Assembly: GCA_932294295.1 (NCBI GenBank)
Contig: OW028574.1
Coordinates: forward strand, 31,628,145 to 31,692,144
DNA from: Alitta virens
Lineage: Eukaryota; Annelida; Polychaeta; Phyllodocida; Nereididae
Reading direction: 5' to 3'
Length of the DNA stretch: 64,000 nt
Part shown: positions 1 through 64,000 of the stretch, in pieces
Numbering within the stretch: the first letter of the stretch is position 1
Layout of the letters: each line of letters opens with the position of its first letter
The notes under the pieces: model-generated
Databases searched by the model: none
Told to the model about the DNA's origin: nothing
What the model saw: only the letters and a program-made list of their open reading frames with translations
Made by a program: the position numbers and the translations under genes

Positions 1-51
1 CATAAATTGTACTGCTGACGTCAGAATGATAAAACTGCCCACGTCAGTGGA

Positions 52-124
52 GGGGGGGGGGGGGAGCGGTTGAGCTCACAACAGGGGTGGGTCACTAAAC
101 TCACAACAGGGGTGGGTCACTAAA
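52..124. repeat. poly-G run and 25-bp tandem duplication
   Basis: A run of 13 G (52-64) is followed by two direct copies of a 25-bp unit (75-99 and 100-124) containing CAGGGGTGGGTCACTAAA. Simple local duplication; no coding sense. Confidence 0.85.
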
Positions 125-1820
125 CCCTTGTGTAAACATTGAATTCCACATACAGCATACTGATATTAGAGATGTTGCATTAACATACTATTTACGAATT
201 TATTAGACTTTTTACTCATATTAGCCCAAATATTGTCAATAAAAGATCGTGTAATTACAAAAAAAAAAAAAGCTATCCATGTCTAATTATTACACCAAAA
301 ATTGATAATGATAAAATTAATTAAATTCATAATATATTTAAAGGTTATCTATATGTTAATTCTAATGGTTATCTCATGGTTGATATTTAACTAATGGAGT
401 TAGTGTGAATTCAATTCAATGATTCATGAATTTCAGTTCCATTGCAATTGCTAGCAGTAATGCATGTCTAAACAATACCATAACAATGGTCAGACATGAC
501 AATCTGCATTTACTGTCTCTTAGATTGCCGGTCTTTGATATAACAACATGGTTTATGCCAAAATAAAATATCCTAAGAATGTGCATGGATTTAAAATTTG
601 CTGAATTGCAGTTAACGAAGGGCAAATTATCATATTTCCAATCATTTCGGATTTTTAAAAATGAATATCTAACGCCTAATCCAATATAGCTTTTCTTCAT
701 CCAACAATACTCTTTATTGAACAACCATCCACCATTTGTAATATTCTCCAATGAAATGTTTCCCTAACAGATTTTTCTGATTCATACATTCGGATGTCAT
801 TGAATTTGGCCAGGGTCATCGAAATTCGCCACGCATTGTGTTCATGACAAGGGATCCAATACAATTTTTCCCTGTCCAATACAACCAATGAAGATATCTG
901 ATTGGACAGGAACATGTCACTGGTGAATATAATTCCATATTTATTAATGGCACATCTAAACTAAACTATTTTAGATATATTATGACAAAGTTTCAAGCAT
1001 GTAGAGCGCTTTCAGAAAGTAAGAATGTATTTGAATGAAGGAAATGCAACACAGTGATATGTTTATTGTATTACAAACTAAACTGGTAGCAGTATATACC
1101 TAAAACTTGATCATAATATCTGAAATTAGCTAAGTGTGTTTACTCTGGTTACACAATGGCAGTCCCCAGAACTGCCTGCCCTTCAACTTAATCTACTTCT
1201 CAAACTTTTAAGCTTGAGTGATCCGAAAGTATTTCTTACATGCAGTCGGCCCTTGCATAAAATTTTCATTTCTCTTTTTATAATAGCAGAGGCCAGATGA
1301 AAAATGACCTTCACAATAAAAAAAATCCATTTACATTCCGACATAGGGATATAGTCAATATCCCAAAGTCCTCAAGCCCTGGCAGATAATATATATTGCC
1401 TTGGAGGTTTCCCAAATCACAATGTCATTCTCATGCGTAAAGGATTTATTCAGAGTTCCTTTTATATCACAGTAGAACTACTTTGTGTTTTTAGAATAAA
1501 TTGTACATATAATAAAATGTAGACATTGGCAGGCCTTAATGTTTCGCAAGGTTTTGGAACGTGTCATATTTTGAAATCCTGGGTTTTGAAGCCATACCTT
1601 TATTTTAAACAAAGGTACTCAAAAACCATATGTCTTGCCATTAGTGAAAATATGTAATTTTACAGTGTATACTGCCTGAAGGTTCAGACTGTGAGCTTTC
1701 TATTAGGCAAAATCGTATGTGTTAAACAACGGAACGCTGCAGGTATATCAACTTGTTGTGCAACAATACTCCAATTAAGGCAAGTACAATGAACAGAAAT
1801 AACCAAGCAAAAGAAGCAGT
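125..1820. other. unassigned AT-rich DNA
   Basis: No supported gene. Two overlapping minus-strand ORFs (416-915) lie in different frames, match no family I recognise, and would need a frameshift to join, so they are not called. No terminal repeats or tRNA-like boxes seen. Confidence 0.5.
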
Positions 1821-1835
1821 GGTTTTTCACTCAAT

Positions 1836-2060
1836 GTGATTATGTGGTTGATCTCACTAATAGCTTTCCTTAATGATCTATTCTTTGCGATAAATGATAA
1901 ACGCTCGATATTAAATTACGCAGATGATAACACGTTGTCATCTTCTGACAAAGATGTAAACCAATTAATTGTGGTAATTGAAAATGAAAAATTGTCAGCT
2001 GTCAACTGGTTCTCAAACAATTACATGGAAGCAAATGCTAGTAAATTCCAGGCCATGCCA
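1836..2060 (+). pseudogene. LINE reverse transcriptase fragment
   Basis: About 70 codons of a non-LTR retrotransposon RT palm are visible: FLNDLFFAIND, then the catalytic box as NYADDNTL, then WFSNNYMEANASKFQAM, the usual block after the YADD motif in CR1/L2-type elements. The latter block closely resembles LKANASKFQV in the LINE at 42.25-44.05 kb, so it is probably the same family. Homology stops after QAM (about 2058). No 5' or 3' end is present and the preceding RT blocks are missing. Dead fragment; it lies just left of the Harbinger element starting at 2127. Confidence 0.8.
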
Positions 2061-2126
2061 TTCCTTGTACATATAGCATACAATTACTTGGTGGTACTTT
2101 CGACAGATGCCTTATAACTTTATTAA

Positions 2127-2153
2127 AGGGCCTATCTCACATAGACGAGTGAC
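2127..2153 (+). repeat. Harbinger copy 1 left terminal inverted repeat
   Basis: AGGGCCTATCTCACATAG followed by ACGAGTGAC. It aligns over about 27 bp with the inward-read right end of copy 2 (AGCCCCGTTCCCACATAG then CCGAGTTAC). Preceded by TAA at 2124-2126. A second CGAGTGA follows at once, as in related MITEs. Confidence 0.75.
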
Positions 2154-2179
2154 AATGCCGAGTGATGCTGAGTGCCTCA

Positions 2180-2900
2180 TAAATCAGGCAGTCAGGAATA
2201 CTCGGCTTTGCACGCCGATGAGCAGATGAGAACCCAGTTTGGGAAGCTTGTGAAAGTGGGACCTTCGGGATCTGGGACCAAGATGCTGACAGCCAGGGAG
2301 CAGTGGATAGTGCATACCTTCAGCTGGTTGACTAACTTCATCCGCAAATGCCGACCAGGCAAGGCAGAAGTACCTTGAGTGAACGCCTAGCTAGAGAGAG
2401 AAAGAAGGATGGTGATTACCCTCTGAGCTCAACTTCTATGGACAGTGAACCAGAGCTAGAAGATTCCATCATCATCCCAGATGAGGATCGTTCCAGGACA
2501 ACTACAACTGCTACAGCCCCCAATTTTCTGCTCCTTCAAAGGGTGGTCCATTCAAGAGGAAAAAGAGACATACTTGTGAACCTGGCAAAAAAGAAGAAGT
2601 CCTGCACATAGTGAAGAAGATGGGTGATGTGACCTCCTCTGTCCATGAACACTATGCTCGGAAGGTGGACCTTGACCCTGCCTCAGCTGCTAAGCGTACC
2701 TTTTGTGACTCAATTTACCATGAGAGTCTCACCCTCCCTGAAGATCTCTGGATGGACTTTCAGACCCAGGCCTTCACTCTACTGATGCAAGCCAAGCAGC
2801 AGGCCAGACTCAGGATGATGGCTCCTCAACAATTTCACCAAGTCCCACAGCAGCAGCAGCACTATCATCAACTCCCTCAGCAGTTTTTCAAGGCCACCTT
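2180..2900 (+). pseudogene. Harbinger MADF/Myb-like DNA-binding protein, broken
   Basis: Three overlapping reading frames together resemble the C-terminal two thirds of the intact protein at 30341-31990. Frame 1 (2172-2378) has GKLVKVGPSGSGTK and EQWIVHTFSWLTNFI, matching GKLVRQGPSGTAKR and ELWIISNFGFLVDHI. Frame 2 (2348-2611) has RSTLSERLARERK and an acidic serine-rich linker. Frame 3 (2611-3006) ends in a glutamine/histidine-rich tail. The N-terminal tail and first half of the DNA-binding domain are deleted. At least two frameshifts and loss of the normal stop make this a pseudogene. In Harbinger elements this protein binds DNA and helps bring transposase to the ends and the nucleus. Confidence 0.8.
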
Positions 2901-2948
2901 TTTCAAGGCCACCTTTTTCAAGGCCACCAAATCCTCCCAAGAGAGCAT
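2885..2948 (+). terminator. degenerate histone-type 3' end of the MADF pseudogene
   Basis: Counterpart of the stem-loop at 32016-32052. Here a 15-bp unit TTTTTCAAGGCCACC is tandemly triplicated, so the 5' arm GGCCTT is interrupted and the perfect 6-bp stem is lost. Downstream CCACCAAATCCTCCCAAGAG and the purine-rich AAGAGAGC are kept. Local slippage probably inactivated it. Confidence 0.6.
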
Positions 2949-3006
2949 ACCATTAACACATTTGTGGCTGACTGCTTATATATTGCCAAAATTGTATTCA
3001 GATTGA

Positions 3007-3155
3007 AGGAATATAAAATTAAATAGGGTTTCTTGTGCCAGCAAAGCTAATTTGTTTATTTTATGGGTTTTGTGAAGCGTTATCTAGTTCTACTGATGAC
3101 GTTCATGAGGTTCAGTCTAAATGCTGCCCTGTGATTGGCCAGGCTGTTTTCTGTA
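3007..3155. other. Harbinger copy 1 spacer, left part
   Basis: AT-rich, no repeats or coding sense; lies between the MADF pseudogene and the TAG tract. Confidence 0.5.
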
Positions 3156-3199
3156 TAGTAGTAGTAGTAGTAGTAGTAGCAGTGGTAGTAGTAGTAGTG

Positions 3200-3240
<41 letters not shown>

Positions 3241-3271
3241 GGTAGTAGTAGTAGTAGTGGTAGTAGTAGTG

Positions 3272-3302
<31 letters not shown>

Positions 3303-3394
3303 TGGTAGTGGTAGTGGTAGTAGTAGTGGTAGTAGTGGTAGTGGTAGTGGTGGTAGTGGTGGTAGTGGTGGTAGTAGTGGTAGTAGTGGTGGTG

Positions 3395-3443
<49 letters not shown>

Positions 3444-3448
3444 TAGTG

Positions 3449-3482
<34 letters not shown>

Positions 3483-3584
3483 TAGTGGTAGTGGTAGTAG
3501 TAGTTAGTAGTAGTAGTAGTAGTTAGTAGTAGTTAGTAGTAGTTAGTAGTAGTAGTTAGTAGTAGTAGTAGTAATAGTAGTAGT

Positions 3585-3653
<69 letters not shown>

Positions 3654-3795
3654 TAGTAGTAGTAGTAGTGGTAGTAGTAGTAGTTAGTAGTAGTTAGTAG
3701 TAGTTATTAGTAGTTATTAGTAGTAGTAGTTATTAGAAGTAGTAGTAGTTATTAGTAGTAGTAGTAGTAGTTATTAGTAGTAGTTATTAGTAGCA
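3156..3795. repeat. 640-bp (TAG)n / (TGG)n microsatellite
   Basis: Long imperfect trinucleotide tract, TAG with interspersed TGG, TTAG and TAT variants. It gives spurious poly-Val and poly-Ser ORFs on + and poly-Tyr on -. It sits exactly in the spacer between the two convergent Harbinger genes, where copy 2 holds an unrelated hairpin array. Confidence 0.95.
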
Positions 3796-3813
3796 CAAAT
3801 GTGTTCATGGTTT

Positions 3814-3851
3814 GCTCTCTTGGGAGGATTTGGGTGGCCTTTAAAAAGGCC
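3814..3851 (-). terminator. histone-type stem-loop and downstream element after transposase, copy 1
   Basis: Read on the minus strand: GGCCTT-TTTA-AAGGCC (3851-3836), then ACCCA, then AAGAGAGC (3821-3814) 14 nt after the stem. This fits the metazoan histone mRNA 3' consensus as I know it (GGYYYU-UHUH-ARRRCC-ACCCA plus a U7-paired purine element). Relative to copy 2 the loop ends in A instead of C, and both are allowed. The transposase ORF now reads through it because the stop is lost, probably by slippage in the adjacent A9 run. Confidence 0.7.
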
Positions 3852-3855
3852 AGGT

Positions 3856-5151
3856 TTTTTTTTTGCTGCCTTCTCACTTCAAATCTTGTCTTCTTGCCGG
3901 GGACACTTCCTGATGAAGAATTGAAGTAATTAACCAAGTACAGCCTGTGTTCCTTGGCTATCCTGGTGGAAAAGATTCCTCTCGCAGGTGCCCCAATGTC
4001 ATGCATGTTGCCAATCTCCCTCCAGCTCCCAGGGACAACATCATGTGTGTCAGGTGCCTCCTGATCCATCACTCGAGTGTCATTTGGTGAAGGATATCTC
4101 TTCCTAATCAGGTTGTGGAGGCAACAGCAAGCCAGTACAATTGAAGTCACATTGACTGGTGTTTGTGGCATGGTGGTCAGGAGACATCTGAATCTGTTGG
4201 CCAAAAGACCAAATGAATTCTCTACAACTCTTCTTCCTCGGGACAATCTGTAATTGTAGATACGTTGCAGCCTTGTGAGACCCCTCTGTGGGATGGGCTT
4301 CATCAACCAGGTCCTGAGAGGGAAGGCTTCATCTCCCACAATGAAGTATGGCACGTTTCTGTCACCATTTAGTAGAGCTTCAGGAGGAGGTATCCCAAGA
4401 CTTCCATCTTCCAAGGCTTTTCTCAAGTCAGTTCTGGCAAACACACCTCCATCAGAGCCTGCACCATTGGAGTCCATGTCCACATAGAGAAATTGATAGT
4501 TAGTATCCACAAGAGCCATCAGGACAATGGAGAAGAAGCCCTTGTAGTTGCAGTACACAGACACTGAATTTGGAGGACACTTGATAGCCACATGTTTCCC
4601 ATCTGATGCTCCAACACAATGAGGCAAGTTCCACCGCGAGGCGAAGAGGTCGGCATTCCTGCCAATCTTCTGGAGTAATGGGAAAGGAGAGAAGTTCAAC
4701 ACTGTAAACTTGGATGATGGCCTCACAAACTTCAGGGACAAAATTACAAATGGTATTTCCAGCCATACTGAAGTGACATGTAGCTGTTCCCTGTTGCTAT
4801 GTACCTCAAGGTGATGGCAAGCTTTAGGCCAGGTTCTAAAGCTTTCCTCCAGAAAGTATCTTGCTTCTCTATGAGGGGTCCAACTTTTTCAAGCAACTCA
4901 CTGAACAAGGCTGGATCAACTCTCATGAAGTTCTTGAAGGATGCCACATCTTCATTCTCCAATTCCTTCATTAACTTCTCATACTGGCCATACATTGGTC
5001 TTCTGAGGAGCCAAGGTCTTGTCCAATACCTTTTCTTCTTTGCCTTTCTTTCCTTCTTCCACCTTTCGTGAAGCAGCAATGATGCCACTGCTAAGTTGGT
5101 ATTTACCATAGTAAGTAGCATCAAGTCTTTCTCATCCATAGGCCTCTCCAT
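3856..5151 (-). pseudogene. PIF/Harbinger DDE transposase, frameshifted
   Basis: Clearly homologous to the intact 441-aa transposase at 32724-34049. Start chosen at 5151 (MERPMDEKD), not the upstream ATG at 5193, because it aligns with the copy 2 start and lies about 55 bp after a TATA box. Recognisable blocks: RPWLLRRPMYGQYEKL near the N terminus, then PHCVGASDGKHVAIKC (first catalytic Asp), FLYVDMDSNGAGSDGGVF (second Asp), and RRVVENSFGLLANRFR (Glu). Frameshifts near 4745 and 4665 split it into three frames and the normal stop is lost. All three catalytic residues can still be read, but no functional protein can be made. Confidence 0.85.
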
Positions 5152-5204
5152 GGTGACTCCTGTGTAGACTACTGCCAAATGTAGCCAGAACACACATTCA
5201 GGCC

Positions 5205-5211
5205 TTATATA
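5205..5211 (-). promoter_or_regulatory. TATA box of transposase, copy 1
   Basis: TATATAA on the minus strand, about 55 bp before the chosen ATG. Copy 2 has TATATAAATAG at nearly the same distance, which supports a conserved core promoter and a short leader. Confidence 0.55.
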
Positions 5212-5215
5212 TGAT

Positions 5216-6474
5216 TTAAAAATATTTCACTGTTATTTTGATTTTGTTACGTTTTTTCTTTTTTTTTGTATTTTAATCATACTTTAGATAAAGTTTTTTT
5301 AAATTATTTGCATTCTTTTATTCCCTGGTATTCTTTAGCCCACTTGAGTTCCTTCAATGTAACAGACGACTCATGACAAGGAATATGTAGTTTGAATAGT
5401 TTAATAGGCCTTGCCCTGCCTCATGTTCATCCTAGACAACTTACAAGCACTGACTCGTAGTCAAAAAGCACATACAAGACATTAAACACAACACAGCAAT
5501 GCACAGTCTCTCCATTTCCAGGAAATCACACACATCACACCCCAGTCTCTGGGAATAAGGCCGCCTTAGTGTAGTCTAATTTGGTGACACGATGAATGGT
5601 TGCTTTGGGTGCCATAGGAATTAGGTATTGTTCGGAGGGGGGGGGGGGTGGGATGTATCAGTCATACCCAGTAATGAAACATAACCTTAATTGTGGCCCA
5701 TGATCAACAAAGCCGGAAATCAAGGACTGGTGTAGCTTGGCATCAGCAAGCTCCGGAATGGTCTTTGGATGGAAAATACTGCCATTGTTCCTAAAACAAT
5801 GGCAGGTCGGTTATTTAATGATCCAGTGGTATGGAAATAGCAACTTAAGTATCTGATTCTCTGAGGCAAGAGATGTTGACATAGTCCAGTTGCCTGGTTT
5901 ATCAATCATAGTTTTAGTTTTGTGTTTGAGTGAGCTGAATAGGCTCCAAAAGTGTTCTGGCTAGGTTTTGTCCACTGTTTTAGGTATAGTGAGTGCTGAG
6001 CTCCCTCTTGTTGGCCAAGGGTGTTCTCTCATTTACCTGGTTGGATTCCTGGTCCCCCTGCAAGGTGGAAGATGGGAGTGGCATTGCTATGATTGTATTT
6101 TTAGGTTAACACAGCTGTCACAAACCAAGTTGTCGCTGTGTACTGTGTGAGAGGAATGAGGCCAGAGAAAGTGGTTGCCATGACAACTGCAGCAATAGTG
6201 TCACATTGACCACTGTAGAGCACTTAAATAAACAGGAGTACAGTGTACATGTCTCATGTTCTGAGACAGGGATACCACGGGTTAACATGGTTTGGATGGT
6301 TACCATAAAAAGGTGTGGTTGTTGATGGAGATTTCACTATGGAGGCCACTGAGCACATGGTTTATGTGAACCTTACAAATGAAAGTCCTTTCATTTGCAA
6401 TTATCGTGCCACTGTTTGTACATGGCCTGATCATGGAGGCTAACTGTCGCAGCACAGATGTTGAGCCTTGGTTA
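5216..6474. other. unassigned DNA
   Basis: No gene or clear repeat. Contains poly-T tracts near 5260 and a G run near 5637-5648. The copy 1 right terminal repeat was looked for here and not found. Confidence 0.5.
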
Positions 6475-6518
6475 ATAGAAATTGGTTGTGTTGACTAGTC
6501 AACACAACCAATTTCTAT
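6475..6518. repeat. perfect 44-bp palindrome
   Basis: Two 22-bp arms, exact reverse complements with no spacer, centred on GACT|AGTC. The left arm begins ATAGAAATTGGTTGTG. Followed by an AT-rich tract (6519-6560) ending in (AT)n. Confidence 0.95.
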
Positions 6519-6664
6519 AAATATTTCTATAAATAAATAAATATATATATATATATATACTAAGGGCATTAATGGAAAACAGTACATTTACTGAATGTTT
6601 CACCCTTATAAAATATGTTGTTTTGTTAAAAAAAATTATTGCATTTCAATTTTCCGTCGTGTGT

Positions 6665-7190
6665 CTGAGAAGATCCACTTATGTCTCCATTTATCGCTCG
6701 GTTCCGAGCAAATCTGTTGACTCCTAGCAACCGCTTAATTGCTTACTTTTGAACAGAGTCAATTTTACTAAATTTGTTAAAACTCCAGATACCTGAGCAG
6801 TAATCGAGAATTGGGGTAACTGCTGAGCGCTACGTCTTCGTGTATGTTTTAAACCCTAGTTCTTTAACTTTCCTAAATTAACTGTAAATAGCTCCTAAAA
6901 GGCCCTACCTGCAGATTCCGCTAGTGTACTTGCTGTAATGTCAAAATCTAGATTTTCATTTAGTATTAGCCCTTACTATATATATTCATCTACTATTACC
7001 AAATACCTCCAGGTCTTGTCCGCTCTCAGCCACAATAGCAATATCATCAGTGTAGAACAGAATCCTCACCTTTAAAAATTTTTTTATAAGAACACCTTGT
7101 CCAACAGTATTAAATTCTCGAGTTAGGTCGTTTATAAAAATACGAAATAAAGGGGGAGGTAGAGAATCTCTCTGGCGCGCTCAAATTGGC
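6665..7190 (-). pseudogene. decayed LINE reverse transcriptase
   Basis: On the minus strand from about 7165 a short open stretch reads RDSLPPPLFRIFINDLTRE, the RT block usually written GDSLSPxLFxxFINDL, then about 30 codons later FYTDDIAIVAESGQDLE, the YADD catalytic box with Ala changed to Thr. Further left only scattered codons align and stops are frequent. Different family from the CR1-like LINEs in this window. Dead and truncated at both ends. Confidence 0.7.
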
Positions 7191-7199
7191 TTATGTACG

Positions 7200-7855
7200 T
7201 TTGACTGTTTCATAGGCTGATCAACATGAAACAGTTCACTGAAGTGGAACTACTAATAATACACTAAATAAAATTCACATAACCTCTCTTTCAAGTGACA
7301 TATGTTTTATTGGTATCCAAAGCAACAAGCAAATGAAAATGTTTACTTTAGCAACCAGTGTCTCTTCAATTCTGTGATCAATGTAATCATTAATGACGTA
7401 AACATCCATCATAAATTCCTAAATATATTATATATTAAATCGGTTTACTTTTATTTGAAATTTGATCTATTTTTAGAGCTCAATGTAGCAAACTTTCAGG
7501 CAAATATTATGTCTTTGTTTAATTGAAGCTTAAGCATCTGGGTTTATGTGCATGTTATATTGTTGATAAAATATTAATTATTGCTCATATGTTTTCACCT
7601 TTTCTACTATACCAATTTGTGATAATTTATCTTTTGATAACCAATAAGATTAATTTAAAACATGACGTACCAAATCAATTACACTGAAACAAGATTAACC
7701 TGTGTGCACGTGGTTAGTGAAATGGCAGTAAATTAATTGGTTTAGACAGACGTTTTCATGGTTAGAGAGTTGGGGGTTTGACCTTTTAGTAACATTTCTG
7801 TCCTTTTTATGCTTCTCCAAACTTTTGATGAAGAGAAAATATGACTGAAAAACAA
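7200..7855. other. unassigned AT-rich DNA
   Basis: One 74-codon ORF (7302-7526) of low-complexity composition; nothing recognisable. Confidence 0.45.
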
Positions 7856-7859
7856 GTGG

Positions 7860-8062
7860 GCATTCATTATGGATCCTACTTTAATTGTGAATCATGCATG
7901 ATCTGTCAGCAGAATAATTTATGATCATTTTATAGTTTCATGAATCATTCATAATCTCATTCAAATCATCTGTATAAACATCTTATTATTTTTTTTTAAG
8001 ATTTATAGCTCATGTGTTTATCTTACACATTCGACTATAAATTAGTTTCATCTTAGTTTTTA
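7860..8062 (+). mobile_element. LINE 3'-end fragment (same family as 42.25-44.05 kb)
   Basis: About 200 bp align with the 3' end of the LINE ending near 44040: shared blocks include ATCATGCATGATCTGTC-like sequence, CAGAATAATTTATGATCAT, CATAATCTCATTC, ATCATCTGTATA and CGACTATAAAT. It corresponds to the last codons plus 3' UTR, the usual product of 5'-truncated LINE insertion. Confidence 0.75.
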
Positions 8063-11000
8063 CTGAGAAGAAGGGAATAAGTAAAGGACTTCTATTGCAA
8101 AATTGTAGATAGAGTAGATATCGATGCATTCTCCACTGTACTTCTACCACAAGAAACAGGGTAACAATTCAGATTAAAAAGAAATTTATTGAAGAATAAT
8201 GAGAATATCACTAGGAATTAGGCCACAGTTGCCACAAATAAAGTAAAGACTGACTGTAAATGCATATGACTCTGGAGTTCTACAGGGTGCTGCTATATGG
8301 CTTTACTTACATAAGCTACAGCTGCATGTTCATTATTACACACAAATGATTTGTGATTACTTCTCACGACAAGTAATTGCACACCTTGGCCTCTAGTTCA
8401 TATTGTCTGTATCAGAGTTGGTGTAATGCACAGGTTACCTAGGAGATTATTGTATTTCCTTTGATCCCGTAGTTCTTCGTTAGAATGGTGTTATCCCCAG
8501 TACGCTATCATGCAGCACAGCCTTCAGTAAAAAGCAAAACATATAGTTTACTAAGAAAAATAAATAAATAAAAAGGTCAACAAATTTCTCGCGCAGGGCT
8601 TTAGTATGTGCTTATAGTTTGTTAAATTTTCTTGCAACCATTTAGAAAATTCATAATGAAACATTGCACTAATCATGCAGTTATTGACTCAAGGGCAAAA
8701 GATCCATTTTCCCAAACATATACAGTAGCTGCTTCCGTTGAAAGCCAACATGCTTAAGGTATTACTTAATCTTTTCACTATACCGGATTTCCCCCAGGGA
8801 ATGCATTATCTTTATGAACTTTACACAAACCATGCAGGTAGAAGCGCACGTTTAGTACGATTACAGAATGAGCACAATGGAAATCGTACGTTGGCCAATG
8901 ATCCAACTGATTTTGTACCACCAAAAATACTGAATTAGTAAGTATAGCAGGAATTCAGCATTTTAGCTAATGATGCATTGGAACGTACCAGAGAGCGTCG
9001 CCGATGTAGATACCTACACATTTTTTGTACACGAAAAATGCAGGTGTTCATCTCAGGGGCCATAATATACGTACAATGCAATGTAAACAAATCAGTGAAA
9101 TTTTGATGGCATGAAAAATTAAATGCTAGGTGAAGTTATCTATTTTATAGAGAAAGAGCAAACCTAGCAAGGCTCTGGATGTTAGGTAATCAGTGTTAGG
9201 AAGACATTGTATTGAATGCAACAGATTTTGGCCGCTGTCTATTGTGTGACAATCCAGCTTTAACAAATGAGATACAAATGAAGCAAATTCTGCACTAATA
9301 CTCGGGCGTCATATCTGAATTCTTAAAAGCGGAAATATCTATATTTAAGGTCAATGCTAAAATGATGTATTTTTCTATCACTCTGACTGACATTTTAACG
9401 CACCTGCAACCTGCTCTAACAGTCACCCGTAGTCTTCTAAGCATACGATTCCAGTCATGTACATACAGGTTTAACCAAAGCCCCTCCATTGTATTAAAGC
9501 CACATCTCACTATAGTCATGCCCACACTGCATACTCATAACATGAGACATACTCAATATTATAAATTGACAGCCTTCAACTATAGGAACTACCTTATACA
9601 TACCGTTTTGGCACATATATTATACAATTATACCATGGTTACACGTGAGACATGAAGATATGTAGGCCCGAAAATATCGATGTAGAACGCAATTATTGAG
9701 TATGTTCACGTAATTGAAGACTCTAAACCCACAGGGTATCTTACGCATTTTTCTTGTTTATATTATATATAATATAAAGGGGAGTCTCGAAGAAAAGGCA
9801 TTTACTGACAGAGAAATTAGCCCAGCAGATTTATGTTGGCATTCTTCCCAAGATCAAGTCATTGGCATCCATGGACTAACTGTATGTACAGTACTGGCAC
9901 GAAAACATTCCTAACATAATCTCTGTCGAGCAACGAGTGAAAAAGTATAAATTCTACCACAAATATTCAGAGACGTCTCTTTGTGCTCACCAGGAGTTAA
10001 TGAATTATAGTGTAATTAGCACACAGTTTTATTGAGGTAGTTGTTTGCAGCACCTTGTTAGAAATAGCATACAATGATCAATAGACAGGTCAATATTATC
10101 AAATCCTCATGAGAAAAGTATTACTCTGCTCTGAAAGAAGGCAGAAATGGCTGCACAATCTTTCCAAAGCATATGCAAGACACGCCTGAAAAATAAGGGA
10201 TACATCTTTTTGATATTTTTCACTTTAGCCACGGATGCAAAAAGGCTAATCATAGCCCCAACTAAAGACAAAAGAAGAGAAATTAATGAGAATGAATATC
10301 CTAAGAGGAGAGTGTTTTTCGTGCAGGGCAGTTGCCAAAATGATGCACATAGTACCAGGCATCATCTACACGAATACCTTCAATGACACCAAATTAATGG
10401 GAGTGCAGGAGCAATCAGGAGAGAGGAATGGAGACTGTACTTTCTAGGTATGATGTGTAACATTTGGAGAGTACATATGTAACAGACATCGACGAAAAAC
10501 GAGTAAAGAACTCGAATAACATCTTAAAATGCCAAGAGCATAGAAATCCTTTCGAGAATGGCTATAGGAATTGGCATCTGTTGCCCATCAGTGAAATGTG
10601 CCTGCAAAAAAAAAAACACAAAGAAAAACAATTATATATATATATATATATGAAAGATAATTTTTAGTTTGGACTGTGGACACTGATAAAGGCATGATCA
10701 CTTCAGAATCTGTGGTGTTTCCTTATATCATGCCGGTACTGTATGTATCCAGTAACCTTTGAATCAAATCAATATTTAGTCATACAATAGGTGTATTAAG
10801 TTCACTTCCAATGTCAATGATATTTCTTCGGTGTGTCTCCTTGCTCTGCAGGACAAAAATATTTCGGCCTTGGGTGCCCGAAATATGTTTCATTTATAGT
10901 CACGGAAATAGTGCAGCTGACAGTCCACAGAGGTCACCAATTCTTCCCCTACAGTGAGTCCCCAAACCTTCAATCATAAGCATGAGTGATCATAAGTAGT

Positions 11001-12339
11001 CTGCTGGGTTTTATTTATTTCTTTTTTTCCATCATTTTGATCTATTGACTTTTTTGAATAATACTAAAAAGTCCTCCTAAGTCCATTTCTGTGCAGTTCA
11101 TTAAACACTGAGCACCGTCTTTATTGAAGTTTCATTAATTGCGATTGTTTAATGTACAACACACAATATGGTGGGCACATTTTCGCACAAGCTTCCATTT
11201 CCGCAGGCTTTTCATTTCAAATGACAGGCTTTTACAGTGTGTAGTTAATTCTATCGTATAGTATGAAATTTCTTCATGAAAACAGGAGAAAGTCTCAGTA
11301 GCAAAATCTATATGTAGATTAATTAATTATACCTTGAGTATAGCGAAGAAACATGTGGATGGCATTCGTGTAATATACCAATATTTTGGCACAATGCGTT
11401 CTATAACAGTAACTACGAAATGTTCAATCACTTATTCATGTTTCAGCTGGTGTAGCTATGCCTTTTCTGGCCGCATGGTTCCTCATCTTTCCATTGACTG
11501 AGTAAACCGTCTTATGAATATTCAAACTGGAGGGATTAAAATCCAGCAACAGCAGCTTGCTTGAGCTTTTCGTGCATTGCATCCTATTGGCCCTTGGGGT
11601 TCAAGATCTTCACCATTTGTGTTATCACTTTTCCCACGAGGAGGTCTAAAAAATTATACCGAGGAAAAAGGCTTAAGGAAGGGGCACATTGTGTTAATAC
11701 AGTTCCTGCACACAACTAGTATATGATTCTAAAGCCATCTATAATCAGAGTGTGCATGATGGTTGATGTCAGATTGTCCTATTAGATTAAGGTATTCCCT
11801 TTGATCTTGCAGTTCTCTCTATATTGGTATTATCTCAAGCTTTGTTTGTGGTATGGCTGCTTAGTCATGCTAGTTTGATCGAGACGGTCATTCACTGTAC
11901 AACAGGCACACAGTTTCGTAAGCATAACAGATGCACCTCATCCAAGAGCACTTTCAAAACGTGGCAGTGTCGTAATCAACTGGAAGTTTATCTTAATTGG
12001 AAATATAGATAACAAATGTACCTAAATAAACGCATCGAAATGTACTATTGCAATACTTGCAATCACAACTATGACATGCATAAAACCTTGCTGCTCTATT
12101 CATTCCAGTTTTCCTGATTGCAAGATTGCCCTAGTGACTGAGGACCATGTACAGGGCATCAAAGACAGATTTCCTGTAATCTGCCTTTGAGGGTTATTTA
12201 TAATGGCAAGATGGGTGCATCACTCCAATGACAGAATGTATGGGAAGAAATTGATTGCTGATTAATATATTTTAATAAAATAGTAAATAAATAAACAAAC
12301 TGGAATTAATGTAGTATCCCGGGAAGAATATTGACAATG
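8063..12339. other. unassigned intergenic DNA
   Basis: Several ORFs of 60-97 codons occur (for example 8738-8938, 9362-9655, 10147-10386), but none shows a recognisable domain or splice context. Short (TA)n at 10632-10651. Two weakly similar segments, 8450-8512 and 11795-11850, share TTTGATC..G.AGTTCT and may be remnants of one old repeat. Confidence 0.45.
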
Positions 12340-12445
12340 CCTTATATATAATAAATAATAATAATAATAAAATGAATTTATATGACGCCTGTTTCAGAAA
12401 AGGCTTGTGCTCACCGGCGCTTGGTGCTCGGACCTTATCCGCAGT
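12340..12445. repeat. ATA microsatellite plus short GC-richer repeat
   Basis: (ATA)n at about 12350-12371 followed by TGAATTTATATGACGCC and GCTCACCGGCGCTTGG. The (ATA)n-AATTTATATAGCGC layout is common in dispersed repeats of marine invertebrates; family not assigned. Confidence 0.5.
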
Positions 12446-13190
12446 TGTACCAGTTTGTTCTATTCCAGAGATAAAACGATTGCAGCATTTTGTAGAAAGA
12501 GTTACACACGACTAGACTGTATTATTATTAGGTCATTAGTGAAGTGGTCTTTGAACATTGTTGATGAATAACAATTATCCAGCCAAGTAAGCTCACTACT
12601 GATGAGGCTCGGCACACAAACATATTTTGGGATATGACACAAGCAAGTGAATTAACAACGTTTATGAAAAAATGAACACCAATACCGACATTTTATTGAA
12701 ACAACCACCACAATTCACGTCACACCTTAAAAATAGCCGTCTGTATGTTTGTTTTTTCATTACCAAAGCATAAACTCGAAAAGGCGTTGTTAAGCAGTGC
12801 TGTATGAGACTTACAAATCACTAGTGACCTTTTAAGAGGTGATCTAAATGTTGACCACAAGCAATGTTTCTTTCCATACCTGCTTCGTTTCTTTTCTGCC
12901 ATAATTGAATGCCCGAGCATGTAAAAAAAAAACATTCCAACCAAACAGTGGATTTTTACGGAAGGTTCACTGCAATTCTATTGGCTGAAAAAGTTCCCGC
13001 CCTTGCCTGTGATAGGCTGAAGCAAAGTGCATCCTAGCAGCAGTATTTTCAGTGCGAAGTCTAGTACTTAGTCAACTGTGGGCCAGACAATTGATTTTTG
13101 TTTCGGTCTAGGCTTTTCATGCATCTTTACACCAAGATTTTCCCTGTCACAGATGCCGGGTGCACGGGTTCCACAGCAAGCAATGAGGTT
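12446..13190. other. unassigned DNA
   Basis: No supported feature; the minus ORF at 12720-12944 is unrecognised and short. Confidence 0.45.
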
Positions 13191-13192
13191 TT

Positions 13193-13332
13193 TTCCGCAG
13201 AACACCTACCGCTGGGTCCTGGTTTCGAGCCTAAGTTGGATCGCTGACATTTCCTCCTTCGTCTCATTGCCATGGTCTCTGCCTGTCCTAATTAGGCCAA
13301 CTGGTGCAGAAATACAGGACGTAAAGCCCTAA
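13193..13332 (+). mobile_element. tRNA-derived SINE, family 1, 5'-truncated copy
   Basis: From CTGGGTCCTGGTTTCGAGCC (decayed RNA polymerase III B box) through AGTTGGAT, CTCATTGCCATGGTCTCTGC and CAACTGGTGCAGAAATACAG to AAAGCCCTAAT. Nearly identical to the body of the SINE at 58829-59006. The A-box half is missing or too decayed to see. Confidence 0.8.
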
Positions 13333-13723
13333 TCACACATACACACACTCCACAGAACACCTAAGACTGTGACAGTGCATAAGTCTGCTTTCTTCTGTTA
13401 TTATGCAATTTGCTTTTCAGCGCAATATTACTGTTGTCATTTGATTCAATAAACACAACTTATTTCATAAAAGAAGCAAAATTCATTAAATCATAAGGCA
13501 TCAAATATATATTAAACTGCACTAGAAAACTGTTGCTTGGGGTCCCCTTGCTTCAACCATTCAGAATCCATGGCAGGAAGCTGTGTAACCAATAGGACTG
13601 CAAAATTCTGCCAGTAGCCACCTAACAGAAATGTCTAGAAGCTTTCTCGAAAATCCACTATTTGTGCATTCACAATCCCCAAAAACTGCACAGATTTGGT
13701 GGCTTCCATTTATAGAACACTAT

Positions 13724-13812
13724 TGACCATAGGTCAAAAGTGGCTGGGTTAGTTGTGTGTGATATCTGGTGGGTTGTTCACAATAAGTTTCCAGGGATTC
13801 GAGGGTCCCGGC
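13724..13812 (+). repeat. dispersed repeat, copy 1 of 2
   Basis: Shares AGGTCAAAAGTGGCTGGGTT, GTGTGATATCTGGTG, GTTTCCAGGGA and AGGGTCCCG with 54147-54246. Family unknown. Confidence 0.75.
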
Positions 13813-14761
13813 CGGAGGCAGGGTTGTAATTTAAAAAAAAAAAGTTGGGTGGGGGGCGAAAATTAAAACCTGGGTTATTTTTGCCCTGCAATTGTTTTAG
13901 CTGAAGCAATGATAAATTTAAGACAAAGTTCAGCTGAAACAAACAACGTAGTATTTGGTTGCTGTTGGAGAATTTTAAATGAATTAATTACACAAGAAGA
14001 TCCTTCCAAAGCCGTACCACCGGTGTGACAGACACAAAAACTTCCACGTGTTTTTGACGTAAGTTCACGCTACGAAGTCCAAATGATCTTTTGTGAGATT
14101 GAGGAATCGCAGTGAGTACGAATGGTCATTCTGATTAATGACAAAGCACATGATACTGACTGATTACGCCAAGGGAATCTTGACCAAATACTTTCATGAA
14201 ACCGGACCCTGAGCAATGCACACTCCAGTCCACCCTGACAAGTCAAAACTGCATGCCTCCACTTGTTATGTAGTTTTATTATTGGAAGAACACTTGTAAA
14301 TCATAACAGACCAACTATTACGTGCCTTAGGCCTAATCATCATGAGCTAATTTCCATAAACCTGTGGGCCGAATAGACGACCCGTTATTGTCAGTCTATC
14401 CATCACAACTTGGTCGTGAAACACCTTGTCATGCGAAATTTCTTAATAAGAAAAAACTAATTAGACCATAATTTACGTATGCACAAAATTAGCACCCCAA
14501 ATAAAATTTTGGATGGACTTCTCATCAGCTTCATGCCACAGATAGATGGCTTATAAATGTACATTCATCCGTAAAAAGTCCTTTGCAATTAAGAAACTAG
14601 CAGTCAAAAAAAAAAAAAAACATTATTTCATTACTCCAAACACTCTAAGAAAAAAAGGTGCCACAATGAACCAAACTGGGTTTTTCGGCTTGTCACAAAT
14701 ACAGAACCCTATAAGGCCCCACGTGGGACACAAAACTAGGGTATTTGGGGAGAACCCTATA
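13813..14761. other. unassigned DNA
   Basis: A-rich tracts near 13833 and 14607; no coding or repeat features recognised. Confidence 0.45.
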
Positions 14762-14878
14762 CCAGATAGCATTCCAAATCGGGCTGGCGTCATTTCTATA
14801 TCGGCCGCCGTCGGTACAACCTCGTTTTGACATCGCCAACATCGCGCCGACGTCGATACGATTTGGAATGCTATCTGG
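14762..14878. mobile_element. 117-bp MITE with perfect 20-bp TIRs
   Basis: CCAGATAGCATTCCAAATCG at 14762-14781 and its exact reverse complement at 14859-14878. The 77-bp interior is GC-rich (GCCGCCGTCGG, CGCGCCGACGTCG). No clear target duplication beside it, so the superfamily is open. Confidence 0.85.
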
Positions 14879-15543
14879 GGCACCATGGTCTTTCAAGGAC
14901 CTTTGAGGTTTTTGAAATACCTTTTAAATATGTATCACTCTAAAATTAAATAAGTAACATTTAAAAACTCCTGCAAGATGAAAATAAAACCAGGCCATGG
15001 ATTAGAACTCATGTTGGTTGTGCCCATGGTATTCACAAGCCAGTGGGTCACTCAATGTGCTGCAGTGCTACAGAGAGCTTATTGTTTAGATTGACCCATT
15101 AGAACCTCCGCGGTAGTTCACAGCACCCATGGGTGCTCTAAAAACCTCATTGTGCACCTTTATTTCTTAGAGGCAACATATACGCAGGTATAAGTGAACA
15201 AGATGAAAGCTTATTAAAATGGACCAGTATATATACCTCCCAGTTTATCTAAATTTATCGCGCTTTAGTTAAACATAACTGATTTTTTTTATGGAGTCCC
15301 CTCAATGCCATATTTTTAATTATCAATGACTTTTTTTGGGTCTTTCTTCTGCGAAAATGAAATTATCTTGAATCTTGACCTCCAAAATCATAATTTGGGT
15401 TTGAAATATTCCTGTCACAAATCCTTTCTAAGGTTTTAAAAGTAAACATTTTGCTGAATTATCTTCCTCCTATCATTGTCTTGAGCTATTTGTCGAAACG
15501 CCATGTGGCAGGAAATCGGTGGGTTTTTCATCCGCTAGTAAGA
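14879..15543. other. unassigned DNA with a weak tRNA-like patch
   Basis: Minus strand 14990-15075 carries GTGAGTTCTAATCC-like B-box character, too weak to call. Otherwise AT-rich. Confidence 0.35.
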
Positions 15544-16731
15544 TTAAAGGGGAACTAAAGGAGATTTGCATGTTAATTTTAAAAGTTCAATTAGATGACA
15601 AAGAACACAATGCCGTAAATGCAAGTGACTAAAAGTCCAATTTTAGTATGATTTGGAGCCAATTAAAAGTGAAGTTAGCACCATCAGCCACATCGCTAGG
15701 GGCCGCCATTATTGCACACGGCACCATGGCTTGTGACATCACTTATGTACCATGATGTCCTTCACATTGATAGATTGCAATCCATTTCAATAAAAACATA
15801 CACTACATCCTGATTGCAATGAACCGTTTGTATGTCATATTCATGTATATTTGCTCACTGCAAGTAGATCTAAATAACCCTGCTTACATTACACATGTAA
15901 AGATAAGTTGTCATAAATTAATATAAAAATTTATCAAAAAACGTATCATCTGCAGAACTGCATGCTCCAATTTTATAAACCATCACCTTAAGTAGGCCTA
16001 ATAAATGAATTTTATTTGTTTGACATTGTTCTGTCAACAAGTGCATAGATAGATGGATAGATAGATGGTTGTGCCTTGGCTACTAAATGCTGATGAGGTG
16101 TATGAATTATTAGAGTATCTTTGCACTAAGTAAAATTGATATTTTTTACTCACAGCTATTACTATTTTATACTTTTTAATGATTTTATTGTTTTTTACTC
16201 TCATTTTATTATGTTCTATGAAAATTAATAAATCTATATATATTAACATGTATAGGTGAAAATAATCATAAAAGATAAGCAATGATAAGAAATATCTCAA
16301 AAGCACTAATTGCATAGTCTCAAATTGTTCAATGGCAATTTACTTGACACTTTGTCAGAACAGAACAATGTAAAACATGCTCTTATTTCAATTGCAATTA
16401 ACACCTTTTGTCTGTTGTTGACACTGCTCACCTATAGTCAAGCAGTTGGATTGCACTAAGCACTGGAACCACAGTCTCCTACACTGGAGGAGGGGACCAA
16501 CTTATATTGTCTGTGGTATTCATAGTACAACAGTGACGTATTTCCGGCAATAGCAAAACACCCGGGATAGTCGAAAATGGTGGCCTCCGTAGTTCACAAC
16601 ACGGGGCTAATAAATGCAGGATATTACTTTACCAGGGCATATATACAAGTTATGAATAGCGTGGATGTGTTTCTATGGACCAAAGCTAGCATCTGAGAGG
16701 TAGAGTGCTGAAGGTGTTAGTTCCCCTTTAA
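15544..16731. mobile_element. non-autonomous DNA transposon, about 1.19 kb
   Basis: TTAAAGGGGAACTAA at the left and TTAGTTCCCCTTTAA at the right are exact inverted repeats. Target is TA or TTA/TAA, so Tc1/mariner or Harbinger type cannot be separated. The interior encodes nothing recognisable and holds a short GATA/GATG microsatellite at 16045-16069. Confidence 0.8.
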
Positions 16732-18149
16732 GATATAACTGAGAATAGCTTAGCTTTAAAACCATAGAAATGTGCACTACCTGCACCATAGTGCTTTGGT
16801 GACGGAGATGTGAATATTGTGACCCATACAAGTGCCATCGTTTATAGGATGCTCAGAGCACTTCTGCTTTCCACATACCCTGGAAATGGATGGCACACAC
16901 CTGTCACAGCCTCTCCTGAACACAGCAGCCTAAGAGTAACCAAAGTGACAATAATCACACAGCGCAATGTGCGGATGACACTAATGGCTGGACCAACAGC
17001 ACAGAAGAGTGCTCCACCCATGTGATCTGCCATTTGCTTTTCCCATCAAAAAGATGTTGCCTTTCCACACTATTTCGCATAATCAGCACAGGTTAATGAT
17101 GATTTGTAAAAGCAGAGATCACTTGCAGAGTACTTTACAGACAGAGCTTAGTTGGTCCCCTCCTCTGCACGAGTGCAAAGGAGTCGGTCTTGGCCGCCAT
17201 TATCACGTGACTTTGTGTCAGGATCCTGACATTTTGCTGATTGGCTGATTCTTTTCTGGTGTTTGATTGGCTAATTCTTTGGGGCGTGTCCAAACCAACC
17301 TACCAGAGAGCACTACGCAATGACCAATCATAGCATGGCTTAGACTCAGCCATTCATAACCCATGTAAGAATTGCTAGCGAACTACATTGTATGAGATGC
17401 GGTACCAGTGCTAAGACAGAGCCAGAAAAGCCACTTACTTGATGTGCACCTCATTAGCAAGGCTATCAGGATGGGGCCCCTAATATCACTCACAGCAGGT
17501 GTTTGTGGTGTCTTTTATCTTCAAAGGTGGCCAAGACTAATGGATGCATTGTGTTAGGAGCTAGGCTCAATGATTGGCAGAATGAATTGGGTAATAAATA
17601 TCATATTGTACAGTGAGAAAAAAAAACTCTGATACAGCTCAAGATTTTTTATATCTGGCGTCTAGAATTATCACACGATAGAACTGTGATTAATATTAAC
17701 TTTTATCAAAGCCAGTATTTACTATGAGCACTTACTTTAATTTTGCGAAATATTTAGGTCAACTCTTACGGAAATGGCCGAAGTGCGTTGTACGGCTTCG
17801 TCATTGTTCGGGTGTGAGGCTCCAGGCAGGGAATTCTTGCAGTGTCTTAATTTTGATTGGTCGTTCAATTTTGAAAACCCATTGGGTGCCTCTTTTCTTA
17901 TTTTAATGTATTCGCGCATGTTAGCTCATGTTGTCAGATTCTAATTTAGAGCAGCAACGTATTGCTGGCTGAACAAAATCCATGTTCACAGCTCTTGATT
18001 GCTTTTCAGTTAGCCTATAATATCCCGATTTTGGTTATTGTACTCCTTCAATGATATTGAGCAACTTTGAATCGAGGAACACAGGCCAATAGTGCCTTGG
18101 TCATGTATGTAGTGATATCGTGAATTTAGGTCGCTCCAGCAGAATGCCA
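16732..18149. other. unassigned DNA
   Basis: Several 60-79-codon ORFs but no domain, no repeated partner in the window and no splice logic. Confidence 0.45.
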
Positions 18150-18245
18150 GTCAAAACGGCTACACGCGAAAACAGCTACAGCCAAAAACGGCTGCAGAAT
18201 TTAATGGTGTTCCCAAAACGGCTACAATCATTAGGGCTACAATGA
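18150..18245. repeat. degenerate AAAACGGCTACA tandem motif
   Basis: Motif AAAACGGCTACA or a one- to two-base variant occurs four to five times within 95 bp. Irregular spacing; origin unknown. Confidence 0.6.
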
Positions 18246-18930
18246 ACAGATTAATTGTAATTGTCATGACATGGCAGTGACATGACATCTGCAGCAATAG
18301 CAAATCAGGCCAGCATTTATTTGCTGGAGCTTTACTTGTTATCCATTTCTTTATATGAAAGCTTTCTTAAAAATTATCACTTCATTTAACACTGGACCAG
18401 TAAACACTCCCATTTCTCTGCTGTTCACAAATTGTCAGATATCTATTCGTTTTTTTAAAAAGAATATTCTTGTTATTATTGTGTACTCCAGCAATATTTG
18501 GAACCTGTACTGGTTGGTCAAATAATCTCACACATGTCACGGCCTGGTCACAATCAACCTGTACCCAGCACTATGTTCAGTGTTACCCTCAATTACATTA
18601 CACTACACATGAATGTGAACATCTTTTACTAGTTATACATCAAATAAGTGTTTGATAAATGTTTATCAATAAAATTTCCAACAGTTTTCCTTTTCATGGT
18701 TTACATTGATCTGCAAAATCACACATGCAGTTTGTCATGACTTCACATTTCTTACAGATTAATTGAAAATGTTTTAATTAACATTTTGTCTTCCTTAATG
18801 TACATATATTTATATGAAATAGTTAGCCAGTGCTTTTGATAATGTCAATGGAAACTTTAAATGATTAATTATAGATTGCACAGTTATAACATTTTTGTAA
18901 AAAAAAATTAAGGGTGAGGCATAATGTAAG
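18246..18930. other. unassigned AT-rich DNA
   Basis: No supported feature. Confidence 0.45.
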
Positions 18931-18947
18931 AAGGCATTAATCTGTCA

Positions 18948-19180
18948 ATGTTAGTTTTTAAATTCATACATGGTTTACCACCAGATGATTTGTGCAATGA
19001 AATTACTATAGAAGTATCAGACAAAACAAGAAATGTTTATCAGAATAATGCGCACAGCCCATTTGTTAACATTGATCAAACCAAGAATTTATTTTCATGT
19101 AAGGGACCACTGATCTGGAATGATTTTCCTGATATAATTAAGAATGTACTGGTATCGATGATTTTAAGAGTAAAGACAAA
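18948..19180 (+). pseudogene. LINE ORF C-terminal fragment
   Basis: LVFKFIHGLPPDDLC, then FSCKGPLIWNDFPDIIKN, the conserved C-terminal tail block of CR1-like LINE ORFs (normally FSYRGxxIWNxLPxxIK). Only about 75 codons survive. It abuts the 3' end of an oppositely oriented LINE (19185-20190), so two 3' ends converge here. Confidence 0.75.
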
Positions 19181-19184
19181 TGTT

Positions 19185-20190
19185 TTTATATTATTATTAT
19201 TATGTTTATTCGTACCTACATAGTACAAAATTAAATCGAACAGTTTATTGAAGCATCAATATAAAGAAAATCCAATAAAAAAAATAAAAAAATCTATTTG
19301 TACATAAAAAATTTAGAAATTGTAAAGTATCTTGTTTGTCCATAATTGAAAACAACTGTCCTTGTGAGACAAGAACTAAGTCTCTAATAGCTGTTCCTGT
19401 GACAGTATCTTCTTGTGTGTGGCAATTGGCTTCACAGCCTCTGTTCACTATATGAGATAATTCTGCTACATCCAAATTCACCAGATAAGCAGTGTTGAGA
19501 CCACATAAGTTACCAGCATAGTGAAGGTTACGAGTGAACACAGAGTTGCTATGGCTGAGGGTCACCTTAAATATATATCTGACAATTGGGAATTCATGTT
19601 GCAGTACACTATTTGCAAATTTGATGAACCGTTTAATGCACATGTGCACTGACCAATTGCTTTTGGTAATACAAGGTAGTAGACTGCAGTGGGTTCTGTA
19701 AGGAAGACCTCACAATGTTCTGATGCTCTTCCTGTATGCCACATGTAGTTTGTGGCCCTTCTGAAGGTCACATAGTTGTACTCCACACAATGATGTGCAA
19801 TATGCCACAAACAAAGTATTTTTCGCTTGTGCTGGAATACATTGAAATTTGGCCCTGAACATGTTAAATTAATTGTCTGTTGAATTTCTCACTATGCTCT
19901 CCAGGTCATCTTGACGCGGATTTGAGAAAAGTTTGTGACCTAGGTGCACCACAGAGTCTGTGCAATTCACTTGGCAATCTTTCACGTAAATATGCTCTCT
20001 TGGGAAGTCATGGCTTTGTCGTCCACCAGAGAATTTAATCAACTGGCTCTTGTCACCATTAAAGGATACATTGAATTGTTGAGAGAACTTTTCACAAACA
20101 TTAATCATGAGTTTCAGACCATCTATTGAGGGAGATTTAGGACAAATGTCATCAGCATAGGATAGTGCACCGCAGAAATATGGTCCGATG
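19185..20190 (-). pseudogene. LINE reverse transcriptase, 5'-truncated, minus strand
   Basis: From the right edge the minus strand reads LSYADDICPKSPSIDGLK (catalytic YADD), then VCEKFSQQFNVSFNGDKSQL and VVHLGHKLFSNPRQDDLES, the block after the RT palm. One frameshift follows at about 19870, then CTSLCGVQLCDLQKGHK-like sequence and a last frame (19649-19245) with FIKFANSVLQHEFPIVRYIF and ALRNLV-type tail. The 3' end on the left is a short (ATA)n tail at about 19190-19202. Family differs from the CR1-like elements at 34.5 and 40 kb. Dead. Confidence 0.75.
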
Positions 20191-20895
20191 TAGCTGTATA
20201 TTAGCTTTTAGTTAATTGTTTAAATTTTTAACACTATTGTCATGTTGAAAAACAGATTTTATTGTCCGAACTTGTCACCTTCTATAAATATGTTTTATAA
20301 ATAAATAAATAAAATGTAACTGGTGTGTGGAAACCTATTTCCACCACTGCAAATGTATGCTTAGTTTCATGAGTTGAACAGGGATTTTTCTCAATTTAGT
20401 TGCAAAGTCACTGAATTGCTGAATAATGCTATACATGTTTCCTTTCTTGGTTGATTGGGTTACTGAGATAATATTTAGCAAGGTCATGCTTACATATCAC
20501 CCAGGATCAGTCAAAATCACGGCATTTGCTAATTTGTGTATATGTTAACCCTTGACATAGTCACATAGTGGCTAGTTCTGACATGCTCTAGACAACTCTG
20601 CCTCCATTTTTCTAACGGAGAGGCAAGGTTGGCTCCACTGTCCTATCTGCTTATCTATGGACATCTTCACCATCGTCTTACAATGCATTCATATATTTTT
20701 ACAATATTCAAACTTTGACTTGTAATCTATGAAATGTTTAAGGACTCAAACAGTCTGCTAAACTACCCTTATACTGGAACCATAACCCAAAAGCACACCA
20801 AGCATACAGTGAAGACAGTGGAGGCCTTTTCATTCTATGAAGAAGTAGATTTTGTGGCTTTAGTGTCATGTCTTTTTCAATTATTGCTGGTGATG

Positions 20896-20940
<45 letters not shown>

Positions 20941-21540
20941 AGGATCAATATGGGAATGAACTTTATAAATCCATCTATTAGACCTCATTGGTCACATACC
21001 TAATAATCTGAGTGAGTTCAAAGGCATCAAATAAATGGACACTACTTTTGAATTTCATAACAGTTAACACATTACTTCATGATGCAATGAATACTCTTCA
21101 CTCTAAACACATGGTGGCCACCAAGCAGGAGGGCTCCAGCCTCTTTTGGTGTCTCCAGTAAAATGTATTATTAAATGTTTTCTGTCATGAAATGGAATGG
21201 TTCCAGTTGATTCGTAAAATTCAGGAAATCAAAAGCTTGGACATTTCCTCTACTTTAATAGAAAGGTACCAGCCGAACCAAAAGTATCTATTGAACGGTT
21301 CAACCCTACTGATGAACAGACTGGAGTTCGAGAATATGTTGCAAAAAGCATTAAAAGGAACAAGGAGTAGTCGAAATATTATTACAACTACAGGGTCTTG
21401 GGATAGATTGGGCCCCATTAATGCATATCATAAAGCGTATTATTAATATGAATTACAAATCATAATCATAGTTCAGCAGGATATTACATTTCAAGATATC
21501 TTTAGTTCTTTAAAATTTCATACAATTATTATTTTTTTTT
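20191..21540. other. unassigned DNA with (TA)n tract
   Basis: (TA)n of about 40 bp at 20897-20937. The 84-codon ORF at 21192-21446 is not recognised and is not called. Confidence 0.45.
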
Positions 21541-21596
21541 TTTTGGGCCTGGGGCCATGGCCCCGCTGGCCCCTATGTAAATCCGGCCCTGGTATT
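21541..21596. mobile_element. hAT-like transposon end
   Basis: The right edge TAAATCCGGCCCTG is the reverse complement of CAGGGCCGGATTTA, a terminal sequence I know from hAT-type elements. Inside is a GC-rich fold GGGCCATGGCCCC. The other end was not found, so this is a solo end or very short derivative. Confidence 0.5.
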
Positions 21597-22766
21597 ATTG
21601 TTGATACAAGTGTATTACCTGAAACAGGTGTATTCTAAGTACAAAAATAAGTATTATACGCAGCCAAATAAAAAACATACGTTTTTTTAGTGTTGTTTTT
21701 GCTACATTTGAAAGGATGTAAATGTAACATATAAATTTTTCTTATTTCTAATAGATGTACTGGTTCTTTTGAAGGTTATTGCACTGGGTTAGCCCTACTG
21801 TGACCAATTTGACAGCAAGATGAACAAAACCTGGCAGTCGTTAGAACTAATACTGACTTCTGACATTTTGCATTTGAATCAGTGGCAGATTGTTCAAACC
21901 TAGGATCCTGCATGTTCTGAAAAACCTCTTCATGCAGTTTCACTGGGTGTGCAAGAAAATACATGTGATAGTAAATATAAAGGCATTTATGGCAAGACTA
22001 GAACCTGTTATGGTATAAATGTGACCATACCCCCTGTAGTGTCCATACCCCCAAAGTGGTAACTTGTGAATTTAGCTAATGGACACTTTTAAACTACACT
22101 TCATCGTTATATATAACTAAAAATTTCATCTCACATAACTCAAATATAGTGCAATGAAACTAAGTTTTCTGTAATGGGAAGAATGCTCGCATGCAAGTAC
22201 ATAGATGTGAAATTTCATTCTTTATATATCATCTTGACTATCTCCTATTACGTTGCTGATGTTTTCCAAACCATTTTGGAAGTAGTGCCATTCCAGTGGT
22301 TATATTTTCATGTAAGTTGAATTCAATTTTAGCAATTTTAGATAAAATCCACCAAATATGAAAAAACTAAAAGAAAGATTAACTAAACATTTAGAGAATC
22401 ACTGAAAATCATATATATGCGCTTATTTCATCAAGGTCCATTGCAAATAAAAGGTCAGGCCTGCTAAGTTAAGGGAATAGCAACATGGAGGGGGTATACT
22501 ATAGTTTCTGAATATGACTCTTGGCAGTTCCAGTTTTCTTTTGGAAGGAAATGCAAGCAACCTTTCAAAATGAACTCAAAATATGCCACAATATGTATGA
22601 TTGATGTATCTGAACACTTTCTCTACTGCTGCTTAACCTTCATTTACTGCTGCCATTGCCACACAAAATTTAAAGCGGATGCTTAACAATATTTTGCAGA
22701 AAGATGAAGGACATGATAGGCCATACAACTGTTATAATTACAAAGTGATTTGTAGTTAATTATACA
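21597..22766. other. unassigned AT-rich DNA
   Basis: No supported feature. Confidence 0.45.
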
Positions 22767-23402
22767 AGCGCCGTTCACACTATCACGAGTAAGAGAGACC
22801 ACTGACCATGGACATCAAAGATGGACTACACATGCTCACTTGTGGTCAATCGGGAGGCTGTTAATCACGTACAATTAATTCTTAGTAAGTAATTCTTTCG
22901 TTGAGTGTTCACTGGACGTCCATTGACCGTTTGGCAAGTGGTTCACGAGTGAAGGAGGAGAAGGCAACGGATGGGCACGGTGCCAGCGCTGATGGTCGAT
23001 AAAAGAATGACGGGTGGGCCACGGAGGTCCGCCGAGCATTTCCCGAGCGTTCCACAAGCTGTACAAGAGTGAACACGAGCGGATGGCAAGTATACACAAC
23101 TGAACAGCCTGTGGACCCACGAGTAAGCACGAGTGGCCACGAATGGCCACGGATGTCCGTATAAATCACTCGCCAACCACTCACCGAGTGACACCCGTAA
23201 AAAATTAAACAATTTTACTTGTCGAATGTCCATGAAATTTTTTAACATGCTTAAAAAATGTTACCCTCTCCATGGATATTCATGAGTGACCTGGAAGGAC
23301 AACGAGCATTCTAGGGATTAGCATGTACATTGCTTGCTGATTGAATTATGTATAGACAAGGATAAGCAGGAGTCAAAAAAATTGCGTCATCCGCGCTCAA
23401 AC
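22767..23402 (-). mobile_element. Harbinger-type MITE, copy 1 (truncated)
   Basis: Aligns in reverse orientation with 56699-57284. Left edge GCCGTTCACACTATCACGAG corresponds to one terminal repeat. Toward the right, read on minus, GAGCGCGGATGA, ACTCCTGCTTATCCTT, CTCATGAATA and GGTAACATTTTTTAA match 56739-56875. The far terminal repeat is lost near 23402. Rich in CGAGTG motifs. The minus-strand ORFs of 91-101 codons are in overlapping frames and not real. Confidence 0.8.
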
Positions 23403-23409
23403 ACTCTGA

Positions 23410-23560
23410 AAAAAAGGTTCTTAAAGGTTCAATATGGAACCTATGGGTTCCATTTGGAACCTGAAGGTTCTATAGTACATATAAATGTTCTAAATGCTTC
23501 TTAAAGTTTCAATGTAAGAACCATATGATTCAATTACACACCAAAGTTTCAAAACTTGAC
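23410..23560. repeat. GGTTC/GAACC-rich quasi-palindromic repeat
   Basis: Alternating AAAGGTTC, GGAACC, GGGTTCC, GGAACC and AAGGTTC. The fold-back pattern suggests the end of a MITE, but the partner end is not found. Confidence 0.5.
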
Positions 23561-23803
23561 AAAAGGGTTAAATGTACATAAATGCCAATACTTAAATGGG
23601 TTGTTAAGGGCAGTCACATAATTGATTAGAACAACAAATACAGCCAGACAGTGCAGCCTTAAAGAGCAATTGAGCATTACATTAGACAGTTTAACTGATC
23701 AACAAGCACTTGGATTTCAATTCCTGGTGAGTAATAAATATTTTACTTGTCAAATGCTTCATGAAAACATGTTGTTATGTTGTTAAGATGTATTGTTTTG
23801 CAG

Positions 23804-24895
23804 AGATTTGAGTCATCAAAAATACCAAATGACTATGAAAACATTCAGGAAATGGAGAAGAGGACTGTACCACTGTAGCATTAAGGAAGCAGAGACAATG
23901 AACTGCAAAAGAGATGCAGAAAATCCATTGCTTGTCATGGTGAGTATTCATTGCAAAAAATAAAAAAAATCGCTACATTTCACTATCATAAATCTGTAAT
24001 TGTCCTGTTGAATACTACTTTTGCATATACAGCAGATTGCTAAAGTATCCATGCCTCTGGATTTTGCTATAGCAGCTATAAATCTATGTTGGTTAAAAGT
24101 GGTACATGCAATCAGCACAATTTTGTTGGAGGTGATAATTTACTACATGTTGTAAATTTTCAAGCCACTTTGCAACTGTTATGTAATGTTTCATATGAAA
24201 TTGCAAATATTTTCATTGTTGCACTAGATTTTTTATCAGGGTTTCTCTGAATTTGCTAAAATTCACCTAGGAAAACATTTCACATAAAATATAATTGAAT
24301 ATCGGCTGGCAAGAATGAAAATATTAAGGACTTCAGTATAGTAATAAATTGGTAAAAGTGCATTAAAAGTGCATCTTATTTTTTAAAGCCAATCTTTTGT
24401 TCTTCAAAATTTCATTTTTTTATTATCAGTCAACAACCGAAAGTGATAGTTTACAAAACAGACACCAAAATATTAAAATTTAATGAGAAGTTGAAAATAT
24501 TGCAATTTTCATGGAATTACATCACATGCTAAGGCCACGTTAATTTTAAAAAAGTGCCATTGATATGGGTTATATACTTCCCATGGCCAACTATGAATAG
24601 TTATAGTTGACATTTAGGAGGAAGAATACTTTTGCAACCCACTGTATTCTTGTGACAGATTGTTAGCTGGTGAATTTAATTTAGTATGTCTGACAATGAA
24701 AGTTATTCCAATGATAATTTTGGCTTTTTTTGTATTTTTTAATTTCTTATTATCACACAGAAATATTTATATTGAAATATCAATAAAATTTGTTGTTGCA
24801 GACTCTTCATGAAATGAATCACAACTGTATTTATCCAAAAAGACTTGAAATTGTGCAAGTCACCTTGCCAGGGTACATTAAGGAGAATATGAAAG
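23804..24895 (+). CDS. possible two-exon fragment of an unknown gene
   Basis: Exon 23804-23939 follows a pyrimidine-rich ..TTGTTTTGCAG acceptor and ends at CATG|GTGAGT. Exon 24802-24895 follows TTGTTGTTGCAG and ends at GAAAG|GTAAAA. One frame is open through both and keeps phase: after an ATG at 23829 it reads MTMKTFRKWRRGLYHC and ENPLLVM, joining to TLHEMNHNCIYPKRL, IVQVTLPGYIKENMK. A possible upstream exon ends at 23726 (CCTG|GTGAGT) but has an in-frame stop, so it would be leader. No domain recognised; further exons are not found. This could be a host gene piece, a pseudogene or a chance arrangement. Confidence 0.3.
23932..24042 (+). repeat. direct repeat, copy 1 (splice donor plus intron start)
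   Basis: 111 bp starting TTGTCATGGTGAGTATTC recur at 25135-25242 with about 95% identity. The repeat begins a few bases before the putative exon end and covers the donor and first 100 bp of the intron. Confidence 0.9.
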
Positions 24896-25134
24896 GTAAA
24901 AAATACTTTGCATAGTTTTTAAAAACTTCTTTCTTAAAATCAAAGATATCACAAATTTTTTTTGAAGCATCCATAATGCAAATATGGACTGTAAATGACT
25001 CTGTGGTGTTGTGTATTCATATTGATATTTTCAATAAAGAACCACCCTTAGACAGAATGCAAAAAAGTAGAACATTCCATGAAAAATTATGAAGAATGAG
25101 TGACTGGATGACATGTACTAAATTAACATGCGGA

Positions 25135-25242
25135 TTGTCATGGTGAGTATTCATTGCAAAAAATAAAAAATCGCTACATTTCACTATCATAAATCTGTAA
25201 TTGTCATGTTGAATACTACTTTTGCATATACAGTAGATTGCT
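25135..25242 (+). repeat. direct repeat, copy 2
   Basis: Partner of 23932-24042, same orientation, 1.2 kb downstream, with a shorter A tract and few substitutions. Confidence 0.9.
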
Positions 25243-26490
25243 TATGGTTTTTAGAGTGCACCCCATCCCCACTCGTGACGGTCCAATCTGGGTACAGATT
25301 GATTGTTACCAGGCTGTTACTTTAAAATCTGGAATAGAATAATGACTGAGCCCTACCTGCATTGTAAATAGCCCATTGTACTTGTACAATATTCTTATGG
25401 TGGCTGCTGTTTACATATACTGTTTTACAGCGATCTCGATAAATCAAAGGTCTGCACGGAAAATCTTTTCGACGAGGTTATTATTGTAATAATCACGCCT
25501 ACAGAGTGCTCTTTGCAATTTTTCTTATCATCATGAAGGTTTTACAGTCAGTGTGTGGCCAATTCTGAAAACTATGATGCTCAGCAGAAAGTGACATGCC
25601 CTAACAAAGCATAATATATTCATCACATTAAGCAATTGTGCGTAGTACAAGGATAATAACATAACTAGAAAAAAAAATAAGACATACAATAACAATATAA
25701 ACTTTCCTATGGAAAGCTTATAATTAGCGAATGTTTTTGAAATCGTCTAGAATCCAATGCAGACAAATCAGTTAGCGTTATTCAATGTCATGCAAGTCAC
25801 TAGTCACAATGACTGACTACTTAATTAGATATTTCATCTTAAATGATGAAGACTAGTAGTGACTACTCGGCTAGATACTGTTGGGGGGAGGGGTGGGTCA
25901 GCTTTTTCAGACACAGCTGTCACATAGAATGTCATCTTTGAAAGGTGATCTGCTATGTTATTCAAATCTTGCACAAACTAATTAACGCAATCATGTACTC
26001 ATTAAAAAAAAAAAGATTCCATAATGAAAGATAATACCTACAGATACTGAGACTATCAACTGAGGTGTCAATTTATTTGAAAAATAAGAAATTCGTATTC
26101 CAGAAATATCACACACACACAAAAAACTATTTGATCTTGACTCAAGTTGACTGTGTTGGTCGACTATGTTGTTACAAGCAATTAAAAGAAAGGTAATAAG
26201 CAAATTAAATAATTAATTATAGTAGATAAATAGGTCCAAATTATGAATTTGATTGACTTAAAGTGAATTTAGGATGAGATGGCAGATGAAGATGTTGGTG
26301 ATGAGGTTTATGGCATGATCATTGTTTATTCGGCAGATGTAACAATTTATTATGACATGGGTACAGGGAGATAAAGTTTTTTTTTGAGTATGAGAGTTTT
26401 TGAATGTGTGGTTGAGAGATGGTCTGGCATGTGTTTCTGCCATTGATGACAATGGCAACGCCAAGGGGAATTTTGATGAATTGTGTCTGA
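25243..26490. other. unassigned DNA
   Basis: Short (CA)n near 26110-26120; nothing else supported. Confidence 0.45.
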
Positions 26491-26499
26491 TTAAACTTT

Positions 26500-27145
26500 A
26501 GTTTTCAATTTTGACTAGAGATTGGTTATCTATAATTTTCTTCTTGCCAATGGGTGGATTAAATATAACAAAATGTGCTTTTCAATATTGAGTGAGAGTT
26601 TATTGATTGAAAATGTGGATAGACAACTATTGACTTTAAGTATTAAGTTATTGAGGTTTGAATCAGAGAAGAGTAAATAGTGTCATTTGCAAACAACGTA
26701 GGGGTACAATTTTCAGATGCATTTATGATTTCATTGATGAAAATGAGATAAAGAAACGGACATAAGATTGATCCCTGTTGTACGCCATGGGTAATTGTTA
26801 GGATATTTGATCTGGAAGTTTTGAATTGGGTCACGACCAGAAAGGTAAAGAGTTTTAGTGGAATACCTCGTTTTGTGTTGCTCTCTTCTATGACCCTTGG
26901 CTTTTATCATTTTGCAAAGGGGCTTATCTTTGGTATGTAGTGATTTTAATATTCCTTTGGTGATCCATGGCTGACTGTTATGTTTATATTTGTTAAAATG
27001 TCGTAGTTACAATTGAGGGGAGTATCTTTTAGTTTATTATAAATGTCTATTGATGTGCTGCAGAGGGGTCCTTTTCTATTTCGAGGACTTCATTCCAGTT
27101 AGTTTGCAGAAGAGCTTTGTTAAACGTGTTGTTAATGATTTGTCT
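26500..27145 (-). pseudogene. decayed LINE with internal deletion, minus strand
   Basis: Read on minus, successive blocks are NKALLQTNWNEVLEIE, then KYKHNSQPWITKGILKS and RREQHKTRYST (linker between endonuclease and RT), then YLSGRDPIQNFQI, THGVQQGSILCPFLYLIFIN (normally [19 protein letters not shown]), TLFANDTIYSS (YADD box degraded to FAND), and INKLSLNIEK. The RT fingers between linker and the GVPQG block are deleted and several frameshifts occur. Dead copy. Confidence 0.75.
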
Positions 27146-29013
27146 TTAGGTAACATATTTTGTTCATCTTGTAAACTGAGTTTACATACTATGTCATAAT
27201 GTCACAAGCAGGTGAACGCCTTTAAAACCACTCACCATCCATTAAGGTTGAATCTCCTTTTTTTTCTCTCTCTCTCTCTCTTTCTGAATAGTCAGACCTG
27301 TGAAACATTATCCTGCAGCGTCATTTATGTACATCTAATCTTCCCATCATGAATGAGATTTACCTTTGCAACAAGCAAATGTGCTCAAAAGATAAGAGGC
27401 TCAAGCCCCATCAAGGTCACTTTGTGAATGTAACGAAGATTAAAATACAATATATGTCATCAAGAACAAAAATTATCTTTCATTCAAATAGCATTTATAG
27501 TGTCAAACTGATGATTGACCGTTCCTTCCATGCAACAGCTAGAATATTCTCCAAATGGCCACGGGCGAGAAATACACAATTCCAAATCTTATTACGAGCA
27601 GATAAGCTGGGAGCCACCTTGATAGAATGGCACCAGTTGCCAAGTAAAATATATTTCCACCTTCTACCCGTTCATTACCAGCAGTGACATTTTCACCATC
27701 TAAGGTCCACCTCCGGCATAACATAAGTGACCTTGCCACCTTATTACCACTTTTCCGTTTCTTCAAATTCAGAACCATTATTACATTTCAAACTATAGAA
27801 TACAACTGCAGCATTTAATTAATGTCCACGTATACATGGCCCATCACAATAATAATTCTGATTTACTGTTTACGTCTAACTGCCTTAATTCTTGTCCGAT
27901 TTTTAACTGCTGTAAAAACAAAATATTGCTTTACGTGAATCCTCCTCCTTACTCTGCAAGATTAAATGAATTGTTATCAATAAATTAAATTCAGGTTTAT
28001 TTGTTGGTCATGTCCTGAAAAGTTTATTAGACAACATAAACAGACCTGTGTTGAGACTGTTGACCACCATCACCCTTGCCACAATTATCAACATTCTCGT
28101 GTTTGTTTTTCCAAAAAAATTAACATAATTTGACAAAACATACTCTAGAATTTGACACAGTGTTCTTTGGCAATGAAAGAAACCAGAGAAGAAAGAGCAA
28201 TCCTAGCACATTGTGCATAAGCTCCATGTTCAGATCATACACGCTGAAAGAGTTACAAACAGTAATACGAGCATTCTGAAGAAAACAAAAGTACAGAAAA
28301 TAAAATCTGGTGCCTATGCATGTAGTATTTGTAGAGCACTTTTTTTATTCATAATCATACCGAGAACTGTGACTCGCAGGTTTCAGATTATGCACAATAA
28401 GCATATAATAATGCTCAGTATTTTCATTGCACAGCATTTTCATTGCAACAAGGGCCCCGTATTTCAAGTTGATATTGTCACCTTGAGCTAAATGATACAA
28501 ACAACAATAAATATCAAGAATACATCATTATGACCAAACCAAAACATTAAGAATTACGTCTGGCAATAAAAGCAACTCTCTTAGGAGACATGCTCCTATG
28601 TCAACACATTAACGCTTGCATGGGGAGGAACTGTGAGCCAGACTTGGTTATATATCAAGACAACTTCCGCTAAAAGCTACTATATTTAAGGTAAAAGTAG
28701 TCTCTATGTGACAACGCAATTATTACTCCGCATATGCAATCTAGTTTCAAGGCAAATCTATTCACGTCACGTGTGAAAGATGCGCATATGAAATGCTTCA
28801 TAGTGTGATAGATGTGCCCTGCAATGGATATCCAGACTCATGCAGTCGTAAAATCTAATCTAAACTAGGTACAAAAGAGGCGTTCCATTCGTAGAATAAG
28901 TAGTTTGCTTTGAGCTACGCGAGCTTGCCATTTCACTAACCAGATACACATATTTTCAGTCTCATCTAAAGTAAACAATCAATTTCTCTTATAGTCTATA
29001 GGCTGGCTCATGG
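27146..29013. other. unassigned DNA
   Basis: (TC)n at about 27262-27283. Short ORFs at 27349-27687 and 28213-28491 show no domain. Confidence 0.45.
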
Positions 29014-29118
29014 TACATGGCCAAATGTGCCATGTGCGTTTCCAATGAGAAGGATAAACGCATGGTTTTTGCCTAATTAAAATGAGGTGAAAACGCACGT
29101 AGCACATTTGGCCATGTA
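29014..29118. mobile_element. 105-bp fold-back MITE, copy 1
   Basis: TACATGGCCAAATGTGCC at left; the right end is its near reverse complement (GCACATTTGGCCATGTA). Interior GAGAAGGATAAACGCATGGT is shared with the copy at 60691-60823. Confidence 0.9.
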
Positions 29119-29928
29119 TTAAAGGTCTAACAATGTGAGGTGATGACACAGTGTTCAGGGGCTACTTAATGTTGACCAGCTTATCAAAGGTGCCAATTCA
29201 AGCAAATTTACCTACCTGACGTACTCAAGTGGTCTCCACTAATTACATCATCGGATTTGCCTACGTATCAACCTGGATATGATTGAAAATTAGCATAAAT
29301 ATCGTTAGTTTCATAAAATATGGTTGACTCTCGACAGCTGTAGCAACCTACTCCTGGCTGTGGCTATAGCTGACCCAGTCGCTTTTGGCTACTTCTAGCT
29401 AATAGCCGACTTACACCTACCACCACTGAAAAAAAAAAAAACCTTGGAAAATGTAAGAAATTTAGCTAAATGGTGTTGGTCTTGGACTGGGAAAGGAAGC
29501 TGTGACCCAGGAACAACATTGGACCGGTAAAAATCAACTTGGAAAGATGCTCATGGATATCCGTTCTCAATATAAATAGACTCTTGAACTTACTATGACC
29601 AAATATAAGAGATTATATGATGAAACTGTCTCAAGTTTATTAAATATCATTTTGAACATGAACTGGATGTACTACATTTGAACACTAGCTTGTGCTATCT
29701 AACCAATTCCACTCATGAATCTATACAACTTCATATTGTCATATTTCATTTTTTTCTTCTTTCATGGTTTTCTTATTTTTTCACAAATGTTTTGTTTCAA
29801 TGTGACTAATTATGTATTTGTTTTTCCCTGTGATTCAGGCCTGATTTCTCTTATTCTTCAACTGCTCAGATTTTTTCTTCAGACTGTGAAAGTTTTCCAT
29901 ATCAAAAATTTCTTGCCTGTGAGTTCTT
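29119..29928. other. unassigned; probable LINE 5' UTR toward the right
   Basis: No domain. The T-rich DNA from about 29700 may belong to the 5' region of the LINE whose ORF begins at 29929, but the element start cannot be seen. Confidence 0.35.
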
Positions 29929-30262
29929 ATGGTCCCTGATTGTTATTTATGTAATAGACGTTTACTGAGACATTCACTTTTCCTACAATGCTGTTATTGT
30001 AGTGGAGTAGCGCATCTTAAATGCCTGCCGTATATATCCAGAACAGATACACTTTTCTCTGAAAGAGCTCATAATAAATGGTTATGTACTCGTTGTACTG
30101 CAACCGAACTCCCTTTTAACCATTATGATAATGATAATGATTTCCTGCAGGTGTTGTCCGAGGCTTGGTCAAGTTTGAACACATGTCCTTTGACACTTTT
30201 CCCTAATTTGACCCTCAATCCTTTTGAACTTAATGAGGATGAGTTTGATTCTCCCATTTTTG
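29929..30262 (+). pseudogene. LINE ORF N-terminal part with PHD zinc finger
   Basis: Eight zinc ligands in C4HC3 order are visible: C5, C8, C21, C24, H29, C32, C53 and C56, with WLCTRC at the end, which is the PHD-type pattern. LPFNHYDNDNDF follows, as in PHD-bearing LINE ORFs. In these elements the finger precedes the endonuclease and may target chromatin. LINE-like sequence stops about DHV (30262), where Harbinger DNA begins. Starts at ATG 29929; an upstream start cannot be excluded. The open frame runs on to 30411 by chance. Confidence 0.75.
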
Positions 30263-30340
30263 ACCATGTGATCAGGGGATCATTCAGCATTTTGCTAACA
30301 CACATAGAAGACCAAAAGACGGCTCCAGAAATTTTTTATC

Positions 30341-31990
30341 ATGCCGATGAAAAAGACCAGGTTCGCCAAAAGGCCTGCAGTGGACACAGAACTATCTGCT
30401 GGATCTTCTGATGACTCTGAAAACCCGACAAAGACATCGCAGAAGACTGTTCTTCCTGTGAAGAAAATGAAGAAGTCTGCTCCAAGATCTCCTGTCAAGA
30501 GGACTACTGCTGCTGCAAGATCTCCTGCCAAGAGGACTGCTGCTGCAAGATCTCCTGGCAAGAAGACTGCTGCTGCTGCAAGATCTCCTGCCAAGAGGAC
30601 TACTGCTGCTGCAAGATCTCCTGCCAAGAGGACTGCTGCTGCAAGATCTCCTGCCAAGAGGACTGCCAAGACGCGTCTGCCAGTGCCAACAAGAACGTCA
30701 TCAGATGCTGGCAGTAGTAATGATGAGCCCCAGGTTGCTACTCCTGCGTCTGCTGCAGCACCTGCTACTTCTTCGCCTGCACCTGCTCCTTCGCCTGCTC
30801 CTTCGCCTGTTCCTTCGCCTGCTCCTTCGCCTGCTTCTTCGCCTGTTCCTTCGCCTGCTCCCTCGCCTGCTACTTCACCTGCTACGTCCGAAGTGCCTGC
30901 TACACTTTCCTATGTTGCCAGGAAAAAACAGGAAAAGTTGTTCCTGCCAGCCACTGATGAGCAGGATATCGCTGACTGGTTTAGAGACCATCCCATTTTT
31001 TATGAATGGACCTTGAAAGCCTACAAGGATTCAGGCAAGAAAATGGCCCTCATCAATGAGATGGCAAGGAAACTGAGTGTCCCCTGCACTGGATACCAAT
31101 TGAAGACCTGGATGGAATCCATGCGGACTGTCGCAGGGAAACTAGTGCGGCAGGGACCATCTGGAACTGCGAAGAGGAACCCCACAGAGAAGGAGTTGTG
31201 GATTATATCGAATTTTGGATTCCTTGTGGACCACATTACACGTATTCCAAGTCGCCGGGGGAACACTGCCCTCCAGAAGAAAATTGGCAAGGCACGGGAG
31301 ACACTTAAAAATCTCGAGGAAGAAGAAGGGAGCTCTACTCCAGCTGATGATTCCGGGCCCCAGGAAATTTCTGATCCGGACATTTCTATGGATATCCCTC
31401 CTGTCCGGCAGACGAAGGGTGGTCCATACAAGAAAAGGAAAAGGTCCACGCCACCGCAATCTGGCATAGAAAATCTTGTTAACATTGCCAGACAGTCTAC
31501 TGGAGTCATCCAGCAGACTATGCAGCAAATGGCCGTTCCTCCAAAGGATTTGAAGGAGAGGCGAATCCGGGCGATGGGGGAGTTCATTGTCATGGAATGC
31601 CTGTCCATGGATGATGAAGCATTTGAAGACCTGCACAGCAACCTGATCCCCACATTCATGCAGCTCAAAGCGAATGCCATTAGAGCCAGGTTCCAGCTGC
31701 AGCATCAACCCCAGCATCAACCTCAGCAATTCATGCAGCACCAGCAGCATCACCAGCAGCATCACCAGCAGCAGCACCAGCAGCAGCACCAGCAGCACCA
31801 GCAGCAGCACCAGTTCTATCCTCCTTCTGGGTCCCAGCATCAGGTGCACTTCCCACCAATGATAAGTCCAGAAAAGAATTGGCCAGCGGGAACCTCAGCA
31901 ATGCCTCCTTCCAGACCTCCATCCATGATTTCCGAGATTCCCACAACTTCAACTCCTGCTTTGAACATAAGCCAGTTTTTGAATGTTTGA
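30341..31990 (+). CDS. Harbinger MADF/Myb-like DNA-binding protein with histone-like tail
   Basis: 549 aa, intronless. Order of regions: residues 1-48 basic/acidic start; about 50-113 six SPxK units (SPVKR, SPAKR, SPGKK, SPAKR x3) separated by TAAAAR-type spacers, like the S/T-P-x-K tails of linker and sperm histones; about 145-185 SPAP/SPVP proline repeat; about 204-300 a MADF/SANT-like trihelix with ADWFRDHPIFYEWTLKAYKD, LSVPCTGYQLKTWMESMR and ELWIISNFGFLVDHI; 300-450 acidic linker and a basic KKRKR signal; about 453-492 Q/H-rich. In PIF/Harbinger this protein binds the ends and carries transposase to the nucleus. The stop (31988) lies 25 nt before a histone-type stem-loop. No TATA is visible upstream. 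Alternative reading as a host gene is unlikely given the convergent transposase. Confidence 0.85.
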   Translation: MPMKKTRFAKRPAVDTELSAGSSDDSENPTKTSQKTVLPVKKMKKSAPRSPVKRTTAAARSPAKRTAAARSPGKKTAAAARSPAKRTTAAARSPAKRTAAARSPAKRTAKTRLPVPTRTSSDAGSSNDEPQVATPASAAAPATSSPAPAPSPAPSPVPSPAPSPASSPVPSPAPSPATSPATSEVPATLSYVARKKQEKLFLPATDEQDIADWFRDHPIFYEWTLKAYKDSGKKMALINEMARKLSVPCTGYQLKTWMESMRTVAGKLVRQGPSGTAKRNPTEKELWIISNFGFLVDHITRIPSRRGNTALQKKIGKARETLKNLEEEEGSSTPADDSGPQEISDPDISMDIPPVRQTKGGPYKKRKRSTPPQSGIENLVNIARQSTGVIQQTMQQMAVPPKDLKERRIRAMGEFIVMECLSMDDEAFEDLHSNLIPTFMQLKANAIRARFQLQHQPQHQPQQFMQHQQHHQQHHQQQHQQQHQQHQQQHQFYPPSGSQHQVHFPPMISPEKNWPAGTSAMPPSRPPSMISEIPTTSTPALNISQFLNV

Positions 31991-32015
31991 AGACAACAGT
32001 TTTAAAACCATCCCC

Positions 32016-32052
32016 GGCCTTTTTCAAGGCCACCAAATCCTCCCAAAAGAGC
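32016..32052 (+). terminator. histone-type 3' stem-loop and downstream element (MADF gene)
   Basis: GGCCTT-TTTC-AAGGCC at 32016-32031, followed by ACCA, then AAAAGAGC at 32045-32052. It fits the animal histone stem-loop consensus GGYYYU-UHUH-ARRRCC at every position. AAAAGAGC is complementary to the GCUCUUUU stretch I recall in mammalian U7 snRNA. Spacing (25 nt after the stop, 13 nt from stem to purine element) is in the range of real histone genes. No AATAAA follows before the spacer. Confidence 0.75.
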
Positions 32053-32292
32053 ACGCCTTGTACACATATCTGTGTATAAACAATCAATCAAAAAAAAAAG
32101 TTCCAAAACCCTCCAAACTTTTCTCTATCTTTGTCCACGAAAGTATAATATTTTAGTCCAAAATCAATTTCTTCACATCAAGTAACTTGTTCATATTTCC
32201 TTTTCATTACAGCACAAATATTGGTCCATTTTTTTGTAATATTTCTTTTAATAAGGGTTAATAATTTTGATGAAAGAAGACATACTTTTTTT
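32053..32292. other. Harbinger copy 2 spacer, left part
   Basis: AT-rich, with an A10 tract near 32090; no coding sense. Confidence 0.5.
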
Positions 32293-32600
32293 GGTTCAGA
32301 AGTGCCGTAGTTTTTTCTTGTTCAGAAGTGCCGTACTTTTTTTTTGTTCAGAAGTGCCGTAGTTGTGTCTTGTTCAGAAGTGCCGTATTATTTTTTTTGC
32401 TTCAGAACTGCCGTAGTTTTTTCTATTATACTGCAATGAAAATAATGAAAGTACGGCACTTCTGAACAAGAAACAACTACGGCAGTTCTGAAGCAAAAAA
32501 AATAATACGGCACTTCTGAACAAGAAACAACTACGGCAGTTCTGAACAAAAAAAAAGTACGGCACTTCTGAACAACCAACAACTACGGCACTTCTGAACC
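32293..32600. repeat. 308-bp inverted array of a 15-bp unit
   Basis: Unit TTCAGAASTGCCGTA occurs five times on + (starts 32295, 32321, 32347, 32373, 32401) and six times inverted (starts 32452, 32478, 32506, 32532, 32558, 32584), separated by T-rich or A-rich linkers. The outer 18 bp, GGTTCAGAAGTGCCGTAG and its complement, are perfect. The whole can fold as a long hairpin. It may be a MITE inserted in the spacer or a structure of the element itself. Confidence 0.95.
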
Positions 32601-32666
32601 AATAAAATATTTTGTGTGGGTCAGACAGGAACTTTTTTTTTATTACACAAGAAGTGTACATGGTCT

Positions 32667-32703
32667 GCTCTTTTGGGAGGATTTGGTGGCCTTGAAAAAG
32701 GCC
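32667..32703 (-). terminator. histone-type 3' stem-loop and downstream element (transposase gene)
   Basis: Read on minus: GGCCTT-TTTC-AAGGCC (32703-32688), ACCA, then AAAAGAGC (32674-32667). It starts 20 nt after the transposase stop. The 42 bp from CCCCGG to AGAGCA are identical to 32012-32053 in opposite orientation, so each convergent gene has the motif in its own sense strand. An AATAAA lies farther down (about 32637-32642) and could be a back-up polyadenylation signal. Confidence 0.78.
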
Positions 32704-32723
32704 GGGGTTGTTTTGTGGAATCT

Positions 32724-34049
32724 TTATACCATGTCATCTTGCCATGGCACTCTTCCTTCTTCTGAATTGACAAAGTCCACCAAGTACTGCCGTTGATTCT
32801 TGGCTGCTTCAGTCATAGAATGCCCTCTATTTGTTGGTGGCATTTCATCGATTTCTCCAGCTGCCCTCCAAGTTCCTGGGATGATACGATGTGTGATTGG
32901 ATCTTCATGGTCCAGCATGATGTTCTGAGCAGTCGGATAAGTTATTCTCATCAGATTGTGGAGGCAGCAACATGCAATGACTATGGATTCCACTGTCTTA
33001 GTTCTTTGTGGCATGGTAGTCAGGAGACACCTGAACCTTGCTGCAAGGATCCCAAATGCGTTTTCCACAATTCTTCTTGCCCGGGAGAGGCAGTAATTGT
33101 ATATCCTCTGCTCTTTGGTCATGTTTCTGAGAGGCAGTGGCTTCATCAGCCAGGTTCTCAAGGGGAAGGCATCATCTCCAACAATGAAGTAGGGAAGAGG
33201 TCTGTGACCAGGAAGAATTGGTTCAGGTGGAGGTAATCCAATGGTCCCTTCTTCAAGTCCTTCTCTCAGGAGTGTATCATTAAAAACTCCTCCATCAGAT
33301 CCAGCGCCGTTTGCTCCACAGTCTACATAGAGGAACTTGTAATCAGCATCCACAAGAGCCATGAGTACGATGGAATGGAAGCCCTTGTAATTGAAATACA
33401 CTGAACCACCTTTTGGAGGACATTTGATGGCCACATGCTTCCCATCAATGGCTCCAATACAGTGAGGAAAGTTCCACCTTGAATAGAACAGTTTCGCAAC
33501 TTCTCTCCACTCTTCTGCAGTTGTGGGGCATGCCAGGACCTCTTCATTATACTCCGCAATGATGGCTTCACAGACTTCTCGAATTATCTTGCTGATGGTA
33601 TTGTAAGCCACTCTGAAGCCATACATGAGGGACCTGTAGCTGTTTCCAGTTGCCAAATAGCGGAGGGTGATGGCAAGTCTGAGTCCTGGCTCCAAAGATT
33701 TCCTCCAGAAGGTGTCTTCTTTGGTAATCCTATGACCTATTTTGCCAAGGATCCCTTGAAACATGGCTGGTTCCATTCTCAAAAAGTTAGTATAACTAGA
33801 AGTGTCCTCTTGCATCAGTTCAGTCAGTAGACGCTCATACTGTCCCATCTGAGGTCTTCTCAGCAGCCAGGGCCTCACCCAACACCTCCTCCTCCTCTTC
33901 CTCCTCATGGCTGCTAATTTTCTTTCTTCTTTCTTCTTACTCTCCTCATCCTCAAGTAATGCTGCTGCAACAACAGCAAGTTGCAGATTCGCATGAGCAG
34001 CTAGTAGTACCAAGACTCTATTCTGATGTTCTGTCTGATGCATGTCCAT
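32724..34049 (-). CDS. PIF/Harbinger DDE transposase, intact
   Basis: 441 aa, intronless, nuclear; cuts and joins transposon ends at TWA targets together with the MADF protein. Basic N-terminal region (KKEERKLAAMRRKRRRR, 39-55), WLLRRP, helix-turn-helix-like segment about 120-163 (ITLRYLATGNSYRSLMYGF), then the nuclease fold: FPHCIGAIDGKH (D202), LYVDCGANGAGSDGGVF (D243) and RRIVENAFGILAARF (E329), with YFIVGDDAFPL between them, all typical of the family. Length and motifs are normal and no lesion is seen. Either of two ATGs (34049 or 34043) could start it; the first is used. A TATA box lies about 57 bp upstream, and a histone-type 3' signal 20 nt after the stop. Confidence 0.92.
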   Translation of the reverse strand: MDMHQTEHQNRVLVLLAAHANLQLAVVAAALLEDEESKKKEERKLAAMRRKRRRRCWVRPWLLRRPQMGQYERLLTELMQEDTSSYTNFLRMEPAMFQGILGKIGHRITKEDTFWRKSLEPGLRLAITLRYLATGNSYRSLMYGFRVAYNTISKIIREVCEAIIAEYNEEVLACPTTAEEWREVAKLFYSRWNFPHCIGAIDGKHVAIKCPPKGGSVYFNYKGFHSIVLMALVDADYKFLYVDCGANGAGSDGGVFNDTLLREGLEEGTIGLPPPEPILPGHRPLPYFIVGDDAFPLRTWLMKPLPLRNMTKEQRIYNYCLSRARRIVENAFGILAARFRCLLTTMPQRTKTVESIVIACCCLHNLMRITYPTAQNIMLDHEDPITHRIIPGTWRAAGEIDEMPPTNRGHSMTEAAKNQRQYLVDFVNSEEGRVPWQDDMV

Positions 34050-34105
34050 GGTCCTCTCTCTTCAGCAGCTACAGACAGAATGATCAAGAACAGAAGATGC
34101 AGCCC

Positions 34106-34116
34106 CTATTTATATA
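34106..34116 (-). promoter_or_regulatory. TATA box of transposase, copy 2
   Basis: TATATAAATAG on the minus strand, followed by GGGGCTGC. Predicts a start site about 30 bp on and a leader of 25-45 nt, with no intron. Confidence 0.6.
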
Positions 34117-34182
34117 TTTTTGTAATTAAACACAGCTATTTGCATAATAATTTAAGTAATAACCCTGATGAGTATCATGAGT

Positions 34183-34400
34183 ATAACTCGTCGACTTTAC
34201 GAGTTACTCCTGGTACTCGGCGAGTTACTCCTGGTACTCGGTGAGTTACTCCTCTAACTCGCCGACACTCTCCTCGAGATCGTTCACTAATTGGCTGCAA
34301 CTCGGCGAGTCACTCCTGGTACTCGGCGAGTCGCTCGCTGAACCCGCCGAGTAACTCGGTGAGTAATTCGGCGAGTAACTCGGCGAGTCACTCCTGGTCA
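34183..34400. repeat. subterminal CGAGT array of Harbinger copy 2
   Basis: About fifteen copies of ACTCGG/CGAGT in 220 bp, several as the 11-bp palindrome ACTCGSCGAGT, spaced by TTACTCCTGGT. Subterminal repeats of DNA transposons are often protein-binding sites; the MADF protein of this element is the natural candidate (inference). Confidence 0.8.
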
Positions 34401-34461
34401 CTTTTTCCGCAAAAATTTGTCGCCAACTCCTCGAATTTTGGGTGTTACGTAATTTTTGTTA

Positions 34462-34508
34462 TTACTACGAGTTGACTACGAGTAACTCGGCTATGTGGGA
34501 ACGGGGCT
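34462..34508 (-). repeat. Harbinger copy 2 right terminal inverted repeat
   Basis: Read inward (minus): AGCCCCGTTCCCACATAG, then CCGAGTTACTCG. TTA follows outside at 34509-34511. Matches the copy 1 left end over about 27 bp. Confidence 0.8.
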
Positions 34509-34511
34509 TTA

Positions 34512-37450
34512 CCTTCAAAATATAAGACAATGTGATTATTTTTTAGAAAACACATTTATAAAGAAATGTGAAGAATTGTCGATTAATAATGAATGTCTAT
34601 CATTTATTCATGTTAATATAAGAAGTATCCCTAAAAACTTGTGTTCTTTCTTGCACTATATTGACATGCTTAACCTCAACTTTACTGTCATAGGTATGGC
34701 AGAAACCTGGCTCTACGATGCTAATGTCCATTGTTTTGGGATAGAGAGCTATAACCACTTTTTTCAGTATAGAAAGGAACGCAGAGGAGGTGGTGTCTCA
34801 CTGTTTATACACAAAAAACTCTCTGTTAAGTGTAGGGAAGATCTCAATGTGAATCAAAGTTTCATGGAGGCAATTTTTGTTGAAATACCGAAAGATGAGA
34901 TTGGTACAAATAAAAGCATCATTGTTGGAACAATATACCGGCCACCTAATCAGGATGTTTCTATTTTTACAGATAGCCTGACTGAAATTTTACATAATAT
35001 AAGAAAAGAGGGAAAATTATTGTATATTATGGGAGATTTCAACATAAATCTTCTTGATACTGATAATCATATACCCAGCTTTGAATTTTTAGACAATATG
35101 TACTCTCTGTCTTTTTTTCCTCTTATTACAAAGCCTACCAGAATAACACAGAACACCTCTACCTTAATAGACAATATATTCATTAATGACATTAATAATA
35201 TACAAAGCTTTAGTGGTATCCTTTTTATAGGAATTACTGATCATTTTCCTGTTTTTTCCATTAAATATGGTACTAAAATATTGGAAAAGGTTTCATCCTA
35301 TAAGACCAGAATCCTGTCGCTCTCAAACATGGAATCTTTTGCAAATAAGTTAAGTCTTGAAAATTGGCAAGATGTATTAAGTTCTGATAATGGTTCTGAG
35401 ACATTTAAGCTGTTTTACACTAAATTCTGTACACTGTACGATAATGCCTTTCCAGTAAAACATGTGAAGACAGGTTACAAAACAAAAAAGATATGGTTGT
35501 CAGATGGTTTGCGAAAATCTATTAAAATTAAAAACAGAATGTACATGAAGCAACTAAGAAGCCCATGTGAAGAGTTTATAAGAGAATACAAAAGGTATAA
35601 ATCATGCCTCAACAGATTAATGCGCAATGCTGAAAGAAATCACTACAAAGATATTTTAGATAAAAATCGGAATAACACAAAGAAGTTGTGGGGAATCCTT
35701 AAAGATATCATCAATAAAAAAAAATCTACCACCAGACCCAAACAGTTTGTTATTGGTGATGAGGTTGTGACAAACGAAAATATCATTGCTGACAAATTTA
35801 ACGATTATTTCACCAATGTAGGAAGCAACTTGGCAGAGAAAATACCATCTGTTAATATAGACCCCATCACATACATACGTGGTTCATTTCCAAGTTCATT
35901 GTTCTTGCAAGATGTTGAAAGGTTTGAGGTAGAACGTATTATCAGGGCTCTCAAGCATAGCAGTGCTAGGTATGATGGCATCCATGCCAAAGTTCTTAAA
36001 CACATATATAGATTAATCATTGAGCCCCTTACCCATGTTTTACATCTATCTATCAGTCAAGGATTTTTTCCCAATGAAATGAAGTTAGCTAAAATTATAC
36101 CATTGTATAAATCGAGTGATACCATACATATAGGAAATTATCGGCCGGTATCAGTGTTACCTATCTTCTCCAAATTATTAGAAAGGCTGATGTACAATAG
36201 AGTTTTCTCTTTTATTAATATTAATAACATTTTGTACAAGTATCAATTTGGCTTTCGAGAAAAACATTCCACTAACCTAGCACTAATTACCCTAATAGAT
36301 AAAATAGCATCAGCAATAGACAATGGTGATATATTTTTAGGTGTATTTCTTGATTTAAAAAAAGCATTTGACACTGTGAATCATAACATTTTATTACACA
36401 AGTTATTCAAATATGGGATAAGAGGGATCGCATTTAATTGGTTTCAGGATTATTTAAGGGGCAGAAAACAATTTGTTTCATTTAATGATGCTGAGTCTTC
36501 TAGACTTACTATTAAATGTGGAGTGCCCCAAGGTTCCATACTCGGGCCTCTTCTTTTTTTTATTATATATTAACGATATTAAAGATGTTTCTAATGTTGT
36601 CACCCCTATTGTCTTTGCTGATGATAATAGTTTATTCATAAGGGGTGGTTCTGTAGAAGATACATTTTCTTCACTAAACCAAGAATTGATTAAGATTAAA
36701 GATTGGCTCGGCGCAAACAAATTATCATTGAATTTAGAAAAAACTCACTATATTGTGTTCAGGTCTGCCAGGAGCATAAGAGTTTTAAATGACAATATTT
36801 TAAAAATTGATAACTGCATAATTGAACGTGTCAAGCACATTAAATTTATCGGAGTTACAGTAGATGCTAAGTTAACATGGGTTAATCACATAAAATCAGT
36901 TAAAAGTAAAGTTGCTAAGGGTATAGGAGTCTTAGCTAAAGCAAGAAAATATGTTGATACTATGTCTTTAAATCTATTATACAATAGCATTATCTACTCT
37001 CATTTGAACTACTGTGTAGAAGTGTGGGGAAATGCTGCAAATATTCACATCAACTCTTTATTTAAGCTTCAAAAGAAGGCAGTAAGATTAATTAAAAATG
37101 CAAGTTTCATGGCTTCTACTGATCCCATATTCAAAAGTATGAAAAGTTTAAAACTAACTGATATTTTTGCCGTATGTACGTTAACCTTTGTTTTTAAATT
37201 TGTAAAGGGTATGTTACCAGAAGTATTCTATGAATTTTACAAGAGGAATAATAGAGTGATAAGTCGCCAAACTAGACAGTCAAATAAGTTATATATTCCC
37301 ATCGCTAAATCAGCATTGTATAAAAAAACTATACGAATTAATGGAGCAAAATATTGGAATAACATTGATGATATAATTGATTATAACTGCAGTCTGCATA
37401 CTTTCAAGAAGAGACTAAAAAATCATTTTATCAGTAAATTGTCCTCATAA
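34512..37450 (+). pseudogene. CR1-like LINE endonuclease-reverse transcriptase, one frameshift
   Basis: Continuation of the ORF started at 29929. Endonuclease motifs: [17 protein letters not shown] (catalytic Glu), [25 protein letters not shown] and GITDHFPV (terminal His). RT motifs: [65 protein letters not shown] (YADD box) and GANKLSLNLEKTHY. C-terminal block LNYCVEVWG and AKYWNNID. An extra T in a T8 run (36554-36561), just after GPLLF, shifts the frame; otherwise the rest is open to the stop at 37448. All catalytic residues remain, so this was a recently competent element apart from the Harbinger insertion and the slip. Confidence 0.9.
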
Positions 37451-37890
37451 CAATTTTACTAACTGCCACATGTTTGAAATGGGTTTTAGAGGAATTGTTT
37501 TGGCCTATGGTCACTTGGTATATATATATGTCTGAATATTTGAGGGAACTTTAAATTTTTCACAAGCACATTATATTTAATATTCATTTTACTTTCTTTT
37601 TTCTTATATTGAATATGATTATATTTAACCATGTATCCTTCTGCCACCATACATATTATATATATTTCTTTTTTTAATTGTTATCAATTAACATCTACGA
37701 TAAAAACTGTAATTTTGATTGTTTTATTTGTCATATATATGTATATTTAATATTGTTTGGTAATGGCATATACACTGCATAGTGTCTGCCAACCGTGTTA
37801 ATGATAATTTCGAAGAATGCAATTATTTATTTTTATTTTTATTTTTTTTCATATGATACATGGTCAATAAAGAAATTGAAATTGAAATTA
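37451..37890 (+). other. LINE 3' UTR and tail
   Basis: AT-rich 3' UTR ending GTCAATAAAGAAATTGAAAT with a short repeated ATTGAA tail, typical for CR1-like elements. Confidence 0.65.
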
Positions 37891-38880
37891 ATATATTCTA
37901 AATATGTATTTGCAATAGACACACATCTTTTCAACAATAAATAACAAATATGTGTAACTCTCAACTTATGTTGCATGTACTTTTAGATCTGGTCTTGAGT
38001 AGCCAGCTATTGCCAGACAGGTCTGTTTAGTGGCAGGTAGCATCGTAGCTACTATTCCCCTGTCCACAGGACAGGGTTACAACGACCGAGATGAAAAAAT
38101 ATGGACTTTCGGCTTGTGTGGGAACTAGCCTTTTAATAAACGTTTGCCACATGAAATACACCTGCTCTAGGGTTAGACATACCTTTTTTCTATTGTATCA
38201 TGCTCAGATATGGTTGATTTCTTCCAATTATCATTGATATCTGCACAATTTTTTTAACTTGATTATCGATGACAGCCATTGCGACGTTAACGTGAGGGTG
38301 GCGCCACACTTTTTAGTTGATTCGTCACTGCGCGTTTCTTCCCCACCAAAACAGGTCCATATGTCACTCGAAATTGGTCTGTTCGTCACCCAAAAGTGGT
38401 CGGTTCATCATCCGTTGTTTCTGTAGACTACAAAGTAGCAAGCACTAGCCATGTACCCGTCGGCCAGCCCAACTCCCTGGCCGCCCCCTGTACGTCCACC
38501 ATGCCACTGGCAGTTCATTTGAGATATGTAGGCAAATGTGGCTTGCATGACATGAAAATATTGTAAATTCACTTCTGTTTAACATATTTTCAAAATTTAA
38601 ACAGATTAAGATAGTTCGAAATGAGAGAATAATGGCCACAAGCATGAGTATTTATTTACTGTCCATTTTTCACAAACCGAATCGCTCAGTGACGAATCGA
38701 CCTGTTAACGGGCCACTGGCAAAGAAAATACTAAGAAACGCCACTCCCATTTTCAACGCCCCTAGTGGACAATAAAATGAATTTAAAAATAGCTCTGTCA
38801 AGTCCGTAGTTTTCTCAATTTCACAATTAAAATAAGTTAAAAAAACCATTTCCACATGATTCCACTCTTCTAATGAAGCT
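37891..38880. other. unassigned DNA
   Basis: Minus ORFs at 38445-38645 and 38670-38945 have no domain; the latter overlaps the SINE. No other feature. Confidence 0.45.
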
Positions 38881-38884
38881 AATG

Positions 38885-39005
38885 TGTTAGCGCTGTGACA
38901 GGTAGGGACCATGGCAATGAGATGGATGAAACAGCCATCCAACATAGGCTCAACCGGGAATTGAACCCGGGACCCAGTGGTTGGAAGCCCTGCCCGAGCC
39001 CTCTA
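38885..39005 (-). mobile_element. tRNA-derived SINE, family 1, minus strand
   Basis: Read on minus: GGGCTTCCAACCACTGGGTC, B box GGGTTCAATTCCCGG, then GTTGGATGGCTGTTTCATCC and CTCATTGCCATGGTC. Same family as 58829-59006. D-arm region shortened; 3' part lost after CCTACCTGTC. Confidence 0.8.
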
Positions 39006-39559
39006 GTGAGTTTTAGTGGAACTAGGCAGCAATGGGTGATAGCATGAACGAAGCGAACATAAATTTGAAAATGCTATTGAAAAGGATGTTTCCACTTGCT
39101 TTTACAGTAAAATCTGAGTGTAAGTCCAAACAGAGCAGTACTCCTGTACATAACGACAAAATAAGGTATGCTAACGTTTTTTTTTTGGAGAAAGATGTGT
39201 CGTAAATGTCAACTTCCAAGAATTCCTATGAAAGTCGTTGTAGGTCGGTTCTGGCTAGTAGCGTTGTATTGCAGAAGTTGTCTAGCTTTGTCTAGGTTCA
39301 GTTTGACAGGCCTTTTTTTATGAATCTAATTGTAGCTGTGTCGATGTGGTTAGTAAAATGGCAGTAAACACAACTGGAATCATCATAGTTTCCAGGTGTA
39401 TCAAATTGGCTATAATGTGAATGCTAGATGTCAGCATAGATATAAACAAAATACATTGTTGAAATTTTATGTTTAAGTAAGTAAATAAAATCTGTGTTAT
39501 GTTACCTCAGATATTTTAAAATATGTATACATTTAATACTAATATTCAAGAGTATACTA

Positions 39560-39885
39560 TATTATTTGCAATATATATTTTCTTTAATGACAATGTTGTG
39601 GGAGCACAATAAGCATTTCCAGCTCCCGTTTTGTTTCTTTGATTTCCAGCTCCCGTTTGGTTCTTTGATCAGGTTACCACGAGTAAATCTCTTTAGAAAA
39701 CTATTGTATTCAGAGGTCCAGTTGATGTTAGAAATTTATCTTCTTTCAATAACAAGTAAATATGATAAGACATACTACATTATTTGCAATATAGATTTTC
39801 TTTAATATAACTATGTTGTGGGAGCACAATAAGCTATTAGGAATTTCCAGCTCCCGTTTTGTTTCTTTGATTGTTGACCATGTAT
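39560..39885 (+). repeat. local duplication of about 100 bp
   Basis: Two direct copies (about 39560-39640 and 39778-39875) share TATTTGCAATATA, TTTTCTTTAAT, ATGTTGTGGGAGCACAATAA and TTTCCAGCTCCCGTTTTGTT. The last block is repeated again at 39646-39670. Confidence 0.85.
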
Positions 39886-40009
39886 TATTGTTTATTTGTA
39901 TATCAAAATTTTCCACTAGGTATAACTATATAAGTGCTGCAACAAGAATCCTGTGTGCTTCAAATGAACCTAAATTAGTTCTTATTAGATCTTTCAAAAA
40001 CCTCAGTGA

Positions 40010-42250
40010 AAATGATTACTAAATGATCTGGCCACAGCACCTTTCCACCAAGTATTCGACGATGTCGACGATCAATTATGGTTTCACAATACTTTACTAT
40101 CAGAAATTATTAACAAAAATGCTCTAAGAAAACAAAGAGTTTTTTAAAAATAATCAATTACCATACATGAATGATAATCTTAGAAAAGCTCTAAATGTAA
40201 AGGCAGCCCTTAGAAGGAAATTTAACAAAGTTAGAAGTCAAGAAAATTGGCATGAATACAGAAGGCAAAGAAACAAAGTAAACAAACTAAAGAAGACATC
40301 ACTTTGGAATTATTTTGAAAAAAATTGCCATATGTCCAATGCCAAAGGTAAACACTTCTGGCAAGTTGTTAAACCCTTCATGACAAACAAAATTAAATCC
40401 AGCAATCACACAGTCACTCAATTTTGAAAAGGACACAATAGTCACCAACCCTGTAGAAGTAACTAACATATTTAATGAATACTTCATAAATGTAGCACAA
40501 GATCAGAAAGAACCTTACATTGTAAACAACATGTCAGCTAGAAGTGACACAATTGATCACAATATCCTTCTTCATAAATTATGTTACTATGGTGTGAAAG
40601 ACAAGTCATTAAAGCTGATTACAAATTAATTATTTAATCGAAAGCAATATATCTATATGGACAATATCAGTTCTGAATTATTACCAATTAAAACAGGTGT
40701 CCCTCAGGGATCAATTGTAGGGCCATTACTTTTCATAATATATATAAATGATCTTAATTTGGCTAGCCCTATCTTTAAACCCATCATCTATGCTGATGAT
40801 ACAGCTTTATATGCAACTTTAAGTGCCTTTGATAGTGCAGGTCAAAACAGGGATAGAAATATAGATACAGAACTTGAAAATATCTCTCTGTGGCTAAGGC
40901 CATGCTTTTTCATACTGTATGCACAAATGTGAATTATCCAGATATTATGATAAATGGTACAATTATAGACTTTGTGGATTCTTTTAACTACCTAGGAATT
41001 ACAATAGATAAACATCTTAGTTGGAAGTCACATATTCATAAGATATCCTTGAAAATGTCTAAAATTATAGGAATAATGTTAAAAATGAAAAACTTTATCT
41101 CGAAGGATATCCTTCTCACTTTATATTATAGCTTATTCATGCCATATCTCAATTATGGGATTCTTTGTTGGAAATCAAAGATTAATTCAGTTGTAAAGTT
41201 TCAAAAGAAAGCTGTCAGAATCATAATGGGTGCGAAATACAATGCTCACACAGAACCAATTTTTAAGTATCTAAGCCTTCTGAAAGTAAATGATCTATGT
41301 AACCTTCAAGAATTAAAATTTTGTTACAAATTAGAGAACAAATTGGTACCCGCTTACTTTCAAGACAACATTTTTGTAAAAAATAGAAACATTCATCGAC
41401 ACAACACCAGATCTGCCAATGCATTCCATGTTCCCGGAGTTAAGCATGAATTTGCCAAACATGGCATTCATTATATAATTCCCATGGCTTATAATAATAG
41501 TGTTCCGCTTATCATAAACAAAATTTACACCCACAGTCTCTCTGGATTCGCAAAATATATCAAGAATGACTATCTAAACAACTATAAAAAAAAATTGCTT
41601 AATAAGAAATTGTTACATTTGTCAGTCCTCTTCAGGGTGAGCTTTGCTTCATAAATGCCTGTGTTGCACTCATTATATCCCTTTTGTGAATTTTAATGAC
41701 TAATTTTCTGCTGTTCATCTTATTTTATAGGGTTCTAAGATATCCAGTGTACTTTTTATTCCTCTGATATGATATGTTGATCACTCGGAGGTTATGAACC
41801 AAAAGTCATTCAATGCACAGAAAATGCTTGTAAAAGTAGCATGTGAATTTCATTTCAGTAACTTCAACATGGCATGTGAATTTCATTTAATCAGGTTCTA
41901 AATAGAAAATGCTTGTAACAATAGCATGTGAATTTCATTTAGTATTTTGTTTATTAATGTTTCTGTCCAGTCATTTCTATTATCATTATTGTTACTATTA
42001 TTATTCTTAAAATATTTTATTAACTTGATAAATTGTAATCGGTGACTCTGGAGATTTCAGCCTACCTTTAAACGCCTGGGTGGCCTGTTGATAGCAGTCT
42101 TAAAACCTTAGAGAGGCCTCCCACACATAGAGAAAAATACATTTTAAATATTTCTTTACTTGTTTATTTGTCTATGTATGTTTCAAACAATGTCTGTATA
42201 TGAAATGTGTGTCTCTTTGTGTAAATAAATGTCTTTGTCTGTCTGTCTGA
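40010..42250 (+). pseudogene. CR1-like LINE with internal deletion
   Basis: Starts 5'-truncated in the endonuclease-RT linker: PYMNDNLRKALNVKAALRRK, SQENWHEYRRQRNKVNKLKK, FNEYFINVAQD. It then jumps directly to [16 protein letters not shown], so the RT fingers and first catalytic Asp block are deleted. Next are TGVPQGSIVGPLLFIIYIND and IYADDTALYA. A frameshift near 40900 leads to the C-terminal ORF (to 41654) with FVDSFNYLGITIDKHLSWKS, LTLYYSLFMPYLNYG and FQKKAVRIIM. The 3' UTR ends in AAATAAATGTC(TTTGTC)(TGTC)n at about 42230-42250. Dead. Confidence 0.85.
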
Positions 42251-42252
42251 TA

Positions 42253-44045
42253 AGGTCATTGACCACTATAAACACCACCCAAGCATAAAGTTGATCAATG
42301 ATCAAGTAAACAACAACCAACAGTTTAATTTCACACCTGTAAATGACACTACAACCAAAAAGAAACTGAAGTCACAACAAACAAACAAGGCCAGTGGTTT
42401 TGATAACATGCCTTCAAAGTTTCTCAAGATAGATTCAACTCACTTAAGTCAAAGTCCCACCCCAATCTTAAACAATACCATAAATACAAGGATATTCCCC
42501 AATTATAATAAAATAGCTGAAGTGTCCCCACTGTACAAAAAATCTGATCAACTTTCAAAACAAAACTGTAGGCCTCTTAGTGGCCTAACATCAACCTCCA
42601 AATTGTTTGAGGCAGTTATGTGTGATCAGATTATCGCATTTGTATCCTCTTCATTATCCATAGATCTGTCAGTATATAGGAAGACTTACAGTTGTAACAA
42701 TGTACTGATTAAATGTGTAGAAAACTGGAGGAAGGCCCTTGACAATAACTGCAATGTTGGCTGCATACTTATCTAAAGCTTATGACAGCCAGCCTCATGG
42801 CCTATTAATTGCAAAGTTACATTTATCATGTAAAGCCTGTTCATTCATATGGGACTACTTAAAAAATAGAAAACAAATTGTAAAACTAGGTAATATTAGA
42901 AGTGAATGGTTAAATTTGAAAACTTGTATTCCCCAAGGTTCTCTCTTAGGTCCTCTCTTATTTAACATTTTCATAAATGATTTTCTGTTTGAATTAAGTA
43001 GTTCTTGCAGTGTTTACAATTATGCTGCCGATAACACCTTATGTTATGCACACAGAGACCCAATGGTCATAAAGGACAAACTAGAAGTTACTTCCACTCC
43101 ACTCAAGCAATTTCATGGTTAAAAAATGATTTATTGAAAGCAAATGCATCTAAATTCCAAGTGATATGTCTGAGTAGAGAAAATTTTTCCATAGATTTTG
43201 AGATTGACAATCAAAAAATACAGTCTGAATCTGTTGTTAAGCTGTTAGGTATCAACATTGACAACAAACTAATTTTGACTGCCATGTATCAATTATCAGC
43301 AGAAAGGCAGCAAAACAAATTAATGCACTCCAAAGATTATGTAAACACATTGATTACACAAGTAAACTCAGAATATATGAATAATTTATCTCGTCTAATT
43401 TTGTCTATTGTACAGTTGTATATAATACTTTCACTATAGGACAAAACAAGAAACTTGAGAAACTAAATGAAAGAGCAATACGATTAGTTTGCAATGATTA
43501 TGATAGCTGATACAACTACCTGATAGAAAGAACATGCAAAAAAATGCTTTGTGTAACAAGGAAACCTAGTCTATCGGAACTTGTTTACAAAGTACTCCAT
43601 GACATGGCAAAACCTATCACAAGTTCATTCTTTACTAGGCAGATTACGCCATATGAGATGAGAGATAATCTTAAGCTAGTGAAGCCTGTTTACAACACTA
43701 TGTTATATGGTTTCAAATCTATTATATATCAAGGTGCTTTGATTTGGAATTCCTTACCTGTTGAACTAAAACAAGTAGATGATTTAGCTAAGTTCAAAGA
43801 TTTATTCAGACGTTGTAATTCCTTAGAAAGGTGTCATTGTGGATCATGTATAATCTGTCTGCAAAATAATTTATGATCATTGTGTAGTTAAGTCATAATC
43901 TCATTCTAATCATCTGTATATATATCTTCTTTCATTGTTATTGTTACCAGTCGGCTAAAAGCTTTATAGCTTATGTTTTATTGTTTTGTCTTGCACCTCC
44001 GACTATAAATAAAGTTTTATGTTAACTTATCTTATTTATCTTATC
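42253..44045 (+). pseudogene. second LINE, frameshifted
   Basis: Separate element beginning right after the TGTC tail of the previous one. Blocks in order: SQQTNKASGFDNMPSKFLK, NKIAEVSPLYKKSDQLSKQN, RPLSGLTSTSKLFEAVMCDQ; ILSKAYDSQPHGLLIAKL (the usual LSKAFDxLxHxLLIAKL); CIPQGSLLGPLLFNIFINDF; NYAADNTLCYA, where the first Asp of YADD is Ala; LLKANASKFQVICLSREN. A C-terminal frame (43544-43876) ends YQGALIWNSLPVELKQ. Five frames are needed. The tail is a short (CTTAT)n-like repeat near 44025-44045. Same family as 1836-2060 and 7860-8062. Confidence 0.85.
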
Positions 44046-44655
44046 TTATCATCTGGTGAAAAAAAGAATATTAGGCTAAAAGCAGAGGCCCAACACCAAG
44101 CAAATCAGTTCAATGTTTTAAAGTTGTTCATATCAATTAGTGTGTTGTTCCCAATCATTGTGTTAATACGTTTCTCACCTTTTCCTTCCATCTTCTTGCG
44201 TGACAAATTAAAATTGCAATATTGCATCTAAACGGTTGAATTTTACGTGTAAAGTACATGGGATAAAAAAACCGAACATGCCATGCAGCATCAGGTTCAT
44301 GTTAAAACTAACATTACTTAGAAAAGGCACACATCAAAGCTGGAGAAATAATAAGGTGCATCTTTGATATGCACATGCAGGTGACAAACATGGACATATA
44401 TGGCCTGCAGTAAATGCTCTGTATGACTTATATATAGCAACACATCAATTTTTTTATTGACAATGAGATGTCAATTGCTATTTATTAATTTTAATAAGTA
44501 AAGGTTATTGTGATCAGTAGTCTACATGTCATTAAAATTCATTCATTCATGCACGTCAGTAATTGCAACTCGCTAGATTATGGGGGTTCCGAGAGCTTTA
44601 TTAGAGAGTTTAGAGTTTATTTATTTTCACCAAAATCCGCAAATACAAGTTTAAA
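44046..44655. other. unassigned DNA
   Basis: No supported feature. Confidence 0.45.
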
Positions 44656-44659
44656 ACTT

Positions 44660-45560
44660 AATGATATCACAAAATTTCAAACAGGTAAGTCATTTGCAAG
44701 CAATATGTACAATAATGATCCCAAAACTGACTCTTGGGGGCACCAAAATGCATAGAAAATCTGTGGGTTAATGTATTTTTGAATTTCACCTGTATTGTTC
44801 TATCTTTTAAATAACTCAATAACCCTATTGTATACATTCCCTTGTTGAAACCATCTAATACATTACCAGTAAAATCTAATATAGCATCCGTTTTACTTCT
44901 TTGTTTTCCGAACCCATACTGACCCGCATACAATACATTATTTTTAGTAAGAAATTTTTGTTTATCTAATATTTAAATTGTTTTCAAGAATTTTCAAAAT
45001 CACAGGAAGAAGAGAAATTGGTCGATAATTACTATATTATTTCTTGTTTATTTTTAGCTTTATATAAAGGTTTAATAATCTCTAATCTCATGTCTTCCGG
45101 AAATTCACCGGCACTCAATGACTTATTGAAAAGAATCCATAAAGGATGTAATATACTTGGATAAATAACTTTCAAAATGCTGTTTGAAACATTGTCATAT
45201 CCTTTACTATTTTTAGCTTTTAAATTCTTTATAAGGCTTTTAATTTCTCTGTGTGTTGTTGGGAATAGGAAACAATTGGAATGGATTCTGTGCTTGATAT
45301 TTGCTACAGGGTCAACAGAGGCACCTTTCTCGATAATTTTTTTCATCAGTGATATCATTTTTATTTCTAATTTTTCCGGTAATTTTATTTGGTACTGCCC
45401 AAAGCTTTTTCGAATAACTTCTGTTGTTTGAGATAATATCATTGTAATAAGAATATTTTGCTTTCCTTCTTAATTTATGATACAAATTTCGGTATTCTTT
45501 GTATGTTTTATATTCCTCGCTATCACGAGGTTTGTGTAGAACCTTCCTGTACATTTTTAA
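44660..45560 (-). pseudogene. decayed LINE, minus strand
   Basis: Read on minus from the right: MYRKVLHKPRDSEEYKTYKE and YYNDIISNNRSYSKKLWAV (linker); then VANIKHRIHSNCFLFPTTHR, NSKGYDNVSNSILKVIYPSI, FNKSLSAGEFPEDMRLEIIK (RT start, normally GxFPxxxKxAxVxPLYK); then QYGFGKQRSKTDAILDF and LLSYLKDRTIQVKF. It ends near the GVPQG/YADD region, where FGAPKSQFWDHYCTYCLQMT is all that remains. At least three frameshifts. Truncated at both ends; family near CR1. Confidence 0.75.
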
Positions 45561-47395
45561 ACATTATAACTGTTATATTTGGTCAATAATTGTAGCATAC
45601 AGAATATTAATCATTTGTAGTGCAATGTGTATTGTTACTTTTGTTAATTCAAATTTCCTTTAATTGGAGAGTGACCTCCCTGTGAAGACAATATTTGGGA
45701 GTGCCTCCCTGTTTACGTGATGCCTATGGCACAATTCCATGCTTCAGTTAATTTCCCTTATATGGGCAGACTTGATCTGATTATTAATAACTACCAATTA
45801 GCAAGCAGTATTAATAAACTTCCTGTGACCAATTCAAAATTTGCCATTATTTATTAAAACTAATTATTTATAATGCAATTTATGTAGTCAGATAATATAT
45901 TATTTATGTGATAATTAGATGTTCATTTATATGTATTTTCTATTGTAAATTTGTAATTTTTTATTTGTTTTAGATTAACCACACATACACTCACATGTGT
46001 GCGTGAATAAAGATTGAGCAACATTCATGAGTTGACATTTATAACAATAACACTTGAAGTTTTCATATTCCGTAACACACTATCATTAATTATCCTTGAG
46101 GTATAAAAATCTAGTGAGGTATTTATTAATCTACTGTTTTTAACAACAGCAATACATAAGAAATGATCTGATATGTTCGTAACTATGATATGAGATTTCA
46201 CATTGTGAATAAGTTCAGCATCAATATATATATATTATCTATTAAGGTAGCTGAATTGTGAGTTACTCGTGTAGGTTTGCATATAGTCGGTATAAGGTTG
46301 TGAGTCAAATTTATGTCAAAGAATTTAATAGTATTATTATGGACATTGATTTTTAAGTAGTCTAGATTTTGGTCAGTACCAATAATAATTCTCTTATGTT
46401 CTCTCTTAATTTTAGATATTAAATTTTCGTGAGTACATTACTGTGATTAGAATTAAGTATGACACTAGATGATTTTTAAGAGACAGTCAACTAAATTCAA
46501 TTAAGCCCAATAAATCAATCAATCAGTTAATAGGACCTAAATTTCAATGGTCAAGAGCTTATTAATAAGAGTGGCTTAAACATGTAAACATAGGCCTCAC
46601 CGTACTGATCAATACGGGGAAATGGGCAATTAAACCCTCACACCTATAACTGAATTGCAGTATGCAATCTTTCAATGTCTTATTAATTTAACTAAGTAAC
46701 TTTCATCCTTTTTCTTTGTTTTTTCTTCTCTAGCTTACTTCCTTTGCTAGCTATTGTTTCTTGATGAATCTACCTCATGACTTATTAAATTTAATTGCAG
46801 GGCATGTATTAAAGTTCATGTTGTCTGTGCATGTTTTGATTAGTTGAGTTTATTTAAAAAGCATTCATACAATAAAAACAACTAGGGGTAGCTGTATATT
46901 AAACACAATATAACATGCCCATCTACATTATGAAATGTGCATGCTCAGCTGTAAAGCTTCATATAGGTTGGCTTTTTGCAAGCATTTTGAAACAGGCAGC
47001 TAATTCTGTTTGTAAATAGAAAAACTCTTTTCTTAGTAGGCCTTTTATGTATAAGTGAAAATTATAAGCTCAAGGAGTTACAAACGTATGTCAATCTATA
47101 TGTATATCAATCAATGTTATACCTTTGATATTTTTGAAACACAATAGCAAATTTTATATTTCTGTGTTCTAGACCATAGCCACTGCTAGCTGTAAACCCA
47201 GAAATTTCATTCCTAGATAATATGACAAGCAAAGCTGAGCTGTATTGCCTCAGTGATATTTAACCTTGGCCTATTTGCCAACGTAGTGATGAGATTGACA
47301 AAGTTTGGAAACCACACTGGAAAAGGCAAATTTGACTCATTGCAATGATGATTTTGCTTTCCATGAAGTAGATATATCTGAGCAAATATGGTGTA
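45561..47395. other. unassigned; possible LINE 3' UTR at 45600-46020
   Basis: 45660-46020 has GTGACCTCCCTGTGAAG, GTGCCTCCCTGTTTACG and ends GTGCGTGAATAAAGATTGAG, looking like an old plus-strand LINE 3' UTR with poly(A) signal, but no ORF is attached. The remainder is AT-rich with no feature. Confidence 0.35.
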
Positions 47396-47399
47396 CACA

Positions 47400-47935
47400 A
47401 TATTGAATCACACTGGTTTGAATCCTATTTATGTGATCGAAGCAAAAGTGTATATCAGAACAATGAGCTTTCTGAGTCCGTAAATTTAGATCATTCTATA
47501 ATTGAAAATGTTCAGTGTACTAAATACTTACGTGTGAATACTCACGTTAATGAACTTATTAGAAAGTTGTCTGCTATCTTGATTTTCAAGATTAAGACAT
47601 ATTGTTCCTAAAGCTGTTCTTGTTTTAGCTTATGTTGAAAATATTCATAGACTACAAAATAGAGCAGCTAGAATTATTTGTGCAAATTTTGACATTATTA
47701 ACACTAGAGGTATTGACATAGTAAAGCATCTAAATTAGCCGATTTATTTCACAAAGAATTGATTACTTTTTGTCAGCGCAAATTTATAATTATAATCATG
47801 GATATAAATAATAATGTCTATATATATGCTCCAGATCATAGTAAATTCCATTGTAATGGCTTGTGATATTGATGATGTTAACACGAAATAGCTGTGCTAT
47901 GAATACCCACGTCAGATATTGGAGAAATGATATCG
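47400..47935 (+). pseudogene. heavily decayed LINE C-terminal region
   Basis: Fragments in several frames: WFESYLCDRSKSVYQNNELS (normally WFxSYLxxRxQxVxxNxxxS), SIIENVQCTKYLRVNTHVNE, then IHRLQNRAARIICANFD (normally LQNRAARIIxxxxxD), TRGIDIVKHL. The YADD region between the first two is deleted. Old copy with many stops. Confidence 0.7.
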
Positions 47936-48221
47936 AGTAAAAGTAATTTATTTATCGTACTTTGAAACCAATTACCATGATCAATTTAAACGTCATGCAA
48001 AATTGTTATTTTGCTCAAAAAAAGTAAAAATTTATGAAATGTGCAAATTCGTACTACTATTTTTCAAAAAAAATATTGAAAAAAAAATTATATTTTTGTT
48101 TAACCCTATCTAGTTTCATCCTATCTGCCTGCTCGATAATATATTCAGTTGATCATTTTGTTAAATTAGCTTTGAATTGTAGTTTCAACATGTGTATAAA
48201 AGATAGAATAAAAAAATCTCT
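47936..48221. other. unassigned AT-rich DNA
   Basis: No supported feature. Confidence 0.45.
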
Positions 48222-48360
48222 ATCTATCTACCTCTCTACCTCTCTATCTATCTATCTATCTATCTACCTATCTATCTATCTATATATATCTATCTACCTA
48301 TTTACCTATCTATACCTATCTATCTATTTACCTATCTACCTATCTATCTATCTATATTAC
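48222..48360. repeat. (CTAT)n / (CTAC) microsatellite
   Basis: About 140 bp of imperfect CTAT repeats, giving the spurious ORF rich in Ser-Ile-Tyr-Leu. Confidence 0.95.
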
Positions 48361-48689
48361 TATGTTCAGGACATTTATTAAGAACACACAATTTATATAT
48401 TGTTTTCATATCTCAGGTGTTTTACCACGATTTTACATGATTTTACTGTATATTTTGTATATATCTTGTTCCCCAGTTTTTGGGGGTTGAAATAAATACA
48501 ATAAGGCAGTGACTTGCCCTTATATGAACCCTAATTAACCAGACAATAATTGCAATTAACTGACACCTTTGAACAAACTATATTGGCAAGTCAATTACAA
48601 TTCAGTAAGACACTGCATGTGACACTTTTAGAGACAGTAAATTCCAATTAGGCCTAATCAATCAATTAGCTAATAGACTAATTTTCTAC

Positions 48690-48815
48690 TAACGCACGTA
48701 CATATGGAAAGACTAGATACGGACAACGGATGACGGACACAGACAGGGAAAAAACGGATGACGGATGACGGACATACGGTCCGCAAAACGTGCATATGGA
48801 AAGCCAGCTTTATAA
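48690..48815. repeat. fold-back repeat with ACGGATG units
   Basis: ACGTACATATGGAAAG near the left and ACGTGCATATGGAAAGCC at the right flank several ACGGATGACGG units and TACGGTCCGC. Probably a MITE remnant; ends not clean. Confidence 0.5.
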
Positions 48816-49479
48816 GGCAGGAAATGAGAAAAGCAGAATTCCGTAAGCCCTCCAGTCACTATGACTAGTATGAGCACATTATTAATATACAAATTGCAAC
48901 CAAATCAATATTACTGAAGGTAAGAACAGTGATATACAATGAATTATTTCATGTCAACAGATAAAGCCATCTGAAGAGCACGTTTATTCTTCTATTGTCT
49001 TGGCTAGCATATATAGTATATTGAATACAACACATCTTTGGTTAATTACTCTAAATATTGTATATTAGACAATTGACAATCTCAATGGCCAGGGGGAAGG
49101 GGGGAATGAACCTTGGAGCAGATTGAGAATCAAATCACGCAGTCAAGAGCACGAAGGAAGTTGAGAAAAAAGCAATAAAACGACCATTCAAATAGACTAC
49201 AATTGTTGTACACTCTTCAAACTGCTGAATAAGCCAGGAAACAGGCGTTTGCCATCATGACAGCACTTAGCAAGGCTACTGACTTTGTCAAGAACAGCTT
49301 TTACTCCCCCTGCGCAACTGCCTTCAATGATGGGGCCAGTTTCAGTCAATAACATCATATTACACATAAAAAAATGGCTATATTATACACAAAAATAATT
49401 GTCCTTCTTATTCTTAGTGATAACTTTCATTATTTATGAGTATTTACCACTTACATACAAGGAATTCCTTGCCTGTATG
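48816..49479. other. unassigned DNA
   Basis: No supported feature. Confidence 0.45.
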
Positions 49480-50060
49480 CTGGGAAGTTTTTAATTCTCA
49501 TCTCTAAAGGCAGCTAATTTGCATATTTCACCATCTACACACATGATGGTGCTTCCTGATTGGCCAATATCTCCCAAGCACAGTGTGCTGTCAGCTTTAA
49601 GCCAATTAAGTGATCTAACAGTAATCTTTGTTTAAGAATTGAGTTTAATCAATGCAAACAAAACTAATTGATATGCAATTTCACTGTTAGACATTCAATG
49701 CAATAAGCCAGCCTTTATGCTATTAAGCTAATTTGTTTGTATTTAAGTCTAACTGGTAAACTAGCACATAATTGCCATCAAGCTCAGGGCATTTCCTAAT
49801 GTATTCAGTTACATTATGATTGGCTGTTGCAAATGACATAGCTTCCTCTTGAGATGAGAAGCCAATTAAGGCAGTCAGTAGCCTTGGTATTAGTTAAAGT
49901 ATAAGTCCTGTCATCATTGAGCAATGTCAACTTGAATATGTTGGCAAACGCCTGTGCATAAATCCATTTTGTATTACCAGGTGCACAACGAGCATAACAT
50001 ATTTCTTAGTGATTGGCAAATTTCAAAAAGGATGGTAAATCCTTTCACCAAACTTAAAGG
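49480..50060. promoter_or_regulatory. candidate conserved regulatory block 1
   Basis: Non-coding, non-repetitive, stop-rich in all frames, yet of complex composition and dense in homeodomain/POU-like sites: ATTTGCATA, ACTAATTGATATGCAAT, several CCAATTAA(G), CTAATTTG, plus ATTGG boxes and an ACCATC..GATGGT inverted pair. Such composition is usual for conserved developmental enhancers, but conservation cannot be tested from one sequence. Confidence 0.25.
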
Positions 50061-51285
50061 CAGTACTTATCGATAAGGCAGCATCTTCTGTGAAAAGCTA
50101 CATTTGTGAATCACTTTAAAAAAAAATATGTCTCACCTTGGAGTTTACAGCAAAATTCATAGAGAAGACAGAGCTGCTAAAGCAGTGCCTCAGCCTGAAT
50201 TCACATGACGGCCTCTGGAGCAGCTCTCTCTGCTCAGGAGTTTGTTTCCAAGTCTATTAAGTTAAAGCCCTAATCACCCACCCCACCCCACATGTAGAGC
50301 AACAACAGAAATTACAAAAAGATATGAAAAATACAGCAATAAATCCACACTGTATCACTAATACATGTCGAGATTCATGAATTTTCACTTTGAGCAAAGC
50401 AACAGAAATCCATGACAGTGACCCCCACAATTTACAATTGGTAACCTTAAATTGCATCTGCTTTCTGCTTTCAAGATGATGGAACATTATTGTCATTGCA
50501 CATGATCCCTACATAAATATACAATCATATAATCCCAGAGAAAATCTTGCATTTTGCTGCAATGTCATGTGAAGTGGCAGAAAATTCAATCCTTAGTGGA
50601 ATTTACACTATCGTTGATGACAGGAACTTGGCAACATATTTGTGTAAAACCTTCTTTAAGAAAGCAACGTAGAAGGACCCACAATTATTCACTGGCAAAG
50701 CCATAATATCATGCCCAATGTTGCCCTTGCTGGTCATGGTCTTACTCTTTGACAGCAGGTGACTTCGTTCGCCTTAAATTAAGAAGCAAATGAAAGTCTA
50801 TCATTCTCAACAACCTTATAAACTCTTTTGTATTAAAAATTTGAAATGCTTACAAGAACAAATATGAGGTTGGTTCTGATAACTGACTTTGCCGCTCCCC
50901 AAGAATCGGGGAGGGAAGTGCTTACTTCTTTCATCCAAGAAGCCACTTGCCGTGAAACTGGTTCAGACGATTTAAACTCTACTAACGTCATGAAATTGAC
51001 AACTTTACCATGGAATTCCACCAACTGCAGAAGGTACTATTTTTGTAAGAGGCACTGAACAAGCGTTGTAACGGCGTTGTGACACCTTTTTAACGATCTA
51101 TTTTTTACCGTATCCCTTGAGCTCTGCGTCAGTTCTCAGAAAGACTGGTGCTACGCACCCGACAAGCGCCGTCTTTCGGCAGAAATTGCCCGAAGGTTGG
51201 ATTTTACAATGTTTAGCCATAGATGCTTTCTATATCTGAAACTCAGGTAACCACTCTCTGCTGGGTGGACAGTAGCAATGAGGAC
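50061..51285. other. unassigned DNA
   Basis: Two 63-79 codon ORFs without domains; no repeats recognised. Confidence 0.45.
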
Positions 51286-51289
51286 TAAG

Positions 51290-51375
51290 TGGCTCACAAA
51301 CAGGAGTCAGTGGGGAGGCTTGAACCCAGTCCCTCGAGATTGGGAGTTGGGTGCTTCACCACAAGGCTTCCTGCT
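51290..51375 (-). mobile_element. tRNA-derived SINE head, family 3
   Basis: Read on minus: A-box-like CTTGTGGTGAAGCACC and B box GGGTTCAAGCCTCCCC at tRNA-like spacing. Body probably continues left to about 51230 (GGTTACCTGAGTTTC). No intact cloverleaf. Confidence 0.55.
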
Positions 51376-51537
51376 CCTCCAAGTTCTTGACACAAAGAAC
51401 AATCAAGACACCAGGAAAATGTAAGACAAAACGGGGTATGGGTATCGGTTGTTTAATCTCACCTTCTTATGTTCATGTGCTGATTCACTGAAAGACTGTA
51501 AATTGACAATGACCTATGGGGAGGAAAAGTACCAACA

Positions 51538-52241
51538 GCCCAGCAAGCACACCAACATTATTTCAACGTTGAAACAAGGTTTTACCATAACCTTTAAATA
51601 ACATTGATATCACACGTAGAATGAAAGTTTTTATAATGTTATTTCATGGAGGTTATTTTAACGTTGAGGTTTGGAGGTTATTTTAACATTGAGGTTTGGA
51701 GGTTATTTTAACATTGAGGTTTGGAGGTTATTTTAACATTGAGGTTTGGAGGTTATTTTAACGTAGAGGTTTGGAGGTTATTTTAACATTGAAGTGTGGA
51801 GGTTATTTCAACGTTGCGGTTTGGAGGTTATAATTCTTAGTTCTAGGCCATGCATGAAACAGCAACATGTATACACTTCAACAAATTCATGCAGCTTAAT
51901 TTAGAGCGATCGATCCCCATGCAATTAAAGAACCATCAGATCTTATTAAACATTTGTGTGTAAATTACTCTTGAACAACAAAGGATGACAAAGATTATAC
52001 CAGATTAAAAACTTACACAAATTTAAACAAAATGGCGCGGCTTCCTCCTTCAGCTAGGATGATGTCAGGCCAATTTCACCAGGGACGTTTGATTACATTA
52101 AAATTTGGTTAAAAAATGGTTTTGATATTAACATGAGATTAACGTTAATACAACATTTATATAAGGTTTAATTACATACAAATCTAGTTGGTTTTGATTT
52201 AAAAATTGCTTTAATATTGAAACAACATATTTTGTGCAGGG
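51538..52241. mobile_element. non-autonomous DNA transposon with internal tandem repeats
   Basis: Left CCCAGCAAGCACACCAACAT, then TTTCAACGTTGAAAC; right end read inward CCCTGCACAAAATATGTTG, then TTTCAATATTAAAGC. Imperfect inverted ends with AACGTTGA-type motifs throughout. Target duplication not visible, so boundaries are tentative. No coding capacity. Confidence 0.55.
51648..51830. repeat. 25-bp tandem repeat, seven units
   Basis: Unit GGAGGTTATTTTAAC + RTTGAGGTTT repeated at exactly 25-bp steps from 51648 (seven full copies and a partial), differing by single substitutions. Unit carries the same TTTTAACGTTGA core as the ends of the host element. Confidence 0.95.
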
Positions 52242-52699
52242 AACTTATTGCATATTACTTATTACACCAAGATGGCAACACATTCTGTGATGGAAATTTA
52301 CAGGTTTCTCAGTTGTTGCACCCACGTACATGACATCCTTCTTTCTGTTTAACCTAATTCTGCAATAGCTAGATGCTCACCACAGAAATATCAAAATGGA
52401 ATATATATTTAGTTTCCAATCTATGAAATCGGCTTCCAAGTCTATGTAATATTATGCCCCAAGCGAGGTTATTACATCTAATTGGTTATTTATTATCACA
52501 ACAGTGATTTATTCTGATTTTTAGCTTTTGACGGGAAGACAAGCAGTCACTAAAGTAAGCAAAGGAATAACGGCCAGCCAGACAAATACCAGATGCAAAA
52601 GCACACAATACGTACCAATCTATATACAACTTTTTTTCATCTCTTTTCTTACTTGGTGTCCAATATCCAAAAGAAACCGCCACCTTGTCATGCTATTCA
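52242..52699. other. unassigned DNA
   Basis: No supported feature. Confidence 0.45.
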
Positions 52700-53350
52700 T
52701 TAGAGCGATTATTTTTAAAAGGAGAAATAAATCGCCTCATTTTTGCCTCCTTCATTAGGTAAAAGTTGTAAGACAATTTCCCTGCTATTAACATTCACAT
52801 TAAAGGTTTGCACTGGAAGCAAACGGAGTCTTTTTAAAGAAAATCAAATGTTGCCACAATTGGAGAGGTTTAAAATTTGGAAGACGGGCCAGAAAAATGA
52901 TTTCACAAGAGCCTTTTTTGTTCCTTTGGTCTAAGGAATTCCTGGCAATTTAATTTTGCTTCAATTCTCCAAACAGTTTGTGTAATTACTTCTGAGTTCT
53001 CCTTGAAGGGACCCATTCCAATCTTTGCTTCTCGTTTCAGCAGAAAGGAAATAACCTACAGTATTTTGAGAAATTAATTGCAGTCTTAAATAATGAAGGC
53101 ACAGTGATAATCATTACAGTATCACATGCAACTGCAAGGTCGTCATCAATTAGTCCAATTTCCCTCTTGCCATTTTCAGATTTCCAGTTTCAAAATTTCT
53201 CTCAGATCGAACATTCTTCAGTAATTAAGCTGATGGTACAGACTAAGCAGAATGATATTTCTTTGAAACGGGATATTTGGCGTAATGATGGCAATCAGAC
53301 AATGGCCCCACAATTCCGAACTTCAGTTGTTGTATTGACAACACAACTCT
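52700..53350. promoter_or_regulatory. candidate conserved regulatory block 2
   Basis: Complex, non-repetitive, non-coding stretch with many TAATTA/ATTAAT-like and TGATAATCATTA sites, GCAATTTAATTTTGC, GAAATTAATTGCAG and AATTAGTCCAATT. Same reasoning and same limits as block 1. Confidence 0.22.
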
Positions 53351-54146
53351 GAAATCATTACGTCTGCCCTTGCAGCTGGTCATATAAACTTAGGCGCACT
53401 TGATTAATATCGGTTATTTTTTGTAAGCGATGAACAGTCAAATGAAACTTAATAGGCTGAATTGTCGTGAATATGAGTAGCTGGAAATGTGGAAATCGCC
53501 GATAACTTTGTTAATACTCACTGCATGACACTTAGTTTTTATAGTTTTTATAGGTGAGCCTCAGCATATAGGACATCTTCTTCATAGGAGAGGCTTTCCA
53601 GTGGAAACGCCTATACTATATTGAAGAGTCTGTTCCAAACATTGTCAAAATGCACCCAGTGAGGCCCTTTTCTGTTTGGGGTATTAGCTGTGACTATTGA
53701 AAAGATAGTTATCATAGAAGGGGAAACCCATTTGGAACCTCTGAGAGAGGTACTTCTTTGTATGAGGTTTTTCACGTATACCTGTTAGAGCCCCATGATC
53801 AGATAATGTAAAACTGCCTAGCAACGGTTATGAGTCTCAACAAAAGCTACTTACATTATTTCATTCCTATGAAAACTAATGTGATTTGAATCAGGAACAA
53901 AGGTCTCTCAGCTGTGATAAATCCCTCTGGCCTGGCCAGTGCAGCAAGCAAAATTAACATATTGATCAAAGTGAAACTTACGGCTATCCTCTAAACATTA
54001 CTGAAAAGGCTACTTCACCATGAAGCCACACCTTATGCAGATGTGTTAAGTTATAATGTGAAAATACAATAAAATGCAATCATATCTCAATCACATTAGT
54101 ATGGCATTGCATTCTACAGAAAGTGAAAAGCAAGTTTGAATCGAGG
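53351..54146. other. unassigned DNA
   Basis: No supported feature. Confidence 0.45.
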
Positions 54147-54246
54147 ATCATAGGTCAAAAGTGGCTGGGTTAGTTGTGTGTGATATCTGGTGACTTGCCT
54201 TAAAATTAGTTTCCAGGGACCTTTGGGACTCAAGGGTCCCGTGTAG
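54147..54246 (+). repeat. dispersed repeat, copy 2 of 2
   Basis: Partner of 13724-13812 in the same orientation, about 85-90% identical over the shared blocks, with an insertion before AAGGGTCCCG. Confidence 0.75.
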
Positions 54247-56050
54247 AGACAGATGGCATTGCCTATCTTCAGGTATCTTTTGAAGAGCTTTACTTGTCAC
54301 AAATTATGATCACATGTAACTTATATAATTTAAAAGCACATTTTTACGATGTATCTTCTCCATCTCCATCATTAAATTTTCATGAGCCAGAAAAAAGATT
54401 TTGTTTATAGATCTGGTGTCCTGTTCTGTGATGCTGGCATTCATTTTTCACAGGTTACCAGATAACTATTTTTTTAAAGAACGTTCTTGTGTGGTCTGTT
54501 GTGGATGTGTCACTCATGATGGCCAATCAAGGCAACACTGGTAACAACAGCAGCATCACAAGCACACATTCTTGATGGATTTTTGGTATTAAAACGAGCC
54601 AAAAACACCATACTATGATAGTTACCAATTCAAATCACATAAGTTTTCATAGGTTAATAGGAATGAAATAATGCAAGTAGTATATAAGCTCACTGTTTCT
54701 CAAGTGAAACAGCACCAGTTGGATCTGTTAATTGCTATTCATTTATGTTTCTGATAGCTGATTACATTGAGAGCCATGTACACTAATATAAATAGGCCAA
54801 TGTATGAAATTATTTCACACATCTCTATAATCTACGGTCTTCCTCATGTTCATCATTTGGTTTTTATATTTGGTAGATGGGAAGCCTAAGAATGCCCTTA
54901 AAACCCACGCGACACATAATTTCAGGTGCACCAACTCAAGGGCGCCTAATTGAACAGCTCAGCATCTCGGGCAAAAACTGACTAAGCAAAACTGACTGGC
55001 AGCATTGATACAGTACAATACAATCAAGTCAGATTACCAATTTAAGCTAATGCTTATTCCCCATGTGTCACACACAAAAATCCGTAAAATAAACAGTGCT
55101 CAGAACAAAGTCGTGGAAACTCATGATAAAATTTGCTGGTGTTAAATGTGAGGTAGATTTAATAACTGAGAAAATATAACGGCAGGAATATTATACAGTT
55201 GAGCTCAAAATTTATGTGCTCTTCATTAATGACGAGGATGCCTTCATAGGTAAATATGCCTTGAATAGCATTGATTACATGTCGTCAGAAATTTCACACA
55301 ATTCTTGTAGAACTCAAAATTCATTCTTTAAAATTCAGACTGTACAATGATACTGCAGCAGCTCTATGCTACTGTGTCGTAATTAATTAGGTGACCTGCC
55401 AGTTTCACAAGTAACTAACTCAACATAATACAAACAAATTAGGAATCTTTCTTTGTGTCCAAAACAATATTTCTATCTCATGAGATCAGGTTCACCTGAT
55501 TTTTCACTATCAGTTGAGACAAACAGAAGGAAATGACAACACGACCTGAAACCAGTCACTCTATTGTGTCCCTGGTATCCACTCAACAGTTAAAATCAGT
55601 AATTTAATATGTGTGTTGTTTGTCCTTAGGCATTAGATAATGATTAAAACAATCATTTTTTAAGGAAAAACTATATCTTGGCTGATTTTTCAACAAACTA
55701 TTTTGAAGACACAAGCAACATGAGTATTTTTGTCTGAAATAAGCATTTCCATTGCTCGAGAACTAACAAATCAAGTGCTTCTGTAATTATCCAACAGTGT
55801 AATTCTTCTCTCTAACAGTGGACCATTTAGCTACCATAAGCCCACCAGCTTACTCCTAGAAGCAATAGAAGTAACTACACGAGGCTTTAACGATCTAACA
55901 CGTTGATGTTATTCACGAAAATTGGCAGTAATGAGATTGGCTGGCGACATGTGCCCCAAGCCGTGAGATGTCACTTGGCCTAGATCATGCTTGGTATCTA
56001 GCTATGAGACAGGTGTTGCTTGCATGCATTGCTTTGAAGTAATAGTTATT
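54247..56050. other. unassigned DNA
   Basis: AT-rich; no gene, repeat or tRNA-like feature seen. Confidence 0.45.
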
Positions 56051-56054
56051 TCCT

Positions 56055-56276
56055 GATTAGGAGGGCGTTAACTAACATTTTTGTTGGCTATAAGCAACTA
56101 GAATGTTAGATACCTACCGACTATGAGGGATATAACTAACTCATACTCCACTAGACATATTCACTGATTGTTTGATTGCTTGATTTGTTTAACAGCTAGC
56201 AATTAAAGTTCAGTTTGCACTCAGGAGAGAGTTAAATAACATTTTCGTTGGTAATATCCCGCTTACCACAATGATA
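56055..56276 (+). repeat. dispersed fold-back repeat, copy 1
   Basis: Shares TAGGAGRGCGTTAACTA, GAGGGATATAAC, ATACTCCACTAGACATAT and ACTCAGGAG..TTTTCGTTGGT with 57935-58172. Inner inverted pair GAGGGATATAACTAAC / GTTGGTAATATCCCGC. Confidence 0.8.
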
Positions 56277-56695
56277 CCACTGTAAATGCAATATGGCTGT
56301 AAGCAAATACGTTTTTAATAAAAATTCAGCCTGCACAAGAAAATTAAATAGAAATGTTGTTTACCCCCCATAGATGACGCCATGTGAATCCAGAATCGCC
56401 ACTGTTTTAAGGCAGTCCTCTTAGTTAATTTTATACTACTGTAACCGATTATTTTTCTTTTGTTTCAAGTCTCAGTCATAACATTTATCTTTGATATTTA
56501 AACAGTACTAATATTAGAGAACCAAGATAAGATACTTCATATTTTGTGGTGATCCACAGAAAATAAGATAAGCTTAAAAATTCAGTCCCCTGCAGGTACG
56601 AGTAAAATCACATGGCGTCCTCTAGAGTTTAGTTTCCAAGTCTATGAAATCTGCTGTAGGTGCAATGTCCTAGAAGAAAAAGCTCAAATACACTC
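56277..56695. other. unassigned DNA
   Basis: No supported feature. Confidence 0.45.
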
Positions 56696-56698
56696 TAA

Positions 56699-57284
56699 AG
56701 CCCTGTTCACACTATCACGAATGAAGATGGCGAGTGAGCGCGGATGATGAAAATTTTACTCCTGCTTATCCTTTACCATAGTTATGCACGGAAACTCCTG
56801 CTAATCCATGGAACGCTCCTAGTCCCTCCTGATCACTCATGAATACCTGTGGAGGGCTAACATTTTTTAAAATTTGATGAGTGAAAGCATTTACCTTTTT
56901 ACAAGAATAATTTGGAGTCGCTCAGCGAGTGGTTGGTGAGTGATCTACGGACATCCGTGGCCACTGGCCAGCACTCTTGCTCACTCGCGGGCACACAGGT
57001 GAGGCTGTCCTCTCATGTATACTAACCATCCACTCATGGTCAGTCTTATACAGCTCGGGGGATGCTCGGCGGACATACGGGGAATGCTCTTGGAACATCG
57101 GCCTTCACTCTGGTGTCTCTATACCCGCCCATCATTCTCTCGCTGAGCGGTCGACGGACGTCTTGTTGAAGCTAATCGAAAGAATTTATACTTGATTTAC
57201 AGTGTTCTGACTGACCACGAGTGAGCATGTATAGTCCATCTTTTACGTCCCAGGTCACTCGGCTCTTTTACTGTGAACAGGGCT
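56699..57284 (+). mobile_element. Harbinger-type MITE, copy 2 (complete, 586 bp)
   Basis: Perfect 12-bp terminal repeat AGCCCTGTTCAC / GTGAACAGGGCT, flanked on both sides by TAA (56696-56698 and 57285-57287), the Harbinger target duplication. The terminal repeat resembles that of autonomous copy 2 (AGCCCCGTTCCCAC). Interior dense in CGAGTG/CACTCG motifs. No coding capacity; the 72-codon ORF inside is chance. Confidence 0.92.
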
Positions 57285-57287
57285 TAA

Positions 57288-57840
57288 AAGGGAAAAGAGC
57301 TTCGGAACAGGTGCCTTGGCTTGTCACAAATACACCACTTTAATGGAATCTTCTGGCACCTACTGTCATGGGGTGCTTCATGGAACCTTAGAGTGCTTCA
57401 AAGAAACTTTTAAGCTTCTCTGGAGTACAGTACGAATGAACTTTCGGGAGTACTGACCAGCTGTGGGAAGCAGTCAGAGATGAATGGAACAGCATTGATG
57501 CAGCACACTGTAAAAGGCTTTCAGACAACTTGCCAAAACGGCCTAATTTTTTTAAGATAAGCAAGGGAAATCTATCCCATGTTTAAATTTACCTTGAACG
57601 CACAAAATGCATAAATATTTTGAAACATCGTTCGAATGTAATTGTTAAATTAGCATTTAAAATGTTTCCAAAGGGAACTTGAACTAGATACTGCACCAGA
57701 CAGAAATCGAACCAACTGAACTACCACGTCTTTGCAATTCTAAACCACATTGTATCATAATCAAGAGAAAATTTATCAGTCTATTGTTTAAAGGATATAT
57801 GTCAAAATATTTTCAATCAAGGAGGAAGAAGATTATTTTA
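57288..57840. other. unassigned DNA with weak tRNA-like traces
   Basis: 57685-57735 on minus has GGTTCGATTTCTG, a B-box-like motif, without a clear A box. No gene. Confidence 0.35.
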
Positions 57841-57844
57841 CCTG

Positions 57845-57912
57845 GGAATTAAAATCATGACTCGCGCACACAAAATGAGAGCTTTTCCACTACACCACAG
57901 AGCTACATGACA
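57845..57912 (-). mobile_element. decayed tRNA-derived fragment
   Basis: Read on minus: AGCTCTGTGGTGTAGTGGAA (A-box region) and ATTTTAATTCCCAGG (B-box region) at tRNA spacing. Likely old SINE head; weak. Confidence 0.4.
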
Positions 57913-57934
57913 GTCTAAGTAATAGTTAAATCCC

Positions 57935-58172
57935 GAGTAGGAGAGCGTTAACTAGAATTTGTGTTGCTTATATTCTGATACCAATGACAGGAGGGATATA
58001 ACCAACAATATTAGTAGACTCCAGGCTATATAACTGTTATATACTCCACTAGACATATCTTACTACTTCGTTTGATCTGTTCAACTGCTCGTATCATGTA
58101 AGTGAAGTACTGTTCACCCTCAGGAGGGATTTAACTAAAATTTTCGTTGGTTACATCCCTCTCAGAACAACA
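57935..58172 (+). repeat. dispersed fold-back repeat, copy 2
   Basis: Partner of 56055-56276. The inverted pair is clearer here: GAGGGATATAACCAACAA and TTCGTTGGTTACATCCCTC. Confidence 0.8.
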
Positions 58173-58174
58173 GG

Positions 58175-58814
58175 AAAACTCTCTAGGTTAGTAAAACTGA
58201 TAATTATTTTGTGTCACAGCGTCTCCACAAACTGGCTCCACACCATTCAAAAAACAAGTGCTGCAGGATCCTTGAACACATTATAGGCCTATCCTTGTGA
58301 TGCAGCTTTTTTTCATTCTGGGGTACCCCTATAATTAATTATTTCAAAAAAGTGAAAAAAATTAGTGAACTATAAATCTTGAACTGAGTTCATTCAACTG
58401 CAAAATTTTCGGACTCAGTTGAAGGTTATCACACGGATATGGCTGATGAAAACGTGAGGTTCTTAAAGCACTAATTGGATTACTCAATAATGAAATGGAA
58501 GCATCGAAGATTCAGGTAAGTAATGCCATTAACTGCTGAGTAGTGCTATTGAGCTGAATACATCACTTGACCTAGCTTCAAGATGATGTTGAACGTGAAA
58601 TTCCCTCAAAGTCGGTTACAATGAACTTGATAGATTGTGTGTGGGCTTTCCTTTCGTGTTGGGAAGCCACAAAGATGTATTATGTCTTAAAATGCCTCAA
58701 ATGGCAGCAACAAATATCCGGGTGCCAAGGAGCCATTAGCTTTCTATGGATTCAAAGCTTCAAACTTTTATGAAAATTTCTAAAGGTTTTATATACGTTG
58801 CCAGGCACGAGTTT
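58175..58814. other. unassigned DNA
   Basis: A CAG|GTAAGTAA donor-like site at 58514 follows a short open frame, but no acceptor or conserved peptide supports an exon. Confidence 0.4.
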
Positions 58815-58828
58815 CTTGATATGTTGCT

Positions 58829-59006
58829 GGGCGGGGGCCTAGCTCAGAGGTAGCGCTCTGGGCTTCCAACCGCTTGGTCCCGGGTTCGATTCCCGGTCGA
58901 GCCCAAGTTGGATAGCTGTTTCATCCTTCGTCTCATTGCCATGGTCTCTGCCTGTCCTAATTAGCCCAACTGGTGCAGAAATACAGGACATAAAGCCCTA
59001 ATATAC
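58829..59006 (+). mobile_element. tRNA-derived SINE, family 1, full copy with TSD
   Basis: Flanked by exact 14-bp direct repeats CTTGATATGTTGCT (58815-58828 and 59007-59020), proving an LINE-mobilised insertion. Head: A box TAGCTCAGAGGTAGCGC, loop GGGCTTCCAACC, B box GGGTTCGATTCCCGG, GAGCCC. Body: CTCATTGCCATGGTCTCTGC and CAACTGGTGCAGAAATACAG, tail AAAGCCCTAATATAC. The acceptor stem does not pair fully, so it is a SINE head rather than a working tRNA gene. Confidence 0.92.
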
Positions 59007-59020
59007 CTTGATATGTTGCT

Positions 59021-59758
59021 AACCCATAGAAGTGTTACAATATGAAGGTAACAACCTGTAGAGTATACCAACCAAATCAGGCGAAGATCCGATTAACCCA
59101 TACACAAATTATTACAATTTACCCTTCGTGGATTACCCCATGCAACCATAAAAGTGTTATGACAAGATGCTAACACCGCCAATGCCAACAACGACGACCA
59201 AGTGACAACAATAATTCATCTGTCAAACAGACAACCTAAAAAAGGTACAATGTTACCAATCACTTGTTTGTCTTTGGAATAAAGTTTCTTATGCTTTTAC
59301 TGTGTGACAAATGGGCCATCATTTCTCAACAACGACAGCTCAGTTTGTCAACAGACCAATTCAACCCCCATTCTTGTCAACTGGAGAGCCTCTTGAAAAA
59401 CAATCAACAAGGCACAAACACATAAATATTGATGCCCAAGATAACTACGACAGTATAATCCTAAAATGATAGTAATGTCATAAAAGAATGGCCAGCTATC
59501 CATCACTTAGGCCTTCATAAATTGCATTTTCTATTTGTGAAATTTATTGTCTGCTTATTGCCAGCTACTGTTCCTACTAAATTTGTACTTGATATATCAT
59601 GTGTTGGCTCCTCATCAACCTTCGAGGAGTGCCTTTGGCTCCTTTAATTTTCACTAATGTCCATATTACGTCTATATTTTATTGCTAAATTATGTCTATA
59701 TCATGTTTATGCACATTTTTTGTGAAAAATATTAAGTCTGTGTCTATCTACATTTTGT
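59021..59758. other. unassigned DNA
   Basis: No supported feature. Confidence 0.45.
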
Positions 59759-59766
59759 CAACATGC

Positions 59767-60049
59767 AGATAACGCTGGGTGGTCTAGTGGTAAGACACTC
59801 GCTTGCTCCTCTAAAGGACCCGGGTTCAATCCCAGGCCGGGCACTTTCATGAGCATCATCCCAGCTGGATGTCGTTCGGATGAAACGTTAAATTGGCGGA
59901 CCCTTGTACTCACTGTCAAGCTGAGGCACGTAAAATATCCCACCCATGGAGTAAATGTGTAACATGGGTGGACTCCTACTCTCTCTCACCTCATAAATCA
60001 ACCCTCGATAGCGGCAAGAGTGCTGCACTTCCCATATCATCACACCAAG
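59767..60049 (+). mobile_element. tRNA-derived SINE, family 2
   Basis: Head: A box TGGTCTAGTGGTAAGACAC and B box GGGTTCAATCCCAGG, then GGGCA. Body carries GGATGAAACGTTAAATTGGC, a core I know from SINEs of diverse invertebrates, then CAAGCTGAGGCACGTAAAAT. Flanked by CAACATGC on both sides (59759-59766, 60050-60057), a plausible 8-bp target duplication. Confidence 0.82.
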
Positions 60050-60690
60050 CAACATGCTAGGCTAATTCATTGACAAAAACTAAGTCCACTTGGACTGTTC
60101 CAAATATGACCTTAAGACCGAGGATAGTGGTTGTAAAATCTTGATGGTCTCACCACTTGGAGGTCTCAAATGGCGGGTGTCACTGCGTTAACTTGTCTAT
60201 GTCCATGCATGGAGAATCCAGCAGTCTCCATGATCCATGTGGGTACTCAAACAGAAATGTGTTAAATTCGCCCTATCTATAAACAGTGCAGCATTGTAAG
60301 TACAATACACAGTATAGAATTTATCAAAGCTTTGAGACGTGCAATCAAAAGAATTTATCTTCTTGCTAAAATTCTCTAGAATATCGCACCTTTTCCATGC
60401 TACTATCAGCCTACGATTAGACAACCAAATTTCAAGTATGCCCAAAGTGGAAGTCTCTCTTAACAGGGATGTCTTAGCAGTGTTGGGATAGGGTTTATAT
60501 CACATGGCAGTGCCAGCATTTAACACACTGAACCACTGTAGGACAATTGAGCAAGGAAAATTATAGTTGATAGCAAATGTGGCGTCCTACAAACTAAATT
60601 CCCGGTCCCAAACTATTAAATAAATCTGTTTGATTTACCAAACTATCTAGACAAGTCCAATGGTTATTAACCTGATTTTAACTCATTTAC
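60050..60690. other. unassigned DNA
   Basis: No supported feature; the 82-codon minus ORF is unrecognised. Confidence 0.45.
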
Positions 60691-60823
60691 GACATGGCCA
60701 AATGTGCCACGTGCGTTTTCCATGAGAAGGATAAACGCATGGTTTTTAGCTAATTATAATGAGGCAGAAACCATGCATTTTCAATTACGCATGGAAAACG
60801 CATGTGGCACATTTGGCCATGTA
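60691..60823. mobile_element. fold-back MITE, copy 2
   Basis: GACATGGCCAAATGTGCCAC at left, GTGGCACATTTGGCCATGTA at right, interior GAGAAGGATAAACGCATGGT. About 30 bp longer than the copy at 29014-29118 and with a longer stem. Confidence 0.92.
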
Positions 60824-61075
60824 TATACAGATAATATAGTGCTTTTGGCAGACACGGCAAAAAGCTTACAAAATAATTTAAAATTCTCTTCTCAGCTTTT
60901 GCAAGAAGTGGGGCATAACAGTACAAAATTATGAAATTCAGCGATAAATCATCTTTCAGCTTTTGGTACAACACAAGACCATATTTGGAACATATGCGGA
61001 CAAATAAACGAAATTTACACCGTAAAATTATGGAATACCTTTTGATATAGCCTCAGAAAGAAATATTTGCTCTGC
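60824..61075 (+). pseudogene. LINE reverse transcriptase scrap
   Basis: YTDNIVLLADTAKSLQNNLK right after the MITE is the YADD block of an I/RTE-type LINE (normally YADDIVLLADTxxxLQxxL), with Ala-to-Thr and Asp-to-Asn changes. GHNSTKL and traces of RRKIMEYLLI-like tail follow out of frame. The MITE probably inserted into or at the edge of this fragment. Confidence 0.65.
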
Positions 61076-61099
61076 AAGGTGACACCAAGTGTGTGTGTG

Positions 61100-64000
61100 A
61101 GTTATTGTTTAATGCCTCATCAGCACCTGAGTGGGCTATGTAGAGGCTCTCTAGGTTAAGATTGATTAACTATATTTGGTAGTAGAAACCAGAAGCATAT
61201 AAAAAATCAATAATTGTCTGGGTTGGATATCTGGTAAAGAGATGTTGTAAGGTATTAGCTTGAAACAAAGGTCTTCTAAAGCATTGTAAGTGGCTGCAAT
61301 CTAATAAAATATGTTTGATTGTTAGGGGGCACCGACAACTCTGGCATACCGGTGCCGGTTCATTGACTAAAAGGTGTAAATGTGTAAGTCTTGAATGTCC
61401 TATGAGGTATCTGTGATATATTCCTTGATCTTTGCGAGTATTGAACCTACAAGGTATTTTTTTTGAATGCAAGGTAAGATTGAATGCAACTTGTTGTTAT
61501 TACATTCATTCCATTGTCTTTGCCAGCAAGACATGATAAAAGATTTTATAGTCATTTTAAAATCAGTGTATGGAATGGTAAAATCAGTTATCTCTTTTGT
61601 AAGAGCCCTTTTTGCTGCCAGGTCTGCTTTTTCATTCCCTTCAATGCCAGCGTGTCCAGGAATCCAGCAGAATCCTATGTCTTTGTATTCGTGAAGATAG
61701 AAATACTTAATAAGAACATCTAAGATCCCAGGGTTATCAAGTTGTTTATTTTGGATTGCTTGAAGAGCAGATTTGGAATCAGAACAGATAACATAACGAT
61801 CTGATTCTGAGTCCTTGATGTTCTTTAAGGCAAGGTAAATAGCTGTTAATTCTGCAGTATATATTGAGCAGTGGTCTGGAAGACGACATTCAGCTATAAC
61901 GGTTTTATAAGAAGTGACTGCACAGCCTACTCGTCTTTCCATTTTTGAGCCATCTGTGTATAGAAATTTGTACGAATCATATTTAAACCTTATACTATAA
62001 AATAGGTTTTGATAGTCTACCGGATTTGTTTCGCTTTTCTTAAGCTCCGCCAAATCTAGTATAACTTTCGGGACTGGGAGAATCCATGGCGGAATGGGTG
62101 GTGCTTCCGTCTCGGCAATGATTGTAGTATCAATTTTTGCAGCCTCAAGATAGAATGTCATGCGTAATCCCAGTGGTCGAATGGCGTTTGTACGAGATTC
62201 ATAATGATGCATGTACTTTGGATGAAATATTACATCATATGTTGGATTTGTTGGAGTTGAAGCTACTTTTAGTATGTATTGCATGGATAACTTGATACGA
62301 CGAAGGGAAAGTGGAGGTTCCCCTGCCAGTACATATAAGCTCTCTACAGGAGATGTACGAAAAGCTCTTAAGCTTAGTCGCAACCCTTGATGATGTACAG
62401 AATTCAGGCACTTTAGATAAGATGGTCTGGCGGAGCCATATACCACAGAACCATAATCAAGTCGAGAACGAGTAATTGCTCGATAGAGACGAGGGAGGAC
62501 CGTTGTGTCCCCACCCCAATTATATTTGCTCACTACTTTAAGGAGGTTCATTGATTTCAGGCACTTTGCTTTCAGTGCTTTGATATGCGGAAAGAAAGAC
62601 AATTTGGAGTCAAGGAGTACACCCAAAAATTTTGTTTCATTCACCACTTTTATTTGACAGTTGTCAATTATTAGTGATGGATCTGGATGGTTTGATCATA
62701 AATAATAGAAAGGCATACAAACTGTCGACTGTTTAGAGAACTTGAAGCCATTTTCAAGTGACCATTTGTGAATCCTATTCAAATTTAATTGCAGTTGTCG
62801 TTCTATGGTTGGCATATATCTGGAACGGTATGCAATGAGGAAATTGTCAACATATAGGGACGACATGAGATTTTCTGAGATGGAATTTACTATACTGTTG
62901 ATATTGACGTTAAAGAGGGTAGGCGAGAGAATACTACCCTGAGGGACTCCATTCTCCTGAGAGTAAGGGCTTGACATCGTTGATCCCACTCGGACCTTAA
63001 AGAAGCGATCCTGTAGGAAGGATCCGATGAAAACTGGAAGGCGACCTCGAAGCCCTAAGTCGTGGAGATCTTTCATTATTCCATATTTCCATGTAGTGTC
63101 ATAAGCTTTTTCTAGGTCAAAGAATATGGCTACTACGTGTTCTCTGTTAATGAAAGCATCTCTAACATAAGTTTCCAGTCTGACTAAATGATCTAATGTG
63201 CTCCTGTGACGGCGAAATCCAGATTGGAACTCTGTAATAAGCTGGTTCGACTCCAGGAACCAAACCAGTCTATCAGTAACAATTCGTTCCATTGTCTTAC
63301 ATAGACAACTGGTTAAGGCTATTGGTCGATAATTCAGAGGATCACTATGATCCTTCCCCGGCTGGGGAATTGGGATGACCGTGGCTTGTTTCCAGAGGGC
63401 TGGAAGACATCCCTTCTCCCAAATTTGATTAAAGATATACAGTAATGTTTTTAAAGAGGATTGAGGTAGGTGTTTTAAGATTTGATAATGTATATTATCA
63501 GGACCTGTTGCAGAGTCAGTCGCTTTTAAGATGGCCTTCTGAAGTTCTTCTAAGGTGATGTAGGAGTTATAATCTTCGCTGTTATCAGACTGTATATTTA
63601 GGGTTAATCTCTCAGCTTGAGTCTTATAACATTGGAATTCTCTCGTATAGTTCTCCGACGAGGAGTTGTACGCAAACTGTTCTCCTAACCCGTTGGATAT
63701 TTGTTCTGGTGAGGAGAGATGTTCTCCATTCACTTCTAGAATGCTTACATGTGAAGCTAGGTTCTTTCCTTCAATCTTCTTAATCATTTTCCAGACTTTA
63801 TTGCTAGGAGTTCTTTCAGTGAGTCTAAAGACATAGTCTCTCCAGCAACTACGTTTTTTTTGCCTGACAATTCTACGCGCTTTGGCTTTCAGGCACTTAA
63901 AATTATTCAGATTGTTGATGGTCGGCTGTGATTTAAAAATTCTGAGGGCTCTCTTGCGGTTTTTAATAGCTTCTCTTACTTCGTCGTCAAACCAGGGTCT
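61100..64000 (-). pseudogene. I/Jockey-group LINE ORF2 with RNase H, two lesions, runs off edge
   Basis: Minus strand, entering at the window end with RPWFDDEVREAIKNRKRALR. RT blocks: [77 protein letters not shown]. RNase H region (61.6-62.0 kb): LYTDGSK, YTAELTAIYLAL, ICSDSKSAL, WIPGHAGIEGNEKADLAAK, with the four acidic residues and His present. C-terminal CCHC-like knuckle CQSCRCPLTIKHILLDC. Lesions: a TGA at 62696-62698 (probably from CGA), a frameshift in the A8 run at 61457-61464, and Asn for the second catalytic Asp of YVDD. The 3' end is near 61105 (GATGAGGCATTAAACAATAA). Few other changes, so inactivation looks recent. Confidence 0.9.

Follow-up and report, generated by a model that had tools for sequence, protein, structure and literature searches.

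Convergent genes of a Harbinger element and their ends

The window, by which we mean the whole 64-kb stretch of DNA analysed, contains an element, E1, with two convergent genes, each made up of one open frame. The gene on the forward strand (30341..31990) encodes a putative MADF/Myb-like partner protein of 549 aa, whose match to Pfam MADF (PF10545; 20.6 bits, E 5.8e-4) lies just below the cut-off of 22. The gene on the reverse strand (32724..34049) encodes a Harbinger transposase of 441 aa that matches Pfam DDE_Tnp_4 with an E-value of 5.4e-29. In its DDE_Tnp_4-type transposase and its convergent second gene, putatively of the Myb/SANT-like (MADF) kind, E1 resembles PIF/Harbinger elements, whereas it differs from PIF/Harbinger as known in having histone-type gene ends. 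A candidate right terminal repeat, AAAGCCCCGTTCCCACATAGCCGAGTTACTCG, is present at 34479..34510 on the reverse strand and resembles CACATAGNCGAGT, the left end of E2, a related element described below. No left partner of this candidate was found in E1 and no 3-bp target duplication was seen, E1 and E2 each offering one candidate end; the left end of E1 may have been lost. E1 apparently lies inside a LINE (window 29929-30411 and 34495-36573); by our reading, it is flanked by a PHD-like frame and, across the element, by a frame for an endonuclease/reverse transcriptase.

The MADF gene is followed by a histone-type stem-loop, GGCCTT-TTTC-AAGGCC, at 32016..32031 on the forward strand, 25 nt past the stop, and the transposase gene by its counterpart at 32688..32703 on the reverse strand, 20 nt past the stop. 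On the MADF side, ACCA (32032-32035), the linker AATCCTCCC (32036-32044) and AAAAGAGC (32045-32052), a purine element like the histone downstream element, come next. On the transposase side, in the reverse orientation, ACCA occupies 32687-32684, and the linker AATCCTCCC leads to AAAAGAGC at 32674-32667. A previous sequence-only reading of this locus had described both motifs, their fit to the histone consensus and their distances from the stops, and was accurate in all of these: in a pattern scan of the window, GGCCTTTTTCAAGGCC-ACCA was exact at 32016-32035 (+) and 32684-32703 (-), and 100 shuffles of the window gave no match to the stem-loop-ACCA motif. One distance required correction; the purine element, which had been placed 13 nt past ACCA, starts 9 nt past ACCA, corresponding to 13 nt past the stem.

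Both stems consist of 6 bp with a 4-nt loop, and none of 200 shuffles folded with equal stability for either arm, the stem of the MADF gene folding at -9 kcal/mol. The two motifs are not independent events within the element, as they lie in the arms of one inverted repeat (32005-32065 and 32654-32714, 92% identity), and gene conversion between the arms could keep both alike. Between the two stem-loops, at 32286-32607, there is a long foldback with 139-nt arms (95%) consisting of TTCAGAAGTGCCGTA-like units, which falls outside both predicted E1 mRNAs. Matches to plant miRNA families of Rfam in the region of 32.3-32.6 kb were rejected; all were below the cut-off and fell on this foldback, and we took them for an effect that any long hairpin would have.

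A decayed relative in the window

A second Harbinger element, E2, is present in decayed form at about 2.1-5.2 kb of the window, with CACATAGNCGAGT as its candidate left terminal repeat (2128..2163, forward strand). Its transposase remnant (3752..5193, reverse strand) is frameshifted and shares 68% DNA identity with E1 across 1102 aligned columns. The end of the E2 transposase gene (3812..3856, reverse strand) consists of GGCCTTTTTAAAGGCC-ACCC, a linker and AAGAGAGC; its loop is TTTA, and 7 of 200 shuffles folded equally well. On the other hand, the E2 MADF-gene end (2895..2950, forward strand) has been altered by a 15-nt tandem repeat that broke the 5' arm of the stem, with the purine element and linker retained, and a histone-type stem failed to form there on folding. 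The stem and loop consensus GGYYYU-UHUH-ARRRCC is thus fitted by both E1 arms and by the E2 transposase end, not by the broken E2 MADF arm. Following the stem, ACCA is found at the E1 ends and ACCC at the E2 transposase end. As for the purine element, the arms agree with each other within E1, and likewise within E2.

The ends were examined with the Rfam model RF00032 (Histone3) and with R1, a covariance model constructed from 21 other gene ends and the histone gene H2A.X described below, with no core histone included. RF00032 matched the two E1 ends with 30.7 bits (E 8e-5) and 28.8 bits (E 4e-4) over 64 kb and, as a third match, the E2 transposase end with 27.4 bits (E 0.0014); these three intact ends were the only matches in the window at E<=0.05. 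The E2 transposase end scored 79.8 bits with R1, a value that is not independent, this end being one of the 22 sequences used to build the model. The broken E2 MADF end scored 13.8 bits (E 3.1) with RF00032 and 62.6 bits with R1. A search with RF00032 had been suggested by the sequence-only reading; the E-values of the E1 ends were low, and no match in the window (best, 30.7 bits) reached the gathering score of 34.

Likeness to the histone gene ends of the host

A PF00125 search of the host genome (671 Mb; 54 matches, 77 of 77 candidates scored) located a core histone array on C12. One repeat unit of this array (L064) contains H2A, H2B, H3 and H4, with stem-loops 38, 30, 28 and 37 nt past the respective stops, together with a 5S rRNA gene (L064:3327-3445, reverse strand). 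The core histone ends consist of GGCCTTTTTCAAGGCC (with the loop TTTA in H4), ACC, AAATCCTCC and AAAGAGAGCAGACCATGTACACAT, with few differences among them. Five matches to RF00032 were found in this unit (one each for H2A, H3 and H4, and two for H2B), with scores of 24.5-27.0 bits. As the host core histones themselves fail to reach it, the RF00032 cut-off has no discriminating power in this host, and the sub-threshold scores of E1 are no counter-argument, genuine histone ends scoring lower still. In the complete 671-Mb genome RF00032 gave at least 67 matches, two of them above the cut-off (75 of 130,344 candidates scored), and the core histones were missing from this list because their scores were too low. 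Among 14 control genomes, one (Lactococcus lactis) also gave a match, below the cut-off. R1 recovered all five core histone ends in this unit, two of them from H2B, with E-values of 2e-23 to 6e-22. Applied to another 18 loci, which overlap in part and add up to 123,612 bases, R1 gave 15 matches, all of them ends that were already known.

The E1 ends were then compared directly with those of the core histones from the start of the stem to position +52. The E1 transposase end was identical to H2A, H2B, H3 and H4 at 48-49 of the 52 positions and the E1 MADF end at 46-47, the core histone ends being identical to each other at 49-50 of 52. This likeness covers the linker, the purine element and about 15 nt further, and in some ends a weaker ACAAAACAAC-like stretch is found upstream of the stem. 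It bears out the assignment of these ends to the histone type in the sequence-only reading. Another locus, L028, presumably harbours the H2A.X gene of the host, a name we gave it on account of its SQEY end. Like E1, it has a stem-loop, GGCCCTTTTCAGGGCC, followed by AAATCCTCCCAAAAGAGC, with one additional C after ACC; it differs from E1 at stem position 5, where C-G replaces T-A as a compensatory pair, and in its tail. Taken together, we consider it highly probable that E1 carries, at both of its genes, the 3'-end signal of the replication-dependent histone genes of its host, comprising the stem-loop, ACCA, the linker, a purine element of the U7-pairing type and a conserved tail.

Processing machinery and poly(A) signals

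The replication-dependent histone genes of animals form their 3' ends by way of SLBP and the U7 snRNP. An arrangement of stem-loop, ACCA and purine element yields an mRNA that is not polyadenylated. In histone mRNA, cleavage takes place 4-5 nt after the stem and is carried out by the U7 snRNP, according to PMC7026596. We used the human U7 sequence given in the same paper to examine pairing. Complementarity of the purine element to mammalian U7 had been proposed from the sequence, and the E1 elements indeed paired with human U7 in the expected place, with 4 and 2 of 1000 letter shuffles pairing as strongly. For the four ends in the window, 1-9 of 1000 shuffles were as strong with human U7, and the value for mouse H2a was 4. 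A U7 gene was not found in the host genome with RF00066, a model that also found nothing in 14 control genomes. As for SLBP, two matches in the host genome exceed the cut-off. They lie on one strand with 0.6 kb between them (C8:22055147-22055967), and we read them as two predicted exons of one gene.

We also considered the possibility that some of the element mRNA receives a poly(A) tail at a more distant downstream site, histone-type ends being formed mainly in replicating cells. Such mixed processing is compatible with E1 carrying the histone signal. Of 27 Harbinger ends, 9 had AATAAA or ATTAAA within 150 nt past the stem, among them the E1 transposase end, where AATAAA lies 43 nt past the stem and makes a backup poly(A) end possible. 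This frequency is little above that in random stretches of the window (25%), so that there is no clear enrichment, and the signal is absent from the other 18 ends. We regard mixed processing as having a modest chance of being correct.

Conservation of the signal among transposase copies

So close a likeness might also be explained by a histone 3' flank that was picked up in the past and does nothing for the elements. Between the transposase genes of E1 and E2, 47 of 110 fourfold sites were identical (43%; 47 of 111 in a separate comparison), whereas 35 of 39 positions were identical in the stem-loop block (90%; 35 of 38 in the separate comparison). In the 60 nt beyond the block, identity was 32 of 61. 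The block is conserved far above synonymous sites, which are near saturation between the E1 and E2 lineages.

The copies compared alongside this analysis, E2 excepted, had been reached via RF00032 and were biased towards good stem-loops. Thirteen distinct copies aligned into the C-terminal part (L031 and L043 being one locus), and all had the stem-loop; in L006 and L033, whose alignments end at aa 400 and 394, no stem-loop was found within the range examined. In order to remove the bias, a sample was chosen by protein. A transposase protein search of the host genome gave 95 copies scored among 2556 candidates, and the 3' ends of 60 were sampled, 26 at 81%, 8 at 90-93% and 26 at 96-99% protein identity. 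Of the 35 copies outside the sample, one was E1, 32 were at 98-99% and two ended before the C-terminus. The stem-loop was found in 59 of the 60 copies, 13-34 nt past the expected stop. The sole exception is the 99% copy L108 (G000:C2:40320830-40321040), in which a deletion at the repeat edge has taken out the stem-loop, so that the transposase end is fused with the MADF end. As the purine element, AAAAGAGC was present in 47 of the 59 copies, AAAACAGC in 10 and AACAGAGC in one, and in the remaining one the linker and element were lost. Several copies with AAAACAGC have stop-free frames. All 26 copies of the 81% group are identical across the block, and these counts represent copies rather than independent events.

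Comparison of further copies, with a test for co-variation of the stem positions, had been suggested from the sequence as a check. Covariation within Harbinger could not be used, since the stem is identical in all 59 copies. Among 22 gene ends, covariation was seen in one pair only (columns 11-18; U-A to C-G in 3 of 22), a weak signal from sequences that were themselves chosen by stem pattern. Relatives of the transposase were not confirmed in a search of genome contigs and viral contigs, and a motif pattern scan of the viral contigs matched five, roughly the number expected by chance on a rough estimate. A protein search with the partner gene gave one relative.

A passively carried flank would be consistent with the closeness of the likeness, with its extension about 15 nt past the purine element, accompanied by a weaker upstream likeness, which is the pattern expected of a captured piece, and with the many copies that are 98-99% identical and hence young. 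Against it speak a block that outlasts the near-saturation of synonymous sites and the presence of the stem-loop throughout the three identity groups and at both E1 genes. We consider passive carry-over improbable.

Other genes with the same type of ending

The histone-type signal was not confined to Harbinger, the RF00032 matches in the genome having led to further genes that end in it. It was found in a Polinton/Maverick-like element at L039 (G000:C9:25776000-25785500) and also at L017-L021, L038 and L040-L042. This element has genes for an integrase with rve and chromo domains and for a PC4-like protein; capsid-like and packaging-ATPase-like genes are also suggested by our reading of proteins that gave no Pfam match. 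The 10 loci had been fetched because of the signal; in all of them it follows a 103-aa gene, and in 6 of the 10 also a divergent gene, with a weak RING match far below the cut-off (E 0.0036). The end of the 103-aa gene is identical to those of the core histones at 49-51 of 52 positions. At L048/L057 (G000:C2, about 58.061 Mb), a fragment that reads as a MULE-like transposase has such an ending 39 nt past the stop, identical to the core histones at 44-45 of 53-55 positions. Similar ends occur at L032, L049 and L050, where no gene could be named.

Two further genes have ends that are clearly less histone-like. One is a multi-copy gene of 161 aa, SGNH-like by our reading and without a significant Pfam match, with the stem GGCCCTTTTAAGGGCC (L013-L015, L030, L034-L037, L054, L055 and L061-L063). 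Its end is identical to the core histones at 38-40 of 53-55 positions, and it sits in repeats common to the C7 and C8 copies, which extend over at least about 13 kb at about 99%. The other is a single gene of 131 aa at L016 (G000:C2:19287500-19290600), also without a Pfam match, whose end, GGCCCTTCTAAGGGCC followed by the same linker as in other ends, is identical to the core histones at 35-40 of 52-53 positions.

These genes bear on the possibility that the signal acts at the DNA level, the inverted repeat of 61-80 nt being a site of binding or folding in transposition and its histone likeness secondary. The arms do form an inverted repeat in E1, and the agreement of the purine elements within E1 and within E2 would fit such a function. 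However, the likeness is to host histone ends over 52 nt and in the sense of the genes, the Polinton-like genes diverge and have the signal each after its own stop, and at L014, L016 and L048 it occurs singly after a gene. A DNA-level role as the primary explanation is very unlikely. A coincidental fit to a short consensus, for which the RF00032 scores below the curated cut-off would speak, can practically be dismissed, being contradicted by the empty shuffles, by host histones that score lower, by the identity of 48-49 of 52 with those histones and by the 59 of 60 copies.

To our knowledge, histone-type ends on DNA transposons have not been described previously. No report of such ends on transposons or Polintons was present among the full-text literature matches listed, a body from which subscription literature is mostly absent. 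Considering all of these genes, we lean towards the view that several unrelated families of mobile DNA (Harbinger, Polinton/Maverick-like, MULE-like and at least one unnamed repeated gene) have each adopted the host histone terminator, which would make the histone pathway a common means of expression for mobile DNA dependent on replicating chromosomes. If this is the case, their transcripts would belong to the histone type of mRNA while coding for proteins other than histones.

Possible origin and role of the histone-type ends

The close likeness extends over a length, and into parts (the linker, the tail and the weak upstream stretch), that go beyond the demands of the consensus, and we presume that a histone gene is the probable source of the ending, by capture or by repeated renewal, perhaps through exchange, and that assembly from nothing is less likely. 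Capture would explain the likeness better than convergence, although much the same picture would arise if all of these genes had been selected for a broad signal specific to the host, the two being inseparable here.

The presence of the histone signal in E1 suggests that expression of the element is tied to the time at which DNA is copied. The histone-type ends would direct cleavage 4-5 nt past the stem and give rise to mRNA without poly(A), and the supply of transposase would be coupled to DNA replication in S phase. It is an old idea that movement in S phase raises the copy number of cut-and-paste elements. Such timing would be useful to a cut-and-paste transposon because moving during replication would let it gain copies, and, if our interpretation is correct, this idea gains a concrete molecular handle. 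Should the histone ending be in use in genes of transposons and virus-like elements, poly(A)-selected RNA-seq would have been blind to a part of mobile-element expression. It would also raise the question of how a host can silence elements equipped with the same terminator as its own essential histone genes.

E1 resembles replication-dependent histone genes of animals in that its stems have 6 bp and a 4-nt loop, are followed by ACCA and, at 13 nt, by a purine element, and stand close to the stop of a single open frame. Unlike histone genes, E1 encodes a transposase and a MADF protein and lies within a dispersed transposon. Some Harbinger MADF copies differ from histone genes in a further respect: the MADF-gene ends at L007, L011, L027, L029, L033 and L046 have two to four stem-loops in tandem, with the linker and purine element after the last one only.
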